Shown one piece after another: positions 1 to 64,000 of a DNA stretch of 64,000 bases; positions within the stretch are counted from its first letter, which is position 1, and every line of letters starts with the position of its first letter. Location of the stretch: the NCBI RefSeq assembly GCF_017312365.1, contig NZ_BLJI01000012.1, forward strand, positions 62,001-126,000. The letters run 5' to 3'. Under the pieces are notes generated by a model. The model had not been told where the DNA came from, searched no databases, and saw nothing but the letters and a program-made list of their open reading frames with translations. The stretch is from Chroococcus sp. FPU101. Lineage in GTDB: Bacteria > Cyanobacteriota > Cyanobacteriia > Cyanobacteriales > Microcystaceae. A program made the position numbers and the translations under genes.

Positions 1-930
1 TTTAGTCCTGATGGAGCAGAAATTGCTACAGCGAATAAAGATGGTTATATTATTGTAAAAAATATTCAAAGTAAACAATCAACTAAATTTTCATCTGATT
101 TAGAATGGATTTATGATCTTGATTTTAGTTCAAATCATCAAAAAATAGCGGCCGCTTCTCGCAGTGGAATAGCTAAAATTTGGGATATTAAAGGTAAAGT
201 CTTAACAGAGATTGAAATTGATTCTACTCCAGTTTATAGCGTTAGTTTTAGCCCTAATCTACCAGAAATTGCCATTGGTTTAGGAGATGGTAGAGTAGCA
301 ATCTGGAATATTCAAAATCAAAAACCTCTACTTAAAAAAAGTGTTCAAGTTGATGTCAATCCGATTTCTAGCCTCGCTTTTAGTCCTGATGGAAACCAAT
401 TAGCCATTGCTTCGAGAGAAGGTATAATACAACTGATAAATCAGGATGATTTCTATATTAAATTTGCTAGTAATCAAGCAAGAATTTATCAAATTGTCTA
501 TAGTTCTGATGGTCAAAAAATCGCTACCGCATCTAACGATGGAACTGTTAAAATCTGGAATAGACAAAGGCAATTAATCACCACCCTCCGAGGTGATTTA
601 TTTCCTGTTTATAGCGTTGTTTTTAGTAATGATGGAAAATTCATCGCAACCGCTTCTAGTGATGGAACCGCGAGAATTTGGGACGAATCAGGGCAATTAA
701 GATCAGAATATAAAGGTGAGCAAAATAGTCTATTAGGTATTGATTTCACAACAAATAGTCAACAACTTATTACTATTTCACAAAATGGAAAAATAGGAAA
801 ATGGCAAGTCGAAAATGAATTATCTCGACTTAGTAGTCTACTGAATCAGGGTTGTCAATGGCTAGACGATTATCTAAATTCTCATCCCCAAGAGCGAGAA
901 GAACTAACCGTTTGCCAACCTAAATTGTAA
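1..930 (+). CDS. WD40-repeat protein, C-terminal part (truncated by window edge)
   Basis: The frame is open from the first base and ends at TAA 928-930, giving 309 visible residues; the start lies outside the window. It is a series of WD40 blades of about 40 residues, recognisable from FSPDG-type turns and closing strands such as GIAKIWD, GRVAIWN, GTVKIWN and GTARIWD. WD40 propellers are protein-interaction platforms. After the last blade comes a tail with GCQWLDDYL and a Cys near the end. In cyanobacteria this kind of tail is common in large proteins with an N-terminal STAND-type ATPase or other effector followed by WD40 repeats, so the full protein is probably much larger. That N-terminal domain is inferred, not seen. 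Confidence 0.88.
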   Translation, partial: FSPDGAEIATANKDGYIIVKNIQSKQSTKFSSDLEWIYDLDFSSNHQKIAAASRSGIAKIWDIKGKVLTEIEIDSTPVYSVSFSPNLPEIAIGLGDGRVAIWNIQNQKPLLKKSVQVDVNPISSLAFSPDGNQLAIASREGIIQLINQDDFYIKFASNQARIYQIVYSSDGQKIATASNDGTVKIWNRQRQLITTLRGDLFPVYSVVFSNDGKFIATASSDGTARIWDESGQLRSEYKGEQNSLLGIDFTTNSQQLITISQNGKIGKWQVENELSRLSSLLNQGCQWLDDYLNSHPQEREELTVCQPKL

Positions 931-953
931 TAACAATTTCTTTAGTTATGCCT

Positions 954-1826
954 CTACAAATATTTTTTCAAAAATAAAGATAACTTTTCTTTAGTTTCAG
1001 ATGGTGCAGTATCTAAAGGAGTGATGATTGCATATTTTAAAGCAGAATGAGCCGTCGACACGAAAGGATGATCACTAATACGGCGTACTGTTTCTTGAAT
1101 CACTTTTTGAGCATTAACCGCATTTTTATGTAAGTTACCGATGACCATTTCTACCGTAACTTGATCATGATCGGGATGCCAACAATCATAATCGGTAACT
1201 AATGCTAAAGTTGCATAAGCAATTTCCGCTTCTCTAGCTAATTTGGCTTCGGTTAAATTGGTCATTCCGATAATACTTGCGCCCCAACTCCGATATAAAT
1301 TAGATTCAGCTTTCGTCGAAAATGCTGGCCCTTCCATACAGATATAAGTTCCCCCACGATGCAAAGTGACATTCGTTAAGTTTAAACTTTCCACCGCATC
1401 CATTAAGACTTTTGCTAATTCCAGACAAACGGGATCACCAAAAGCCACATGACCCACAATTCCTTCACCAAAAAAAGTAGCAATTCTATGTTTTGTACGA
1501 TCAATAAATTGATCAGGTACGACTAAATCTAAGGGTTTTACTTCCTCAGATAGAGAACCCACCGCCGAAGCAGAAATAATATATTCTACTCCTAATTGTT
1601 TCATGGCATGAATATTAGCACGAAACGGGACTTCTGTAGGGGTTAAATGATGACTGCGACCATGACGCGCTAAAAATGCAACTGTGACTCCATCTAATGT
1701 ACCTGTAATGATGGCATCAGACGGAGAACCAAAAGGCGTATCTAGAATAATTTCTTGAACATCTTTGAGGGCCTCCATTTTATAGAGTCCGCTACCGCCA
1801 ATGATGCCAATTTTTGCTTGTACCAT
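954..1826 (-). CDS. mtnP: S-methyl-5'-thioadenosine phosphorylase (MTAP)
   Basis: Cytosolic enzyme that splits methylthioadenosine (MTA) with phosphate into adenine and 5-methylthioribose-1-phosphate, the first step of methionine salvage. The 290-residue length is typical. The phosphate-binding GGSGLY lies at residues 10-15. The family block with [26 protein letters not shown] and TDYDCWH follows around residues 165-215. Asp in the TDYD region suits a 6-aminopurine (MTA) substrate rather than guanosine. It is co-directional with, and 82 nt downstream of, the GGDEF-EAL gene of the ethylene-receptor operon, so read-through transcription is possible. The next pathway enzyme, mtnA, is at 25272-26321, and speD (7557-7973) belongs to the polyamine pathway that generates MTA. 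Confidence 0.95.
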
Positions 1827-1908
1827 GATTAAAGATCAGCTAGATTACTCAACTATTGTACAGAATCGACGATCTTTCAGTTAATTAGTACAATTATTAG
1901 TATAAAAA

Positions 1909-3393
1909 TCATTGATGATCTCTCATAATTAAGCTTTCTGCTGCATCCTGTGATAAAGGTGGAGCAAAAAAGTATCCTTGAGCATATTCACATCGTAATT
2001 CTTGCAATTTATTTAGTTGTTCTGAGGTTTCGACACCCTCGGCAATAACCACCATACTCAAGTTTTGAGCCAACATCATAATCGTGCGAACAATTTCTAA
2101 ACTCTCGCTTTCTTTGTCTAATCGATTGATAAAAAAGCGATCAATTTTCATAATATCGAAAGGGAAGCGGTGTAGATAACTTAATGACGAATAACCCGTA
2201 CCAAAGTCATCTATGCTCAGACCAATTCCCAGTGCTTTGAGTTGTGCGAGAATGGTGGTAGCCGATTCTGGATTATCGATAATTACGGTTTCTGTAATTT
2301 CTAATTTTAGAGAACTGGCATTAAGACCCGTTTCTTCTAAGACCTGTAAAATTTGTTCTACTAAATCAGATCGAGTAAAATGTTTACTAGAAAGATTGAC
2401 ACTAATCGTTAAAGGTTGATTAAAATTAGCAAACTGCTGCTGCCATAACTGGGTTTGATAACAAGCTTCCTGCAATACCCAAAGATCAATTTCTAAAATC
2501 AGTCCAGTTTCTTCAGCAATTGGGATAAATTCTGCTGGAGAAATTAAACCGCGTTTGGGGTGTCGCCAACGTACCAAGGCTTCAAAACCGATCAGTTTGT
2601 TGGTCGAAAGTGATATGATCGGTTGATAATAAACCTCAAACTCGCAGTTATCCATCGCTCGTCTTAGGTCATTTTCTAATTGTAAGAGGGCTTTGGCTTG
2701 GGCGTGCATGATGGCATCGAAGACCTCATAACGTGCCTTACCTAAAGCTTTGGCACGATACATAGCAATGTCGGCATTTCGCAACAGATCTTCTACTTGA
2801 TCATGATGACTAAAACCAAGGACAATACCAATACTCACCGTCGTAAAAACTTGCTGTGCATCCAAATTAAAAGGCACATTCAATTCTTGTATAATTCGTT
2901 CAGCTGCACGACAAGCATCGCTAACATCTTGAATGTCTTCTAATAAAATAGCAAACTCATCTCCTCCTAGACGAGCAATAGTATCTGAAGCACGCAAACA
3001 TCCTTCGAGTCTGGCCGCGATCGCAATTAATAATTGATCACCAATCGGATGTCCTAGACTATCATTAACCAGTTTAAATCGGTCTAGATCTAAAAACAGT
3101 ACAGCAAATCGTGTGTCTTGATGTCGCTTCAGTCGTTCAATTGCCTGTGTTAAACGATCAATAAATAAAAGACGGTTGGGTAAACCCGTTAGTGCATCGT
3201 GAAAAGCTTGATAGCTTAATTGTTCTCTCACTTTACGCTGTTCAGTCATGTCCCAAAAGACTAAAACTGCGCCGATGACATTTTCTTGATCATCAATAAT
3301 AGGTGCAGCACTATCACCAATGGGAATTTCAGCCCCGTTTTTCGATAAAAGCAGCGTATCTTCAGGGAGTTTCATAATCTCACCTTTTTCCAT
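1909..3393 (-). CDS. GGDEF-EAL c-di-GMP turnover protein (C-terminal piece of a frameshifted RR-PAS-GGDEF-EAL protein)
   Basis: Order in this frame: end of a PAS domain (about residues 1-55), GGDEF domain (about 60-225), EAL domain (about 235-485). The cyclase motif GGDEF is intact and preceded by a canonical inhibitory RxxD site (RASD five residues upstream). The EAL domain keeps FEALVRW, LEITET, IDDFGTGYSS, KIDRFF and AEGVET, so both c-di-GMP synthesis and hydrolysis are plausible. The PAS half-domain begins abruptly: residues matching the family (SPVIKA before the first Met) are encoded in this frame upstream of any start, while the front half is in the overlapping response-regulator frame. 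The ATG at 3393 has no Shine-Dalgarno. An ATG at 3375 overlaps the upstream stop as ATGA, with AAGG seven bases before it, so coupled translation is possible. One extra base would join both pieces into a 694-residue protein. Confidence 0.9.
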   Translation of the reverse strand: MEKGEIMKLPEDTLLLSKNGAEIPIGDSAAPIIDDQENVIGAVLVFWDMTEQRKVREQLSYQAFHDALTGLPNRLLFIDRLTQAIERLKRHQDTRFAVLFLDLDRFKLVNDSLGHPIGDQLLIAIAARLEGCLRASDTIARLGGDEFAILLEDIQDVSDACRAAERIIQELNVPFNLDAQQVFTTVSIGIVLGFSHHDQVEDLLRNADIAMYRAKALGKARYEVFDAIMHAQAKALLQLENDLRRAMDNCEFEVYYQPIISLSTNKLIGFEALVRWRHPKRGLISPAEFIPIAEETGLILEIDLWVLQEACYQTQLWQQQFANFNQPLTISVNLSSKHFTRSDLVEQILQVLEETGLNASSLKLEITETVIIDNPESATTILAQLKALGIGLSIDDFGTGYSSLSYLHRFPFDIMKIDRFFINRLDKESESLEIVRTIMMLAQNLSMVVIAEGVETSEQLNKLQELRCEYAQGYFFAPPLSQDAAESLIMRDHQ

Positions 3394-3992
3394 CGCTTTG
3401 ATAACAGGACTTTCGATGGATGATAATTTGTTCCATCAACGATTGTAAAGATTTCGGTTGACGCTTTACCTAATGCTTCTTCTTGTGGCCAACCTGTTAA
3501 GGATTCGGCAATGGGATTCATAAATGTGATCTCTGCATTGAGATCATTAGTAATTACTCCATCACCAATACTCTTAAGGACAGTGGATAACCATTGCGAC
3601 TTTTCCTTAAGTTGCTTTTCCATGCGGTGTTTATAAAGAGTAATTTCAATAGTGCTATGCAATTCTCTTTCATTAAAAGGCTTGACAATATAGCCAAATG
3701 GACTGGTTACTTTAGCCCGATTTAAAGTATTTTCATCAGTATATGCAGTTAGATAGATGACAGGTATATTAAAACGCGAATAAATTTCGGCTGCTGCTGT
3801 AATACCGTCCATATCGCCTTTTAAGCGAATATCCATTAAGACTAAATTCGGCTGAATTTCTGCTACTTTCTCAATGGCTAAATAGCCCGTATCAGCGATC
3901 GCTAGTACATGATACCCTAAGTTTTCTAGGGTTGATTCTAAATCTAGAGCTACAATAAGTTCATCTTCTGCTATGACGATTGTTTCTAGCAT
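3372..3992 (-). CDS. Response regulator receiver with truncated PAS domain (N-terminal piece of a frameshifted gene)
   Basis: Receiver domain at residues 3-120 with the acidic pair E9/D10, phosphoacceptor Asp54 (LMDIR), the LTAY switch and KPF lysine. A short linker helix leads to the start of a PAS domain (about residues 132-190), which breaks off in unrelated residues (KRWKKVRL). This receiver type is usual beside HisKA_2-class kinases, and such a kinase lies 24 nt upstream on the same strand (4017-6488). The remaining half of the PAS domain and a GGDEF-EAL output continue in the next frame (1909-3393), so the original product was probably one receiver-PAS-GGDEF-EAL protein. Whether the break is a real mutation or a sequence error is not known. 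Confidence 0.88.
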   Translation of the reverse strand: MLETIVIAEDELIVALDLESTLENLGYHVLAIADTGYLAIEKVAEIQPNLVLMDIRLKGDMDGITAAAEIYSRFNIPVIYLTAYTDENTLNRAKVTSPFGYIVKPFNERELHSTIEITLYKHRMEKQLKEKSQWLSTVLKSIGDGVITNDLNAEITFMNPIAESLTGWPQEEALGKASTEIFTIVDGTNYHPSKVLLSKRWKKVRL

Positions 3993-4016
3993 TTGTATTA
4001 ATTTGACGTTTTTTTA

Positions 4017-6488
4017 CTACTTTAAACTAGGAAATGTTATTTTGAATTGAATTCCTTGGGAAATAGAATTAATTTTTAATGTTCCTCGTGACTGCGCTAT
4101 CCAGCTTTTAACTAATTTTAGTCCCAAGGTTTTTGGATTATCCAGATCAAAATCGCTTGGTAAGCCAATTCCGTTATCCCCAATGAGTAGCACAAGCCCT
4201 TCTTGTTCTAAAAACTGAATTTTGACCGTAATTTCACCTAGTTGGTTTTCGGGAAATGCGTATTTTAATGAATTAGAAATTAATTCGTTTACAATTAGAC
4301 CGCAGCTAAGGGCTTCATCAACATCGAGTAAAATTCGTGGACTAATTTCTGTTTTTAAAGTAATTATACTAGTGTTGATCCCATAGGAGCGAAATAAATT
4401 AGTTGCTAAATAATGAATATATTCAGCAAAATTAATTCTTGAGAGATCTTGAGATTGATACAATTTCTCGTGAATCAGTGCCATTGCTCGAACACGATTC
4501 TGACTTTCTTTTAAAATTTGATAGGCGGTTTCATCTTTAATGCTGCGAGATTGAAGATTAAGCAGACTACAAATCACTTGCAGATTATTTTTAACGCGAT
4601 GATGGATTTCCTGTAACAAAACCTCTTTTTCTTTCAGTGATGTCTTAATTTGTTCCTCAGCCCGTTTACGTTCTGCAATTTCGGTTTGCAATTCTTGGTT
4701 AGCGTGGGCTAGATCGGTGGTGCGTTCTTTAACCCGTTGTTCTAATTCTTCGTAAGCATTCTGAAGGGCAGCTTCAGCCTGTTTACGAGCGTCAATAAGA
4801 TAACAAGAACCAATATATCCCGCAAAATTGCCATCAAGATCATAAAAAGGTACGCCATAATTAGCCAGCCAGCAATATACCCCATCATAACGACGCAAAC
4901 GATACTCCATAATTAATGTTTGACGAGCTTGAATCGTTTCGAGATAAGTTTCTAGACAGTAATATAAGTCTTCAGGATGTACCCCTTCTAACCAACCATC
5001 TCCCATTTCTTGCTCGATGGTTCGACCTGTAAAGTCTAACCAAGTTTGATTAAAATAGTTGCATTGAGCATTTACATCAGAACGCCAGATCAAGGTCGGG
5101 AATTTTTCAAAAAGAGCAAGATAAAAGTCTCGTGATCTCGTAATAATTGTTTCTGCTTGTTTAACCTCTGTGGTATCACGCCCAACAGATTGATACTCTA
5201 AAAATCGTCCCTGTTCGTCTAAGATCATACGATTAATCCATTGTGTCCAGCGAATCTGTCCACCCACAATGACACGATTTTCGATCGTGACTACGGGATT
5301 GACTACAGAGATTGAGTTAATCAGTTTTGCGACCTGTTCTCGATCATCTTCAACAATAAGAGGTTCATAACAGTTCCCAATTAATTCTTCTTTTCTCACC
5401 CCAAAATAACGACAATAAGCATCATTAATAAAAGTCAATGTCCCATCGCTTTGAAATCGAGTAATCAGTTCGGTTTGATCATCGACGATCGCACGATATC
5501 GGGCTTCACTTTGCTGTAGGGCTTGATTCGTCTCTAATAGCTGCTTGGTACGTTCTTGTACCCGTTGTTCTAGTTCAGTTTTGTATGTATGCAGTTTTTC
5601 TTCTAATTGTTTGCGAGTCGTAATATCTCGCACGATAATCAGTACTTCATCATGGTTAAGTGGAGTAATCCGTATTTCTTCATAAGCTAATCTGTCGTAT
5701 TTAAAAAATTGATGCTCATAAACTTGTAATTCTTTTGTCGTCAGTGCTTGCTCGATGTATTCCAATTGATTTTGTACTAACTTGGCTGGCAAAACCTCAG
5801 AAAGATGGTGAGTAATGGGAACAAAGCTTTCTAAATTGATATCTTTTGGCACTCTACAATCAATACAAAAACCATCCTTTTTGACACGCAACAGCAAATC
5901 GGGAATCGCTGCAATTATGGCCTTATTTTGACTTTCGCTTTGTTGGAGTGCTTTTTGGGTTTGCTCCCGTTCTATAATTTCTATCGATAATTTCTGGTTA
6001 GCTTTGACAATTTCCTCAGTCCGTTCTCTGACTCGGATTTCTAATTCATCGTGAGCCTGTTTTAAGGCGGTTTGAGCCTGTTTACGTTCTATTATTTCAC
6101 GTTCTAAAACGGCGGGACTTGGAAGTGCTAAAGCTTTGGGAATTAACGGTACAAGCATACTTGCTGTGGTGACGGAAATAAGAGCCGTCATTGCTTTGAT
6201 GATTCCAGATAGCCAATAAGTCGGATACCAAAGCGTCCAAATCTCTATAATGTGAGTTGTGCCACAGGCGATGATAAATCCCCCAAATAATAAAAACATC
6301 CAAGCGTAGGGTAAGTCTACACGTCGGCGAACAAAGTACAAAAGACTAATCGGAATAGAATAATAGGCTAAGGCAATTAATCCATCAGATACCAGATGAA
6401 GCCAGACTAAATCCGATTTCCATAGATAACAATGTCCGTGAGGGATAAAAGGGCTTGAAGTAAAAAGGTTGTTGATGACTTCAAGCAT
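4017..6488 (-). CDS. Ethylene-receptor-like multisensor histidine kinase (ETR-type TM domain, three PAS, HisKA_2, HATPase)
   Basis: Residues about 30-116 form three transmembrane helices of the plant ethylene-receptor type. D35, Y42, I45, P46, I72, C75 and H79 match Arabidopsis ETR1 D25, Y32, I35, P36, I62, C65 and H69 with a constant offset of ten; C75 and H79 (CGTTH) are the copper ligands. Coiled-coil linkers then alternate with three PAS-like domains (about 187-300, 330-450, 455-575). The kinase core is of the HisKA_2 class (HHRVKNNLQ, His near residue 645), with ATPase motifs NELISNSLKYAF and GDNGIGLP. The 823-residue protein should be membrane-bound and autophosphorylate on His. It heads a run with the receiver protein 24 nt downstream and the GGDEF-EAL frame. 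Ethylene as ligand is inferred from conserved residues; Synechocystis Etr1 is the known cyanobacterial precedent. Confidence 0.92.
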   Translation of the reverse strand: MLEVINNLFTSSPFIPHGHCYLWKSDLVWLHLVSDGLIALAYYSIPISLLYFVRRRVDLPYAWMFLLFGGFIIACGTTHIIEIWTLWYPTYWLSGIIKAMTALISVTTASMLVPLIPKALALPSPAVLEREIIERKQAQTALKQAHDELEIRVRERTEEIVKANQKLSIEIIEREQTQKALQQSESQNKAIIAAIPDLLLRVKKDGFCIDCRVPKDINLESFVPITHHLSEVLPAKLVQNQLEYIEQALTTKELQVYEHQFFKYDRLAYEEIRITPLNHDEVLIIVRDITTRKQLEEKLHTYKTELEQRVQERTKQLLETNQALQQSEARYRAIVDDQTELITRFQSDGTLTFINDAYCRYFGVRKEELIGNCYEPLIVEDDREQVAKLINSISVVNPVVTIENRVIVGGQIRWTQWINRMILDEQGRFLEYQSVGRDTTEVKQAETIITRSRDFYLALFEKFPTLIWRSDVNAQCNYFNQTWLDFTGRTIEQEMGDGWLEGVHPEDLYYCLETYLETIQARQTLIMEYRLRRYDGVYCWLANYGVPFYDLDGNFAGYIGSCYLIDARKQAEAALQNAYEELEQRVKERTTDLAHANQELQTEIAERKRAEEQIKTSLKEKEVLLQEIHHRVKNNLQVICSLLNLQSRSIKDETAYQILKESQNRVRAMALIHEKLYQSQDLSRINFAEYIHYLATNLFRSYGINTSIITLKTEISPRILLDVDEALSCGLIVNELISNSLKYAFPENQLGEITVKIQFLEQEGLVLLIGDNGIGLPSDFDLDNPKTLGLKLVKSWIAQSRGTLKINSISQGIQFKITFPSLK

Positions 6489-6702
6489 AGTGTTACTCCT
6501 ATTGAATATTAATACGTCCTAAGACAGTTATAAATTACTGAAGCTTAACCGCATAAGGTACGAAGCCACACACAATCTTAAGAAATGTAACAGGTAACTA
6601 TTTTTATCTATGATAATTATTGGTCACATTCTTGATTTCTTTTTCTGACCAAAGCGTGTCAAAATCGAGTAGAGCAATTTTTAACATAAACCCAAATTAT
6701 TT

Positions 6703-7062
6703 ATGCTGTTGAAGTCTACGACCCGTCATATTCGTATTTATACAGCCGAAGTAGAAGGCAATGAATTAGTAGAGAGTGATAAGGTTTTGACGCTCGATAT
6801 TGATCCAGATAATGAATTTATCTGGGATGAAGTCGATTTGCAAAAAGTTTATCGTAAATTTGATGAATTAGTCGAATCTTATAGCGGACAAGATTTAACC
6901 GAATATAATTTGCGTCGAATTGGGTCTGAGTTAGAGCATTTTATCCGTTCTTTGCTTCAAAAAGGAGAAATTAGTTATAACCTTGATGCAAGAGTGAAAA
7001 ACTATAGTATGGGTCTACCTCGCATTGATAGTCCCGATAGCAAAGGAAAATATAATCTTTAG
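6703..7062 (+). CDS. ndhM: NAD(P)H-quinone oxidoreductase subunit M (NdhM)
   Basis: 119 residues, close to the usual length. The protein matches the cyanobacterial/chloroplast NdhM pattern throughout, including [13 protein letters not shown] at the start, [44 protein letters not shown] and NYSMGLP near the end. NdhM is an oxygenic-photosynthesis-specific subunit on the cytoplasmic arm of NDH-1, needed for cyclic electron flow, respiration and CO2 uptake. It is transcribed divergently from the ethylene-receptor kinase, with 214 nt between the starts. A stem-rich GC patch (7072-7132) follows the gene and may end its transcript. Confidence 0.95.
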
Positions 7063-7071
7063 ATTACTGAC

Positions 7072-7132
7072 TTCTCCTAACCCCCCTCCACCGCTCCCTA
7101 GCCCCCTTCTGTGAGGTGGGGCAAGGTTAGAG
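7072..7132 (+). repeat. C-rich imperfect inverted repeat after ndhM
   Basis: A locally GC-rich segment in an AT-rich background. Its left arm (CTAACCCCCCTCCACC) and right arm (GGTGGGGCAAGGTTAG) can pair imperfectly around a loop containing CTCCCTAGCCCCC. C-rich blocks of this look are common as dispersed intergenic repeats in cyanobacteria. It could serve as the ndhM terminator, but there is no clear T-run. Confidence 0.4.
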
Positions 7133-7210
7133 GAATCTGTCTATATATGGAGAGGGAACTATGGGGAAAAAGTTAAAAAAAATTATGTTAATTAATCTGA
7201 TTTGCTATAA

Positions 7211-7510
7211 TCATCTGGCTTTGTAATGCAAACATCCTTCACAAGGGCCACTCGGATTAATAGCACAGCGCAAATGAGGCGATCGCGCATTGTAAAAACA
7301 ACTGATCTCGCCGATCAAAAATGTTTGGTCTTCACAAACGTCTAAAAAGTCGCTTACTATTGCTACTGGATAAACAGGCTCAGAACGAATCCGTCTCATT
7401 CTGGCTTGGAATCTTCGTTGCGATCGCCGAACAATTTCCAGACCGAATACAGAAGGTATTAAAGCTAGGATCAAGATGATAATTATCCTAATCACACTGT
7501 TTAAGAGCAA
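7211..7510 (-). CDS. Small membrane-anchored conserved hypothetical protein (possibly DUF6464)
   Basis: 99 residues. Residues 4-24 form one hydrophobic helix, followed by a basic stretch (RRSQRRFQARMRR) that suggests the rest is cytoplasmic. The C-terminal half has four to five cysteines, ending in CAINPSGPCEGCLHY, a pattern suggesting metal binding. It resembles a small cyanobacterial family of unknown function that I believe is DUF6464. The gene lies 46 nt downstream of speD on the same strand and may share its transcript. No function can be given. Confidence 0.65.
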   Translation of the reverse strand: MLLNSVIRIIIILILALIPSVFGLEIVRRSQRRFQARMRRIRSEPVYPVAIVSDFLDVCEDQTFLIGEISCFYNARSPHLRCAINPSGPCEGCLHYKAR

Positions 7511-7556
7511 TAATAAGCGACTTTTCTTTTATTCTAGTCGCTTTTGTCAAGAATGC

Positions 7557-7973
7557 TTACGCTACTCCTGCAATTTCTTTAAGAGATTTAGCCGAAAAAG
7601 TCTCTAAATGTCCATTTGCATCAGCACCCGAAGGATAACCTCTTGTTAGATCGGTGATACTGTAGTCTCCTGCTTTTAGGGCTTTAATGACAATTTTCAT
7701 CGCTTCTTCTGGTTTTCCTCGACCACAGAAAAAGATGTCCGCAGCAAAGTAGCCCAGTTCTGGCCAAGTGTGAATAGCAATATGTGATTCCGATAATGTT
7801 GCGGTCGCGGTCACTCCGTGAGGACTGAACTGGTGGACGCACAAATCGATTAACGTTGCTTCACCTGCCGTAATTCCTTCAAGAAGAGCTTGACGAATTC
7901 GGTCTGCATCATTAAGAAGGTCTGCGGGGGCGTTCCAAGCATCGACAATCAAATGGGTACCCAGTTTGGTCAT
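7557..7973 (-). CDS. speD: S-adenosylmethionine decarboxylase proenzyme
   Basis: 138 residues, the prokaryotic short class (SpeH/SpeD type 1b). Makes decarboxylated AdoMet, the aminopropyl donor for spermidine; MTA is the by-product of that transfer. The self-cleavage site is in LSESHIAIHTWPE: Ser63 would become the pyruvoyl group and His68 and Cys83 are the usual processing and catalytic residues (the latter in the FFCG segment). The start Met is followed by the standard TKLGTHLIVDAW. Links functionally with mtnP (954-1826) and mtnA (25272-26321), which recycle the MTA. Confidence 0.95.
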   Translation of the reverse strand: MTKLGTHLIVDAWNAPADLLNDADRIRQALLEGITAGEATLIDLCVHQFSPHGVTATATLSESHIAIHTWPELGYFAADIFFCGRGKPEEAMKIVIKALKAGDYSITDLTRGYPSGADANGHLETFSAKSLKEIAGVA

Positions 7974-8088
7974 TTTTTATTCTTTACTCCACAGATATTT
8001 TATTCCAAGACTTCTAAGCATAACACAAATTCCCTAGCTACTCAATAGCTAAGGTAAAGAATTTATTAACTTTTGTTTAAGTATCATC

Positions 8089-8104
8089 TGTCTTAAGCAA
8101 GACA
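8089..8104. repeat. Short perfect hairpin (6-bp stem)
   Basis: TGTCTT-AAGC-AAGACA between speD and the pentapeptide-repeat gene, just after the stop of the latter. It could stabilise or end the minus-strand pentapeptide transcript, but there is no T-run. Confidence 0.3.
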
Positions 8105-8117
8105 AATGACTGAAACC

Positions 8118-9107
8118 CTATCCTCTACTACCATTGGGCATAATGGTTTCTTCTAATGAAGCGGCTAGTAAGTTAGTTTCCGCTAAGATAGCTCCAATTA
8201 AATTAGCTTGATTAAGATTTGCCTTTTTTAAATTAGCTCCCACCAAATGAGTTAATAATAAGCCAGCTTGACTCAAATTCGCTTTGGATAAGTCGGCATC
8301 GCATAAGTTAGCATTAACTAAATTACAGCCTGATAAATTAGCACTGGTTAAATTGGCTCGTTGCAGGTTAGCTTTGCTCAATTCCGCGCCTTCTAAATTC
8401 GCACCTTTAAGATTTGCGCTGGTTAGGTCAGCACTACTCAAGTTAGCTCCTTCTAGGTTGGCATCTTTAAGATTTGCACCTTTGAGATTAACCTGACGTA
8501 AATCTGCGTATCTGAGATCTGCACCTTGTAGGTTAATTTCTTGTAAATTAGCTCGATAAAGATAAGCTTTGATCAGACTCGCTTTTTTAAGATTAGCTTG
8601 AGTCAAATTGGCGTTTGAAAGAATCGCACGATTTAAAATCGCTTGTTGTAAGTTGGTTTGCTCAAGGATGGCATTAGTTAAGCTAACACCTGTTAAATCT
8701 GCTTTTTCAAGGTTAGCTTTTGACAAATGAGCAAATACTAGACTTGCACCCACTAAACACGCTTGACTCAAGTCGGCTTTTTTGAGAATAATATTACTTA
8801 GAATTGCACCGCTTAAATTGGCTTTAACTAATGTTGCTTCAGTTAAATTAGTATGAGTTAAGGTCGCTTCAATCAAAATCGCTTGATTTAAGTTCGCTCG
8901 TTTTAAATTTGCATCACTTAAATTTGCACTGATGAAAGTTCCTTTACTCAAGTCACTTTGTTGTAACTCGGCACGACTAAGATTAATTCGGTTAAGCGTA
9001 GCTTTCTTGAAGTTGGCTCGATACAATTTGGCTTCACGAAAGTTACGGTGTCCTTGTTGATATGACTGTAAAAGATAATTTGGACTTAAAAGAGCATTGG
9101 TACTCAT
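8118..9107 (-). CDS. Pentapeptide-repeat protein
   Basis: 329 residues composed almost entirely of tandem A(D/N)LXX pentapeptides from about residue 18 to 320 (for example ADLRYADLRQVNLKGANL). This predicts a long right-handed quadrilateral beta-helix. No signal peptide, membrane segment or extra enzymatic domain is visible. Pentapeptide proteins are greatly expanded in cyanobacteria; most have no assigned role, and some act as DNA mimics or lumenal/cytosolic scaffolds. The region upstream of its start (9108-9910) is an unusually long stretch without a clear intact gene. Confidence 0.93.
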   Translation of the reverse strand: MSTNALLSPNYLLQSYQQGHRNFREAKLYRANFKKATLNRINLSRAELQQSDLSKGTFISANLSDANLKRANLNQAILIEATLTHTNLTEATLVKANLSGAILSNIILKKADLSQACLVGASLVFAHLSKANLEKADLTGVSLTNAILEQTNLQQAILNRAILSNANLTQANLKKASLIKAYLYRANLQEINLQGADLRYADLRQVNLKGANLKDANLEGANLSSADLTSANLKGANLEGAELSKANLQRANLTSANLSGCNLVNANLCDADLSKANLSQAGLLLTHLVGANLKKANLNQANLIGAILAETNLLAASLEETIMPNGSRG

Positions 9108-9281
9108 AAAAATTATGATTGTTCTGGAAATTTAATTCCAGTTTTTAAGTTTTGCTTTTTTGGCAATAAAATAAATGGGACGGGTCTACCAGTACTTAAA
9201 CTGATTTAAAGTGTTTTATTTTGACTAAGCGAAACTAAGGTTAGAAGAATGGAGTCTTTACCTACACTGATAAGCTCTCAC

Positions 9282-9562
9282 TCAACAAGCACAGGTTCTA
9301 CACTCTATAACTGTCTTCCGTAACAGATCATTTAGATTACTGTCCCAATCTTGTGTACCTTGGCGATCGCTACAAATGATCACCTTTTAATCTACCTAAA
9401 CCACTTTGCCAACCAGGTCTAGGCATTAAGTTCGCAAAATCTTGAGCATCGGTTCTTTTAACCGAATCTATGGCGACTCCGATAGATTGCCTCGATAACA
9501 TACAATGCACGCTTACGGGTTAGTTGTGAGCTTTTGATTTACGATTTTTTGATTAACTTCAT
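9282..9562 (-). pseudogene. Possible remnant of a small protein-coding gene (unrecognised)
   Basis: A minus-strand ATG at 9562 (AAGGAG two bases upstream, closer than usual) opens a frame with a stop at codon 8. The frame then continues as LTRKRALYVIEAIYRSRHRFG. A second frame (9501-9370) reads DSVKRTDAQDFANLMPRPGW and onward to LGRLKGDHL. A third (9386-9285) reads CSDRQGTQDWDSNLNDLL. The three segments abut in order and look protein-like, suggesting about 90 codons broken by a nonsense change and two indels. I do not recognise the family, and the same bases also fold into hairpins, so this is a weak call. Confidence 0.3.
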
Positions 9563-9658
9563 TGCTCCTTAATAGTATGTAACTTAATGGTTAGATATAA
9601 CCGATCGCTACTTTGTAAGCTTTTCCTCTTACGGGATGTACTACCACATCCTTCATCA

Positions 9659-9742
9659 GATTAGCTTTTCAGCGTTTCTGACTACTTTGATCTTTAAGCA
9701 TTGATTAAAAACAGATCAATAAGCTAATCATAATCGTTTTTT
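9659..9742 (+). terminator. Nested hairpin followed by T6 (terminator-like)
   Basis: Outer stem GATTAGCTT (9659-9667) pairs perfectly with AAGCTAATC (9721-9729). Inner stem TTGATCT (9687-9693) pairs with AGATCAA (9713-9719). A run of six T follows at 9737-9742. On the plus strand this could terminate an unannotated transcript upstream of the gene at 9911; no transcript is known. Confidence 0.35.
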
Positions 9743-9910
9743 AGGTCATTTGGCAAGTGAATTTTAGGCACTCCCCATACAACCCCCACTTAATGTAGTC
9801 AAGTGATCGAAAAAAGATCAAAATGGTAAAAGAGAGAATATGTTAGTCATGAGTCTTAAGACAGATTGACCAGCGCATAAATCTTTTAACTTCTAATCGA
9901 TCAATAATAT

Positions 9911-10462
9911 ATGTCTAGAGATTCTGATCTTTCTGCGTCAATACCCGCTTCAGTTCAAGCTGCATCAAGTCTGCTCAGACGTTGGGGACTGGGGAAATTT
10001 TGGGCTGAGTTTATTTTGGGAATTATTTCTTGTGTTCCCGTCGGTGCAAGTGTACTAACTAGCCGTAACAGAACAGGTGGGGTAGGTAGTTTCTGGGCAG
10101 TCGGTGGATTATTTGCCCTACTCCTTAGTATCTATTTTGCGTGGCGTTATTTTAGTTTAGGGAGAACATTAAGAGTCACAGAAGCAAGTGAACGTCCGAA
10201 ACGAGTCGAAACACAGCAATTGATTAAACAAGGTTTGATCATTAATCTAGTTGGGATGTTTTTCTCTCTCATCGGCACTCAGTCTTCTGTCGGTGATGCT
10301 TTGATTAAGTCATTTTCTCAAACTGGCTCAAATGTGGTGCAGGGCGGTTGTATTCTGAATTCTGCTAATATTTTTGATATTCAAGCAAATACAGCAATTT
10401 TTACGGTTCATTTTATTGGTCTTTCTATTTCTTTATGGCTTCTTAACCGTCTGACCAAGTAA
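9911..10462 (+). CDS. DUF3611 / Tic21-like membrane protein
   Basis: 183 residues with four predicted transmembrane helices (about 31-51, 62-82, 108-128 and 158-178) and a soluble N-terminus of about 25 residues. The pattern, with GLGKFWAEFILGIISCVP, SRNRTGGVGSFWA and GLIINLVGMFFSLIGTQ, is that of the DUF3611 family, which includes the chloroplast inner-envelope protein Tic21/PIC1. The plant protein has been assigned to protein import or to iron transport; the cyanobacterial role is unsettled. Followed 38 nt later by the Ycf20-like gene, so the two are likely co-transcribed. Confidence 0.85.
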   Translation: MSRDSDLSASIPASVQAASSLLRRWGLGKFWAEFILGIISCVPVGASVLTSRNRTGGVGSFWAVGGLFALLLSIYFAWRYFSLGRTLRVTEASERPKRVETQQLIKQGLIINLVGMFFSLIGTQSSVGDALIKSFSQTGSNVVQGGCILNSANIFDIQANTAIFTVHFIGLSISLWLLNRLTK

Positions 10463-10500
10463 AATACTACCAGCTTAAAAAAGCAGTTTATGAATGACTT

Positions 10501-10842
10501 ATGCAGCGCACTCGCCTTAGTACCCTGTTTGATACGGCTGGAAATCGTCTAACTCAACTAACTGATAATCCTTGGCGACGAATTTTGTTAGGGATTATGA
10601 TGTTATTGTTGGGCTTTTTTGTTGGCTCGGCTGTTTCGACAATCGCAGGACAAAGAGGGGCTTTGGATGTTGTTGCGTCGGCTTTGCTTGTTTTATTTAT
10701 CGAAGTGGTTAGCCGTTTGTTTTATAGTCGTAGTCTTCTCTTGAGAGTCAATCAACGCCCGTTATGGCTCGCTCAACTCAATATTTTTAAAATTGGATTA
10801 ATGTATAGTTTATTTCTTGAAGCCTTCAAACTTGGCTCGTAA
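10501..10842 (+). CDS. Ycf20-like membrane protein (DUF565)
   Basis: 113 residues. Matches the Ycf20/DUF565 pattern: a short soluble start with NPWRR, then hydrophobic helices at about 28-48 and 57-77, and a C-terminal segment FKIGLMYSLFLEAFKLG. Ycf20 homologues occur in cyanobacteria and plastids; in algae and plants they have been linked to thermal dissipation of light energy, but the molecular role is unknown. Lies between the Tic21-like gene and the glycerate kinase gene, 14 nt before the latter, in an apparent three-gene operon. Confidence 0.85.
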   Translation: MQRTRLSTLFDTAGNRLTQLTDNPWRRILLGIMMLLLGFFVGSAVSTIAGQRGALDVVASALLVLFIEVVSRLFYSRSLLLRVNQRPLWLAQLNIFKIGLMYSLFLEAFKLGS

Positions 10843-10856
10843 AATTAAGTTTTAGG

Positions 10857-11930
10857 ATGTTAGAGCAACAATCTTATGAGATTCTGCAACGTTGGCGTAG
10901 CGAACAGCGTTTTAATTCAGCAGACATCCATCATCTGCTTAAACTAGAATTTGAGTCTGGACGCGCTACAGCTTTTAATCTAACTCTGTTGAACGGTGAA
11001 CGTGAGATGAGACATAGGGCTAAACTTTTTAGCTATTCTTGCGATCGTATGATTAAGATCTGTCAAACCCTAGGTTTTCTATCAGAAGAAACGATTATCG
11101 AAACATTATGGGTTTTGTGGCTTCCTTTAACGCTTCAATTAGCCCAAAAGAAAAAAAATTTATCAAGACCTTTGATCCAAGGAATTTTAGGGGGACAAGG
11201 AACGGGAAAAACCACTTTAACTCAAATTGTTTGTCTTTTGTTACAGTATTTGGGATACAAAGCGATCGGTATTTCAATTGATGATTTTTATAAAACCTAT
11301 GCAGAACGTCAACAATTAAAAGTTAAAGATCCGCGTTTGGTGCGACGTGGCCCCCCTGGAACCCATGATCTCAATTTAGCTCTTAAAACCTTTAATCACC
11401 TACTGCAAGCCAAACCCAAAGAATTAATCTCTATTCCACGTTTTAATAAAGCTTTACATCACGGTGAGGGGGATCGTCTTTCATCGCCTGAATTTGTCCA
11501 TGATGTTGATCTAGTTTTATTTGAAGGTTGGTTTGTTGGAGTTCGTCCTGTTGAAAAAACATTTTTTAATCAGTCACTGCCCCGCGAAGTGGCCGAAGTT
11601 ATTACGCTAAAATATTTGCAATTTGCCAGAGATAATCGCCGTCGTTTAAAAGAATATTTACCACTTTGGGAAAAATTGGATAGTTTAATCGTATTATATC
11701 CTCAAGATTATCGCTGGAGTATGGCTTGGCGTATTGAAGCCGAACATCAAATGATTGCATCACAACACACGGGAATGAGTAATGCAGAAGTTCAAAACTT
11801 TGTTTACTATTTTTGGCGATCGCTTCACCCAGTACTTTATATTAAACCTTTGATACGAGATCCTCGATATGTTGATTTAGTAGTAGAAATTGCTCAGGAT
11901 CATCGTCCATGCTCGATCTATCAGCCTTAA
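10857..11930 (+). CDS. glxK: D-glycerate 3-kinase (plant/cyanobacterial type)
   Basis: 357 residues. The final enzyme of photorespiration, converting D-glycerate and ATP to 3-phosphoglycerate for return to the Calvin cycle. The P-loop is GGQGTGKTT (Lys118). Typical segments of the plant GLYK family follow: SIDDFYKT, the RGPPGTHDL stretch, PRFNKALHHGEGDR and LFEGWFVG (Walker B region). The gene is unrelated in sequence to the bacterial GarK/GlxK types, so the symbol is by function only. The 3' end overlaps the end of the convergent holB by 4 nt (stops at 11928-11930 and 11927-11929), leaving no room for a separate terminator. Confidence 0.93.
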   Translation: MLEQQSYEILQRWRSEQRFNSADIHHLLKLEFESGRATAFNLTLLNGEREMRHRAKLFSYSCDRMIKICQTLGFLSEETIIETLWVLWLPLTLQLAQKKKNLSRPLIQGILGGQGTGKTTLTQIVCLLLQYLGYKAIGISIDDFYKTYAERQQLKVKDPRLVRRGPPGTHDLNLALKTFNHLLQAKPKELISIPRFNKALHHGEGDRLSSPEFVHDVDLVLFEGWFVGVRPVEKTFFNQSLPREVAEVITLKYLQFARDNRRRLKEYLPLWEKLDSLIVLYPQDYRWSMAWRIEAEHQMIASQHTGMSNAEVQNFVYYFWRSLHPVLYIKPLIRDPRYVDLVVEIAQDHRPCSIYQP

Positions 11931-12865
11931 CATAAATCTAATAATGTGCATTCCCAAACTAAACGGGGCTGTACATAATTTAATAAGCATTGCCGAGCTT
12001 TTTCAAGTGTTTCTAGTTTTTGGGGATTTTGGCTTTGTTTCCAGTAATATTGCTGCAAATAGTCTACTAACCATAATTGGACATCATTTTCTAAGTCTTG
12101 GGCGAGTTTTTTGGCTAGTTCTAAAATTTTAATCGGTGATTTGGGTAAATGAGTTAATTGCTGTTGTAATTCAACAGGAATTGATTGTAAATAACTGTAA
12201 GATGTGATCGCTTCTCCAGGGCTACCCGCAGCCATGACTAAAAGTTCAGGATAGTTTAATATTTCTTCATATTGATTTACTTTTAAAACGTGTGCCATCT
12301 GCTCAGATGAAAGACGATAAAACGGAATACGCTGACAACGAGAAACTAAAGTCGGTAAAAGTGAATCTGTACTTGGAGCAATTAAAATAAGTGTTGCTTT
12401 GCCCGGTTCTTCCAATGTTTTTAGTAAAGCATTAGCTGCCGCTTCTGTCATCGTGTGAGCATCTTCAATAACAATAACTGAGCGAAATGATTCTAAAGGA
12501 GGACGACTTAAGAAATAAATAATTTCTCTAACTTGTTCAATCCGAATTTGTGGGGGGGCTTTGCGTTTTAATCCTGCATTTTCGGCTTCTTTTGCTGTTA
12601 AAAGTTGTCCTTGATGTTGATAAGTCGGTTGTACCCAGAGTAAGTCGGGATGATTATTTGCTAATAAACGTTTTTGTGCTAGAGAAGATTTTTCTAAAGT
12701 GAGTCCAAAACTTAGTAAAGACTCACAGAAACATTTTGCGGCTAAAGAACGTCCTATACCATTAGCACCCACAAATAGATATGCAGGAGCAAGACGATCG
12801 CGTTGAATCGCTTGCTTTAGTAATTCTATTGCTTGTGGTTGTCCGATTAGTTCTGAGCAATTCAT
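11927..12865 (-). CDS. holB: DNA polymerase III subunit delta prime
   Basis: Clamp-loader subunit of the replicative polymerase. The frame opens at 12910, but the conserved protein starts MNCSELIGQPQA, so I place the start at the Met at 12865. AAA+ fold: the P-loop region is GANGIGRSLAA, where the usual Lys is Arg, consistent with delta prime being a stator that need not hydrolyse ATP. VIEDAHTMTEAAANALLKTLEEP (here split over the sensor region) and SRCQRIPF follow. The zinc-knuckle cysteines found in many bacterial delta prime subunits are absent, with NHPDLLWVQPTYQHQG instead, a form I associate with cyanobacteria. Divergent from the small gene at 12923. Confidence 0.9.
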   Translation of the reverse strand: MNCSELIGQPQAIELLKQAIQRDRLAPAYLFVGANGIGRSLAAKCFCESLLSFGLTLEKSSLAQKRLLANNHPDLLWVQPTYQHQGQLLTAKEAENAGLKRKAPPQIRIEQVREIIYFLSRPPLESFRSVIVIEDAHTMTEAAANALLKTLEEPGKATLILIAPSTDSLLPTLVSRCQRIPFYRLSSEQMAHVLKVNQYEEILNYPELLVMAAGSPGEAITSYSYLQSIPVELQQQLTHLPKSPIKILELAKKLAQDLENDVQLWLVDYLQQYYWKQSQNPQKLETLEKARQCLLNYVQPRLVWECTLLDLC

Positions 12866-12922
12866 CTGAACATTCGTTATCATCAAAGTATAGTTTGAAA
12901 TCATCAACAAACTTTTAAAATT

Positions 12923-13270
12923 ATGGCTCGATATCTCTGCTCTTACCTAGCAAAAGCTCCTCTAGAAGAACTAAAACCCGCCTTGAGTGAAGTCTTAAAA
13001 TTTTGTAATTTTGATATTATCTATCATACAATTGATTATATAATGGCGCGAGAAACTCCAGGTAGGATTTTATTTTCCAAATTAGTAACGGTAGAAGTTT
13101 TAATCGATAGTACAACCGCTACAAATCAAGGAATTCAAGTTAACTTAGTTGTTAAAAATGATGAACTTCCCTTACAAAGTAATAATCATTGCCGTCAGCT
13201 TTTTGAGCGGTTGCAAGACACCCTATCACAAGATCACCAGTGGAAATTAGTGGCTAATGCTCCAACTTAG
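12923..13270 (+). CDS. Conserved hypothetical cyanobacterial protein
   Basis: 115 residues, no signal peptide or membrane helix. Begins MARYLCSYLAKAPLEELKPALSEVL and contains an alternating strand/helix pattern (VTVEVLIDSTT, IQVNLVVKNDELP) compatible with a small alpha/beta fold. I do not recognise the family. It is divergent from holB, with 57 nt between its start and the holB start chosen here, and its end is close to the end of the convergent broken dioxygenase gene. Confidence 0.6.
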   Translation: MARYLCSYLAKAPLEELKPALSEVLKFCNFDIIYHTIDYIMARETPGRILFSKLVTVEVLIDSTTATNQGIQVNLVVKNDELPLQSNNHCRQLFERLQDTLSQDHQWKLVANAPT

Positions 13271-13759
13271 GCTAAATCAGCTTTGATGTGAGTCTAAATG
13301 TGGCGTAACTTTTTTAACCTCAGATTGTCCCAGTATAATATCAAACTGACCGACCCGTCTGCTATCTTTCGGGTCTGTTTTTAGTTTAGTGGTTACTAAA
13401 GACCGTTGCTCAATCGGAATACGTTGTAGAATGCGATCGCCTTGATTAAGTTCTTGTTCTTCCTCAAAATAGAGTTGTGTGATTAGGGGAGGAAGACTTG
13501 GTGCAATGACTTTAAAGTGAATATGCGGGGGTCTTTGCCAGTCACGAGTTACAGGATAGCCCCCTGGTTTAACGGTTGTGAACGCATATTGACCATTTTG
13601 CTGAGTCATCGCATAACCCCAGTACTGAAAATTTGGATCGACTGGTGCAGAGTTGCCGTCATACTCGTGTCGATATCTTCCTGATGCACACGCTTGCCAT
13701 ATTTCAACTCTAGCATTTGTAATCGGCTGACAATCGGGTGTCAATATACGGCCAATAAT

Positions 13760-13907
13760 GCGGATTTTTTCACCCAATGCGTCTCCTTGGTGTCCTGTAA
13801 CATATGTTAGATCTGTATCTTGGTCAATAGGAAATTCTAGCGGATAAAAAGGGCCTTCTGTTTGGGGTGGTGTGATGAAACAGTGATGACTCGACTGTAA
13901 AAAACGA
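13760..13907. repeat. 148-bp direct tandem repeat, copy 1
   Basis: Identical by eye to the adjacent copy at 13908-14055. The junction shares a single G, so the ends could shift by one base. 148 is not a multiple of three, which is why the dioxygenase frame breaks. Confidence 0.93.
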
Positions 13908-14055
13908 GCGGATTTTTTCACCCAATGCGTCTCCTTGGTGTCCTGTAACATATGTTAGATCTGTATCTTGGTCAATAGGAAATTCTAGCGGATAAAAAGG
14001 GCCTTCTGTTTGGGGTGGTGTGATGAAACAGTGATGACTCGACTGTAAAAAACGA
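13908..14055. repeat. 148-bp direct tandem repeat, copy 2
   Basis: Second, directly abutting copy, with no substitution seen relative to copy 1. This implies a very recent duplication or an assembly artefact. Confidence 0.93.
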
Positions 14056-14114
14056 GTAGTCATCAGTCCTATTCCTAACGTTCCAGTCTTATTAAGAAAA
14101 TTCCTTCTGTGCAT

Positions 14115-14424
14115 TGTGACTGTTTTTTAATCTTTCTTTTTTGAGCTTATACGTCGAAAATCAAGTATAACATTGCTATTTATTGTACTTCTGAATAACA
14201 AATCGCATTTTTTTTGAGTTCAGTCAAAGCAATTCAGTTAAAAAATTTTAGTTTTTCTATGTCAAGCCCATCAGAATGATATTTCGTGAAAAACATTATT
14301 TAAATTGAGCTTTTCTAAATAGAATAAAAGAGAAATAAGTAGAAATAAATAGATATTAAATTAAACTTTTATATGCTCGTTTTCTTAACTTTTTGCTGTT
14401 ACTATAAAAAATAAATTCAGATTA
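14115..14424. other. Intergenic AT-rich region without recognised features
   Basis: About 310 nt, strongly AT-rich, between divergent genes (broken dioxygenase on minus, secreted protein on plus). It must hold both promoters, but no convincing motif could be singled out and no gene was seen. Confidence 0.5.
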
Positions 14425-14454
14425 ATGAATTTGTTTTGTCATCAGGAGACTATT

Positions 14455-14826
14455 ATGAACGTTCGCTTTCAGCCTTTATTCGTTCCGAGCCTTTTAGTAA
14501 TTTTGAGTGCTGCTAGTTTTATTCCTTCACTCAAGGCGCAAGATTTAACCAATATTAAACCAACATCTCAAGACACAGAGATGTCCCAAACTACGGATAA
14601 ACCTCCAATGGAAACAGAAGTTACTCCTTCTACTACAGAAACTCAGCCTTCACCAAACAGTAACACTACTACCAATTGTCAAGGGAAAACCCCTTCAATC
14701 GGACAGCCTGGTGCTTCTAATCCGACTAACTTAATGAATTCAACCGAGATGAAAAACCCTATGGAAAGAGGTACTAACCAACTTAAACCCGTTACACAAC
14801 CTCAACCGATTTCCCCAACCCGATAA
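14455..14826 (+). CDS. Small secreted low-complexity protein
   Basis: The frame extends upstream to an ATG at 14425, but the ATG at 14455 has AGGAG six bases before it and begins a clear signal peptide, MNVRFQPLFVPSLLVILSAA through SLKAQ, so I choose 14455 (123 residues). The mature part is rich in Thr, Pro, Ser, Gln and Asn with no hydrophobic core, so it is probably unstructured. I do not recognise a family. A perfect 10-bp hairpin follows the stop, and the next gene also encodes a secreted protein. Confidence 0.65.
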   Translation: MNVRFQPLFVPSLLVILSAASFIPSLKAQDLTNIKPTSQDTEMSQTTDKPPMETEVTPSTTETQPSPNSNTTTNCQGKTPSIGQPGASNPTNLMNSTEMKNPMERGTNQLKPVTQPQPISPTR

Positions 14827-14833
14827 GATTTTT

Positions 14834-14865
14834 GTAGCAGGAACTTAGGTACCGATTCCTGCTAC
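14834..14865 (+). terminator. Perfect 10-bp hairpin between two secreted-protein genes
   Basis: GTAGCAGGAA (14834-14843) pairs with TTCCTGCTAC (14856-14865) around a 12-nt loop. There is no T-run, so it may protect the transcript end or attenuate rather than act as a classic terminator. Confidence 0.5.
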
Positions 14866-14903
14866 TGTAGATCTAGAATATCCAGTTTTTTCCCGAATAA
14901 AGT

Positions 14904-15620
14904 GTGAAAAAAAATCTAATTCGTCAATCCTTAGCACTCGTCCCAACAATTGGTCTTTTTCTGAATCTAACGATGATGAATCCCGTACTCGCTCAAGAAA
15001 AAGTATTACAAACTCTGACGGTTACAGGGCAAGGAGTCGAAAGAATTCCAACGTCCCTAACTCAAGTACAACTCGGTGTAGAAGTTCAAGGAAAAACAGC
15101 AACAGAAGTACAGCAGCAAGTCGCAAAGCAAACATCAGCCGTTGTGGATTTTTTGCGTTCTCGAAATGTCGAACGGTTACAAACGACAGGTATCGGGTTA
15201 CAACCAAATTATGATTTTAGCAATAATCAAAGACGATTAATCGGTTATATTGGCACAAATACAGTTAGTTTTCGTCTCAAAACGGAACAAATAGGAACTT
15301 TATTAGATGAAGCAGTGCAAAAGGGAGCGACTCGTATTGATGGGGTCAGTTTTACAGCAACGGATGATGCGATCGCAGTAGCTCAAAAAGAAGCCCTCAA
15401 AAGAGCAACCCAAGACGCACAACAACAATCAGACGCAGTTTTAAGAGCCTTGAATTTAACAGCTAAAGATGTAGTCAGCATACAAATTAATGGCGCAAAT
15501 CCTCCCCAACCTAAATTTTATAGCGAGCAACTGTCTAGAGCATCGGCTGATGTTAGTACTCCTGTTGTTGGTGGAGAACAGACTGTACAAGCATCGGTAA
15601 CGTTGCAAATTAGCTATTAG
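14904..15620 (+). CDS. SIMPL-domain (DUF541) periplasmic protein
   Basis: 238 residues, starting at GTG (MKKNLIRQSLALVPTIGLFL) with a signal peptide ending near VLAQ (residue 31). The remainder is a SIMPL/DUF541 domain: LTVTGQGVERIPTSLTQVQLGV opening strand, YIGTNTVSFRLKT, the GVSFTATDD segment and a final VQASVTLQISY strand. Bacterial members (such as E. coli YggE) are periplasmic and linked to oxidative-stress tolerance; the mechanism is unknown. Convergent with the next minus-strand gene, with a hairpin (15622-15660) between the stops. Confidence 0.88.
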   Translation: MKKNLIRQSLALVPTIGLFLNLTMMNPVLAQEKVLQTLTVTGQGVERIPTSLTQVQLGVEVQGKTATEVQQQVAKQTSAVVDFLRSRNVERLQTTGIGLQPNYDFSNNQRRLIGYIGTNTVSFRLKTEQIGTLLDEAVQKGATRIDGVSFTATDDAIAVAQKEALKRATQDAQQQSDAVLRALNLTAKDVVSIQINGANPPQPKFYSEQLSRASADVSTPVVGGEQTVQASVTLQISY

Positions 15621-15621
15621 A

Positions 15622-15660
15622 TCAATGTACATTAAATCATTATGAAATGATTCACATTGA
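15622..15660. terminator. Bidirectional terminator-like hairpin between convergent genes
   Basis: Outer arms TCAATGT (15622-15628) and ACATTGA (15654-15660), inner arms AATCATT (15635-15641) and AATGATT (15646-15652), loop ATGA. It sits exactly between the stops of the SIMPL gene and the convergent gene at 15682. Confidence 0.55.
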
Positions 15661-15681
15661 CCTAATAACTCTTGTTATAAA

Positions 15682-16716
15682 TTAACGTTGTACTAAAACT
15701 AAAGTTTCCTCGTTAGTTTGAGTCCCTTTAGTCGCATTTAGACTAATCTCATAGCGCGTACCAGGTAGGATATTTGATGGTTTAAAGCTAAAGCTAAAAT
15801 TCCCTTGACCATCTGCTTGAACAGTTTTAGAAAAGACATTGCGATTGACACCCACTACACCTACTAAGTTATTTTGTGCAGTGACGTTAATTGTAACTGT
15901 TGAATTTGGCGCACTTTTTCCGACAACTTCTACTGTGCCATTAATTTCACTATTATTGTTCGGGCTGACGATCTCTAATGGTAATTCTGTACTACTAGAA
16001 CTAGAACTATTGCTGGCGACTAAATCGCGATCCAAACGGGCCCGTACTGTACGTTCACCCTTTTCTAAACTAGCTGTCACTTGCACACCCGAACTAGGGA
16101 AAGCATCTTGACGACGAATTACATAACGTCCCTCATAGCGTCCTTCGGATACCTCGCGCATGGGTTGGTCGTAGGTGACACCATCAATTGAATAGGTAGC
16201 GTTTGCTTTAGGAGTACCATCGAGCATAAAAACTAACTCAGTCCCAGGCTCAAAATTATCTACGGTTTTTGCAGTAAATTGCTCAATTGATAAAGCTCTA
16301 TTGGTCGAGTCTTGAGTATTTTCCCTAGCGATTAAAGGTTCTTGTAGTCTTGCAGTTGCCCCGCGATTTCCTTGTTGTAGATTAGCTTGAATTGCTGTTT
16401 GATCAGTGATACGGTCTTGACTACGAATGGTGTAGCGTGCCTCATAATATCCCGATCGTACCTCACGCATGGGAATATTACTAGCAACTGTGCCAATACT
16501 CATGGTTACTTTAGATTTAGGGGTGCCTTCTAAGCTAAACACCAATTCACGCCCAGGAGATAAATCATCGACAGATTCGACGCTAAAACTAGAAATTTGT
16601 GGAGCAGATGTAGTCTGTGCAATGGTGTAAGATGGGTTGGCTACTGCCCTATTCGGTACGCCACCTAACACGGGAAAAACAGATAGAGCTAGAGTTGCTA
16701 ATAAGAATTTATTCAT
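15682..16716 (-). CDS. Secreted repeat protein with Ig-like C-terminus, unknown function
   Basis: The frame opens at a TTG (16731), but the ATG at 16716 has GGAG nine bases upstream and starts a good signal peptide (MNKFLLATLALSVFPVLGG), so I choose 16716 (344 residues). Two related repeats of about 95 residues follow, each with SPGRELVF/EPGTELVF, LEGTPK/LDGTPK, PMREV and a Y-(E)-(A/G)-RY-(T/V)-IR strand. The last 95 residues (PLEIVSPNNNSEINGTVEV...) look like a bacterial Ig-like domain. Probably periplasmic or surface-exposed. The family is not recognised beyond this architecture. Confidence 0.78.
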   Translation of the reverse strand: MNKFLLATLALSVFPVLGGVPNRAVANPSYTIAQTTSAPQISSFSVESVDDLSPGRELVFSLEGTPKSKVTMSIGTVASNIPMREVRSGYYEARYTIRSQDRITDQTAIQANLQQGNRGATARLQEPLIARENTQDSTNRALSIEQFTAKTVDNFEPGTELVFMLDGTPKANATYSIDGVTYDQPMREVSEGRYEGRYVIRRQDAFPSSGVQVTASLEKGERTVRARLDRDLVASNSSSSSSTELPLEIVSPNNNSEINGTVEVVGKSAPNSTVTINVTAQNNLVGVVGVNRNVFSKTVQADGQGNFSFSFKPSNILPGTRYEISLNATKGTQTNEETLVLVQR

Positions 16717-16858
16717 CTTAAAAATCTCCAATTTTGGCTTTTATAATTTCTTTTTGCTTCTTACCATCTAAATTAAAAGCCTTATGTTTTGTCCTCTGTC
16801 AGATGTGATAAAAGCGACTCTCCCCAGAGAAAGAGCCATCACTATTAAATTTATTACT

Positions 16859-17565
16859 CTATAATTCTGATAAATCAATTCCCATGTCTTGTAGCTTTTG
16901 AGCGAGTTTTTGCGATCGTGCTTTTTCTGATGCTAACTCAGATTCGGCTTTCTGAGCAGCTTCTTCTGGTGTAGGAATTAACTGTCCTTGTGCTGTAAAT
17001 AAGCGCAGTTTTCGCTCTTGAATGCCTAAATATAATTCTAATTGCTGACTCCATAACCAGCCATTAGGATTAGGTTGTAGGGGCTGATATTGACCATCTA
17101 GTAGATGAAATCCCTGAAATTCAAGATTTTCAGGATCAAACCAAAAATAATCAGGAGTGCGAAAGGTATCTTGATAGATTTGTTTTTTTAATCCTCTATC
17201 GGTTTTAGCGGTTTTAGATGACAGAATTTCCACAATAACATTAGGATATTTTCCATCTTCTTCCCAAATCACCCAACTTTTACGAGGTTTGCGTTCAGTC
17301 CCCAAAACAACGAAAAAATCTGGCCCGCGAAACTGCTCAGATTTGCGTTGAGGAGGGCTATAGTAAATAGTCAGATTACCGCAAGCATAGAAATCTTGGC
17401 GATCTTCCAAATTCTTTCTAAGCATTGCAGCACTAACATAATTTGCCGTAGATGTAGTTCGGTTTCCAAGGGCGGTTCATCGCTCAATAAGTCGCCAGGT
17501 GGAAAAATTACATCTTCTAGGATGCTTTTCGGTTCTAGATCTTGAGTCAAAGACATCGGCATCAC
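16859..17565 (-). pseudogene. Uma2-type PD-(D/E)XK endonuclease family gene, frameshifted
   Basis: The N-terminus (from 17565) reads PPGDLLSDEPPLETELHLRQ and IMLVLQCLE, the usual Uma2/DUF820 start, then runs off-family. The continuing homology (DRQDFYACGNLTIYY, RGPDFFVVLG, VIVEILSSKT with the presumed catalytic D, E and K) is in another frame. Total length is 707 nt; one added base near 17415 restores a 235-residue reading frame. The tail is a charged helical segment (EEAAQKAESELASEKA) frequent in cyanobacterial members. Uma2 proteins are abundant in cyanobacteria and have no settled role. Either a pseudogene or a one-base sequence error. Confidence 0.85.
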
Positions 17566-17621
17566 AGAAAAAAGGATTAAACTAATACTAGCGTACTCTT
17601 ATTGATTTAAAACCGACCTAA

Positions 17622-19016
17622 CTAAAATTCGGCACTTTGGGGAGTTCGTGGAAAAGGAATTACATCTCGAATATTCCCCATTCCTGTCATAAATTGGACA
17701 ACTCGTTCAAACCCTAAACCGAAACCCGCATGAGGAACCGTACCAAAACGCCGTAAATCTAAATACCACCATAAATCTTCGGGTTGCATTCCTTGTTCAC
17801 GGATACGACGTTCTAGAACATTTAATCTTTCTTCTCTTTGTGAACCCCCAATAATTTCGCCAATTTTAGGGGCTAGAACATCCATTGCTGCTACTGTTTT
17901 ATCATCATCATTGAGACGCATATAAAACGCTTTAATGGTTTTTGGATAGTTAGTGACGATAACGGGTTTTTTGAAATGTTCTTCCGCTAAATAGCGTTCG
18001 TGTTCTGATTGTAGATCAACGCCCCATTCTACAGGGTATTCAAATTTCTTACTGCATTTTTCGAGGAGGGCGATCGCTTCGGTATAAGTAATACGTCCGA
18101 ACTCATTATTAATGATATTTTCGGCAGTTACTAAAACAGTGTTATCAATGCGATCATTAAAAAATTTCATATCTTCGGGACAACTCACTAGAACCGCTTT
18201 AAAAATGTGTTTCAGGAAGGCTTCTGCGAGGTTCTGATCCCCTTCCAAATCACAAAATGCCATTTCTGGCTCAACCATCCAAAACTCTGCCAAATGGCGA
18301 GAAGTGTTGGAGTTTTCGGCGCGAAACGTTGGGCCAAACGTATATACATTTTGAAACGCCATCGCCATTACTTCCGCTTCTAATTGCCCACTAACGGTTA
18401 AATAAGCGCGTTTTGCAAAGAAATCTTGGGAAAAATCGATATTTTGGTCTTCTTTCTTGCGGGGGATTTTGTCCAAATTAAAGTTAGTCACTGTGAATAA
18501 CTCTCCTGCTCCCTCACAGTCATTGGCGGTAATAATAGGAGTATGCACCCACATAAAACCCCGTTCTTGGTAAAACTGGTGTATTGCCGTAGCGCAAGCA
18601 TTCCGAACCCGCATCACTGCACCAAGTGTATTGGTTCGACAGCGCAAATGTCCAATATCCCGCAAAAATTCAAAAGAATGACGTTTTTTTTGTAGTGGGT
18701 ATGTTTCTGCGTCTGCTGTACCGTATAGGATGACTTCTGTTGCTTTGAGTTCGATACGTTGTTCTTTTCCCAGAGAAGGAACCAATACCCCCGAAACTTG
18801 CACCGATGCACCTGTACCGAGTTGTTTCAGGAGAATATCATAATTGGGGATGTTCGGTTCTAGGATAACTTGAAGGTTAGCAAGGGAAGAACCGTCATTA
18901 ACTTCCATAAAAGTAAATTCTTTAAGTTCTCGTTTCGTTCTCACCCATCCTTGTATCGTCACCGTTTCATCGGGTTGACTGTTGCGTAAGATTTCGATAA
19001 TTCGTGTGGCTGTCAT
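17622..19016 (-). CDS. asnS: Asparaginyl-tRNA synthetase
   Basis: 464 residues, the usual length for bacterial AsnRS. N-terminal OB-fold anticodon-binding domain (about 15-105, with [26 protein letters not shown]), then a class II catalytic core: [17 protein letters not shown], the motif 2 [21 protein letters not shown] and motif 3 [15 protein letters not shown] near the end. It charges tRNA-Asn in the cytosol. Monocistronic by appearance: convergent or divergent neighbours are unrelated. Confidence 0.97.
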
Positions 19017-19118
19017 GCGCTTACTCTGTGGTGGATACTTTTATGATAAATCCCTACGGCTGATTAAAAAAAGCCCTTTCCTCCTATAATAATCGATTAC
19101 ACCTAATCTCAAATTCGC

Positions 19119-19922
19119 GTGAAAACAGACGCAATTTTTTATCAACTTTTTCAAGAATTTCCCCAGATATTTTTTGAAATTATCAATCAACCAAACATTC
19201 CATCCCACATCTATCAGTTTATTGCACCCGAAGTCAAACAACGTTCTTTTCGACTTGATGGGATTTTCTCACCCCCTGAAGATGCAAGTCAATATCCGCT
19301 TTATTTTGTCGAAGTTCAGTTTTATCGAGAAGAAGATTTTTATGATCGCCTATTTTCTAGTATTTTTCTTTATTTTGGTCAATATCGCCCGACTAACCCC
19401 GAATGGTTAGCAATTGTAATTTTTGACTTAACCAGTAATGATGTCGAAATACCATCCCGCTATCAAGCTTTAGTATCTCGTCATCTACAAATCATATATC
19501 TTGACCAAGTGGGAGCGATTGAAGAGATATCATTAGGATTAGCCATTGTCAAGTTAATTGTACAATCACCGATTGTGGCAAGTCAAACCGCGCCAAACCT
19601 CTTAGAGCGTGTTAATACAGAGATAACCGATCTTCCGCTTTCTAGACAGATTATCGATGTTATCGAAACCATTATCGTTTACAAATTTCCTCAATTGAGT
19701 AGTCAGGAGATAGCAGAAATGTTGAATTTAGAAGGGATAAAACAAACTCGCTTTTATCAAGAAACTTTTGAAGAGGGTAAAGAAGAGGGTCGAGAAGAAG
19801 GTCGCTTGGAAAAGCAGATCGAAATGATTCCTTTGTTACATGAATTGGGGTTAAACGCTGAACAAATTGCCGAGCGCTTAAAATTAGACCTAAATCTAGT
19901 TAGACAACACTTACAACCGTAA
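19119..19922 (+). CDS. DUF2887 (Rpn/PD-(D/E)XK nuclease-like) protein, copy A
   Basis: 267 residues, starting at GTG (MKTDAIFYQLFQEFP). The N-terminal 150 residues match DUF2887, a cyanobacterial family in the Rpn/putative-transposase nuclease group; FRLDGIF and FVEVQFYREEDFYDRLFS carry the D and E-x-Q positions of the PD-(D/E)XK core. A charged linker (EEGKEEGREEGRLEKQIE) and a helical HTH-like tail (LGLNAEQIAERLKLDLNLVRQHLQP) follow. Function is unproven; relatives promote recombination. A near-identical second copy lies directly downstream. Confidence 0.85.
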   Translation: MKTDAIFYQLFQEFPQIFFEIINQPNIPSHIYQFIAPEVKQRSFRLDGIFSPPEDASQYPLYFVEVQFYREEDFYDRLFSSIFLYFGQYRPTNPEWLAIVIFDLTSNDVEIPSRYQALVSRHLQIIYLDQVGAIEEISLGLAIVKLIVQSPIVASQTAPNLLERVNTEITDLPLSRQIIDVIETIIVYKFPQLSSQEIAEMLNLEGIKQTRFYQETFEEGKEEGREEGRLEKQIEMIPLLHELGLNAEQIAERLKLDLNLVRQHLQP

Positions 19923-19956
19923 TTTAATTCAAAAGTAATTTTAATATTATAGCTAT

Positions 19957-20931
19957 ATGTTGAGATTAGAAGGACTCAAACAAACTCGCTTTTATCAGGA
20001 AACTTTTGAAGAGGGTCGAGAAGAGGGTCGAGAAGAAGGTCGTCTAGAACACAAGATAGAAATGATTCCCTTATTACATGAATTGGGTTTAAGTGCTGAA
20101 CAAATTGCCGATCGCTTAAAATTAGATATTAATTTAGTAAAACAAATCCGCGTGAAAACAGACGCAATTTTTTATCAACTTTTTCAAGAATTTCCCCAGA
20201 TATTTTTTGAAATTATCAATCAACCGAATATACCATCTGAGATTTATCAATTTATTGCCCCAGAAATTAAACAACGTTCTTTTCGACTTGATGGGATTTT
20301 CTCACCCCCTGAAGATGCCAGTCAATATCCGCTTTATTTTGTCGAAGTTCAGTTTTATCGAGAAGAAGATTTTTATGATCGCCTATTTTCTAGTATTTTT
20401 CTTTATTTTGGTCAATATCGCCCGACTAACCCCGAATGGTTAGCAATTGTAATTTTTGACTTAACCAGTAATGATGTCGAAATACCATCCCGCTATCAAG
20501 CTTTAGTATCTCGTCATCTACAAATCATATATCTTGACCAAGTGGGAGCGATTGAAGAGATATCATTAGGATTAGCCATTGTCAAGTTAATTGTACAATC
20601 ACCGATTGTGGCAAGTCAAACCGCGCCAAACCTCTTAGAGCGTGTTAATACAGAGATAACCGATCTTCCGCTTTCTAGACAGATTATCGATGTTATCGAA
20701 ACCATCATCGTTTACAAATTTCCCCAATTGAGTCGTCAAGAGGTAGCAGCAATGTTGAAATTAGATGATCTTAAACAAACTCGCTTTTATCAGGAAACTT
20801 TTGAAGAAGGCAAGCTAGAACAAAAATTGGAAATGATTCCCTTGTTACATGAATTGGGGTTAAACGCTGAACAAATTGCCGATCGCTTAAAACTAGATAT
20901 TAATCTAGTTAGACAACACTTACAACCGTAA
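19957..20931 (+). CDS. DUF2887 protein, copy B, fused in frame behind the tail of another copy
   Basis: 324 residues. Residues 1-64 (MLRLEGLKQTRFYQETFEEG... to INLVKQI) are the C-terminal tail of a DUF2887 protein. Residue 66 (Val, GTG at 20152) onward is a complete second DUF2887 domain starting VKTDAIFYQLFQEFP. The core from about 20270 to 20735 is nearly identical at DNA level to copy A (offset 1044 nt in the aligned core, 1033 nt between the GTG starts through to start-proximal bases), while the linker and tail differ more. The GTG at 20152 may still be used as a separate start. The arrangement implies tandem duplication with partial loss of an intermediate copy, or unequal crossing-over. 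Confidence 0.8.
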   Translation: MLRLEGLKQTRFYQETFEEGREEGREEGRLEHKIEMIPLLHELGLSAEQIADRLKLDINLVKQIRVKTDAIFYQLFQEFPQIFFEIINQPNIPSEIYQFIAPEIKQRSFRLDGIFSPPEDASQYPLYFVEVQFYREEDFYDRLFSSIFLYFGQYRPTNPEWLAIVIFDLTSNDVEIPSRYQALVSRHLQIIYLDQVGAIEEISLGLAIVKLIVQSPIVASQTAPNLLERVNTEITDLPLSRQIIDVIETIIVYKFPQLSRQEVAAMLKLDDLKQTRFYQETFEEGKLEQKLEMIPLLHELGLNAEQIADRLKLDINLVRQHLQP

Positions 20932-21267
20932 TTTTACTGAAAACACAATATCATAGCCTTAAGCTTCGGCTTGTGGGCAATTTTTTTCTGTCTTGATGAG
21001 ATATTCTTAATCATTTGCAACAACTTTCAGCATAACTAATTTAATAAGGCAACATTAAAGTTACATAAATTAATACAATTTTTATTAAAAATTTATATTT
21101 AGCTCTTTTGGGCGACAAAAAAATTTTTTATTGAGATGAAGCCTCCTCTAAATAGGCATTACAACAATAAATATAATTCTTAATAATCAAAGTATATTCA
21201 GAAATGTTTGATCGCCTATATACTATGAGAAATAATGCAACCTCGTTACAAAATTTGAGTAACATAT
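20932..21267. other. Intergenic AT-rich region upstream of the RTX-type exoprotein gene
   Basis: 336 nt. A small hairpin AAGC-TTCG-GCTT (20961-20972), followed by a T7 run beginning near 20981, may end the DUF2887 transcript. The rest is AT-rich upstream sequence for the gene at 21268, with no motif I can name. Confidence 0.4.
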
Positions 21268-24225
21268 ATGTCTAATAATAATCTCAATCTGTCTGATTTT
21301 CTAAATTATGAAGAAAACTTTGATTTAACGGCAGAGCAACCCCTTTCAGTCTCGAAAAATAGCGCGATTCGAGATTTTCGGTACACCGAAAATCTCGGCA
21401 TTGAAGACCTTTTTAGTATAAATGCTCTCTCTAATACCCCTTCACCTTCTTCCCTAAAAAGTGATTTTTCTACCAGACTTGAGCTTGTTTTAACACCCCA
21501 AGCTATCACACCATTAGCTGTTATTACTCTCACAGTAAATACAACATCCGATCAAAATGATGGTAACGCAACTAATGGTTTATCCCTCAGAGATGCGATC
21601 CTCATTGCGAATCAAAATATTAACAATGACTATGAGATTGTTCTCACAAGTAGCTTACGGTACAGACTTACACTAAGTGGTAATGACAATACAGGTCTAT
21701 TAGGAGATTTAGATCTAATTAATGGTAGTAATGTCACTATTAAAACACAGGGAAGTCAACCCGCTATTATTGATGCAGTCGGTTTAGCACAGCGCGATCG
21801 TATTTTTAATGTTTTGAATGGTGGAAAGCTACAACTAGAAAATGTAGTTGTTACAAAAGGAAAAATAAATTATGGTGGAGGTATTTATAATACTGGTCAA
21901 CTGACTTTAGTTAATAGCAGTGTCGTAGAGAACAGTAGTAGTCATGGCGGTGGGATCTACAATGAGGGTACCATTACTCTATTCTATAGTACTGTTGCTA
22001 ATAACTCGACTGATTATCATGGTGGCGGTGGTATTTTTAATAATGACGGAACAATAAATGTAGTTAATAGTACTGTTGCTAATAACTTAAGTTATTATCG
22101 TGGTGGCGGGATCTATTTGAATCGTGGCACTGCTACATTTATTAATAGTACCATTAGTAGTAACAAAGCCAATCGCGAGGGTGGTGGAATATACTTTGAA
22201 TCTGGCGTTACTAATTTAACAAATGTCACGGTTACTAATAATACGGCTGATGCAGATAATAATAGTAGTGGTGATGGTGGTGGTATTTATCGATATTCAG
22301 GAACCATTATCTTAAGTAATAATATTATCGCGGGGAACTTCGATACACCTAATAATAGCGGTACTTCTAATAAAAATCCTGATGTATCAGGTTCTTTTGT
22401 CTCCAATGGCAATAACTTAATAGGTAATACTACAGGTAGTACAAGTTTTGGTGGTTCAGACTTACTTAATGTTAATCCTTTACTTGGCCCATTACAAAAT
22501 AATGGCGGTGCAACCTTAACCCATGCTTTATTATCGAATAGTCCTGCGATTAATGCAGGAAATAACAACGAAGTAGCAGAAGATCAATTTGATCTAGACG
22601 GGGATGGTAATACAATAGAATTAACTCCTGTTGATCAGCGTGGCATCGGTTATAATCGGATTTCTGGCTCTACTGTCGATATTGGTGCATTTGAGGTACA
22701 AACTGCCGTAGCTAATACAGTCAATCTTACTGTTTCTCCGTCTACTGTCATTGAGGATGGTATTGATAATTTAATTTATACCTTTACCCGTACTGGTAGT
22801 CTAACGGATGCTTTAACCGTTAATTTTAACCTTGCGGGTAGTGCTGCATCCGATGACTATACCCAAACGGGGGCAACTTTTTCAGGTACAACAGGTACAA
22901 TTAATTTTGCTGCGGGTGCGAGTACTGCTGTTGTTACCGTTAACCCGACTGCTGATACAACCTTTGAACCGAATGAAACGGTTATCTTTTCCCTTGCTAC
23001 AGGTACAGGTTATAGCGTCGGTACTCAGAATAGTGCAACAGGTACTATTCAAAATGATGATACACAAACAACACCAACTACCGTTAACCTATCCGTCAAC
23101 CCTGCAAGTGTTACTGAAGATGGTACTGGTAATTTAATTTATACTTTTACTCGTACTGGTAATTTAACCAACGCTTTAACCGTCAATTTTGGAGTCGGGG
23201 GTACAGCTACTCTAACTACAGATTACACTCAAACAGGTGCAGCAAGCTTTAATGGATCTACAGGTAGTGTAACCTTTGCTGCGGGTGCAAGTACCAAAAC
23301 CATTACTGTTGATCCTAAAGCAGATACTACCGTTGAACCGAGTGAAACTGTGATCCTTTCCCTTGCTGGTAGTACAGGATACAGTATCGGTACACCTGCG
23401 AGTGCAACAGGTACCATTACCAATGATGATACTCAAACTGCACCAACTACCGTTACTCTTTCTCTTAGTCCCACTGTTGTCAGTGAAGATGGTACATCAT
23501 TTTTGTTATATACCTTTGTCCGTACTGGTAGTTTAAGCAATGCTCTAACCACTAATTTTACGGTAGGGGGTACAGCTACACTGAATACAGACTACGATCA
23601 AATTGGTGCCACTAGCTATACGACAACAGGTACAGTTACCTTTACTGCTGGACAAAATAAAGCTCTTGTCGCGATCAATCCTCGTCCTGATACTACGGTA
23701 GAATCGAATGAAACAGTATCTCTAACTCTAAGATCAGGTACAGGTTATAACATAGGTACAGCCAGTGCAATTACAGGAACTATAGCAAATGATGATGCAA
23801 GTTCAGGAAACGATAGTCTAACAGGTGGTAATGGTAATGATACCCTCAACGGACTAGCAGGAAATGATACTCTAGTGGGTGGTTTAGGGAATGATACAGT
23901 TACGGGAGGAATAGGACAAGATCGATATGTCTTTAACTCTGTCAACGAAAGAACGGATACTATCACTGACTTTAATGTAACTGATGATACGATCGTTGTC
24001 TCTCGTGCTGGTTTTAGTAATAGTTTAACAGTGGGAACACTTCTATCTACACAATTTATCAGAGGTGCAGCAGCAACAACCTCCAATCATCGTTTCATCT
24101 ACAATAACAATAATGGTCAATTGTTATTCGATCCTGATGGTAATGGTGCGATCGCAGCAACACAAATAGCGACTTTAAATACAGGTTTAGCGATGACCAA
24201 TGCTGATATTTTAGTCGTTGCATAA
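21268..24225 (+). CDS. Large exported protein: parallel beta-helix, three Calx-beta domains, RTX calcium-binding repeats
   Basis: 985 residues, no N-terminal signal peptide. After a 90-residue leader, a CSLREA-like opening ([20 protein letters not shown]) begins a right-handed beta-helix (about 95-480) with repeated GGGIYN/GGGIFN turns and VVNSTVANN-type strands. Three Calx-beta repeats follow (about 485-600, 605-720, 725-840), each ending in A(T/I)TGTI.NDD. The C-terminus has hemolysin-type nonapeptides ([20 protein letters not shown] and more) and a closing domain with DRYVFNS and NADILVV. This architecture is typical of type I secretion substrates that fold outside on binding calcium, used as adhesins or surface-layer material. 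No catalytic residues for a polysaccharide lyase were identified. No T1SS genes are in the window. Confidence 0.93.
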
Positions 24226-24230
24226 TCATC

Positions 24231-24257
24231 TGTAGGGGTTTGGTCTTCAAACCCTTT
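24231..24257 (+). repeat. GGGTTTG palindrome copy 1 (also terminator-like)
   Basis: TGTAGGGGTTTG-GTCTT-CAAACCCTTTT. Stem GGGTTTG/CAAACCC at 24236-24242 and 24248-24254 followed by T4, between the stops of two convergent genes. Member of the dispersed palindrome family also seen at 31921, 31961, 32031, 32688 and 36429. Confidence 0.7.
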
Positions 24258-24700
24258 TAGACTAAACTCATCTCAGCATCGTGAATAAATTTTTGCCAAA
24301 CTGGGTTAGGTTGCCAAAGTTCTGTCATTGGATATTTTGCTTGTGTTTCGGGAATCTTGAGTATGAGCTTGCGATAAAGATACATAAAACAGGAAACTCG
24401 CATATTTAAAGCACAGTGTATCCAAACCTTGCGTTTTTTCAAAGATCCCATGACTTCACAAAAAAATTGCAAATCTTCTATTTTAGGATCATCCCAAATC
24501 ACGGGAATATGAATATAGATCATACCTAATCTAGTGACAATTGCACCCTCATCAGCTAAAGCATTATCCGATGATGGTAGTGCTAAATTAATAACAATTT
24601 GATATCCCGCGTGAGCAATTTCGCTAAACTGTTCTAATGTGGGTTGTCCTGATGTCGCAATCTGATCCGTAATCAGGTAATAATTTTTAATGTGTTCCAT
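24257..24700 (-). CDS. Protein tyrosine phosphatase family protein (DUF442-like)
   Basis: The frame opens at 24715; the Met at 24700 starts the conserved part (MEHIKNYYLITDQIATSGQP), giving 147 residues. The family signature SGQPTLEQF near the start and the active-site loop IHCALNMRVS are clear. The loop has the form C-x4-R rather than the classical C-x5-R. This shorter loop also appears in the DUF442/BLH-type phosphatases, so it may be a family trait rather than damage. Asp in VIWDDPKIED is a candidate general acid. Substrate unknown. Ends facing the RTX protein gene, with a terminator-like palindrome between them. Confidence 0.75.
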   Translation of the reverse strand: MEHIKNYYLITDQIATSGQPTLEQFSEIAHAGYQIVINLALPSSDNALADEGAIVTRLGMIYIHIPVIWDDPKIEDLQFFCEVMGSLKKRKVWIHCALNMRVSCFMYLYRKLILKIPETQAKYPMTELWQPNPVWQKFIHDAEMSLV

Positions 24701-24943
24701 AAAATCCGATCGCATTATCCTTAATCATTATTTTAGTCATTAGGTACACAGTAAACATAAAATCAAGTGATCGTTTTTTCTGGTGGGAATAATCAATTTT
24801 CAGGACAATAATAAGCATTAAAACTCACTTTTCAGGGAAAACGGCTGTAATCTGAATATTATTGCCATACATCGAGCAGAAATATTTGTGTTTATCATGA
24901 GCGTACAATTGTATATACTAAACTCAGATGAGGAAGGCTAAAT

Positions 24944-25204
24944 ATGAAAACTGAGTACGATTTTAGTCATGGTAAGAGAGGAGCGATCAATCCTGTATTA
25001 TTAGGAAAAACTCGTATTACGCTTCAAATAGATGACGATATTTTAGAATGGTTTCGTGAACAAGTACATCTAGCAGGTGGTGGTAATTACCAAACTTTAA
25101 TTAATGAAGCATTACGTCAACACATCCAAAACCAAAGTCATAAACCTTTAGAGGATACTTTGCGTAGAGTTTTAAGAGAAGAACTAGCCAAAATTGAAAA
25201 ATGA
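24944..25204 (+). CDS. BrnA-like / CopG-type antitoxin, apparently orphan
   Basis: 86 residues. Shows the BrnA_antitoxin pattern, TRITLQIDDDILEWFREQ then GGNYQTLINEALRQHI, a ribbon-helix-helix DNA-binding segment, followed by a charged C-terminal helix. BrnA normally neutralises and co-represses with the RNase BrnT encoded just upstream. Here the 228 nt upstream contain no BrnT-like frame, and the gene downstream is mtnA, so the antitoxin appears to stand alone. It may act as a plain repressor or cross-neutralise a toxin elsewhere. Confidence 0.75.
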   Translation: MKTEYDFSHGKRGAINPVLLGKTRITLQIDDDILEWFREQVHLAGGGNYQTLINEALRQHIQNQSHKPLEDTLRRVLREELAKIEK

Positions 25205-25271
25205 ATTTTGTAAAAGTCAACTTTTGAAAGTCTAGAATAGAAATCGGACTCTATTTTCGCTTGATAAATAA

Positions 25272-26321
25272 ATGACCCTCGTTTCTAGCCGTATCTATCC
25301 CGTTCGATGGCACGATAATAAAGTGTCTCTCATTGATCAAACTCGCCTACCTCAAGAATACACGGTTGTGGAGATCAGTCGTTGTCAGGATATGGCGGAT
25401 GCTATAAAATCAATGATAGTCAGAGGTGCGCCAGCTATTGGGGTTGCTGCTGCATATGGAATGTATTTAGGTGCGAAAGAAATTGAAACAACGCAAACTG
25501 ACGTATTTTTAAAAGAACTCGAAAAAGTAGCCCAATTATTGCGAGAAACACGACCAACAGCAGTAAACTTATTCTGGGCAATTTCCCGTATGATGAGAAC
25601 AGCCTATGAAACACTAGGCACAGTTGACGAAATTAGAGATAGTTTACTAAAAACCGCCCAAGATATCCAAACCGAAGATCTCCAAACCTGCGCAGAAATA
25701 GGAAAAAATGGTCTTGCTGCTTTACCGACTGAACCAAAACAACTGAGAATTTTAACCCACTGCAATACAGGGGCTTTAGCTACTGCTGGATATGGCACTG
25801 CACTAGGGGTTATTCGCGCTTGCTGGGAGGCGAATCGACTTTTAAGGGTTTTTGCGGATGAAACTCGCCCACGTCTGCAAGGGGCAAAATTAACGGCGTG
25901 GGAGTGTGTACAAGAAGGCATTCCTGTTACTGTAATTACGGATAGTATGGCAGCCCATTGTATGAAACAGGGTATGATTGATGCGGTAATTGTTGGGGCC
26001 GATCGTATTACGGCAAATGGTGATACTGCCAATAAAATCGGTACTTACAGTTTAGCGGTTGTTTCAAAGATGCACAATGTCCCTTTTTATGTTGCGGCAC
26101 CCTTATCAACGGTTGATTTTGAGTTAGCAACTGGGGAAGAAATACCCATCGAAGAACGAGATCCTTCGGAAATTTATCAAGTTGGAAAAACGTTAATTTG
26201 TCCCCAAGGTACTGAATATTATAACCCTGCTTTTGATGTTACTCCAGCAAACTTAATTACTGCTATTATTACGGAACGAGGAGCCGTTAAACCAAGTGAT
26301 TTGTTAGGATTAAAATATTAA
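25272..26321 (+). CDS. mtnA: S-methyl-5-thioribose-1-phosphate isomerase
   Basis: 349 residues. Converts methylthioribose-1-phosphate (the MtnP product) to methylthioribulose-1-phosphate, step two of methionine salvage. Signature segments: [17 protein letters not shown], catalytic Cys164 in [16 protein letters not shown] and catalytic Asp244 in [19 protein letters not shown]. The related eIF2B regulatory subunits lack this pair, so isomerase function is well supported. The next gene starts four bases after the stop, so it is likely co-transcribed. Confidence 0.96.
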
Positions 26322-26325
26322 ATCA

Positions 26326-27537
26326 ATGCAGTTTTTTGATGTGATAGTAGTAGGCGCAGGGCCAGCAGGTGGTCACTGTGCTAGATTATTAGCAAAAGCG
26401 GGTTATCAGGTTTTATTAGTTGAACAGCATGACGATTTCTATAAGAATAATTTTTCGAGTGCTGCAAGTCCTCTAGAAACTCTACAACAATATGATTTAC
26501 CTGAATCTGTTGTCTCGCGTTACTGGAAAAATATCGAGATTTGTTCGACTAATATACATCGAAGTTGGCAAGCAAAACAACCGTTAGGGGTAGTTTTTGA
26601 TTTTGCTAAACTGAGAGAATTTTTAGCAGAAGATGTAACAAAAAATGGCGGTGTTGTTTGGTTAGGATGTCGTTATATAAAGTATTTGATTGAAGATGGC
26701 AAAACAACAGTTTTTCTACAAAAAAAAGGAAGCGAAATATTTAGTATACAAACTAAATTATTAGTCGATGCAACAGGATATTCTAGAGCCGTTATGTATC
26801 CCAATAAAAAAGATAAGCCTAAGTTTTTCAAAGGAATTGGCATAGAATATTTAATTAAAGTTGATGAAAAAACGTATCAGAAATATAGTGATTCTCTCGT
26901 ATTTTTTTTAGGATATAAATGGAGTCCTCAAGGTTATTCTTGGATTTTTCCTATGTCTAATTATCAGCTTAAAGTCGGTACAGCAATTTTAGAAGGTCAG
27001 CATAAATTTATTCAAAAAACTAAGCCAATCAAAGAATATATCCATCAAATTCTTCAAGATTATATCCAAATAGAAAACTACAATATTATTAATATTCATG
27101 GCTCTATTTTAGATTATTCACCTGGACTCAATGATATTTATTATAAAGATCAAGTCATTGCCATTGGAGATACGGTATCTACCGTTAATTTCTTAGGGGG
27201 TGAGGGGATACGATATGCGATGAAAAGTGCTGAAGTTGCAGAGCAATATATTAAAGAATATCTAGAACATAATCAACAAAATTTTCAAAAATATGAAGCG
27301 GAACTGAAACAACATTTTTCTAAGCGCTGGAATTGGTCAGAGCAAATCAGCCGAAAAGTATATTTAGAATATAGCGATGCTAGAATAGATCAAGGAGTCT
27401 CTTTTTTAAAATATCTTTCTCTAGAAGATATTATCGATATACTCTTTTATTATCAATTTGAAAAATATACCAAAGGATTAAAAGCCTTGATTCTTCGTAA
27501 AATTAACACTTTTCTAAAAAAAGTTCATCTAGCTTAA
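26326..27537 (+). CDS. FAD-dependent oxidoreductase of the geranylgeranyl-reductase-like family
   Basis: 403 residues. N-terminal dinucleotide fold VIVVGAGPAGGHCARLLAKAGYQVLLVEQ; a second FAD contact segment GDTVSTVNFLGGEGIRYAMKSAE around 285-305 resembles that of geranylgeranyl reductases and related lycopene cyclase-like flavoproteins. The C-terminal 100 residues are Lys/Tyr-rich and helical. It starts immediately after mtnA and is followed 13 nt later by the SLH lipoprotein gene. The substrate is not evident; it is not ChlP, which has a different N-terminus and lies in other contexts. A prenyl-lipid or carotenoid role is only a family-level guess. Confidence 0.75.
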   Translation: MQFFDVIVVGAGPAGGHCARLLAKAGYQVLLVEQHDDFYKNNFSSAASPLETLQQYDLPESVVSRYWKNIEICSTNIHRSWQAKQPLGVVFDFAKLREFLAEDVTKNGGVVWLGCRYIKYLIEDGKTTVFLQKKGSEIFSIQTKLLVDATGYSRAVMYPNKKDKPKFFKGIGIEYLIKVDEKTYQKYSDSLVFFLGYKWSPQGYSWIFPMSNYQLKVGTAILEGQHKFIQKTKPIKEYIHQILQDYIQIENYNIINIHGSILDYSPGLNDIYYKDQVIAIGDTVSTVNFLGGEGIRYAMKSAEVAEQYIKEYLEHNQQNFQKYEAELKQHFSKRWNWSEQISRKVYLEYSDARIDQGVSFLKYLSLEDIIDILFYYQFEKYTKGLKALILRKINTFLKKVHLA

Positions 27538-27550
27538 GTTATTTTATATT

Positions 27551-28765
27551 ATGTCAAAGATTATAAGTACTACTTATTTTATGCTCCTAGCAACACTTTT
27601 GAGTCTACTGAGTGCTTGTAGTGGCAATAGTTTTTTAGAGGGTCGATTTGCGCCTGATTCAAACTTAAAAAATAATCCGACACCGACGCTTACACCCGAA
27701 GTAGGAAGTACACCAACTAATAATTCACTACCTTCTGAAATTCCACAATATCCATCTGCTAATCTTATTTCATCTGACCCAAATAATACCGTAAATCAAG
27801 GTAAAACTCAATGGTCATCCTCAGATCCAATTAATCAAATTGGTGACTTTTATCAACAACAATTTCAAAACAATAACTGGCAAATTCTTACACCTTTTTC
27901 TTCAATTGATGGAAATAATACATTAGTAGCAACTAAAGATGGATTACAAACAACAATTACATTAACTGGAAATTCTTCTGAAACTCAATTCACGATTGAT
28001 TATATTAGACAAGGAAATACAGTTACATCGTCACCAACTCCATCACCCACCGTATCACCTAATCAATTACCAGAACAAGCAAGTACCAATTTTTCTGATT
28101 TAACTCAAGTTGCTGAACCTTTACGAACTCATATCCAAAACTTAGGTACTTTAGGTATTGTAAACTCACAAAATAGTGATTCATTTAGTCCAAATACAAC
28201 CATTACTCGAGGAGAGTTTGCGCGTTGGTTAGTGAGAGCAAATAATATATTCTATCAAAATGACCCAGGAAAACAAATTCGTCTAGGTGCAACAACTTCA
28301 CAACCTGCATTTCAAGATGTTAATGTTTCTGATCCCGATTTTCCTTATATTCAAGGATTAGCAGAAGCAGGGATTATTCCATCTAGTCTAACAGGTGATA
28401 CGACAGCTACATTATTTCGACCTACGGCTAATTTAACGAGAGAAATTTTAGTGAGTTGGAAAGTTCCTTTTGATCTTCGCAAAGGTTTACCAACCGCGAC
28501 AATAGATAATGTCAGAGACACTTGGGGTTTTCAAGATGTGGCTAAAGTTGATCCAAAAGTATTACGATCGCTGTATGCTGATTATCAGAATGGAGATCAA
28601 GCGGTTATCCGTCGTGTCTTTGGTTATACTACCCTTTTTCAACCAAAAAAAGTGGTAACTCGTGCAGAAGCAGCCTCAGCATTGTGGTATTTTGGCTATC
28701 AGGGTGAGGGAATTAATGCTGAAGAAGTTTTACAAGCGAAAAACCAAACTCAACCAACACAATAA
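27551..28765 (+). CDS. SLH-domain lipoprotein
   Basis: 404 residues. Lipoprotein signal peptide with lipobox LSAC (Cys23). A Pro/Thr/Ser-rich linker (about 35-60) leads to a small domain around 65-160, then a second Ser/Pro linker (about 163-180) precedes S-layer-homology motifs: ITRGEFARWLVRANN, FQDVNVSDPDFPYIQGLAEAG, and VVTRAEAASALWYFGY near the end. SLH domains anchor proteins to cell-wall polymers, so this is likely a periplasmic or envelope protein tethered to a membrane by lipid and to the wall by SLH. Specific function unknown. Confidence 0.85.
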   Translation: MSKIISTTYFMLLATLLSLLSACSGNSFLEGRFAPDSNLKNNPTPTLTPEVGSTPTNNSLPSEIPQYPSANLISSDPNNTVNQGKTQWSSSDPINQIGDFYQQQFQNNNWQILTPFSSIDGNNTLVATKDGLQTTITLTGNSSETQFTIDYIRQGNTVTSSPTPSPTVSPNQLPEQASTNFSDLTQVAEPLRTHIQNLGTLGIVNSQNSDSFSPNTTITRGEFARWLVRANNIFYQNDPGKQIRLGATTSQPAFQDVNVSDPDFPYIQGLAEAGIIPSSLTGDTTATLFRPTANLTREILVSWKVPFDLRKGLPTATIDNVRDTWGFQDVAKVDPKVLRSLYADYQNGDQAVIRRVFGYTTLFQPKKVVTRAEAASALWYFGYQGEGINAEEVLQAKNQTQPTQ

Positions 28766-28770
28766 ATAAT

Positions 28771-28828
28771 ATGGGTGTTGTGATTGGGGGACTCAGTATG
28801 ATTTACTGAAATCACACTAGCACCCCAT
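28771..28828 (+). promoter_or_regulatory. Long imperfect hairpin upstream of the permease gene
   Basis: ATGGGTG and GTGATT on the left arm (28771-28785) can pair with AATCAC and CACCCCAT on the right (28809-28827). An inner stem is TCAGT (28793-28797) with ACTGA. It ends two bases before the permease start, so it could mask the translation start or act as an attenuator of the SLH-lipoprotein transcript. This is inference from pairing only. Confidence 0.45.
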
Positions 28829-28830
28829 AT

Positions 28831-29763
28831 ATGATCAATATGAATTGGAGTCAACAAGCGATAACTCTATTTTTTAGCCACTTGGTGACAGCATTACCTT
28901 GGTTATTATTTGGAGTGGTTGTCTCTAGCGGTTTATTGGTTTTTCTCCCACCGCAAAAATTAGCAAATTTATTACCGCGTCATCGTCTTGTCGGTTCAGT
29001 TTTAGGAAGTTGTTTAGGTTTAATTCTTCCTGTATGTCAATATGGGAATATTCCAGTAGCGAGAAGATTAATTTTACAAGGTGTTCCGTTGTCTATTGTA
29101 TTTAGTTTTTTGATCGCTGCACCAACAATTAACCCTGTGACAATTTGGCTAACTCACAAAGCTTTACCCAACTATTCTAATTTACTGTTTTATCGCATTC
29201 TCGCAACTTGGTTAATGGCGATCGCTATTGGTATTATTTTTAGTTACTACCGTGATAAAGCTATTGTTTTTGATGAAACAGAAAGCTTAACTTATACTCG
29301 TTCAACTTTACTCAAAACAGGGACTTTTTTCATTAATAATCCCGAAAATCACCATAAATCACCTTTAATCCTATTTATTAATAATTTAATTCGCGAAAGT
29401 ATAGAGTTAGGAACTTGGTTAATTTTGGGTTCTGCGATCGCTGCTATTATACAAACTTTTTTACCCCAATTACAGATGATGCAATGGGGACAAAATGCCA
29501 TCACTCAAATCTTAATCATGTTGGGGTTAGGATTTTTATTATCGTTAGGATCACCATACAACAGTTTTTTCCTATCTCCCATTCTAACTAATTTCTTACC
29601 TGGCTCTTGGCTATCTTTTTTGTTATTTAGTTCTGTCATTGATTTAAGAGGACTACAGTTACTTGGTTCGGTCTTTACTGCAAAAGTCATCTTTTATTTG
29701 TCATTACTCTTATTTCTTTTCACTATATTTTTTAGTTTAGTTTTTAGTTTCTATTTTGCTTAA
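28831..29763 (+). CDS. Predicted permease (PF03773/ArsP-like family)
   Basis: 310 residues with about eight transmembrane helices. The two homologous halves carry the family glycine/proline patches: LPWLLFGVVVSSGLLVFLP with LGSCLGLILPVCQYGNIPVARRL in the first, and ELGTWLILGSAIAAIIQTFLP with LSLGSPYNSFFLSPIL in the second. Cys in PVCQYG matches the position of the conserved Cys of this permease family. Some members (ArsP) export organoarsenicals; the substrate here is unknown. Followed by a good intrinsic terminator. Confidence 0.82.
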   Translation: MINMNWSQQAITLFFSHLVTALPWLLFGVVVSSGLLVFLPPQKLANLLPRHRLVGSVLGSCLGLILPVCQYGNIPVARRLILQGVPLSIVFSFLIAAPTINPVTIWLTHKALPNYSNLLFYRILATWLMAIAIGIIFSYYRDKAIVFDETESLTYTRSTLLKTGTFFINNPENHHKSPLILFINNLIRESIELGTWLILGSAIAAIIQTFLPQLQMMQWGQNAITQILIMLGLGFLLSLGSPYNSFFLSPILTNFLPGSWLSFLLFSSVIDLRGLQLLGSVFTAKVIFYLSLLLFLFTIFFSLVFSFYFA

Positions 29764-29764
29764 G

Positions 29765-29786
29765 CCATCTATATCAGATGGTTTTT
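29765..29786 (+). terminator. Intrinsic terminator of the permease gene
   Basis: CCATCT (29765-29770), loop ATATC, AGATGG (29776-29781), then T5, starting two bases after the stop codon. Confidence 0.7.
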
Positions 29787-30006
29787 ATGCAATTTGTAAT
29801 CTATTTTAATCAAAATCAACATTGTTTAACACAATTCCTATTATGTAAACATTAATTGCAAACAAAAGACAATAGCTAATCTGAGTGATACATTAATAAT
29901 TAAAGCTAAAGCAGCTTGAAACCAGCAGATAAAACTGACAAGGTTGCAGTAAAAGTCAAGTTAGGAGCAAAACCCTGTTTAAGTTAATATCTGTTTCGTT
30001 AGTCGT
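29787..30006. other. Intergenic region before the candidate RNA
   Basis: AT-rich stretch with no gene seen. It contains one short hairpin, AAGCT-AAAGC-AGCTT near 29905-29920. If the structured element downstream is a plus-strand RNA, its promoter should be here; no specific -10/-35 pair stood out. Confidence 0.4.
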
Positions 30007-30160
30007 CAATAGCAGTAACCATCTGTGTGTTTTATATTTCCCATACTTAAGTTTGAGCAGGGAGTAAAGCTCTTGAAACAAGATTTCAGCATAACTCCAG
30101 CAAGTCTCACTACATCTAGGGAAATCACTGAAATCAAGCTCTGGTTACTGCTATTGTTTT
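30007..30160 (+). ncRNA. Candidate structured non-coding RNA (rod-like, terminal 15-bp stem then T4)
   Basis: CAATAGCAGTAACCA (30007-30021) is perfectly complementary to TGGTTACTGCTATTG (30142-30156), followed by TTTT. Inside, AGCT (30068-30071) pairs with AGCT (30137-30140), and GATTTCAG (30082-30089) pairs with CTGAAATC (30128-30135), both nested in order. A local GAGC...GCTC hairpin lies near 30055-30072. A long closed rod with several nested stems is what a stable small RNA, or a small inverted-repeat element, would look like. It lies between convergent genes. No named RNA family was matched, and no open frame spans it. Confidence 0.5.
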
Positions 30161-30166
30161 GAGAAT

Positions 30167-30637
30167 TTAGATTCGTTGTTTATCTTCCCAACTCACTTGT
30201 TTAGGTACACCCAAGCCGTCATCAATGGTATAGTCTAGCTGAGAATTAACCTTAGATTGAATCACAATATAACTTAAACCTTCATCAGAAAGATTTCTGA
30301 TACAGCGTTCTCCATCAGGTGCCACTCGAACCACTGTACCCTCACTCACTGCAAAAACTTGTCCATCTACTTGAAATTCTCCGCTACCTCGGACAAAAAT
30401 ATAGATTTCTTCATTGAGTTTGTGCTTATGGTAAAAAGGAATCGAAGCTTTAGCGGGTAAAGTATTCAACGATATCTCCGCACTTGTTAGATCAAGCAGT
30501 TGCTTCAAGAAGATCTTTCCCTCTAAACTAACTTTCTTCTTGTAATGTTCAAAAACATATTGATGGAGTTGTGAAAATTCTCCGAGATCGGCCGCCGTAA
30601 AATTTTCCCCAGTTTTCGGAATAGGTTGAGTCGTCAT
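30167..30637 (-). CDS. Cupin-domain protein
   Basis: 156 residues. Single cupin barrel: FYHKHKLNEEIYIFVRGSGEF gives the first metal motif (H-x-H with downstream E), then FAVSEGTVVRVAPDGERCIRN, where the second motif usually has a His that is not obvious here. Soluble and cytosolic by appearance. Cupins of this kind may be isomerases, dioxygenases or sugar-binding regulators; nothing narrows it further. No partner gene is adjacent on this strand. Confidence 0.75.
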   Translation of the reverse strand: MTTQPIPKTGENFTAADLGEFSQLHQYVFEHYKKKVSLEGKIFLKQLLDLTSAEISLNTLPAKASIPFYHKHKLNEEIYIFVRGSGEFQVDGQVFAVSEGTVVRVAPDGERCIRNLSDEGLSYIVIQSKVNSQLDYTIDDGLGVPKQVSWEDKQRI

Positions 30638-30777
30638 ATGTAACTTTTATATTGCAAGTTAAAAGCTATTATAACAATACTATCTAAAGACTTCACCCCA
30701 ATCTTTTTAACAAAACTATAGAATTAGCAAATAACTGTGTTAGTATCTTCATGAGAAATTATTCCTAGATTAGCAAA

Positions 30778-30803
30778 ACCGAGCTAACAAGGAATATCTC
30801 GGT
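30778..30803 (+). promoter_or_regulatory. Leader hairpin upstream of the Gfo/Idh gene
   Basis: ACCGAG (30778-30783) and CTCGGT (30798-30803) form a 6-bp stem with a 14-nt loop, ending 25 nt before the start codon and just ahead of GGAGG. It may affect ribosome access; this is inference. Confidence 0.3.
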
Positions 30804-30828
30804 GGAGGAGTGTTTAGGAGCATAATTT

Positions 30829-31908
30829 ATGACCAATCAAGAACAAATCATACCAGGGGCCAGATGTCAAGCCCGTCGCCCGATTCGAGTGGGTGTCATT
30901 GGAGTTGGCAACATGGGACAACATCACACTCGTGTCCTTGGTTTACTCAAAGATGTTGAATTAGTCGGTATCTCAGATACTAACGTAGAGCGTGGCATCG
31001 ATACAGCCGCTAAATATCGTGTTAAGTTTTTTGAAAACTATCTTGACTTATTACCCCATGTAGACGCGGTTTGTTTGGCTGTTCCCACCCGTTTACACTA
31101 TAAAGTCGGGATGGACTGTTTAAGAGCAGGAATTCATACACTGATTGAAAAACCGATCGCCGCGACCATTTCCGAAGCAGAATCTCTCGTTAATGCAGCA
31201 GCCGAATACAATTGTATCCTACAAGTCGGACACATCGAACGTTTTAACCCCGCATTCCAAGAACTGAGTAAAGTTCTTAAGACTGAAGAAATATTAGCAT
31301 TAGAGGCTCATCGTATGAGTCCCTATTCTCAACGGGCGAATGATGTGTCTGTTGTTTTAGATTTAATGATTCATGATATCGATTTATTATTAGAATTAGC
31401 TGCCGCACCCGTTGTTAAATTGACTGCCAGTGGAAATAGAGCATCAGCAGACTCTAATTATTTAGATTATGTTACAGCCACTTTAGGGTTTAGTAACGGT
31501 ATTGTTGCCACTCTAACCGCAAGTAAAGTCACTCATTGTAAAATCCGTCGTTTAGCGGCACATTGTAAGAACTCCCTCACCGAAGCAGATTTTTTAAATA
31601 ACGAGATTTTAATCCATCGTCAAACCACTGCAAACTATATTACCGATCATGGTCAGGTGTTGTATCGTCAAGATGGTTTAATTGAAAAAGTGCATACCAG
31701 TAACATCGAACCCTTACACGCAGAATTAGAGCATTTTGTCCATTGTGTCAGAGGTGGAGATCAACCCTCTGTTGGTGGAGAACAAGCCTTAAAAGCCTTA
31801 CGGTTGGCTAGTTTAATCGAACAAATGGCACTTGATGGACAAATCTGGCAACAATCAGACTGGAACTATCAGTACCTAAATACCCCTTTGTCTACGGTTT
31901 CACAATAA
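30829..31908 (+). CDS. Gfo/Idh/MocA-family oxidoreductase
   Basis: 359 residues; AGGAG lies eight bases before the ATG. N-terminal Rossmann domain with VGVIGVGNMGQHHTRVL (residues about 22-38), the family EKPIAA motif around residue 107 that contacts the nicotinamide, and the MIHDIDLLLEL segment of the C-terminal domain. Family members use NAD(P) to oxidise or reduce sugars, inositols or related substrates. Neighbours (cupin opposite, SRPBCC protein downstream and opposite) do not specify the substrate. A different family member is at 57624-58769; the two are not close copies. Confidence 0.85.
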   Translation: MTNQEQIIPGARCQARRPIRVGVIGVGNMGQHHTRVLGLLKDVELVGISDTNVERGIDTAAKYRVKFFENYLDLLPHVDAVCLAVPTRLHYKVGMDCLRAGIHTLIEKPIAATISEAESLVNAAAEYNCILQVGHIERFNPAFQELSKVLKTEEILALEAHRMSPYSQRANDVSVVLDLMIHDIDLLLELAAAPVVKLTASGNRASADSNYLDYVTATLGFSNGIVATLTASKVTHCKIRRLAAHCKNSLTEADFLNNEILIHRQTTANYITDHGQVLYRQDGLIEKVHTSNIEPLHAELEHFVHCVRGGDQPSVGGEQALKALRLASLIEQMALDGQIWQQSDWNYQYLNTPLSTVSQ

Positions 31909-31920
31909 TGTGAAGTATCG

Positions 31921-31946
31921 GGGTTGGCAACCAAAACCCTACGGGT
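31921..31946. repeat. GGGTTTGG palindrome family, copy 2
   Basis: GGGTTGGCAACCAAAACCC followed by TACGGGT. Shares the GGCAACC centre and TACGGGT tail with the copy at 32031. Confidence 0.7.
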
Positions 31947-31960
31947 CAAATTTAATCATG

Positions 31961-31985
31961 GTAGGGGTTTAGAAACTAAACCCTT
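31961..31985. repeat. GGGTTTGG palindrome family, copy 3
   Basis: GTAGGGGTTTAGAAACTAAACCC followed by TT: stem GGGTTTAG/CTAAACCC, an example with compensating changes in both arms. Confidence 0.7.
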
Positions 31986-32030
31986 CTAAAATATTTAGAA
32001 TGGATATCGTGACGGAGAAAATAGTTTTTT

Positions 32031-32060
32031 TTGGGTTTGGCAACCAAAACCCTACGGGTT
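32031..32060. repeat. GGGTTTGG palindrome family, copy 4
   Basis: TTGGGTTTGGCAACCAAAACCC then TACGGGTT. Nearly identical to copy 2, about 110 nt away in the same intergenic region. Confidence 0.7.
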
Positions 32061-32141
32061 AAATCGAATTCATTGACAAGTAAGAAAAAATGTGATGCTT
32101 ATTTTTAGATCTGCAAGCTTTCATCTTTTTTAGTTGTCTCA

Positions 32142-32663
32142 TCAACTCATTGTTTGTTTTTGCTTATATTTCTCTCTCACACGTTGTTTAACGGCTAAAA
32201 GATTTAGTGGTAGATATTTTTTAATTAATTTTTCTAAGAGAACTACAGGTATAGCTAGTTTTGGCTCAAGTTGAACCGAATAATAAAGATGCGTCAAAGT
32301 GTTATCAAAGTCTTCTTGTAAGCGACATTCCCCCAAAAGTGTATGAAAATCTCCCTCAACAATTTGAAATTGAATGGTATGGGGAAACTGTTCGACTACA
32401 TTCAAAATTGCTCGAATTGAAAAACGAACCTTGAGTAAAGATTTAGAGCCAATTTGTTCTAGTCGTAGTTTAGAATCTGGTTGTGGAATTAACTGACTTT
32501 TGATTAAATAAGGGATAAAATCGGGTAAAGCCTCATAATCGGTTAAAACTTGCCAAACTTGTTCTAATGGTTGAGAAAGTGTTAGTTTTCCCCAGACCCG
32601 AAGTTGATGATTATCCAGTTTTTCTGTCCAAACCGCTATTTGGTGAGAACGTTCTAAACACAT
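32142..32663 (-). CDS. SRPBCC (START-like/coenzyme Q-binding type) protein
   Basis: 173 residues, no signal or membrane helix. Pattern of a polyketide-cyclase/START-like fold: WGKLTLSQPLEQVWQVLTDYEALPDFIPYL opening, a middle run of strands (RFSIRAILNVVEQFP, IQFQIVEGDF) and a long basic C-terminal helix. Such proteins bind hydrophobic ligands or lipids; cyanobacterial members are numerous and uncharacterised. Flanked on both sides by members of the GGGTTTGG palindrome family. Confidence 0.75.
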   Translation of the reverse strand: MCLERSHQIAVWTEKLDNHQLRVWGKLTLSQPLEQVWQVLTDYEALPDFIPYLIKSQLIPQPDSKLRLEQIGSKSLLKVRFSIRAILNVVEQFPHTIQFQIVEGDFHTLLGECRLQEDFDNTLTHLYYSVQLEPKLAIPVVLLEKLIKKYLPLNLLAVKQRVREKYKQKQTMS

Positions 32664-32687
32664 ATTCCTATACCATTTCCATTATTG

Positions 32688-32713
32688 TAGAGGTTTGGGT
32701 ACTAAACCCTTAC
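32688..32713. repeat. GGGTTTGG palindrome family, copy 5 (degenerate)
   Basis: TAGAGGTTTGGGTACTAAACCC followed by TTACG: the arm pair (G)GTTT/AAACCC is kept with a changed centre. Confidence 0.55.
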
Positions 32714-32882
32714 GATGTATAGGTTGCATTCTCACGAAAAGGTCTGAATATTTGCTGAGAATTGCCTAAAAAAATCATTCAAAAATGCGATTAAACTTTT
32801 CAGGGAGTCCTTAAACCCCTATCATTCTCGCTACTTTGATGCAGCGCAGAATAACAGTGTCCTACCTAAGACTGCTGTTGTT

Positions 32883-34322
32883 ATGAATCAGATACCCACG
32901 ATTATATTAGGAGGTGGTTTCGTCGGATTATTCACCGCCTTACATTTAGCGCAACAAAACGATGCACGTCCCATTATTTTAGTTGAACAAAACGATCGCT
33001 TTACCTTTAAACCTCTGTTGTATGAACTCCTGACGGGGGAAATGCACATGGAACAAATTTGCCCCTTGTATACAGATTTATTAAAGGGAAGCAAAATAAC
33101 TATCGTGCGAGATACCGTAAAAACGATTGATTTATCGCAAAAACGGATTGTTTTAACCCTTGGTCAAGCTTACGACTATGGCAATTTAGTCATCGCATTA
33201 GGGAGTAAACCAACCTATTTTAATACCCCAGGTGCAGCCGAAAACGCTTTACCCTTTGCGACAGCGAATGATGCAATGACGCTAAAAATGCGTCTCCAAG
33301 ATTGCTTACAAACTGCTGTTGTAACGAAAGATCCTGAACAACGATCGCATCTCCTAACGGTTGCAATTATTGGTGCAGGCCCCGCAGGAGTTGAACTTGC
33401 TTGTACTTTAGCAGATCTTCTTCCTGTTTGGTATGACGCTTTAGGGGGTGATTATGAGGACATTCGTATTGTTTTAGTCAACCGCAGTAACGAAATCCTC
33501 AAAGGTGATATTAACAGTCGCTTGCGCCAAACGGCTAAAAATTTCTTGAGCGATCGCACTGTGAGCGTCGAATTACTGTTAGATGCTGCTGTTACGGCAA
33601 TTACACCGATGGGGGTGGAGTACAAACGGATGGGAAAAGCTGATTTTCTTCCCGCGATGACGGTTGTTTGGACGGGAGGAACTGAACCTCATCCCTTACT
33701 GAAAACATTACCCGTTACGCCCGAAAACCGCAATAAACGAGGCCAATTACAGGTTTTACCGACCTTGCAACTTAGAGATTTTTCAGAGGTGTTTGTTGGG
33801 GGGGATTGTTCTTATGTGAGTGCAGAACCCCAACCCGCAACCGCACAAGTCGCCTATCAGCAAGGAAAAGCGATCGCGTATAACCTCAAAGCTTTAGCAG
33901 AAGGGCGATCTCTGATGTCTGCACAGGTTAACTTACGGGGGACATTAATGAAATTAGGCATCGGGGAAGGAGTTGCTAACATTTTTGATCGTGTTGAAAT
34001 CAAAGGTGAACTAGGTCACTTAATTCGCCAGGGGACTTATTTAGAATTACTTCCCATTCCCATTTATAACTTCAAAACAACAGCAGAATGGTTTACCGAT
34101 GGCGTTTTACAGCGACATCAAACCCCATCCCTTCATCCGACTAAAACGGGACGCACTCCACTATTAGCAGGCCTCACCGCAACCTTAGCCAGTTTTCTGA
34201 TTGCAACTCCCTTAATTTGGCGTGCAGCACAACCCGAACATTTTCAAAAAAATATGGAAAGTACGGGACTACCAACTTTGATGGATCAGCTAGTACCTGA
34301 AACAGTTAATCAACAAAAATAA
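32883..34322 (+). CDS. Type II NADH dehydrogenase (NDH-2 family)
   Basis: 479 residues. FAD-binding ILGGGFVGLFTALHLAQ near the start, NADH-binding AIIGAGPAGVELACTLADL around residue 165, and FVGGDCSYV around 305 (flavin contact). A C-terminal hydrophobic segment (LLAGLTATLASFLIATPLIW) probably anchors it to the membrane. NDH-2 moves electrons from NAD(P)H to quinones without pumping protons; one cyanobacterial member (NdbB) acts on demethylphylloquinone. Which paralogue this is cannot be decided here. First gene of a redox operon with the DoxX-like protein (17 nt on) and the GMC oxidoreductase. Confidence 0.88.
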   Translation: MNQIPTIILGGGFVGLFTALHLAQQNDARPIILVEQNDRFTFKPLLYELLTGEMHMEQICPLYTDLLKGSKITIVRDTVKTIDLSQKRIVLTLGQAYDYGNLVIALGSKPTYFNTPGAAENALPFATANDAMTLKMRLQDCLQTAVVTKDPEQRSHLLTVAIIGAGPAGVELACTLADLLPVWYDALGGDYEDIRIVLVNRSNEILKGDINSRLRQTAKNFLSDRTVSVELLLDAAVTAITPMGVEYKRMGKADFLPAMTVVWTGGTEPHPLLKTLPVTPENRNKRGQLQVLPTLQLRDFSEVFVGGDCSYVSAEPQPATAQVAYQQGKAIAYNLKALAEGRSLMSAQVNLRGTLMKLGIGEGVANIFDRVEIKGELGHLIRQGTYLELLPIPIYNFKTTAEWFTDGVLQRHQTPSLHPTKTGRTPLLAGLTATLASFLIATPLIWRAAQPEHFQKNMESTGLPTLMDQLVPETVNQQK

Positions 34323-34339
34323 ACAGGAGAATTTACGCC

Positions 34340-34855
34340 ATGAATACACTATCAAACTTCAAAATTTCCCTTAAAAAAGCGGTTGCCCTCAATCGAATTA
34401 TAATGGGACTCTTTTTCTTCTTTTCAGGGATTGCCAATTATCTCAATTTTAGTGTCAAAAATGGTTTTTATCAAACCGTATTAACCCAAAAATTACAACT
34501 TTGGGGGCCGTTTCCAACAGGATGGGAAGGAGTCGGGCCACTTCCTCCACTTATTGCGATTCCCTATGCTTGGCTTTTACCTTTAGCAGAAATCGTGTTT
34601 GGTATGCTTTTTGCGTTAGGTTTTTGGGTGCGTTGGACAGGATTAATTCTAATTCTAATGACCTTTAGTATTGTACTTGCTTTTGGGATTATTCCTGCTG
34701 GTAATTTATTTCCAAATGGTGCCGAAAGCTTTAACAAAAATATTCTCTTTATGACCTTAATCTGGATGTGTATGGCTTATGAAATTGATACAAAAAAAGC
34801 CAGAATGCAACGCACCCAAGCCAGACTTAATCAACAAGAAATTATTAGAAATTGA
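34340..34855 (+). CDS. DoxX-like four-helix membrane protein
   Basis: 171 residues; AGGAG ten bases upstream of the ATG. Four transmembrane helices (about 17-37, 72-93, 98-120, 132-148), with the quinone-oxidase-subunit-like spacing seen in DoxX/DoxD and MauE relatives, and a basic Gln/Arg-rich C-terminal tail. DoxX proteins often accompany quinone-linked oxidoreductases. Sits between an NDH-2 and a GMC oxidoreductase (7 nt before the latter), which fits a membrane quinone-handling partner. The function is inferred from context only. Confidence 0.72.
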   Translation: MNTLSNFKISLKKAVALNRIIMGLFFFFSGIANYLNFSVKNGFYQTVLTQKLQLWGPFPTGWEGVGPLPPLIAIPYAWLLPLAEIVFGMLFALGFWVRWTGLILILMTFSIVLAFGIIPAGNLFPNGAESFNKNILFMTLIWMCMAYEIDTKKARMQRTQARLNQQEIIRN

Positions 34856-34862
34856 GGTTGCT

Positions 34863-36406
34863 ATGTCTAATCATCATTACGATATTATTATCATTGGAAC
34901 GGGTGCAGGAGGTGGAACCTTAGCGCATCGCTTTGCACCCAGTGGCAAAAAAATCTTAGTCCTAGAACGTGGAACCTTTTTACCTCGTGAAAAAGCAAAC
35001 TGGGATACTGTAGAAGTATTTCAAAAAGAACGCTATCATACCTCTGAAATCTGGTATGACAAAGATGGTGAAGAACTTCGACCAGGGACAGGTTACTGGG
35101 TAGGAGGAAATACGAAAGTTTATGGTGGTGCTTTATTTCGTTGGCGAGAAAAAGACTTTGAAAAGGTTATTCATCACGGAGGAATTTCTCCAGAATGGCC
35201 ACTGAAATATAAAGATTTTGAACCTTATTATACTGAAGCAGAAAAATTGTACGAAGTACATGGACAACGCGGAGAAGACCCCACAGAACCCCCAACAAAT
35301 AGTCCTTATTTTTATCCAACAATTCATCATGAACCCAGAATTCAAGAAATTCATGAGGCATTAGAAGGAAAAGGTTTACATCCCTTTCATCTTCCATTAG
35401 CGATTAAATTAAATGAAGTCAATCGACGTTTAAGCACTTGTATTCGCTGTGATACTTGTGATGGTTTTCCCTGTTTATTAGATGGAAAAGCGGATGCTGA
35501 TATTAACTGTGTGCGTCCTGCGGTTAATACTTCTGATAATGTGACTTTACTCACGGAAGCAGAAGTTTTAAAACTCCATACCAATGAATCAGGAAAAGAG
35601 GTTACTAAGATCGAAGTTCGGCTTCAAGGACAACGGCTATTCTTTTCAGCAGATATTGTTGTTGTTTCCTGTGGTGCAATTAATTCTGCTGTCTTATTAT
35701 TGCGTTCTGCAAATGATCAACATCCTTACGGTTTAGCGAATGGCTCGGATCAAGTGGGACGAAATTTTATGCGTCATCAAAACGGTGCAATTGTTGGCTT
35801 AACTCGAAAAGAAAATCCAACTCAATTTCAAAAAACACTTGCTGTTAATGATTTTTATTGGGGAGAAAAAGGGTTTGATTTTCCGATGGGTCATGTCCAA
35901 CTTCTAGGAAAAATTAATAAAGATATGATTGCTCTAGATGCGCCTATTTTTGCCCCAGGATTAGCCTTAGAAGAAGTAGCGCGGCGTTCAGTAGATTGGT
36001 GGTTAACGGCTGAAGATTTACCCGATCCTAATAATCGCGTTTCGATTCAAAATGGCAATATTTTTCTAGATTATGAGGATAACAATACCAAAGCCTTTGA
36101 TCGTCTCTTGCATCGCTGGACTGAGGTTTTAAAGTCAATTGAATGTGGCGATAAGATTTTACCTTGTTCTCTCTATTTAGAAAACGAATTCCTTTACAGG
36201 GAGTTGCTCATCAATGCGGTACCTGTCGCTTTGGAGAAAATCCCGAAACATCGGTTTTAGATATTAATTGTCGAACTCATGATGTTGATAATTTGTATGT
36301 TGTTGATGGCAGTTTCTTTCGTTCTAGCGCGGCTATCAATCCCACTCTAACTATTATTGCTAATGCGTTACGGGTTGGCGATCATCTTTTAGAACGAATG
36401 AAATAA
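34863..36406 (+). pseudogene. GMC (glucose-methanol-choline) oxidoreductase, frameshifted near the C-terminus
   Basis: The ATG at 34863 has GAGG upstream and begins MSNHHYDIIIIGTGAGGGTL, the GMC FAD motif. WVGGNTKVYGGALFRWRE and a Cys cluster (CIRCDTCDGFPC) follow in frame. Near 36165-36185 the frame slips: the upstream frame ends in unrelated residues at 36260, while homology resumes in another frame with GVAHQCGTCRFG (active-site His region), NLYVVDGSFFRSSAAINPT and NALRVGDHLLER to 36406. Total length is 1544 nt; one added base gives a 514-residue protein of normal size. As written, the active-site C-terminus is lost. Substrate unknown. Confidence 0.87.
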
Positions 36407-36428
36407 ATTTGGGTTAATACCAAATCTT

Positions 36429-36456
36429 TTGGGTTTGGAAACCAAACCCCTACAAT
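36429..36456. repeat. GGGTTTGG palindrome family, copy 6
   Basis: TTGGGTTTGGAAACCAAACCCC then TACAAT: perfect GGGTTTGG/CCAAACCC arms around AAA-centred loop, lying between the GMC gene and the EamA-type gene. Confidence 0.72.
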
Positions 36457-36460
36457 AGCT

Positions 36461-37459
36461 ATGAGCAAAATTTCTCGCATTTTAAATCGTATTCCCAATC
36501 AGGTTTATCTATGGATCGCCGTCCTGATTTTTGCATCCTCTAATTCAGTGACTCGAAAAATTATTGATCTTGGCGCACATCATTTCGTTAATGGTCGAAA
36601 TCCGATTTCCCTATGTAATGTGTTGTTTGTTGGGAATATTTGCGCCTTTTTATTAATGATTTTGATTTTTTATCCCGACTGGCAACCGAGTAAATTAAAA
36701 AATCTGACTCGTCAAGATTGGATTATCTTAACAGTAGTTGGGATTTTATCTGGAGCGATCGCACCTGCTTTAATTTTTACGGCTCTTGCTCAGACAAATG
36801 TAACGAATGTGGTTTTAATTGGACGCTTAGAACCCTTAATAACTCTGGCTTTGAGTGTTTGGCTTCTCAAAACGCGGGTCAATTCTTGGACGGTAAGCGG
36901 TTCTCTGGTTTCTTTTGTTGGGGTAGCGGTAACAGTTTGGCACGGTTTACACATCGGAAAAGGAGAACTATTGATCGCTATTGCAGCAGCCATTTTAGCG
37001 GTGGCTACGGTGATTAGTAAATCACGCTTACAGTCGATTTCAATAGGGATTTTTAGTGTTTATCGGACGGCGGTAGGTACAATTGTATTTTTTATTCTGG
37101 CGAATATCCTCTACGGTTCACATCATTTTGCTCAAGCTTTTTCCCCTTACTTATGGGCGTGGATGATCCTGTATGCTGCTGTTATTGTTGTAATTGGACA
37201 ATTGTGCTGGTTTGCAGGATTAAGAAACGCGAATTCGGCCCAAACAAACTTAGCGAGTTCGATTAATCCTCTTGCTGCTATTGTGATGGCCTATTTGATT
37301 TTAGGAGAAGTGCCAACATCTGCTCAATATTTAGGAGGTTCTATTATAATCGTGGGAGTTGTGTTAAGTGCAGTCGCCAATTTCAATCTAACCGTCGCAC
37401 CTCTAAAAATGAATCCTGCTCAAATGATGATGATGGCAGTTGGTTTTCGAGGGATTTAA
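36461..37459 (+). CDS. EamA/DMT-superfamily transporter
   Basis: 332 residues with ten predicted transmembrane helices in two EamA repeats; NLASSINPLAAIVMAYLILGEVPTSAQYLGGSIIIVGV near the end is the typical second-repeat signature, and VVLIGRLEPLITLALSVWLLKTRV the first. Such carriers export or import metabolites (amino acids, sugars, nucleotides); the substrate is not indicated. The stop overlaps the end of the convergent hybrid kinase gene (37456) by four bases. Confidence 0.85.
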   Translation: MSKISRILNRIPNQVYLWIAVLIFASSNSVTRKIIDLGAHHFVNGRNPISLCNVLFVGNICAFLLMILIFYPDWQPSKLKNLTRQDWIILTVVGILSGAIAPALIFTALAQTNVTNVVLIGRLEPLITLALSVWLLKTRVNSWTVSGSLVSFVGVAVTVWHGLHIGKGELLIAIAAAILAVATVISKSRLQSISIGIFSVYRTAVGTIVFFILANILYGSHHFAQAFSPYLWAWMILYAAVIVVIGQLCWFAGLRNANSAQTNLASSINPLAAIVMAYLILGEVPTSAQYLGGSIIIVGVVLSAVANFNLTVAPLKMNPAQMMMMAVGFRGI

Positions 37460-39387
37460 TGAATGGGTAGCCTAACTGTTACTCTTGTGCCAGCTTCTGC
37501 TGATGACTCGATTTGTAATTCCCCACCATGTGCCTCAACAATACGCTTAACAATAGCTAAACCCAAACCATTTCCATTCGCTTTCGTTGTATAAAAAGGT
37601 TTCATCAAATTGGGTAAAACTTCGGGTGGGATGGGTACACCACCGTTATGAACCTGTAAATCAACTTGATTGTCTACTTTTTGAACTCTCAGCGTCACTC
37701 TCTCACCTTCTGCCACTGCTTCAAAGGCATTTGTAACCAGATTGATTAAGACTTGCTTTAACTTATCTTGATCGGCTAAAACTTGAATTGAATTAGGATT
37801 TGGAGTAAATTCAAGTTGTTTACCGATTGCGGCGGGCGTATTTTGTAAAGATACGAGCATTTCTCCGATCAAATGATTTAGATCTAATTCAGTCCGTTGA
37901 AGGGTTTGCGGCTTGGCATAGAGTAAAATTTGATTTAATAGGCGTTGTAGACGTTCGGCTTCATCTAGAGCTAAAGAGAGATATTCCTGAAAACGTTCTG
38001 GTAAAGTCAGTTTTTTAAAAGCATTTAATCCCATCATTACTGTTGTCAAAGGGTTGCGTACTTCATGGACAATCATTGATGCTAATTCACCAATTTCGGC
38101 TAATCTTGAGAGAGCCTTTTCTGCTTGTTTAAGCGTCGTAATATCTGTTGCCGATACGAGTAGACAGGATTCATTTTCTAAGTCGATCACTTCTGCCGAC
38201 AATAACCCAATAAAACGCTCTCCCGACTTTTTGCGTAACTCAAATTCTAAATTAGAAATCGCTTCTTGTTCTTCGAGTAGTTGCATCATTTTCATTCGAT
38301 CTTCTGCTCTAGACCATACGCCTAAATCTATGGCATTCTGTCCGATCATCTCCTCATGGCTATAACCTAACATCTGCAAACAACTTTCATTGACTTCGAT
38401 GTAGCGTCCATCTCTAAGGGTACTAATTGTAATCGCATTAGGGGAAGAACGAAACGCTTTAGAGAATTTTTCTTCGGATAGTTTTAATGCTTCCTCTATC
38501 TGTAATCGTTCCATTTCTGCCGCCGCACGAGACGCAAAAATTTCTAAAACCGTCCGATATCGTGACTCATTTTCCATTGGTTGCTCGTCAAGTACCGCTA
38601 AGTGTCCTAAAAGCTCACTGGATGAATTTGTTAAAGCGACTCCTGCATAGCTTTGCGCTTCCCATTCCACTAAGCCTTCTTCTTCTGGGAACAGAGATTG
38701 AACACGTCGGGGACAATAAAAAAAGCCACCTCGGTTGATGACATATTCACACGGGGTTTTTTCTAAACTGTACTCGAAGTTTTCCCCAAAACGATCGCCA
38801 TTCCAGAAGGCAAAAGCTCGAACACGTGTCGGTGGAGAATCGATACATTCACTAATCAAGGCGTAGCGAACATTTAAAGCTTTGGCTAAAGAGTGAACCA
38901 AAGAGCGAAAAAAATCTTTACTAACGACTGACGCAGTTCCTTCAACAATTGATAAAAGTGTTTGTTCTGAGCGTTGTCGTTCTAACACTTCATCATGAAG
39001 TTGCTTGATAATTTTTCCCCGTTCAATAGCGTAACGAATCACCCGAACTAAAACTTCAGTTTCAATTTTTCCTTTGACTAGATAATCCTGTGCGCCTTCT
39101 GCTACTGCTTGAAAAGCGAGTTCTTGATCATCGGTTCCTGTGAGGACAACAATAGGTAAATTGGGGGCAGCAGCATGGATACGGATAAAAGTTGTTAATC
39201 CTTTAGAATCAGGAAGTGAAAGATCGGATAAAACAATCTCAAAATTAGAGTTTTCAAGATATTCAAGAGCGACTCGAAGGCTTTTCGCCTGTGTAATTTC
39301 CCACTGCTGATCAGCATCTTCCAACATTTCTATCAGCAGAAAAGCATCAGCAGGATTATCTTCAACCAGTAGAACAGAGGTAGGCAT
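37456..39387 (-). CDS. Receiver-GAF-PAS histidine kinase
   Basis: The frame begins at a TTG (39393), but the ATG two codons later (39387) starts the conserved receiver, so I choose it (643 residues). Receiver domain with Asp55 (SDLSLPDS), a GAF-like domain (about 150-300), a PAS domain (about 305-420) and a HisKA/HATPase kinase: ASMIVHEVRNPLTT holds the phospho-His; NLVTNAFEAVA, GLGLAIVKRIVEAHGG are ATP-site motifs. Soluble. Third gene of a minus-strand operon after the 1747-residue kinase and a single-domain receiver, so it may receive or relay phosphate within that set. Confidence 0.9.
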   Translation of the reverse strand: MPTSVLLVEDNPADAFLLIEMLEDADQQWEITQAKSLRVALEYLENSNFEIVLSDLSLPDSKGLTTFIRIHAAAPNLPIVVLTGTDDQELAFQAVAEGAQDYLVKGKIETEVLVRVIRYAIERGKIIKQLHDEVLERQRSEQTLLSIVEGTASVVSKDFFRSLVHSLAKALNVRYALISECIDSPPTRVRAFAFWNGDRFGENFEYSLEKTPCEYVINRGGFFYCPRRVQSLFPEEEGLVEWEAQSYAGVALTNSSSELLGHLAVLDEQPMENESRYRTVLEIFASRAAAEMERLQIEEALKLSEEKFSKAFRSSPNAITISTLRDGRYIEVNESCLQMLGYSHEEMIGQNAIDLGVWSRAEDRMKMMQLLEEQEAISNLEFELRKKSGERFIGLLSAEVIDLENESCLLVSATDITTLKQAEKALSRLAEIGELASMIVHEVRNPLTTVMMGLNAFKKLTLPERFQEYLSLALDEAERLQRLLNQILLYAKPQTLQRTELDLNHLIGEMLVSLQNTPAAIGKQLEFTPNPNSIQVLADQDKLKQVLINLVTNAFEAVAEGERVTLRVQKVDNQVDLQVHNGGVPIPPEVLPNLMKPFYTTKANGNGLGLAIVKRIVEAHGGELQIESSAEAGTRVTVRLPIH

Positions 39388-39397
39388 AGTCAATATA

Positions 39398-39829
39398 CTA
39401 CGACTTAGGTGGCAGCATAACAGCCGCTAACCAAAAATTTTCAATAAACTTAACGACTGCGATAAAATCTTCCAAATTAACGGGTTTCACGAGATAACAA
39501 TTGGCTTGCAATTGATAACTTTTTAGAATATCTTTTGTATCTGTAGAAGTGGTCAAAATAATAACTGGAATCGTTTGTAACGCTCCATCTCCTTTAATTT
39601 TTGCCAGTACCTCTGTCCCTTTTTTTTTCGGTAGATTGAGATCTAATAATATTAGGTCTGGACGGGGGACATCTGTATATTTTTCTTGTTTATCTAAAAA
39701 GTCAATTGCTTCAACACCATTCTTAACCCAATGCAGCCGATGACTGATGTTGCTTTCGCTTAGGATTTCTAGCATCAGTTGAGCATCACTATTAGAATCT
39801 TCCACCAGCAAAATTTCAACGATTTTCAT
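39398..39829 (-). CDS. Single-domain response regulator (Rcp1/CheY-like)
   Basis: 143 residues, receiver only: E10/D11, phosphoacceptor Asp63 (LLDLNLP), Thr in IILTTS and Lys in LVKPV. The NGVEAIDFL and PDLILLDLNLPKKKG pattern is of the Rcp1 type that pairs with phytochrome-like and other cyanobacterial kinases. Its start overlaps the end of the 1747-residue kinase gene by 14 nt, and its stop is about 10 nt before the next kinase start, so the three are translationally close. Likely a phosphate shuttle between the two kinases. Confidence 0.92.
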   Translation of the reverse strand: MKIVEILLVEDSNSDAQLMLEILSESNISHRLHWVKNGVEAIDFLDKQEKYTDVPRPDLILLDLNLPKKKGTEVLAKIKGDGALQTIPVIILTTSTDTKDILKSYQLQANCYLVKPVNLEDFIAVVKFIENFWLAAVMLPPKS

Positions 39830-42800
39830 GTGGTCTCACTGGAATTTCAAAACAGAAACTTGAACCTTCTCCTGGTTGCGATTCTACCCAAATTTGTCCC
39901 TCGTGACGTTCAACAATCTTTTGACAAATGGCTAAACCTAGTCCTGTTCCTGGGTACTCATCGCTGCTATGAAGACGCTGGAAGATGCCAAAAATCTGTT
40001 CAGCATACTGAGTATCGATCCCAATGCCATTATCGCTGACGCGAAAGATAAAAGACGTTGGCTGATGTTGAGTCGCACTGATCCGAATTTGGGGAGGAAT
40101 GCTAGAACGATATTTAATGGCGTTACTGATGAGATTTTGAAATAGTAGCATCATTTGATCAGGATCAGCGAGTAGTGTTGGTAGTGGTTCAATAGTAATT
40201 GTTGCCTGATTTTCTCTGATGCAAAGCTGTAAATCTTTCAGAACTTGGTTAACCACGAAATTACAATCAGTCGGTTGACGCTTCAATTGATGCCGTCCTA
40301 CTTTAGAATAAGCCAGCAAATCTCGAATCAATTGTTGCATCCTTGTCGCCCCATTAACCGCAAAATTAATGTAAATATCGGCTTTTTCGTCTAATTTTCC
40401 TTGATATCGTTTTGCTAGTAGTTGGGTATAGCTGGCAACGGCTCTCAGAGGCTCTTGTAAATCATGAGACGCAATATAAGCAAATTGTTCTAATTCTTGG
40501 TTTGAGCGTTGTAACTCCGCCGTTAGTTGTTCGAGCCGTTGATTGGACTGGGTTAGTTCTTCTGTTCGCTCCTGCACTCGGATTTCTAATTCATTATACA
40601 AACGAGCATTGTCAATAGCGATCGCAGCTTGTACAGAGAGCAATTGCAAAATCTCAATCCGTTGTGTGGTAAAAGCATCCGTCGTCAAATTATTTTCTAA
40701 ATAAAGTATGCCTGCAAGTTTCCCTTGATTAACCAGTGGAATACAAAGAATTGATTTCGGTTGCGAGGCAATGATATAAGCATCTTGATTAAATTTATTT
40801 TCCTGAGTGGCATTGTGAAGAACAACGTTTTCCTGGGTTCGAGCGACATAGTTAATGATGGATGCAGGTAAAGATAAATTAACTGGTCTTGACTTTAGTA
40901 CACTAATTTGTTCATTATTCACTGAGCCTTCCGCTTCGATCAATAGTTTTCCTTGAGTTTCTAAAATCAACAATCCTTTTTCTGCTCCTGCATTTTCCAT
41001 TAAGATTTTCATTAACTTGGCCAATAATTTATCCAGCAAAATCTCCCCCGAAAGAGCATGATTCGCTTTGATTACGGTTGCTAAATCTAGAACCTCGTTT
41101 CTGGTGCTACCTGTTACAGTTGTAATGGTTAGATGTTGTGTTTTTTCGGGTCTTTTCGCTAATAACTGCAGATAACGCGCTTCTAAATCCTGCATTTTTG
41201 ACATCGCTCCCCAGTTGAGATAACAATAGTAGGCATCGAGTAGATAAACCTGAGCAATTTTGTCTTTATTTCGAGCTAGATAAAACCTTGCAGCTAATTC
41301 GTGTGCTAAGGCTTCTTCATTGAGATATTCGTGTTCCTTTGCTAGATTAATAGCACGATCATAAGCGTCCATTGCCTTAAGATCTTGACCTAGAATTCGA
41401 TATCGTTCAGCTTCTACTAGATAGTATTTGTGTAGATAATTCATCGGTGCATGATCCGCCCAAAGCTTCATTTTCTTCTGATTAGCCGCGATTTTCTTTA
41501 AAATGTTCTTGCGTTCAACAATTGACGCATCGGGAAAGATAGCAATTTTAGATAGAGAATCATAAAAATAGAAGACAGGTACCACCAGCAAACCAACAGC
41601 ACCTTGCTCTAAAAGTTGTTCCACTGTGTCCGCAAGTTCAACCGCTTGGGGATAATCTTGAAACAGATAAGCAAGCATCAGTTTATTGAGATAAAGATGA
41701 AAAATTGTATATTGATCATTGGTTGCTTGATGACGCGGTAAACATTCTCGCTCGTCGTAACTGGTACCGCTTAAAACCCAAGGATTTTCTGACGCTTCCA
41801 TCAGATTTAAAACGGCTTGGTGGTAGATTTGAGTTAAATTTAAAGGGAGTTCTTGTTTAAAATGAGCGATCGCATGACGATAACTCGCCATCTCTTGTTC
41901 TAGTTCTGATAATGATCGTCCCACCAAATACGAATGATAAAATCGAAAAGCAAGCGCGAATGTTGCATATTCGAGATCTCCTATCGTCAAACCATATTGA
42001 TAAGCTTCTAGCAAAGGTTCTAGGGTTACTCGTAGATGTTCTTTCCAATGCTTCAGATACATATTCACTAGAAGCAAGGTTTTAGGAATAAATTCTTGCG
42101 CTTTCAACTGAGGCAGTAGTTTTAAAGCGAGTTCAGCAAAACGATAACCTGCATCGATCTTTTCTTCCACTGCACAGAGAATCATTCCATAATCAGCATA
42201 ACCAAACGCCGAACCAGGTGCATTGCCATATTGAAGACTTAACTGTACCTTTTGAAAGACCATCATTTTCCATACTTGCGGTGCTGTAAAATAAGTAGGG
42301 GTACAGACACTCGCAATAATTTGCATCGCTGCTAGTTTGTCAGGATCACTCATTAGAGGTAAGTTCATTAACTCTAATGGTTCTTTGTTGTCTAATGCTA
42401 ACTTCGTTTTGGTCTGTTCAAGCTGAATATTTTTTTGCGTTGGCTTTGGAGATAGCTTGACCCCTAATAGATCGAGTACCTGTAGCCCAATATTGATTGC
42501 TTCTGATAGCTGATTTTGGGCGATATAAGCTTGTATTTTGACTTCATAGACTGTTAAAAGGTCTAAATGGTTTTTGGCTTGTTGTAGAGCCATCTGGGCG
42601 AATTGTTCCATCTGCTCAAAATCGCCGCAGAGATAGGCAGCTTCTGCTGCGGAACTTAATAGGTTTAAAATTAACTCATCAGAACTTTGTTGATCGAGTA
42701 GTTTTAGACCGCTCTTAAAATAATTGAAAGCGGGTTCATAAGCTGCCGATAACTTTGCTTTTTGTCCAGCGATTAGATTCAGTTGAGCGAGTTGAGCTTT

Positions 42801-45041
42801 TTCGGGTTGTTCAGTGATTAATTCAATCCCTAGATTGAGTTGATTGACAATCTCAAAGATCTGATCTTCTAAACGTTCGCTTGGCGTTGATTTTTGGAGA
42901 AATTGACCGATTTTTAAATGAATTTGTTGTTGCTCAATTTCTGAGAGGGTGGAGTAAGCAGCCTGTCGGACTCGATCATGAAGAAACTGATAGGAAACCT
43001 TCACATCATGAGAGTTTTCTAAATTAAAAAATTGAAAGTATTTATAGTCATCCCCAATCGGTAAAACTAATCCTTCTTGTACCGCTTGCCAAAGTTCGGC
43101 TACAGTTTGAGCTTGAGTTTTTTCATAAATAATTGATAGAGTTTTTGTATCAAATTGATGACCAATACAGGCAGCTAACTTTAAAACCTGTTGCAGTGAA
43201 TTAGAAAGCTTTTGAATTTTGGCTACCATTAAATCAACTACATTATCGGTAGAGGGTACTGCTTGAATTGCTTTTAAATTCCAATGCCACTTTCTATTTT
43301 TAGAATTAAAGCTAATTAAACTTTCTTGATAAAGATATTTTAAAAATTCATTAATAAAAAATGGATTACCGTTCGTTTTCTTCCAGACTAATTCGGCTAA
43401 AGCTTGAGTGGTTTCTAAGTCAGAGTTAAGAGAATCAGCAATTAACTGATTAATCTCGGCTAGATTTAAAGGTAACAGAGAAATATGATTAATACTGACA
43501 TTGGTTTTCTTTAGCTCATTAAGCATCAACTGTAGAGGATGAATCCGACTTATTTCATTCTCTCTATAAGTTCCAATTAACAATAAATATCGACACTCAG
43601 ACATCACTAATAAAGATTGAATTAATTTTAGTGATGCTCGATCAGCCCACTGTAAATCATCCAAAAAAATAACCAAGGGATGGGTAACTTTAGGAAAAAC
43701 CTGAATAAAGTTTTGAAAAACCCAATTAAAACGATTTTGCGATTCTTCAGCGTTCAATTCTATAACAGCAGGTTGTTCACCAATCAATAATTCAACTTCG
43801 GGAATAACATCAATCATAATCTGACCATTCATTCCTAGAGCCTCTAAAATTTGTTCTTTCCAAATTCTGATTTTATGCTCATTTTGAGTTAATAATTGTT
43901 GAATGAGTTCTCGAAAAGCTTGAATCAAACCGTGATAAGGAATATTCTGTTTTAGTGGCTCAAACTTCCCACTAATAAAATAGCCACGCCGTTCAGTAAT
44001 CGGTTTATAAATTTCCTGAACTAGGGCAGTTTTACCTATACCAGAATAACCCGTGACTAAAGCCATTGCTATTTTTAATTCTTTGTTCTCAATTACTTGG
44101 TCAAATGATGATAACAAGCTTTTAACATTTTGTTCTCTACCATAAAGTTTCTGTAAAATTTGAAATCGCTCCGAGATATCTTGCTCACCGAGAATAAAAG
44201 TTTCGATTCTACCTTTTTCTTGTAGTTGAGCTAAACATTTTTCTAAATCAGATTGTATTCCCCAACTACTTTGATAGCGATCTTCAGCATTTTTAGCTAA
44301 TAGTTTTGAAACAATATTAGAAACCGCTTGCGGAATACTTGAATTAAGTTCATCGACAGAAATGGGTTGTTTTGCTATCTGACAATGAACTAACTCGACT
44401 GCATCACTTGTTTTAAAAGGTAACTGATGACTCAATAACTGATATAAAGTAACACCCAATGAATAAAAATCAGTCCGATAGTCAATGCTTCGATTCATTC
44501 TTCCCGTCTGTTCGGGTGACAGATAAGCAAGAGTTCCTTCTAGAATATTCGGGTTATGATAGATTGGATTTTCTCTAGATAAAACAGTAGCAATACCAAA
44601 ATCGATCAATTTAACTTGTCCCGTATTAGGATTGATTACAAGATTAGATGGATTAATATCTTTGTGGATAATATTTTGCTGGTGTACTTGACCTATAATT
44701 TTCGTTATTGCAATTGATAAAGAAAGACATTCCTTTAGTGTAAATTGTCGGAATTGGATTTGTTGTCTTAAAGATTCACCGCCAAAATCTTCTAGAATAA
44801 TTGCTAGACTATTTTCAAATGTTTCTAAAGCATAAGCTTTAACTACACCTTCTAGATTTAATTTGTGGGTGATTTCGTATTCAAGTCGAAAACGAGCGAT
44901 CGCATCTGGTGTAGGATACTCTTGGTTAAGTATCTTCAGGATGACAGAAGTTTGGTTTACATTGCGACATCCTCGATAAATTAGAGATTGAGGACTTTTG
45001 TACAGTAATTCACTAAGCTGATAACCAGGAATAGTCGCCAT
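39816..45041 (-). CDS. Dual Ser/Thr kinase - AAA ATPase - GAF - histidine kinase
   Basis: The frame opens at 45059; the Met at 45041 (MATIPGYQLSELLYKS) starts the conserved kinase, giving 1741 residues. Order: Ser/Thr kinase domain (about 1-270; HKDINPSN catalytic loop, IDFGIA, and GTLAYLSPEQTGR); AAA/STAND-like ATPase (about 295-650; P-loop GYSGIGKT, FLDDLQWAD Walker B); a long helical TPR-like region (about 700-1250); GAF domain (about 1310-1450); HisKA (SHDLQEPLRAVASY) and HATPase (NLISNAIKYRS, GTGLGLAICQKIVERH). Giant kinases with this plan are known in filamentous and some unicellular cyanobacteria. All catalytic motifs seen look intact. First gene of the signalling operon. Confidence 0.94.
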   Translation of the reverse strand: MATIPGYQLSELLYKSPQSLIYRGCRNVNQTSVILKILNQEYPTPDAIARFRLEYEITHKLNLEGVVKAYALETFENSLAIILEDFGGESLRQQIQFRQFTLKECLSLSIAITKIIGQVHQQNIIHKDINPSNLVINPNTGQVKLIDFGIATVLSRENPIYHNPNILEGTLAYLSPEQTGRMNRSIDYRTDFYSLGVTLYQLLSHQLPFKTSDAVELVHCQIAKQPISVDELNSSIPQAVSNIVSKLLAKNAEDRYQSSWGIQSDLEKCLAQLQEKGRIETFILGEQDISERFQILQKLYGREQNVKSLLSSFDQVIENKELKIAMALVTGYSGIGKTALVQEIYKPITERRGYFISGKFEPLKQNIPYHGLIQAFRELIQQLLTQNEHKIRIWKEQILEALGMNGQIMIDVIPEVELLIGEQPAVIELNAEESQNRFNWVFQNFIQVFPKVTHPLVIFLDDLQWADRASLKLIQSLLVMSECRYLLLIGTYRENEISRIHPLQLMLNELKKTNVSINHISLLPLNLAEINQLIADSLNSDLETTQALAELVWKKTNGNPFFINEFLKYLYQESLISFNSKNRKWHWNLKAIQAVPSTDNVVDLMVAKIQKLSNSLQQVLKLAACIGHQFDTKTLSIIYEKTQAQTVAELWQAVQEGLVLPIGDDYKYFQFFNLENSHDVKVSYQFLHDRVRQAAYSTLSEIEQQQIHLKIGQFLQKSTPSERLEDQIFEIVNQLNLGIELITEQPEKAQLAQLNLIAGQKAKLSAAYEPAFNYFKSGLKLLDQQSSDELILNLLSSAAEAAYLCGDFEQMEQFAQMALQQAKNHLDLLTVYEVKIQAYIAQNQLSEAINIGLQVLDLLGVKLSPKPTQKNIQLEQTKTKLALDNKEPLELMNLPLMSDPDKLAAMQIIASVCTPTYFTAPQVWKMMVFQKVQLSLQYGNAPGSAFGYADYGMILCAVEEKIDAGYRFAELALKLLPQLKAQEFIPKTLLLVNMYLKHWKEHLRVTLEPLLEAYQYGLTIGDLEYATFALAFRFYHSYLVGRSLSELEQEMASYRHAIAHFKQELPLNLTQIYHQAVLNLMEASENPWVLSGTSYDERECLPRHQATNDQYTIFHLYLNKLMLAYLFQDYPQAVELADTVEQLLEQGAVGLLVVPVFYFYDSLSKIAIFPDASIVERKNILKKIAANQKKMKLWADHAPMNYLHKYYLVEAERYRILGQDLKAMDAYDRAINLAKEHEYLNEEALAHELAARFYLARNKDKIAQVYLLDAYYCYLNWGAMSKMQDLEARYLQLLAKRPEKTQHLTITTVTGSTRNEVLDLATVIKANHALSGEILLDKLLAKLMKILMENAGAEKGLLILETQGKLLIEAEGSVNNEQISVLKSRPVNLSLPASIINYVARTQENVVLHNATQENKFNQDAYIIASQPKSILCIPLVNQGKLAGILYLENNLTTDAFTTQRIEILQLLSVQAAIAIDNARLYNELEIRVQERTEELTQSNQRLEQLTAELQRSNQELEQFAYIASHDLQEPLRAVASYTQLLAKRYQGKLDEKADIYINFAVNGATRMQQLIRDLLAYSKVGRHQLKRQPTDCNFVVNQVLKDLQLCIRENQATITIEPLPTLLADPDQMMLLFQNLISNAIKYRSSIPPQIRISATQHQPTSFIFRVSDNGIGIDTQYAEQIFGIFQRLHSSDEYPGTGLGLAICQKIVERHEGQIWVESQPGEGSSFCFEIPVRPHENR

Positions 45042-45141
45042 CGCTAACCTACCTCCCATTCCTAAAATGCGATCGTTTAATTTAATCTTAAATGAAACTA
45101 CTGTTAGAAAAATGAGATTTACCTGAGTAAAATTCTAATTT

Positions 45142-47868
45142 CTACTGAGAAACTTCAAAAATTTGATGAATAGTCTGTTTTGAAGACTTAATTAATTTTG
45201 GATTTTTCCCTTGCGCTTCATATTCTCCAAATTGCTGAATGAGTTTAGCAACTAAACCCGTCCATCCTGTTTGATGACTAGCACCAATTCCAGCACCCTT
45301 ATCGCCATGAAAATACTCATAGAATAAGATAAAATCTTGCCAATTAGAATCAGTTTGAAAAATTTGTGATCCACCATAAACAGGACGTATATCTGATGAA
45401 TCTTTTAAGAAAATTCGGATTAATCTTTGGGATAATTCTGAAGCCACTTCCCAAAGCGTCATCCAATGTCCTGAACCTGTTGGACACTCAACTTTATAAT
45501 CATCTCCTAGATAATAATGAAACTTTTGCAACGATTCAATTAATAAAAAATTAATCGGAAACCAAACAGGGCCGCGCCAATTAGAATTACCACCAAATAA
45601 CCCACTACTTGATTCAGCAGGTTCATAATCTACTCTAAAGTGCATTTCATCAACATCAAAAATATAAGGATGAGATTGATGATATTTTGATACTGCACGA
45701 ATTCCATAATCACTCAAAAACTCTGTTTCATCTAACATTTTTTGTAGAATTTTACCCAATTTATCACAAGTGACAATTGCTAATAATCGTCTAGATTCGA
45801 TGCCTGGAGTTACCATACAAGCTACCTTTTGCTGTAGATCAGGGCGATTTTCGATAAACCATTCTAAGCGTTTTTTAAAGCCAGGTAATAGTTCCAAATC
45901 TTCTGGCTCGATTGTTTCGATTGCTAATAGGGGAATTAATCCGACTAGAGAACGAACTTTTAGTTTTAAATGTTGCTCATTGGGTAAATGTAACACATCA
46001 TAGAAAAAGTTATCTTCTTCGTCCCAAAGTTCAGCATTCAGATCACCGATATGATTCATCGCCTTAGCAATATAGAGAAAATGTTCAAAAAACTTTGTTG
46101 CGATATCTTCATATACAGGATTCGTTTTTGCCAGTTCCAAAGCAATGGTTAACATATTTAAACAATACATTCCCATCCAACTGGTGCCATCTGATTGATC
46201 GATGTGTCCTCCTGTGGGTAAAGCAGCACTCCGATCAAAAACTCCAATATTATCTAAACCCAAAAATCCACCTTGAAAAACATTTCTTCCTTCAACATCC
46301 TTGCGATTCACCCACCAAGTAAAGTTAAGCATCAACTTTTGGAAAACACGCTCTAAGAACTGACGATCAGATCGTCCATAAACTTTTTTTTCTATCTGAT
46401 AAACGCGCCAAGTTGCCCAAGCATGAACAGGAGGATTCACATCACCAAACGCCCATTCATAAGCAGGTATTTGTCCATTTGGATGAAGATACCATTCCCG
46501 CGTCATCACATCTAATTGATATTTAGCAAACTCTGGATCAATTAAAGCTAAAGGAATGGTATGAAAAGCCAGATCCCAGGCAGCAAACCAGGGATATTCC
46601 CATTTATCAGGCATTGATAAAATATCATCCGTACACAGGTGAAACCATTCTCGATTTCTGCCTTTATTTCGTTCGCTAGATGTTGATATTGCTACAGCAT
46701 CTCCCTTTAACCAATCTTCAATAATATAATGATAATATTGTTTACTCCAGAGCATTCCCGCAAAGGCTTGACGTTGTACATTTCGCATATCTTCAGAGAT
46801 GGGAAACGGAGTAATACGCTGATAAAATTCATCTGCTTCCTGTTTCCGTTTTGTGAAAATGTCCTCAAATTCTTTTCCAAAAGTAGTAGCGTTAGGAGGC
46901 TGCTCATTGAAGCGTAGTTGAATTGTTTTTGTTTCGCCAGCTTCAATATTTAAAAGATAATGAATAGCAGCTTTTGTTCCTTTATGCTCAAGATTAATCG
47001 CTTCTTCTTGTCCATGAACAATATAATTATTAATGCCATCTTTTACATAGGGCGAGGCATTCGGAAAATTAAATAATCTTTCGGTATTTGTTTCATTCTC
47101 TGTAAATAATAATTCGTTTACACCTTGAGCCGATAGCCAACGCTTTCCAAGTGTCGGATGAATCGATTCAATAATACTCATTTGCTCGGATGGAATAGCC
47201 TGTAAGTTAGGTTTGTTCTGCTCACCATTCCAAGACCAAGTATTCCGAAACCAGAGGGTAGGCAGAAGGTGAAGAGTTTTACTTTCTCCACCTCGATTAA
47301 TAATTTGAATTTGGATTAAAATATCTTCAGCCGAATTTTTCGCATATTCGACAAAAATATCAAAATAACGCTGCTCCTCAAAGACTCCTGTATCTAATAA
47401 TTCATATTCTAATTCTTTGCGGTTACGACGTTTATTTTCTTCAACCAATTGACGATAAGGGAATGCTTGATGAGGATATTTATAAAGCATTTTCATGTAA
47501 GAATGTGTGGGCGTATTGTCAAGATAAAAGTAATATTCCTTAACATCTTCTCCATGATTGCCCTCATTTCCCGTCAGTCCAAAAAACCGTTCTTTCAGAA
47601 TTGGATCGGCTTCATTCCAAAGCGCAATTGCAAAACATAGACGTTGATGATTATCCGAGATTCCAGCAATGCCATCTTCTCCCCATCGGTAGGCACGAGA
47701 ACGAGCCTGATCGTGAGTAAAATAGTCCCAAGCATTGCCATCAAAGCTATAATCTTCTCGTACCGTTCCCCATTGGCGATCGCTTAAATAAGGCCCCCAT
47801 CTACGCCAATGTGCTTGATGAGTCAAAGCTTCTTCTAATCTAATTTCTTCTTGGGTAATCTTAGTCAT
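45142..47868 (-). CDS. GH63-type glucosidase (MGH1-like glycoside hydrolase)
   Basis: 908 residues, no signal peptide, so cytosolic. Starts with a distinctive [24 protein letters not shown] segment and ends in a long (alpha/alpha)6-barrel: [71 protein letters not shown]. These are features of the cyanobacterial proteins in the GH63/mannosyl-oligosaccharide-glucosidase-like group. Members cleave alpha-glucosides; the natural substrate is unknown. It follows the debranching-enzyme gene by 134 nt in a carbohydrate operon. A glucoside compatible solute or glycogen-derived oligosaccharide are reasonable but untested substrates. Confidence 0.88.
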
Positions 47869-48002
47869 AATTATCTCAAAGTGAATTAATTTGCTTATTT
47901 AAAGTATCGGTTGTATACCCTAAATTGTTTTGAGAGTCTGGTAAAAAATGGATAATAAAATGACTTAAAATAATACAGGATTTACTCAGGAAAAACTCAT
48001 CT

Positions 48003-49988
48003 TTAAAAATGAGAGGATATCGCCACAGTCGCCCGTAAAACTTCTGCTACTGTCCAAGCTTGAGCAATGCAGCCTCGCGGTGTAAACGGTGCATCGCCAT
48101 CAAAAATTTCACTTAAACTACTTATTCCATGATCGCTCAAATGATCAGCCATTGGTTTAAGAAATTCCCTCGCTTGATTACCATCGCCATACACCCGTAA
48201 ATGTGCAAGGACAAACGGCCCCAGTAACCATCCCCAGACGGTACCCTGATGATAAGCCCCATCGCGTTGTAATGGGTTGCCACCATAATAACCCTGATAT
48301 TGAGGGTGATCACAAGAAAGCGATCGCAAACCATAAGATGTTAATAACTCCCTCTGACAAGCTTGCACCACAGCCTTTTGCTGTATTGGAGTTAAAGGAC
48401 TTTCGGGTAAGGAGACGGCGAAAATTTGATTCGGACGTAGCGCAGGATCATGGCCATTTGGCCCATCTAACACATCGTAACAGTAGCCTGTATCCTGATT
48501 CCAAAACCGAGAAAATCTAGCTAATATGCGATCAGCCATTGCATCATATTCTTGATGAGGTTGGCAAATCTGGCGAGCAAACTGAGCGATCGTTCGTAAA
48601 GCATTGTACCAAAGGACATTAACTTCTATAGGTTTACCAACGCGAGGCGTAACCACCCAGTCACCCACTTTTGCATCCATCCATGTCAGTTGTACACCTG
48701 TTTCTCCCGCATAAAGTAAACCATCTGACGCATCTAAGTGAATGTTATAACGCGTGCCGCGACAGTGCCATTGAATGATATCAGCTAAAACAGGAAAAAG
48801 TTCTTTTAATAAATCTTCATCTTCGGTTGCCTTGTAGTACGAACGAATTGCCTCAAAATACCACAGCGTCGCATCAACGGTATTGTATTCGGGTTGTTCC
48901 CCCGCATCTGGAAAACGATTCGGTAGCATTCCTCTATCTACATAACGCGCAAAAGTACGAAGAATCGATCGCGCAATTTCAACTCGTCCAGTCGCTAAAG
49001 TTAAACCAGATAGACTAATCATTGTATCGCGTCCCCAATCGCCAAACCAGTGATAACCTGCAATAATCGTTTTACCGCAAAGATTTTCTGTAACTGGACG
49101 CTTGACAATAAATTGATCTGCTGCGAGTACCAATTGTTTAATCCAAGCTGGATTATTTGTATTAAAAGAGTGATTCCCTTGCCACAGTTCAATTAATTTT
49201 TGTTCATGGGCGTGTTGTAATTTTTGCGTTGTTTCACCATTAAGTTCAGGTTTTTCTTCCGTACTTGCTACTAATGTAATCGATTCACCTAAATTAAGCG
49301 TGGCTTTAAAGGTGGCAATATGTAAATGATCTTCGACATCACTCAATCCGCGACGACGTTCTACAGCCAGATCAAATCCATAATACCAATCATGAGCAGT
49401 TACTAAGTTAGCATGATCGCATAATAGATAAAAGGGAATTGCATCTAGATTAGCAGTGACTCTAATTCCCTGTATTACGGGTTCAACATTCATCTGCCAA
49501 CCGTTCCCATGAGTATTACCATGATAGTCCCGATAGTTAACCAAGGCTTTGAGTGATATTTTTAGTGGTTGAGTCGCACGATGTAACTTGTATTGAATAT
49601 AAGTCGTGTTCGCCCCCTGTTGCATCCAAATCCGTTTTTCAATAATTGCATCAGCACAAGCATATCTCCAAACGGGGATTGTTCCATCTAAGCTAAAATC
49701 TTCCATCAAGCGATAACCGTGAGGCTCAACGGTGTCATCTTTCCAGCGATTCGTACTGAGTGAATAAGTATGCTCTCCATAACTAACGGTTTCATCAAGC
49801 TTTGTTAGTAATAATGTACGCCCCAGAGGGGGATTTAAAGCTGCAATTAATAAACCGTGATAGCGACGGGTTAAGACTCCTGCTACCGTACCAGAAGCAT
49901 AACCACCAATACCGTTAGTCACTAACCATTCTCTTGATGCTGCGATGTTGAGATTACCGCAAATTTCCCTACCAAATTCGATACACAT
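48003..49988 (-). CDS. Amylo-alpha-1,6-glucosidase (archaeal/bacterial glycogen-debranching type, GDE)
   Basis: The frame opens at GTG 50000, but that codon overlaps GGAGG; the ATG at 49988 is eleven bases after GGAGG and starts the conserved protein, giving 661 residues. N-terminal GDE domain (REWLVTNGIGGYASGTVAG with RRYHGLLIAAL; DETVSYG) and C-terminal catalytic (alpha/alpha)6-barrel: GYHWFGDWGRDTMISLSGL (catalytic Asp region), YRNTVDATLWYFEA-like segment at about 355-370 and PRGCIAQAWTVAEVLR at the end. Hydrolyses alpha-1,6 branch stubs in glycogen-like polymers. Operon with VOC, aquaporin and SDR genes upstream and the GH63 gene downstream. Confidence 0.88.
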   Translation of the reverse strand: MCIEFGREICGNLNIAASREWLVTNGIGGYASGTVAGVLTRRYHGLLIAALNPPLGRTLLLTKLDETVSYGEHTYSLSTNRWKDDTVEPHGYRLMEDFSLDGTIPVWRYACADAIIEKRIWMQQGANTTYIQYKLHRATQPLKISLKALVNYRDYHGNTHGNGWQMNVEPVIQGIRVTANLDAIPFYLLCDHANLVTAHDWYYGFDLAVERRRGLSDVEDHLHIATFKATLNLGESITLVASTEEKPELNGETTQKLQHAHEQKLIELWQGNHSFNTNNPAWIKQLVLAADQFIVKRPVTENLCGKTIIAGYHWFGDWGRDTMISLSGLTLATGRVEIARSILRTFARYVDRGMLPNRFPDAGEQPEYNTVDATLWYFEAIRSYYKATEDEDLLKELFPVLADIIQWHCRGTRYNIHLDASDGLLYAGETGVQLTWMDAKVGDWVVTPRVGKPIEVNVLWYNALRTIAQFARQICQPHQEYDAMADRILARFSRFWNQDTGYCYDVLDGPNGHDPALRPNQIFAVSLPESPLTPIQQKAVVQACQRELLTSYGLRSLSCDHPQYQGYYGGNPLQRDGAYHQGTVWGWLLGPFVLAHLRVYGDGNQAREFLKPMADHLSDHGISSLSEIFDGDAPFTPRGCIAQAWTVAEVLRATVAISSHF

Positions 49989-50032
49989 CTTTTTACACAC
50001 CTCCAGAGATTAGAATAAATATTTGTTGATTG

Positions 50033-50479
50033 CTACTTTTCGACGATTCGCATCACATGACCATCGGGATCTATAACTAAAAAGCCTTTCTTAAACCCTA
50101 AAGTTTTTTCAGGCATTTCGATCACTCCTGAAGAAACCATAACAAAACCATTTGTTTGTAGACGTTGTGCCACCGTCTCCGCATCATCAACGATTAATGT
50201 TGTTTGCCAATTCCATAAATCATCAGAACGTGTCTCTATTGGCAAGGTACGTCCATCTCTAGGATTAAGGTATTCTAAAAATTCGATACCAGGGCCGACC
50301 ATCGCTCTTAAACTGGTAATATGCAATCTTGCTCCAGCAACATTATTTAGGTATTCTTGTTCGGTTCCATAGTTTTCGCTTTCTCCAGCTACTTTTAAAC
50401 CTAATAACTCTTGATAAAAGCGGAGACTACTCGCTGTGTTAGAAACAGCGATCGCAGTATAATCGATCCCTAAAAACAA
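50033..50479 (-). CDS. VOC-family (glyoxalase/bleomycin-resistance-like) protein
   Basis: 148 residues, one VOC domain with two beta-alpha-beta-beta-beta modules: GIDYTAIAVSNTASSLRFYQELLGL and WNWQTTLIVDDAETVAQRL, ending DPDGHVMRIVEK. Soluble. It is similar in layout to the longer VOC protein encoded 15 nt upstream, suggesting local duplication; here the first metal-ligand His of glyoxalase I is not obvious. Function unassigned; the operon context suggests a role in handling reactive sugar-derived carbonyls, an inference only. Confidence 0.82.
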   Translation of the reverse strand: MFLGIDYTAIAVSNTASSLRFYQELLGLKVAGESENYGTEQEYLNNVAGARLHITSLRAMVGPGIEFLEYLNPRDGRTLPIETRSDDLWNWQTTLIVDDAETVAQRLQTNGFVMVSSGVIEMPEKTLGFKKGFLVIDPDGHVMRIVEK

Positions 50480-50494
50480 TTTTTGGTCTGAATG

Positions 50495-51100
50495 CTACCA
50501 TTTAGGGTTACCTTTGCTAGGTGGAAAGGAAATAATTTCTAAATTGTGTCCATCTGGATCACGAAAATAGAATGCTTTAATCCCTGCTGCTTTGAGATAG
50601 TCAGGTAAACGTTGCGGTGCAGTTGAGACGTGTTGGATCTTGTGTTCACGGAGTTTTTGATACGCTTGTTCGATGTCACTAACGACAATGGCGATATGCT
50701 GAAACCAGCGCTCGTTACTACGCGAGTCTATTGGAATGGATTTGCCTCCTGGAGTTAAATAATCGATTAACTCGATGATCTCATTCCCTAACTGCATCCG
50801 AACCACCCTTATTCGTATCCCAAATAATCCTTGCAGTTGTTCGTATTCTGTTCCCCAGACTTCTAAATCCGAAATTTTTTGGAAAGATAAGACTTGTGAA
50901 TAGAATGCTACAGCTTGATCCATATCCGAAACAGTAATACTGACTGATTCTACTGCTTGTACGGCTGAAAATGTAGAGATCTGGGTCAAATGCAAGGTTG
51001 AATTAGCATCTGTGTTCGGTTGTTGGTAGGCAAAAATAATCACTACAAAGGCAATAATAGATAAAAATACCGTCGTAAGTGTTCTATTTTTTGTACTCAT
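50495..51100 (-). CDS. Membrane-anchored VOC-family protein
   Basis: The frame extends to 51142 inside the aquaporin gene; the ATG at 51100 overlaps the aquaporin stop (ATGA) and has GGAGG ten bases upstream, so I choose 51100 (201 residues). Residues about 9-26 form one hydrophobic helix (signal anchor), then a VOC domain: VESVSITVSDMDQAVAFYSQVL, WFQHIAIVVSDIEQAYQKL, FYFRDPDGHNLEIISF. His in FQHIAI and Glu in LEII are the usual second-module metal ligands. The catalytic part probably faces the periplasm. Translationally coupled to the aquaporin gene. Confidence 0.82.
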   Translation of the reverse strand: MSTKNRTLTTVFLSIIAFVVIIFAYQQPNTDANSTLHLTQISTFSAVQAVESVSITVSDMDQAVAFYSQVLSFQKISDLEVWGTEYEQLQGLFGIRIRVVRMQLGNEIIELIDYLTPGGKSIPIDSRSNERWFQHIAIVVSDIEQAYQKLREHKIQHVSTAPQRLPDYLKAAGIKAFYFRDPDGHNLEIISFPPSKGNPKW

Positions 51101-51900
51101 CTGACAATTTCCTCCATGATTCGACAGCAGCATTGAAGACAAGGACAGGGAGTGTCATCATTGGGGTAAAGCTTGCCACAGAGAATTTTAGGACGCTTGA
51201 AATATCGTAAGTAGATTTCGGCAGCGAATAGCATTCCCAACGGGGGAGCAAAATAGTAAATCCAAAAGCCTGTCCAAATTTGGGAAGGAAAAGCAGAGGC
51301 AAAGGTACGAGCAGGATTGATACTCATTCCAGAGATCGGAGCTTCTACAATGATATAGATTGCTACTAAGCATCCAGCGAACCATCCTGTAAAATTAGCA
51401 AGATGTTGAGTATTAGATGTCAACAGTACTATCAACATCAGACCAAAAGAAAGCATAAATTCTGCAATCAACGCAGGAAACCAACCCCACATCCCAGGAA
51501 CAGTAACCACATAATTAATTGGTGGCTCAGTGAAAACTTTACCCAATAAAGCTTTGACCAATATTATCCCCATCGTACCGCCGATAAATTGAGCCAGAAC
51601 GTAAAAAAGAGCATCCCAAGAAGCCAATTTACCTAAACGGAAAAAGGTTAGAGTAACCGCAGGATTAATGTGTGCGCCAGAACGCTTACCCCAGCGAGAA
51701 TAGATAATAGCGATCGCAGTTAATCCCATTGCAATCCCAATTAAAACACGTCGCTCTAAAGAGTTTGGGATGATTTCTGGAATGGCGAGAATAGGAGACT
51801 CTAGCAACGTAACCACACCTCCCGCCGCTACCATAAATACACCTAATCCTGCTGCTTCAATGAGATATTCTCTCCAATGGATGCGTAATGCTTGAAACAT
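51097..51900 (-). CDS. Aquaporin (MIP family)
   Basis: The frame opens at 51984 within the SDR gene; the ATG at 51900, with AAGGG in front, starts the membrane protein (MFQALRIHWREYLIEAAGLGVFM), giving 267 residues. Six transmembrane helices and both NPA boxes: GAHINPAVTL and GMSINPARTF, so the pore signature is intact. Conducts water and possibly small solutes such as glycerol; selectivity cannot be decided by eye. A Cys-rich tail (CLQCCCRI) is unusual. Starts 13 nt after the SDR stop and overlaps the VOC gene at its end, in a carbohydrate operon, hinting at osmotic or polyol metabolism. Confidence 0.92.
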   Translation of the reverse strand: MFQALRIHWREYLIEAAGLGVFMVAAGGVVTLLESPILAIPEIIPNSLERRVLIGIAMGLTAIAIIYSRWGKRSGAHINPAVTLTFFRLGKLASWDALFYVLAQFIGGTMGIILVKALLGKVFTEPPINYVVTVPGMWGWFPALIAEFMLSFGLMLIVLLTSNTQHLANFTGWFAGCLVAIYIIVEAPISGMSINPARTFASAFPSQIWTGFWIYYFAPPLGMLFAAEIYLRYFKRPKILCGKLYPNDDTPCPCLQCCCRIMEEIVR

Positions 51901-51913
51901 CGCAGTTTTTCCC

Positions 51914-52711
51914 TTATTGCTCTTGATAATTCCAAAGCAGTCCGCCATCAACGTAGAAGGTACTACCCGTAATGTAATCAGCATCCGCAGAAGCGAGGAA
52001 TGAAACTAAAGAGGCAACATCTTGCGGTTGTCCCAAACGACCTAAAGGAATGTTTTTTAGCAGCGCGTTCAATTTTTCTGGGTCATTTAACAGCTTAGTA
52101 TTGATCGGTGTTTCAATGGCTCCTGGTGCGACATTGTTAATCGTAATGCCGAAGGGAGCTAATTCGATCGCTAAGTTACGTGTTAGCATTTTGATCGCCC
52201 CTTTGCTGGCACAATAGGCCGTAAAATTCGGAAACGGTAAATCTTCATGCACTGAACTAATATTAATGATTTTGCCTGAACGGTTTGTTTCTTTGAGATG
52301 TTGGACAAACACCTGGGTTGCAAAAAATACGCCTTTTAAATTGACATTCAGCACAGCATCATAATCATTTTCTGTGACTTCCCAAAACGGCGCGTGTTTT
52401 TCGATTCCTGCATTATTAACCAAAATATCTAACCGACCAAAATGCTGAATACTATCGGTTATCAGTTGAGGCACTTCCTGAATATTGCCCAAATCTGCTT
52501 TAAGAGTCTGACCTCGTGTGTTAGGACATTGTGCCATGTAACATTTACCCCCTACTGAGAGTACCTTTGACAGGGTTTCTTCCGCACCTTCTGGATGAGA
52601 ACGATAGTTAATCACAATGTTCGCCCCTGCTTCGGCGAGACGAATAGCGATCGCTTGACCAATGCCTTGACTACTACCTGTAACTAAAGCCACTTTACCT
52701 TCTAATGACAT
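51914..52711 (-). CDS. SDR-family oxidoreductase (glucose 1-dehydrogenase-like)
   Basis: 265 residues. Classical short-chain dehydrogenase: cofactor motif TGSSQGIG (11-18), NNAG (about 99-102), catalytic Ser in NISS, YCASK (Tyr/Lys) and the C-terminal GSTFYVDGG. The pattern is close to bacterial glucose 1-dehydrogenases. One oddity is an insertion between the third and fourth strands (CYMAQCPNTRGQTLK, about residues 57-71), about a dozen residues longer than usual there. Probably the first gene of the six-gene operon running to 45142; its promoter should be in 52712-53125. Confidence 0.88.
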   Translation of the reverse strand: MSLEGKVALVTGSSQGIGQAIAIRLAEAGANIVINYRSHPEGAEETLSKVLSVGGKCYMAQCPNTRGQTLKADLGNIQEVPQLITDSIQHFGRLDILVNNAGIEKHAPFWEVTENDYDAVLNVNLKGVFFATQVFVQHLKETNRSGKIINISSVHEDLPFPNFTAYCASKGAIKMLTRNLAIELAPFGITINNVAPGAIETPINTKLLNDPEKLNALLKNIPLGRLGQPQDVASLVSFLASADADYITGSTFYVDGGLLWNYQEQ

Positions 52712-53125
52712 GATTTTCTCCTTTTTTAATTTATTAACATTAAACTTTTTCTAACAATAAATACTAAATAAAATCTCAATAAACGCTTACTTATTCTATA
52801 AAACTAGAGTTTTTATCAAGTATTTATCTAAAATATTGACATTGATTAAATACAATTAAATGATTTCTTTCTAAAAAATTACTTTGAAATTACTCTAAAT
52901 TTCCTAAAATTTTTTTCAGATGTTTTTCATCAAAAACTCAGCCGATTAAGGTTGTCAATTGACCTCTCTTTCTGATTAAAGTATAAGGTCAACTTAAATC
53001 ACTCTCCGTTTTTGTACCTACTTTAAGAATTGTAAAATAACTAATAAAATGAAAATTGTTCTGTAATCCCTGTATAGTAGAGAATCTGTTTTCTTTATAA
53101 CCCAAACTGGCGTTAAAAAAAATTA
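52712..53125. other. AT-rich divergent promoter region
   Basis: 414 nt between the divergent SDR operon and the mgtC-like gene, very AT-rich, no open frame of note and no hairpin or operator that I could defend. Promoters for both directions must lie here. Confidence 0.45.
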
Positions 53126-53833
53126 ATGAGTGAAGGAGAATTTGTAACTCGCCTAGTAGTTGCTTTTGTACTGGGGATGGCTATTGGACTAGAACGTCAG
53201 TGGCGACAACGTATGGCAGGATTACAAACCAATACTTTAGTAGCAACGGGATCTGCACTTTTTGTCATGCTTTCTGTGATGATAACCGAGAGAGATTCGA
53301 GTCCGAGTCGGATTACGGCGCAGATAGTTTCTGGAATTGGTTTTCTGGGTGGTGGTGTGATTTTACGAGAAGGAGTAACTGTTCGTGGGTTAAATACAGC
53401 AGCGACTCTCTGGTGTGCGGCTGCTATTGGCGCATTATCTGGCTGGGGATTATTATTTCAAGCAGGTGTAGGTACGGTGGCGGTTTTATCAGCCAATATT
53501 CTGCTATATCCATTAAGGTATCGCATCAACCAGCAATCTCTCACTGGGACAGAAATTGATCTTTGTTATCGTTGCCAGATTATCTGTTGTCGGGAAAATG
53601 AAGTTTATATTCGGACTTTACTCCTTCAAACGATTAGTAGCAATAAAACAATGCAGTTACGATCGCTCAATAGTGAAGCCTTATCAGAAACTTCTAACCG
53701 AATTAACGTAGAAGCTGAATTGATTACGCAAAAACGGAATGATGCTTTCCTAGAACAAATTATCTCTCATCTAAGTTTAGAATCAGGAGTTTTTGCTGCG
53801 AGTTGGCGCATTATTGAGCAGGAATATGGTTAA
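53126..53833 (+). CDS. MgtC/SapB-family membrane protein
   Basis: 235 residues. N-terminal half has four or five helices with the family patterns RLVVAFVLGMAIGLERQWRQR, QIVSGIGFLGGGVILREG and GLNTAATLWCAAAIGALSGWG; the C-terminal half (about 140-235) is a soluble ACT-like domain. In pathogens MgtC aids growth in low magnesium and inhibits ATP synthase; the cyanobacterial role is undefined. Alone on this strand between two divergent or unrelated genes. Confidence 0.9.
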   Translation: MSEGEFVTRLVVAFVLGMAIGLERQWRQRMAGLQTNTLVATGSALFVMLSVMITERDSSPSRITAQIVSGIGFLGGGVILREGVTVRGLNTAATLWCAAAIGALSGWGLLFQAGVGTVAVLSANILLYPLRYRINQQSLTGTEIDLCYRCQIICCRENEVYIRTLLLQTISSNKTMQLRSLNSEALSETSNRINVEAELITQKRNDAFLEQIISHLSLESGVFAASWRIIEQEYG

Positions 53834-53976
53834 TTTAACGAATTTGACCTGTGTATCATTAAAGCCACCGTTAACGATTTTCAGCGATCGCGCATCAGGT
53901 CTACCTATTGAGGGAGGCAAGCTGATAGGGGTTGTGAATTAAGATATAAGGCAATCATCGACGAAAAAGAAAATTT

Positions 53977-54396
53977 ATGGGTGACATTGTTGCAAAAATT
54001 GCAGATACTGCAAATTTAAGCCATTTTAGGCAGGCTCTTGAGACGACTGAATTAGGGGCAATGCTGAAAACCCCTGGCCCCTATACTGTTTTTGCTCCGA
54101 CAGATGAAGCGTTTGACCAACTTAGCGAGAAAAATGTCAAACTTTCGCTTCAAGATCCCGAAAAACTCAAAAGAATTACTGCTTATCATCTTGCGTTTGG
54201 CGATGTCAGAACCGAAGATTTATTACAAATTAATGAAGTGACGACCGTAGAAGGCTCGATCATTGCAGTTGAAGTTGAAAACAAACAGATTAAACTCAAT
54301 GACGCTAATGTGATTAGTGCTGAGATAGTCGTGGATAATGGTGTAATTTATCTCGTTGATCGAGTATTAACGCCAGCTTTGGTATTAAGCGAGTAA
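53977..54396 (+). CDS. Fasciclin (FAS1) domain protein
   Basis: 139 residues, a single FAS1 domain with both conserved motifs: GPYTVFAPTDEAFDQL (H1) and YHLAFGDV with VDNGVIYLVDRVL (H2). No signal peptide, unlike many FAS1 proteins, so it is either cytosolic or exported without a recognisable signal. FAS1 domains mediate adhesion; single-domain cyanobacterial versions are uncharacterised. Ends 8 nt before the convergent gene. Confidence 0.9.
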   Translation: MGDIVAKIADTANLSHFRQALETTELGAMLKTPGPYTVFAPTDEAFDQLSEKNVKLSLQDPEKLKRITAYHLAFGDVRTEDLLQINEVTTVEGSIIAVEVENKQIKLNDANVISAEIVVDNGVIYLVDRVLTPALVLSE

Positions 54397-54404
54397 ATCT
54401 GTTA

Positions 54405-55883
54405 TTAATTTTGACAAAAACGACGTTCTTTATCAAATTCGCTTTCTTGCCACGAAAAAGCAAAATGACTAACGGCTGTGACTCGTGGTAAACCTACTCT
54501 AATCGCTCTCATTTGGTCTTCTAGGGAAGGACGACGATTATAGGTTCTACCCCATTGTCCAGCCAGTGCAGGTATGACCTTAGTTTGCGGTGCAGCAGCA
54601 TTAATTACGATTTTAACTTGTTCGATAATACAGTTAGATTGCTCACAGACTGCGTAAGACATCGGATGCCATTCGAGAGAAGTAGGAAAACGATCCCAAG
54701 CTTGTAAACGAGAATCAAAGCCTTTTTCTCCGACAGGTTGATTACCATCTGGAAAAAAAACGGCACCTGCTGGTATTCCCCGATTTTGAGCTAAGGCGGC
54801 GGCATTTGTCAGAAAACTAACAACTCCTTGGGCGGCATGGGCTACCGCAAAATACCAAATTTCATTTTTCAGGCGTTGAAAGCGCACAGATAAGGGTTCT
54901 TTCATCTCATTTTCGGGTGGAATACGTCCTTGCCACATCGGGGAACCTTCATCGGGATAGAGTTTATCAACTGCATTCACATCTTCTTGAGTAATAAATC
55001 CTTGAGTCACATAGCGATCGAGTAAAGCCCTACCTTTATTATTCGTCGCTCGATTCAGAAGTGCATTACGGGACGCGGTACCATAAACCCAAAGATCTTT
55101 AACCTCTCCGACTGCTGATCGACTTCCCGTCCCTCGCGGATATCGAACATAATCAAATAAAATACCATCAGGTTGACGCTTGAGGATTTCTTGCACCAGT
55201 TGATAATAATCCTGTTGTGCTTGTGAGTTATAGGGATCGATAAATGCTTGAGATTGATCATCAACAACAGCAAGACTGGTTTCTCCTTTACCATTACGGG
55301 CTAAAACCGCTTGACGATCGCTTCTTTGAGCATAAGCATAACCGAAATTCATCGTAAAAAGCCACGCATAAACCTTTAAACCCCGTTGATGTCCTTTTTT
55401 AATCGTTTCTGCTAGTAAATCTACATTTTCTGCACCCTGAAGTTTAATCACTGAATCCCAGGGAGTCGGATTAGCATTTGGAGGAAGTAACACCTGACTA
55501 TCGGCAAAAACTTCGACATAAACCTCGTTATATCCTTTATTAACAATGCGATCTAATACCTCATCAATTGTTCCCGCACGAGCATCACAGGAATACATCC
55601 GTAACCAAATCGCTTGATCTTGTAGCCAATTTTGTTGACGACAGCGACGCAACAACTCAGCGTGTTTTTGAATGATACTGCTGTAATCTTTTTGAGCTTG
55701 GCTATTGCCTTTGAGTGCTGTTTGTAACAAATTTTGTTTAGCGTCTATTTCAGAGCGAGTGAACTGACAAAACTCGTTCATTGCTGCTAAAGTTGGTCGA
55801 TGATCAAACAACAGCAGTTGACTTGCTATCAGTCCACAACTCAAATAACGCCAGATGGAATGATGGAAAAAGGATTTACTCAC
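54405..55883 (-). CDS. Secreted GH10-like (GHL10/COG1649) glycosyl hydrolase family protein
   Basis: 492 residues, signal peptide (IWRYLSCGLIASQLLLF... LAA, cut near residue 34). After a coiled N-terminal segment, a TIM-barrel of the GHL10/COG1649 type: IWLRMYSCDARAGTIDEVLDRI, GYNEVYVEVFADSQVL, GLKVYAWLFTMNFGYA, PDGILFDYVRYPRG and WHPMSYAVCEQSNC. The DYVRYP and the Asp/Glu in strand ends fit the family active site. Possibly acts on cell-wall or extracellular polysaccharide; the substrate is unknown. Monocistronic by appearance. Confidence 0.85.
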   Translation of the reverse strand: MSKSFFHHSIWRYLSCGLIASQLLLFDHRPTLAAMNEFCQFTRSEIDAKQNLLQTALKGNSQAQKDYSSIIQKHAELLRRCRQQNWLQDQAIWLRMYSCDARAGTIDEVLDRIVNKGYNEVYVEVFADSQVLLPPNANPTPWDSVIKLQGAENVDLLAETIKKGHQRGLKVYAWLFTMNFGYAYAQRSDRQAVLARNGKGETSLAVVDDQSQAFIDPYNSQAQQDYYQLVQEILKRQPDGILFDYVRYPRGTGSRSAVGEVKDLWVYGTASRNALLNRATNNKGRALLDRYVTQGFITQEDVNAVDKLYPDEGSPMWQGRIPPENEMKEPLSVRFQRLKNEIWYFAVAHAAQGVVSFLTNAAALAQNRGIPAGAVFFPDGNQPVGEKGFDSRLQAWDRFPTSLEWHPMSYAVCEQSNCIIEQVKIVINAAAPQTKVIPALAGQWGRTYNRRPSLEDQMRAIRVGLPRVTAVSHFAFSWQESEFDKERRFCQN

Positions 55884-55945
55884 GAGACTGAATTATCGCA
55901 ATTTACATCGATGATTGTAGTACATTCGCTCAAATCTAGCTTTTT

Positions 55946-57079
55946 TTAAGCTGCATCAATTAGAGACTGACTCGCTAAAACATCTTGATAAAATCCTTTA
56001 AGTTGACGAGTAGCCGCCGCCCATCCCCATTTTTCAGCCTCATTGCGAGCATTCTGTCTTAAAATTTCCCGTTCCGCATTTGCGTCTAACAGTTTTTGAG
56101 TCGCTTTAATTGCGCCCTCGGGGTCATTGGGATCAAACAAATAACCATTGACACCATCGGTCACAATATCTGGAATACCTCCAGATGCAGCAGCCACTAC
56201 GGGACAACCTGCGGCCATTGCTTCAAGTAAAACAAGGCCTAAAGTTTCGGTACGGGAGGGAAACACAAACGCATCCGCCGAAGCAAACGCTGAAGCCAAT
56301 TCCTCACCCTGTAGGTAGCCGACAAAATTCGTCTTAGTCCCTGCAAAATGCGCTTCTAAAGCCTCTCGATGTGGCCCGTTACCCACAATCGCCAAACGAG
56401 CATCTGGAATCGCTTCTAGGACAGGTTTGATTTGATCGATCTGTTTTTCAGCCGAAACCCGACCGACATACAATAATAAAGGACTCTTGGGATGACCTTG
56501 AGACAGTCGCCACCGCATTTGATCTGAAGCTAAATGCGGTTGAAATAGTTCTGTATCGACTCCTTTTTGCCAGAGATCGACTCGTTCGATACCATGATTA
56601 ACTAATTCATTAACCATTGCTGTCGAAGTACAAAGATTTAATTGGGCTTGGTTATGACCGAGTTTTAGGAGTTCCCATAACAACCCCTCTAAAGAACCTA
56701 AACCGTAATGTTGTAAATACTGGGGTAAATGGGTGTGATAGGAAGCAACTAAGGGAATTCCCATTTTTTTCGCGTAATAAATGCCACCGACTCCCAAAAC
56801 TGCGGGGTTAACGACGTGAATTAAATCTGGCTTAAACTTTTCAATAACTTTTCTTAATTTTGGACGAGGAATGGCAATTTTTAGCTCAGGATACATCGGT
56901 AACGGCATTCCAGAGACACCATAGATTTTGGCTCCTTTGTATTCTCGTAAACCCCCATCGGGAGAAATCACAAGAACTTGATCCCCTTGGCGTTGTAACT
57001 GTTCTACTGTATGTTTTAAACGAGTAACAATCCCATCAATTTTCGGTAAAAAAGTTTCTGTAAAGAGAGCGATCCGCAT
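55946..57079 (-). CDS. sqdX: UDP-sulfoquinovose:diacylglycerol sulfoquinovosyltransferase (GT4)
   Basis: 377 residues. GT-B glycosyltransferase of family 4. Matches SqdX over its length: MRIALFTETFLPKIDGIVTRL, VNPAVLGVGGIYYAKKMGIPLVASYHTHLPQYL, LWQKGVDTELFQP, YVGRVSAEKQ, and the donor-site E-x7-E in PSRTETLGLVLLEAMAAG. Transfers sulfoquinovose to diacylglycerol to make the thylakoid lipid SQDG. The partner SqdB gene is 2 kb upstream on the same strand. A 20-nt perfect palindrome lies 59 nt upstream of the start. Confidence 0.93.
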   Translation of the reverse strand: MRIALFTETFLPKIDGIVTRLKHTVEQLQRQGDQVLVISPDGGLREYKGAKIYGVSGMPLPMYPELKIAIPRPKLRKVIEKFKPDLIHVVNPAVLGVGGIYYAKKMGIPLVASYHTHLPQYLQHYGLGSLEGLLWELLKLGHNQAQLNLCTSTAMVNELVNHGIERVDLWQKGVDTELFQPHLASDQMRWRLSQGHPKSPLLLYVGRVSAEKQIDQIKPVLEAIPDARLAIVGNGPHREALEAHFAGTKTNFVGYLQGEELASAFASADAFVFPSRTETLGLVLLEAMAAGCPVVAAASGGIPDIVTDGVNGYLFDPNDPEGAIKATQKLLDANAEREILRQNARNEAEKWGWAAATRQLKGFYQDVLASQSLIDAA

Positions 57080-57623
57080 AAAGATTAGATAACAGTAAGC
57101 TATAGTCTGTAATCATATCTGATCTAGGAACCTCTTGAACGATTAAGTTTAATCGTTAAATGTTACATGATGCACTTCTCTTGTAGTTATTCATTTGAAC
57201 TTAACACCCAACTCTGCTTATGCTCAAGAAGTACTGAGCAATTATTTTTCTAAAAGTTCATATCAATCAGTCTTCATTAAAGAAAGTAATTAGTTTGATT
57301 AAATCATCTTTCTAAAGATAGAGATTTCCTGAAGAGTAAACTGAAAAACTCTACTCATCAAAACTAAATATGTTTCTATTAAGAAACTTAAATAAATTCA
57401 AAATCTAATCTTACTTTAGACCGAGTTCAGATATCTTAAGGATTCTCATAATAGTAACAAAGCTTGAAACTATTCTGTTGCACTATTTAGACCAGTTAGA
57501 GTAAGAATAATCATTTCACTAAACTGGTAAATATTTTAGTGTCTTAGTGCACCTTTATAACTAGAAGGTCATTATCAAAATTATTGAAAATTGTTGTAAA
57601 AATCCTCTGATGGAGACGAAATA
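57080..57623. other. Divergent intergenic region with inverted repeats (sqdX and Gfo/Idh promoters)
   Basis: 544 nt without a gene. Holds a 20-nt palindrome at 57138-57157 (separate entry) near sqdX, and near the plus-strand gene ACCAGTT (57492-57498) with AACTGGT about 25 nt later, as well as CACTAAA with TTTAGTG overlapping it. These could be operators or hairpins of a leader. GGAGA precedes the start at 57624. Confidence 0.4.
57138..57157. promoter_or_regulatory. 20-nt perfect palindrome upstream of sqdX (candidate operator)
   Basis: AACGATTAAGTTTAATCGTT, nine-bp arms around GT. Symmetry and position (59 nt upstream of the sqdX start) suit a dimeric regulator. No binding protein is known; it could also be a chance AT-rich palindrome. 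Confidence 0.4.
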
Positions 57624-58769
57624 ATGGACTTAGATAAACTTTTTCAACCTTTAGCTAAAAACAACACACGAAAAATCCGTTATGCGATCGTCGGTTTAGG
57701 TTGGTTTGCCCAAGAAGCAGCTTTACCTTCTTTTATTCATGCTGATAATTCTGAAGTTATTGCATTTGTGTCAGATGATCCCGAAAAAAAAGAAGAAGTA
57801 GCTAAACATTACGGTGTTGAGAAAACTTATTCTTATGATGAATACGAACAATGTCTTAATAGTGGTGAAATTGACGCGGTTTATATTGCTTTACCAAATC
57901 ACTTACATTGTGAATATACCGTCAGAGCAGCTAATGCAGGAATTCACGTCCTCTGCGAAAAACCAATGGCAATCAATAAAGATGAGTGTGAACAAATGAT
58001 TCAAGCTTGTCAAACTAATAATGTTAAGTTAATGATTGCTTATCGTCTCCATTTTGAAGAAGGAAACTTAGAAGCAATCAATACAGTACAGTCTGGAGAA
58101 ATTGGCGAAGTACGAATCTTTAATTCACTGTTTACGCAACAAGTAACGCCAGATAATATCCGAATTCAAAAAGAAAAAGGTGGTGGTACTCTTTATGATA
58201 TTGGTATTTACTGCATCAACGCTGCACGTTATTTATTCCACGCAGAACCGATAGAAGTATTCGCTACAAGTGCAACTAAAAAAGATGATGATCGCTTTAA
58301 TGAAGTTGCAGAAATGACAAGTGTTATTTTACGCTTTCCTGATGAACGACTAGCGACATTTACCTGTAGTTTTGGTGCGGCTAGTGTTTCTACTTATCAT
58401 CTAGTTGGAACAAAAGGAGATCTAAGAGTTGATCCTGCTTATTCTTGGCAAGGGGAAATTAAGCACACTCACACCATTGGGAAGGACAAGAAAGAACATT
58501 CTTTTAAATCTCGTGATCAATTAGCGGCAGAATTTGTTTATTTTTCTGACTGTATTTTGCAAGATCAAGATCCAGAACCTTCGGGAATGGAGGGATTAAA
58601 TGACGTTTGTATTATTAATGCTCTTCACCATTCTTTAGAAACGGGTGATTTTGTTAAGGTAGATTTAGATGACAAAGAAAAACCAACCGTTGATCAATCG
58701 ATTGAATTGCCTCCAGTTAAAAAGAAACCCGACACGGTTAATGTAATTCCAGCTTCTCAAAAATCATAG
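57624..58769 (+). CDS. Gfo/Idh/MocA-family oxidoreductase (glucose-fructose oxidoreductase-like)
   Basis: 381 residues. Rossmann motif YAIVGLGWFAQEA at about 20-32, CEKPMAI around residue 110, AYRLHFEEGNLEAI and GGTLYDIGIYCINAARYLF in the C-terminal domain, a pattern close to glucose-fructose oxidoreductase relatives. No signal peptide, unlike the periplasmic Zymomonas enzyme. The last 40 residues are Lys/Pro-rich and probably disordered. Lies between, and opposite to, the two sulfolipid genes; no functional link is evident. Confidence 0.87.
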   Translation: MDLDKLFQPLAKNNTRKIRYAIVGLGWFAQEAALPSFIHADNSEVIAFVSDDPEKKEEVAKHYGVEKTYSYDEYEQCLNSGEIDAVYIALPNHLHCEYTVRAANAGIHVLCEKPMAINKDECEQMIQACQTNNVKLMIAYRLHFEEGNLEAINTVQSGEIGEVRIFNSLFTQQVTPDNIRIQKEKGGGTLYDIGIYCINAARYLFHAEPIEVFATSATKKDDDRFNEVAEMTSVILRFPDERLATFTCSFGAASVSTYHLVGTKGDLRVDPAYSWQGEIKHTHTIGKDKKEHSFKSRDQLAAEFVYFSDCILQDQDPEPSGMEGLNDVCIINALHHSLETGDFVKVDLDDKEKPTVDQSIELPPVKKKPDTVNVIPASQKS

Positions 58770-58835
58770 AGAATAGTTTAGACATTCATTAGCATTCTAG
58801 AGTAAAACACAAAGAGTTGATGTTAGTAATCGCTT

Positions 58836-59066
58836 TCATTGATAGACGAAAACATCAACTTTTATTGCTCTTGTCGGTTCAGTCTGTCCCTGAACTAAAA
58901 TTCGGACTTTCTCAGCCATTTCAGCACAAAAAATGACTTCACCACATCGAGAACAAACTTCAGCAGGAACTTTTTCAACTAAAACTAATTTTCCATTAAT
59001 TCTAAATGTTTCATCTACTAATACTTGATGAGCTTCTTCTGAGCCACAAAAATGACAAGTGAACAT
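58836..59066 (-). CDS. YgiT-type zinc-finger protein (MqsA N-terminal-like), apparently orphan
   Basis: The frame opens at 59090; the ATG at 59066 has AGAGG five bases before it and starts the zinc finger, so I choose 59066 (76 residues). Two CxxC pairs, CHFC and CSRC, form a YgiT-type zinc ribbon, followed by a short helix and a DVFVYQ end. In antitoxins of this type the finger pairs with a toxin encoded next door (MqsR or DUF4258). Here the upstream gene on the strand is sqdB and no toxin frame is seen, so it is an orphan or a small regulator. Confidence 0.78.
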   Translation of the reverse strand: MFTCHFCGSEEAHQVLVDETFRINGKLVLVEKVPAEVCSRCGEVIFCAEMAEKVRILVQGQTEPTRAIKVDVFVYQ

Positions 59067-59120
59067 CATGACCTCTTGACTAAATATCATTCAAGGTGGG
59101 ATAGACCCACCCTCAAAAAT

Positions 59121-60320
<1,200 letters not shown>

Positions 60321-60353
60321 TTATGGCCTCTTCTGGCACACTTATTTCTAGTT

Positions 60354-60743
60354 TTAAGGGGATGATTTGAATGTAAAAGCAGCACTTACTAGGCATCCCC
60401 AACCGATTAAAAATGCGACTCCTCCTAATGGTGTAATTGCTCCTAACCATTTAATACCACTTAAGGCTAGAGCATATAAACTTCCTGAAAAAAGAGCGAT
60501 CCCGACTAAAAAAGCAATTCCCGCACCAATCAAGGAACTTTGTCCTGTTTCTGTCTGACTTAGAAAAAGAGCCACTAAAAGCAAAGCCAATGAATGATAC
60601 ATCTGATATCGTGTACCTGTCTCAAAAATTTCTAAAGCGCGTTCTGTGAGACGCTCCTTAAGCGCGTGACTGGCAAATGCTCCACCCGCAACCGCGATCG
60701 CTGCTAAAATAGCTCCCAATCCCAAAAATATCGATGATTTCAT
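60354..60743 (-). CDS. DUF423 membrane protein
   Basis: 129 residues, four transmembrane helices (about 5-25, 44-62, 72-92, 97-121). Family patterns LAAIAVAGGAFASHALKERL, TGTRYQMYHSLALLL and a GVAFLIGWG third segment match DUF423. These are small inner-membrane proteins of unknown function found throughout bacteria. No operon partner is visible. Confidence 0.9.
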   Translation of the reverse strand: MKSSIFLGLGAILAAIAVAGGAFASHALKERLTERALEIFETGTRYQMYHSLALLLVALFLSQTETGQSSLIGAGIAFLVGIALFSGSLYALALSGIKWLGAITPLGGVAFLIGWGCLVSAAFTFKSSP

Positions 60744-60893
60744 AATTAAAATGATGATGCGTTACATCGTATTTTAACGTTGAGTGTGAAAAATTGCGCC
60801 GCTACCGAAGCAGTTAAATCGTTATGATTCACATTATAGAACAACAGAAATTTTACTTTTTATAAAGTTATATAAGAGGAGGTGGCTGAGGTA

Positions 60894-61940
60894 ATGTCAA
60901 CCCTGTTACGAGATTTCTGGTATGTGGCGATGCCAGGAAAAAATCTAAAAATGGGTCAACTCGTTGGAAAAAAAATGTTAGGTGATCCGATTCTCGTTGG
61001 ACGACGTGAAGATGGTCAAGTTTTTGCGATGCGGGATATTTGTCCACATCGGGGTATACCTTTACATCATGGTTGGATCGAAGGTGACGGGGTTTGCTGC
61101 TGTTATCATGGCTGGAAATTCAACACAGAAGACGGTAAATGTTCTCATATTCCCTCAATGACGGAATTTGAGCAATTAGATATTCAACGCATAAGAGTGC
61201 AAAGTTATCCTTGTCGAGAAGTGCAAGGAAATATTTGGGTTTATATTCCTTCAAACTTTAACCAAATTAATCAATTAGAATTACCCCCTGTTCCGCTTAT
61301 TGAAGGTTTTGGGAATATACTGCCTCAGATTTCAGAAACCCTTCATTTTGCCTGTCATATTGATCACGCAGTCATCGGGTTAATGGATCCTGCACATGGG
61401 CCATTTGTTCATACTTCTTGGTGGTGGCGTAGTGGGCCAAGAAAATTTAGAGTTAAAGAAAAGTTGTACGAACCTGTGCCGATGGGTTTCCGTCTGGTTC
61501 CCTATGATATGCCTGTCAGTGCTAAACCCTATAAGCTTTTGGGGAATAAAGTTTCGATTGAGATTATTTTTGAATTACCCTCTGTTCGCACTGAAATTTT
61601 AAGAGGCGATCGCCATCAAGCTTGTGCCTTTACGACAGTTACACCCATTGATGAAACTCAGTGCGAAGTCCATCAGAGTCTATATTGGACAATTCCTTGG
61701 ATGGGACTTTTTAAACCGATTCTACGTTCTCTAACTTTACAGTTTTTAGGGCAAGATCGAGATGTGGTCATCAAACAACAAGAAGGCTTAGTTTATAATC
61801 CACCGTTAATGTTAATCGATGATGCGGATACACAAGCAAAATGGTATTACCGACTCAAACAAGAATATTCACAGTCGCAACTCGAAAAACGATCGTTCAA
61901 AAATCCAGTAGAAAAGAGGATATTACGCTGGAGAAGCTAA
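60894..61940 (+). CDS. Rieske-type ring-hydroxylating oxygenase, alpha-subunit-like
   Basis: The frame opens at GTG 60882, which abuts AGGAG; the ATG at 60894 (MSTLLRDFWYVAMPG), with GGAGG eleven bases upstream, is preferred, giving 348 residues. Rieske [2Fe-2S] motif CPHRG (Cys50, His52) and CCYHGW (Cys69, His72). Mononuclear iron site in HIDHAVIGLMDPAHGPFVH (Asp/His/His). Related cyanobacterial proteins lie in the chlorophyll-catabolite/carotenoid/choline oxygenase-like group, but the substrate is not defined. No ferredoxin or reductase gene is adjacent. Confidence 0.85.
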   Translation: MSTLLRDFWYVAMPGKNLKMGQLVGKKMLGDPILVGRREDGQVFAMRDICPHRGIPLHHGWIEGDGVCCCYHGWKFNTEDGKCSHIPSMTEFEQLDIQRIRVQSYPCREVQGNIWVYIPSNFNQINQLELPPVPLIEGFGNILPQISETLHFACHIDHAVIGLMDPAHGPFVHTSWWWRSGPRKFRVKEKLYEPVPMGFRLVPYDMPVSAKPYKLLGNKVSIEIIFELPSVRTEILRGDRHQACAFTTVTPIDETQCEVHQSLYWTIPWMGLFKPILRSLTLQFLGQDRDVVIKQQEGLVYNPPLMLIDDADTQAKWYYRLKQEYSQSQLEKRSFKNPVEKRILRWRS

Positions 61941-62016
61941 AACCGATGCAAGAATTCTCGTATCGGAACTTGTTACAATACTTCTAGCAGTCTCCTAATG
62001 TTGGAGTAGACCCCTC

Positions 62017-62520
62017 ATGGATGCCATTTATATCCCTCATCTTCTTAAAGCTACTGATCATAAAAGGATCATTCCTCTCGATGATTTTATTCCAGGACTG
62101 GAAACCCTTACCCCAGTTCGAGGTAAACTCGCGGTTCGTCATGGTGGCACTTTTTTAGATGTTTTTGTGCAAGCTGAAACCATTGTTACTTTGACTTGCG
62201 ATCGTTGTTTACAACAATACAATCATCGCATTCATCTCCAAACTTCTGAAATTATTTGGTTAGATGAAAATGCCGATCAAGATAAAAATATTCCTCTAGA
62301 AAGAGAAGTTGCTATCGAAGATTTATCGGAAACTCTCGCTAGTGATGGTTATTTTGCTCCCGATACTTGGCTTTATGAACAATTTACCCTGACCATGCCA
62401 TTACAAAAACTTTGCGGCAAAGATTGTCAACAGCCATTAACAACAACGCAAACCAATGATTCTTTAGTTGACCGTCGTTGGTCTTCTTTAGAAGCTTTAA
62501 AAACACAATTACCTCAGTAA
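62017..62520 (+). CDS. YceD/DUF177 family protein (large-ribosomal-RNA accumulation protein-like)
   Basis: 167 residues, cytosolic. Two Cys pairs, CDRC (about 67-70) and CGKDC (about 134-138), a central hydrophilic segment with ENADQDK and a C-terminal WSSLEAL. These match the YceD/DUF177 family, whose members are linked with rRNA/ribosome assembly and often sit beside rpmF; rpmF is not seen here. Convergent with the NarL-type regulator, with a stem between them. Confidence 0.86.
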   Translation: MDAIYIPHLLKATDHKRIIPLDDFIPGLETLTPVRGKLAVRHGGTFLDVFVQAETIVTLTCDRCLQQYNHRIHLQTSEIIWLDENADQDKNIPLEREVAIEDLSETLASDGYFAPDTWLYEQFTLTMPLQKLCGKDCQQPLTTTQTNDSLVDRRWSSLEALKTQLPQ

Positions 62521-62548
62521 TTCAACAAATAATTACTGTATTAAACTT

Positions 62549-62575
62549 GGGGATGAGTAATCATAGCGCATCCCC
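62549..62575. terminator. Hairpin between convergent genes
   Basis: GGGGATG (62549-62555) pairs with CATCCCC (62569-62575) with a 13-nt loop; it touches the stop of the minus-strand regulator. No clear T-run on either side. Confidence 0.45.
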
Positions 62576-63207
62576 TAAACAAATCCTGAGCGTAACGCTA
62601 TGACGGCTGCTTGTACACGATCGTCAACCGCTAATTTATTCATAATTCCCCGCACATGAGTTTTAATCGTATTAGGACTAAGATAGAGTTGTTCGGCAAT
62701 TTCAGTATTGCTTTTTCCATCAACAATTAATTTTAATACTTCCATTTCTCTTTGTGAAAGTAGATTAATATTAGAATTGGGTTGAGCGGTGGGTGGTTTT
62801 AAATTTTCGATGACTAAACGAGCAATTTGGGGATCTAAATAGGTGGCACCATCAATAGCCGCTTCCATAGCTGTTAAAAGACGATCTAAACTCGCTCCTT
62901 TAATACAATAAGCATCAGCCCCACTCGAAAGAGATGCTACCACTTCAGTCTCTAGGGTATGAGAGGTTAAAATAACAATCCGAATTTGGGGTGACTTTTC
63001 TTTAATCGCTTTTGTTGCTGAAATGCCATCCAGACGTGGTAAACCGATATCCATAATGACTAAATCAGGTTTGAGGTCTAAAGCCATTTGAACCCCGCTA
63101 TAACCGTCTTCTGCTTGCCCAATGATCTCAAATTCACCATTTTGGCTCAAGGCTTGTTCTAACCCCAATTGCATTAAGGGGTCATCTTCAACAATTAAAA
63201 TACGCAT
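62575..63207 (-). CDS. NarL/FixJ-family response regulator
   Basis: 210 residues. Receiver with D8/D9, phosphoacceptor Asp53 (VIMDIGLP), Thr in ILTSH, Lys in YCIKGA; LuxR-type HTH at about 145-205 (LSQREMEVLKLIVDGKSNTEIAEQLYLSPNTIKTHVRGIMNKL). A DNA-binding regulator. Divergent with the MASE1-domain sensor gene at 63346 (138 nt apart), which could be its partner; that pairing is inferred. Confidence 0.93.
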   Translation of the reverse strand: MRILIVEDDPLMQLGLEQALSQNGEFEIIGQAEDGYSGVQMALDLKPDLVIMDIGLPRLDGISATKAIKEKSPQIRIVILTSHTLETEVVASLSSGADAYCIKGASLDRLLTAMEAAIDGATYLDPQIARLVIENLKPPTAQPNSNINLLSQREMEVLKLIVDGKSNTEIAEQLYLSPNTIKTHVRGIMNKLAVDDRVQAAVIALRSGFV

Positions 63208-63345
63208 AAAGGTGCAAAATCTGCATAAGAAGAGAAAAATCTAGATAAATCTTCATCCGATAGGGTGAAGTCATCTTTTATCAGTTTAGGCAATCTTTAA
63301 AGAGGAAACAATTCATTTTTTGGGCAACTGTATTAAAATGACCCG

Positions 63346-64000
63346 ATGCCTATTCTAAAGAGCGAAAAATTTTTTCAGTCTCAAGCGTTGGTGACACAGA
63401 GTGCCAAAATTATTGTAGTGGCGATCGCTTATCTGATTTTAGGTTGGTTCTCTACGCCTTTCCCCGTGTGGTTTCCTGCTGGACTGGGATTAACTGCATT
63501 ATTGTTATGGGGTCAAGTTGTCGGGATAGGGATTTTTAGCGGCGATTTTATTCTCAATATAATTTTAGGTGAAACTTGGGAATACGGAATTGTTTCAGCA
63601 TTGGGCAGTACGTTAGGGGCTGTGGTTGGTCTAAACTGTCTGCGTTTTTTTCGCTTTTCACCCCATTTTCTTTCTTTAAAAGATGTCTTAAGTTTAGTCT
63701 TTTGGGCGGCTTTATTAGCGACAACGATTAATGCAACTTTAACAACATTATTGCAATTCCATCATGCTCTATCAGGCTCAAATCTACAACTGACTTGGTT
63801 AATGCTTTGGTTGGGTGATAGTACGGGGATCATTCTCCTCACGCCTTTTTTATTGCATTTAAGATATGATTGGCGGACTTTGTGGCAACCTCAGTCTAAA
63901 TGGCGTTTGTTTGAGGCTTTTCTTTGTCTTGGGTTATTGGATAGCGTGGGATGGCTTGTCTTTGATGCCCAAAAAACTAAGATGGATGCGTTGATGAATC
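63346..64000 (+). CDS. MASE1-domain membrane sensor, N-terminal part (cut by window edge)
   Basis: ATG at 63346; the frame is open through the last base (218 codons). Seven or eight predicted transmembrane helices so far, with MASE1-type segments: PFPVWFPAGLGLTALLLWG, TWEYGIVSALGSTLGAVVGL and LGDSTGIILLTPFLL. MASE1 is an input module that feeds histidine kinases or GGDEF/EAL proteins; the output lies outside the window. Divergent with the NarL-type regulator. Confidence 0.82.
   Translation, partial: MPILKSEKFFQSQALVTQSAKIIVVAIAYLILGWFSTPFPVWFPAGLGLTALLLWGQVVGIGIFSGDFILNIILGETWEYGIVSALGSTLGAVVGLNCLRFFRFSPHFLSLKDVLSLVFWAALLATTINATLTTLLQFHHALSGSNLQLTWLMLWLGDSTGIILLTPFLLHLRYDWRTLWQPQSKWRLFEAFLCLGLLDSVGWLVFDAQKTKMDALMN

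Follow-up and report, generated by a model that had tools for sequence, protein, structure and literature searches.

A perfect 148-bp tandem duplication in an intradiol dioxygenase gene of Chroococcus sp. FPU101, best read as a recent one-off lesion

Introduction

Is a short perfect tandem duplication lying within a bacterial gene a reversible switch, an ordinary lesion, or the product of a draft assembly? This question is raised by an intradiol dioxygenase gene of Chroococcus sp. FPU101, located in a stretch of 64,000 nucleotides of contig NZ_BLJI01000012.1 (hereafter the window). A first-pass annotation had proposed that a duplication of 148 bp inactivates a Tat-exported enzyme at this locus and that the gene could be turned on and off by loss of one copy. 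The features concerned, given in window positions, are the following:

13277–14114, minus strand: intradiol dioxygenase gene, disrupted; 229 aa with one copy left out; orthologues known
13760–13907, minus strand: downstream tandem copy (relative to transcription); 148 bp, 100% identical to 13908–14055
13908–14055, minus strand: upstream tandem copy (relative to transcription); 148 bp, the G at 14056 extending the repeat by one base
13824–14114, minus strand: ORF-A, 96 aa; RRNFL N-terminal signal, in frame for about 69 residues, thereafter out of frame up to a stop; iron ligands absent
13277–13951, minus strand: ORF-B, 224 aa; complete Dioxygenase_C domain but no signal; starts in the shifted frame at an ATG within the upstream copy

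Geometry of the duplication

The two units abut at a spacing of 148 bp with 100% identity (window 13760–14055), an exact match far beyond chance. The match runs over 149 bases, a G being present at both 13908 and 14056. The bases flanking the copies differ (C versus T after them, T versus A before them) and, because only this G is common, the microhomology at the breakpoint amounts to 1 bp, which fits a random join and illegitimate recombination alike. Since 148 mod 3 equals 1, the minus-strand gene at 13277–14114 is frameshifted. Hence, the abutting perfect duplication, the single G at its junction and the frameshift described in the first-pass annotation were all borne out, in coordinates and in identity. 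When one copy was removed in silico, a 229-aa open frame with zero internal stops was obtained, carrying RYRH at 97, GGYPV at 135 and HIH at 148, in line with the claim that deletion of one copy leaves an intact protein with its iron ligands.

Identity of the enzyme

ORF-B matched PF00775 over residues 32–207 with an E-value of 2.3e-31 and a score of 109.1 bits, above the curated cut-off of 27.3, and could be aligned to the protocatechuate 3,4-dioxygenase beta chain 2pcd_M. In this alignment, Y93, Y132, H143 and H145 of ORF-B occupy the RYRH, PYP and HIH motif positions of 2pcd_M. In 2pcd, the Tyr, Tyr, His and His at these positions are the established iron ligands. The first-pass recognition of an intradiol dioxygenase with four iron ligands is supported. 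Against TIGR02422 (protocatechuate 3,4-dioxygenase beta subunit), ORF-B scored 147.5 bits, below the equivalog cut-off of 296.4, and it likewise stays well under the cut-offs of the equivalog models for particular protocatechuate and catechol dioxygenases. The disrupted gene is the only PF00775 gene of the genome (1 in all), which leaves no separate alpha subunit. The gene thus resembles the protocatechuate 3,4-dioxygenase beta chain (2pcd) and other PF00775 intradiol dioxygenases in its domain and its Tyr/Tyr/His/His ligand positions, but differs from that beta chain by reaching half of the beta-subunit equivalog cut-off, by having an RR-type N-terminal signal and no second PF00775 gene beside it, and by being interrupted.

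No match to Pfam or NCBIfam was given by ORF-A, whose start, MHRRNFLNK, is of the twin-arginine type. In its N-terminal sequence, MHRRNFLNKTGTLGIGLMTTR, RRxFL is present and the hydrophobic stretch is short and weak, so that Tat export is putative.

Effect on the product

The frame of ORF-A is lost after about residue 69, ahead of all the iron ligands. As assembled, the gene is therefore predicted to be unable to yield the exported enzyme without a correction of the frame. Missed at first reading was the fact that the two-copy allele keeps the 224-aa ORF-B, spanning the whole catalytic domain with all four ligands. Ahead of its ATG (13951), no Shine-Dalgarno-like sequence was recognizable, and nothing of note was seen in the RNA structure around this internal start. 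The exported enzyme has likely been lost, and any leftover cytoplasmic enzyme would be weak at best, because the start of ORF-B has no recognizable ribosome site. Loss of dioxygenase activity is likely as well, a step beyond what the sequence itself displays. Consequently, the word "inactivates" can be kept for the exported enzyme, which is probably lost, but is too strong for the locus as a whole, where a leaderless catalytic ORF survives.

The survival of this ORF raises the alternative that the duplication is real and relocates the enzyme, ORF-B being translated from the ATG at 13951 into an active cytoplasmic dioxygenase that replaces the exported one. The whole domain and the four ligands are indeed retained in ORF-B, and the segment missing from it is the signal region. 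However, its ATG has no Shine-Dalgarno-like sequence, promoter-like matches in the region do not exceed those in shuffled sequences, and ribosomes translating ORF-A would cross the ATG of ORF-B out of its frame, terminating about 128 nt past it. Such a relocation is improbable. A toggle of location, in which one-copy cells would export the dioxygenase and two-copy cells would make a leaderless cytoplasmic form from the internal start framed by the duplication, is barely credible.

Two further candidate elements were considered. Removal of one base from the A6 run near the junction (13918) would restore the frame, the resulting protein repeating about 49 residues internally; rescue of the frame by slippage at this run was rejected, six bases being short and nothing speaking in its support. 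The new junction (13924–13905) also contains a terminator-like hairpin, likewise set aside as being within shuffle expectation (0.8 expected).

Orthologues and distribution

Nine orthologues from the same cyanobacterial family were aligned, 53–61% identical to ORF-B. All nine are single-copy, intact and open (209–228 aa), and the RR pair near the N-terminus is found in 9/9; the single-copy arrangement is therefore ancestral. Apart from the duplication, residues conserved across the alignment are retained in the disrupted gene, and no other lesion is seen in it. A match was obtained in 11 of the 50 genomes of the family at the threshold used, Chroococcus sp. FPU101 included, and at E <= 1e-30 the gene occurs in 12/389 genomes of the order. 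The one congener compared, a sister species (G001), has no such dioxygenase gene. At the corresponding site of its genome, the Uma2-like gene comes directly after the gene at 12923–13270, and some 3.6 kb comprising the dioxygenase gene, the SIMPL-domain gene and the gene at 15682–16731 are absent. This sparse distribution, together with the absence of the block from the congener, indicates that the gene is accessory and that its loss would be tolerated; judged from these comparisons, it is dispensable. Single-copy alleles were also sought in plasmid records, with no match, and in genome contigs, with one distant Bdellovibrionales match alone.

A switch or a one-way lesion

Tandem duplications can be lost precisely, and in the present case losing one copy restores the frame exactly. 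A reversible phase switch under selection would work by adding or dropping the 148-bp copy, the exported enzyme being turned off or on accordingly. Direct repeats favour precise deletions in bacteria, as illustrated by mycobacteria, in which 38-bp direct repeats raised such deletions about 1000-fold over background (PMC3519483), and a large tandem duplication of Synechocystis vanishes under some growth conditions (PMC10068330). A switch takes more than reversion, since the duplicated state must also recur. Yet none of the orthologues (0/9) has another copy or any remnant of it, and the breakpoints have no microhomology of the sort needed for recurrence from the single-copy state. The two-copy state would therefore be regained far more rarely than lost, making the change essentially one-way. 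Phase-variable (contingency) loci are recognized by copy-number variation or conservation of the repeat among relatives; here, 9/9 orthologues are single-copy. A literature search on bacterial intragenic tandem duplications acting as phase switches returned nothing useful. Hence, the reversible on/off switch suggested in the first-pass annotation is very improbable: nine single-copy orthologues, the lack of a conserved repeat and the 1-bp microhomology argue against it, and general reversibility alone speaks in its favour.

The best reading is instead an ordinary recent one-off lesion bearing no mark of an evolved switch, and we give about an even chance to a recent loss-of-function tandem duplication of this kind. 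According to this scenario, the intradiol dioxygenase gene of this strain, single-copy and non-essential, would have been hit by an unselected 148-bp tandem duplication, formed with almost no microhomology, probably when replication switched template or when ends were misaligned during repair. That the event is recent follows from the lack of differences between the copies and of any further lesion in the gene. Past about residue 69, short of all the iron ligands, the Tat-type precursor would be out of frame, and no exported enzyme would be made. The downstream catalytic ORF, lacking the signal and any evident ribosome site, would give little cytoplasmic enzyme at most. Slippage or recombination between the copies could revert the allele, as for any tandem duplication. 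Ku-dependent end joining was ruled out as the cause, no Ku gene having been found in the genome.

Real duplication or assembly artefact

The locus could also, as the first-pass annotation allowed, owe its structure to the assembly, a contig-end overlap or a gap closing having joined sequences without merging 148 bp; the true locus would then hold one copy and an intact 229-aa gene. Such an artefact is a serious possibility, if somewhat short of an even one. The copies are exactly identical, their arbitrary breakpoints have 1 bp in common, as an untrimmed contig join would give, one copy restores an unbroken gene whose remainder is free of decay, and the genome is a draft of 104 contigs. Moreover, a second frameshift, due to decay or to a base error, lies 3.4 kb away in the Uma2-like gene. 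On the other hand, when the strain's own genome (G000) was surveyed for repeats over 852,897 bases sampled by stretches, the 148-bp pair was the sole abutting perfect repeat with a unit >22 bp. The sampled bases contain no N runs, and no 40-mers are shared between the sampled contig ends, as assembler overlaps would leave. With no other such repeat in 853 kb and zero N runs, unmerged joins are not widespread in the assembly, which argues against systematic join errors. Besides, the assembly of tandem repeats also errs by collapse, the subject of PMC6868369.

Similar repeats occur in single-contig genomes of the family, which again weighs against an artefact. Four near-complete genomes of the family, compared over 800 kb, hold one perfect repeat of similar size, in G006 (unit of 139 bp, 158 matching bases; L105 3138–3434, a single-contig genome), apparently intergenic and mostly outside ORFs of >=60 aa. 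A real event is therefore plausible here. Real duplications of such size arise at a similar rate, as far as counts of one versus one, which are non-decisive, can tell. All readings taken together, we lean towards a real duplication, present in the cells.

Comparison with known duplications

The nearest described reversible class is that of the microhomology-mediated tandem duplications of fission yeast (PMC13207564). The present case resembles it by a short perfect tandem copy within coding sequence, a shifted frame and a possible precise loss, but only 1 bp is common at the breakpoint, too little for a microhomology-mediated duplication, and the one assembly gives no sign that the duplication recurs, reverts or is selected. 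In a cyanobacterium, substrain GT-W of Synechocystis PCC 6803 carries a tandem duplication of 110 kb and 100 genes between identical transposases, which was lost in long autotrophic culture (PMC10068330). Both are cyanobacterial tandem duplications, the GT-W one being unstable; there, 110 kb are involved and loss was seen in culture, whereas here 148 bp within a gene are known from an assembly alone. The 148-bp case works like any intragenic tandem duplication.

If real, it adds one more fresh, potentially reversible, gene-breaking tandem duplication in a bacterial accessory gene. Should it be an artefact, the lesson is that an intact gene can seem broken in a draft assembly. In both cases, it brings little new to biology.

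Other observations in the region and genome

The interval 13270–16860 of the window (about 3.6 kb) holds the dioxygenase gene, a 133-aa ORF, the SIMPL-domain gene and the gene of an exported-looking 349-aa protein. The SIMPL homologue of G001 lies on another contig, and the block is either an insertion here or a loss in G001. The Uma2-like gene (16859–17425, minus strand) encodes 188 aa here versus 234 aa in G001: within 16859–17600, a 1-base deletion near 17400 relative to G001 cuts off the N-terminal part, which is still readable in another frame. Either genuine decay or an erroneous base could account for this frameshift. Elsewhere in the genome, contig 18 starts within a period-303 repeat (L036 1–460, 161-bp exact match), a tandem array at which the assembly seems to break. 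Finally, two tandem near-identical genes of 267 and 324 aa occur at 19119–20931 of the window, with 386 bp of perfect identity and a period of 1033 bp, a pair that reflects a recent tandem gene duplication or gene conversion.
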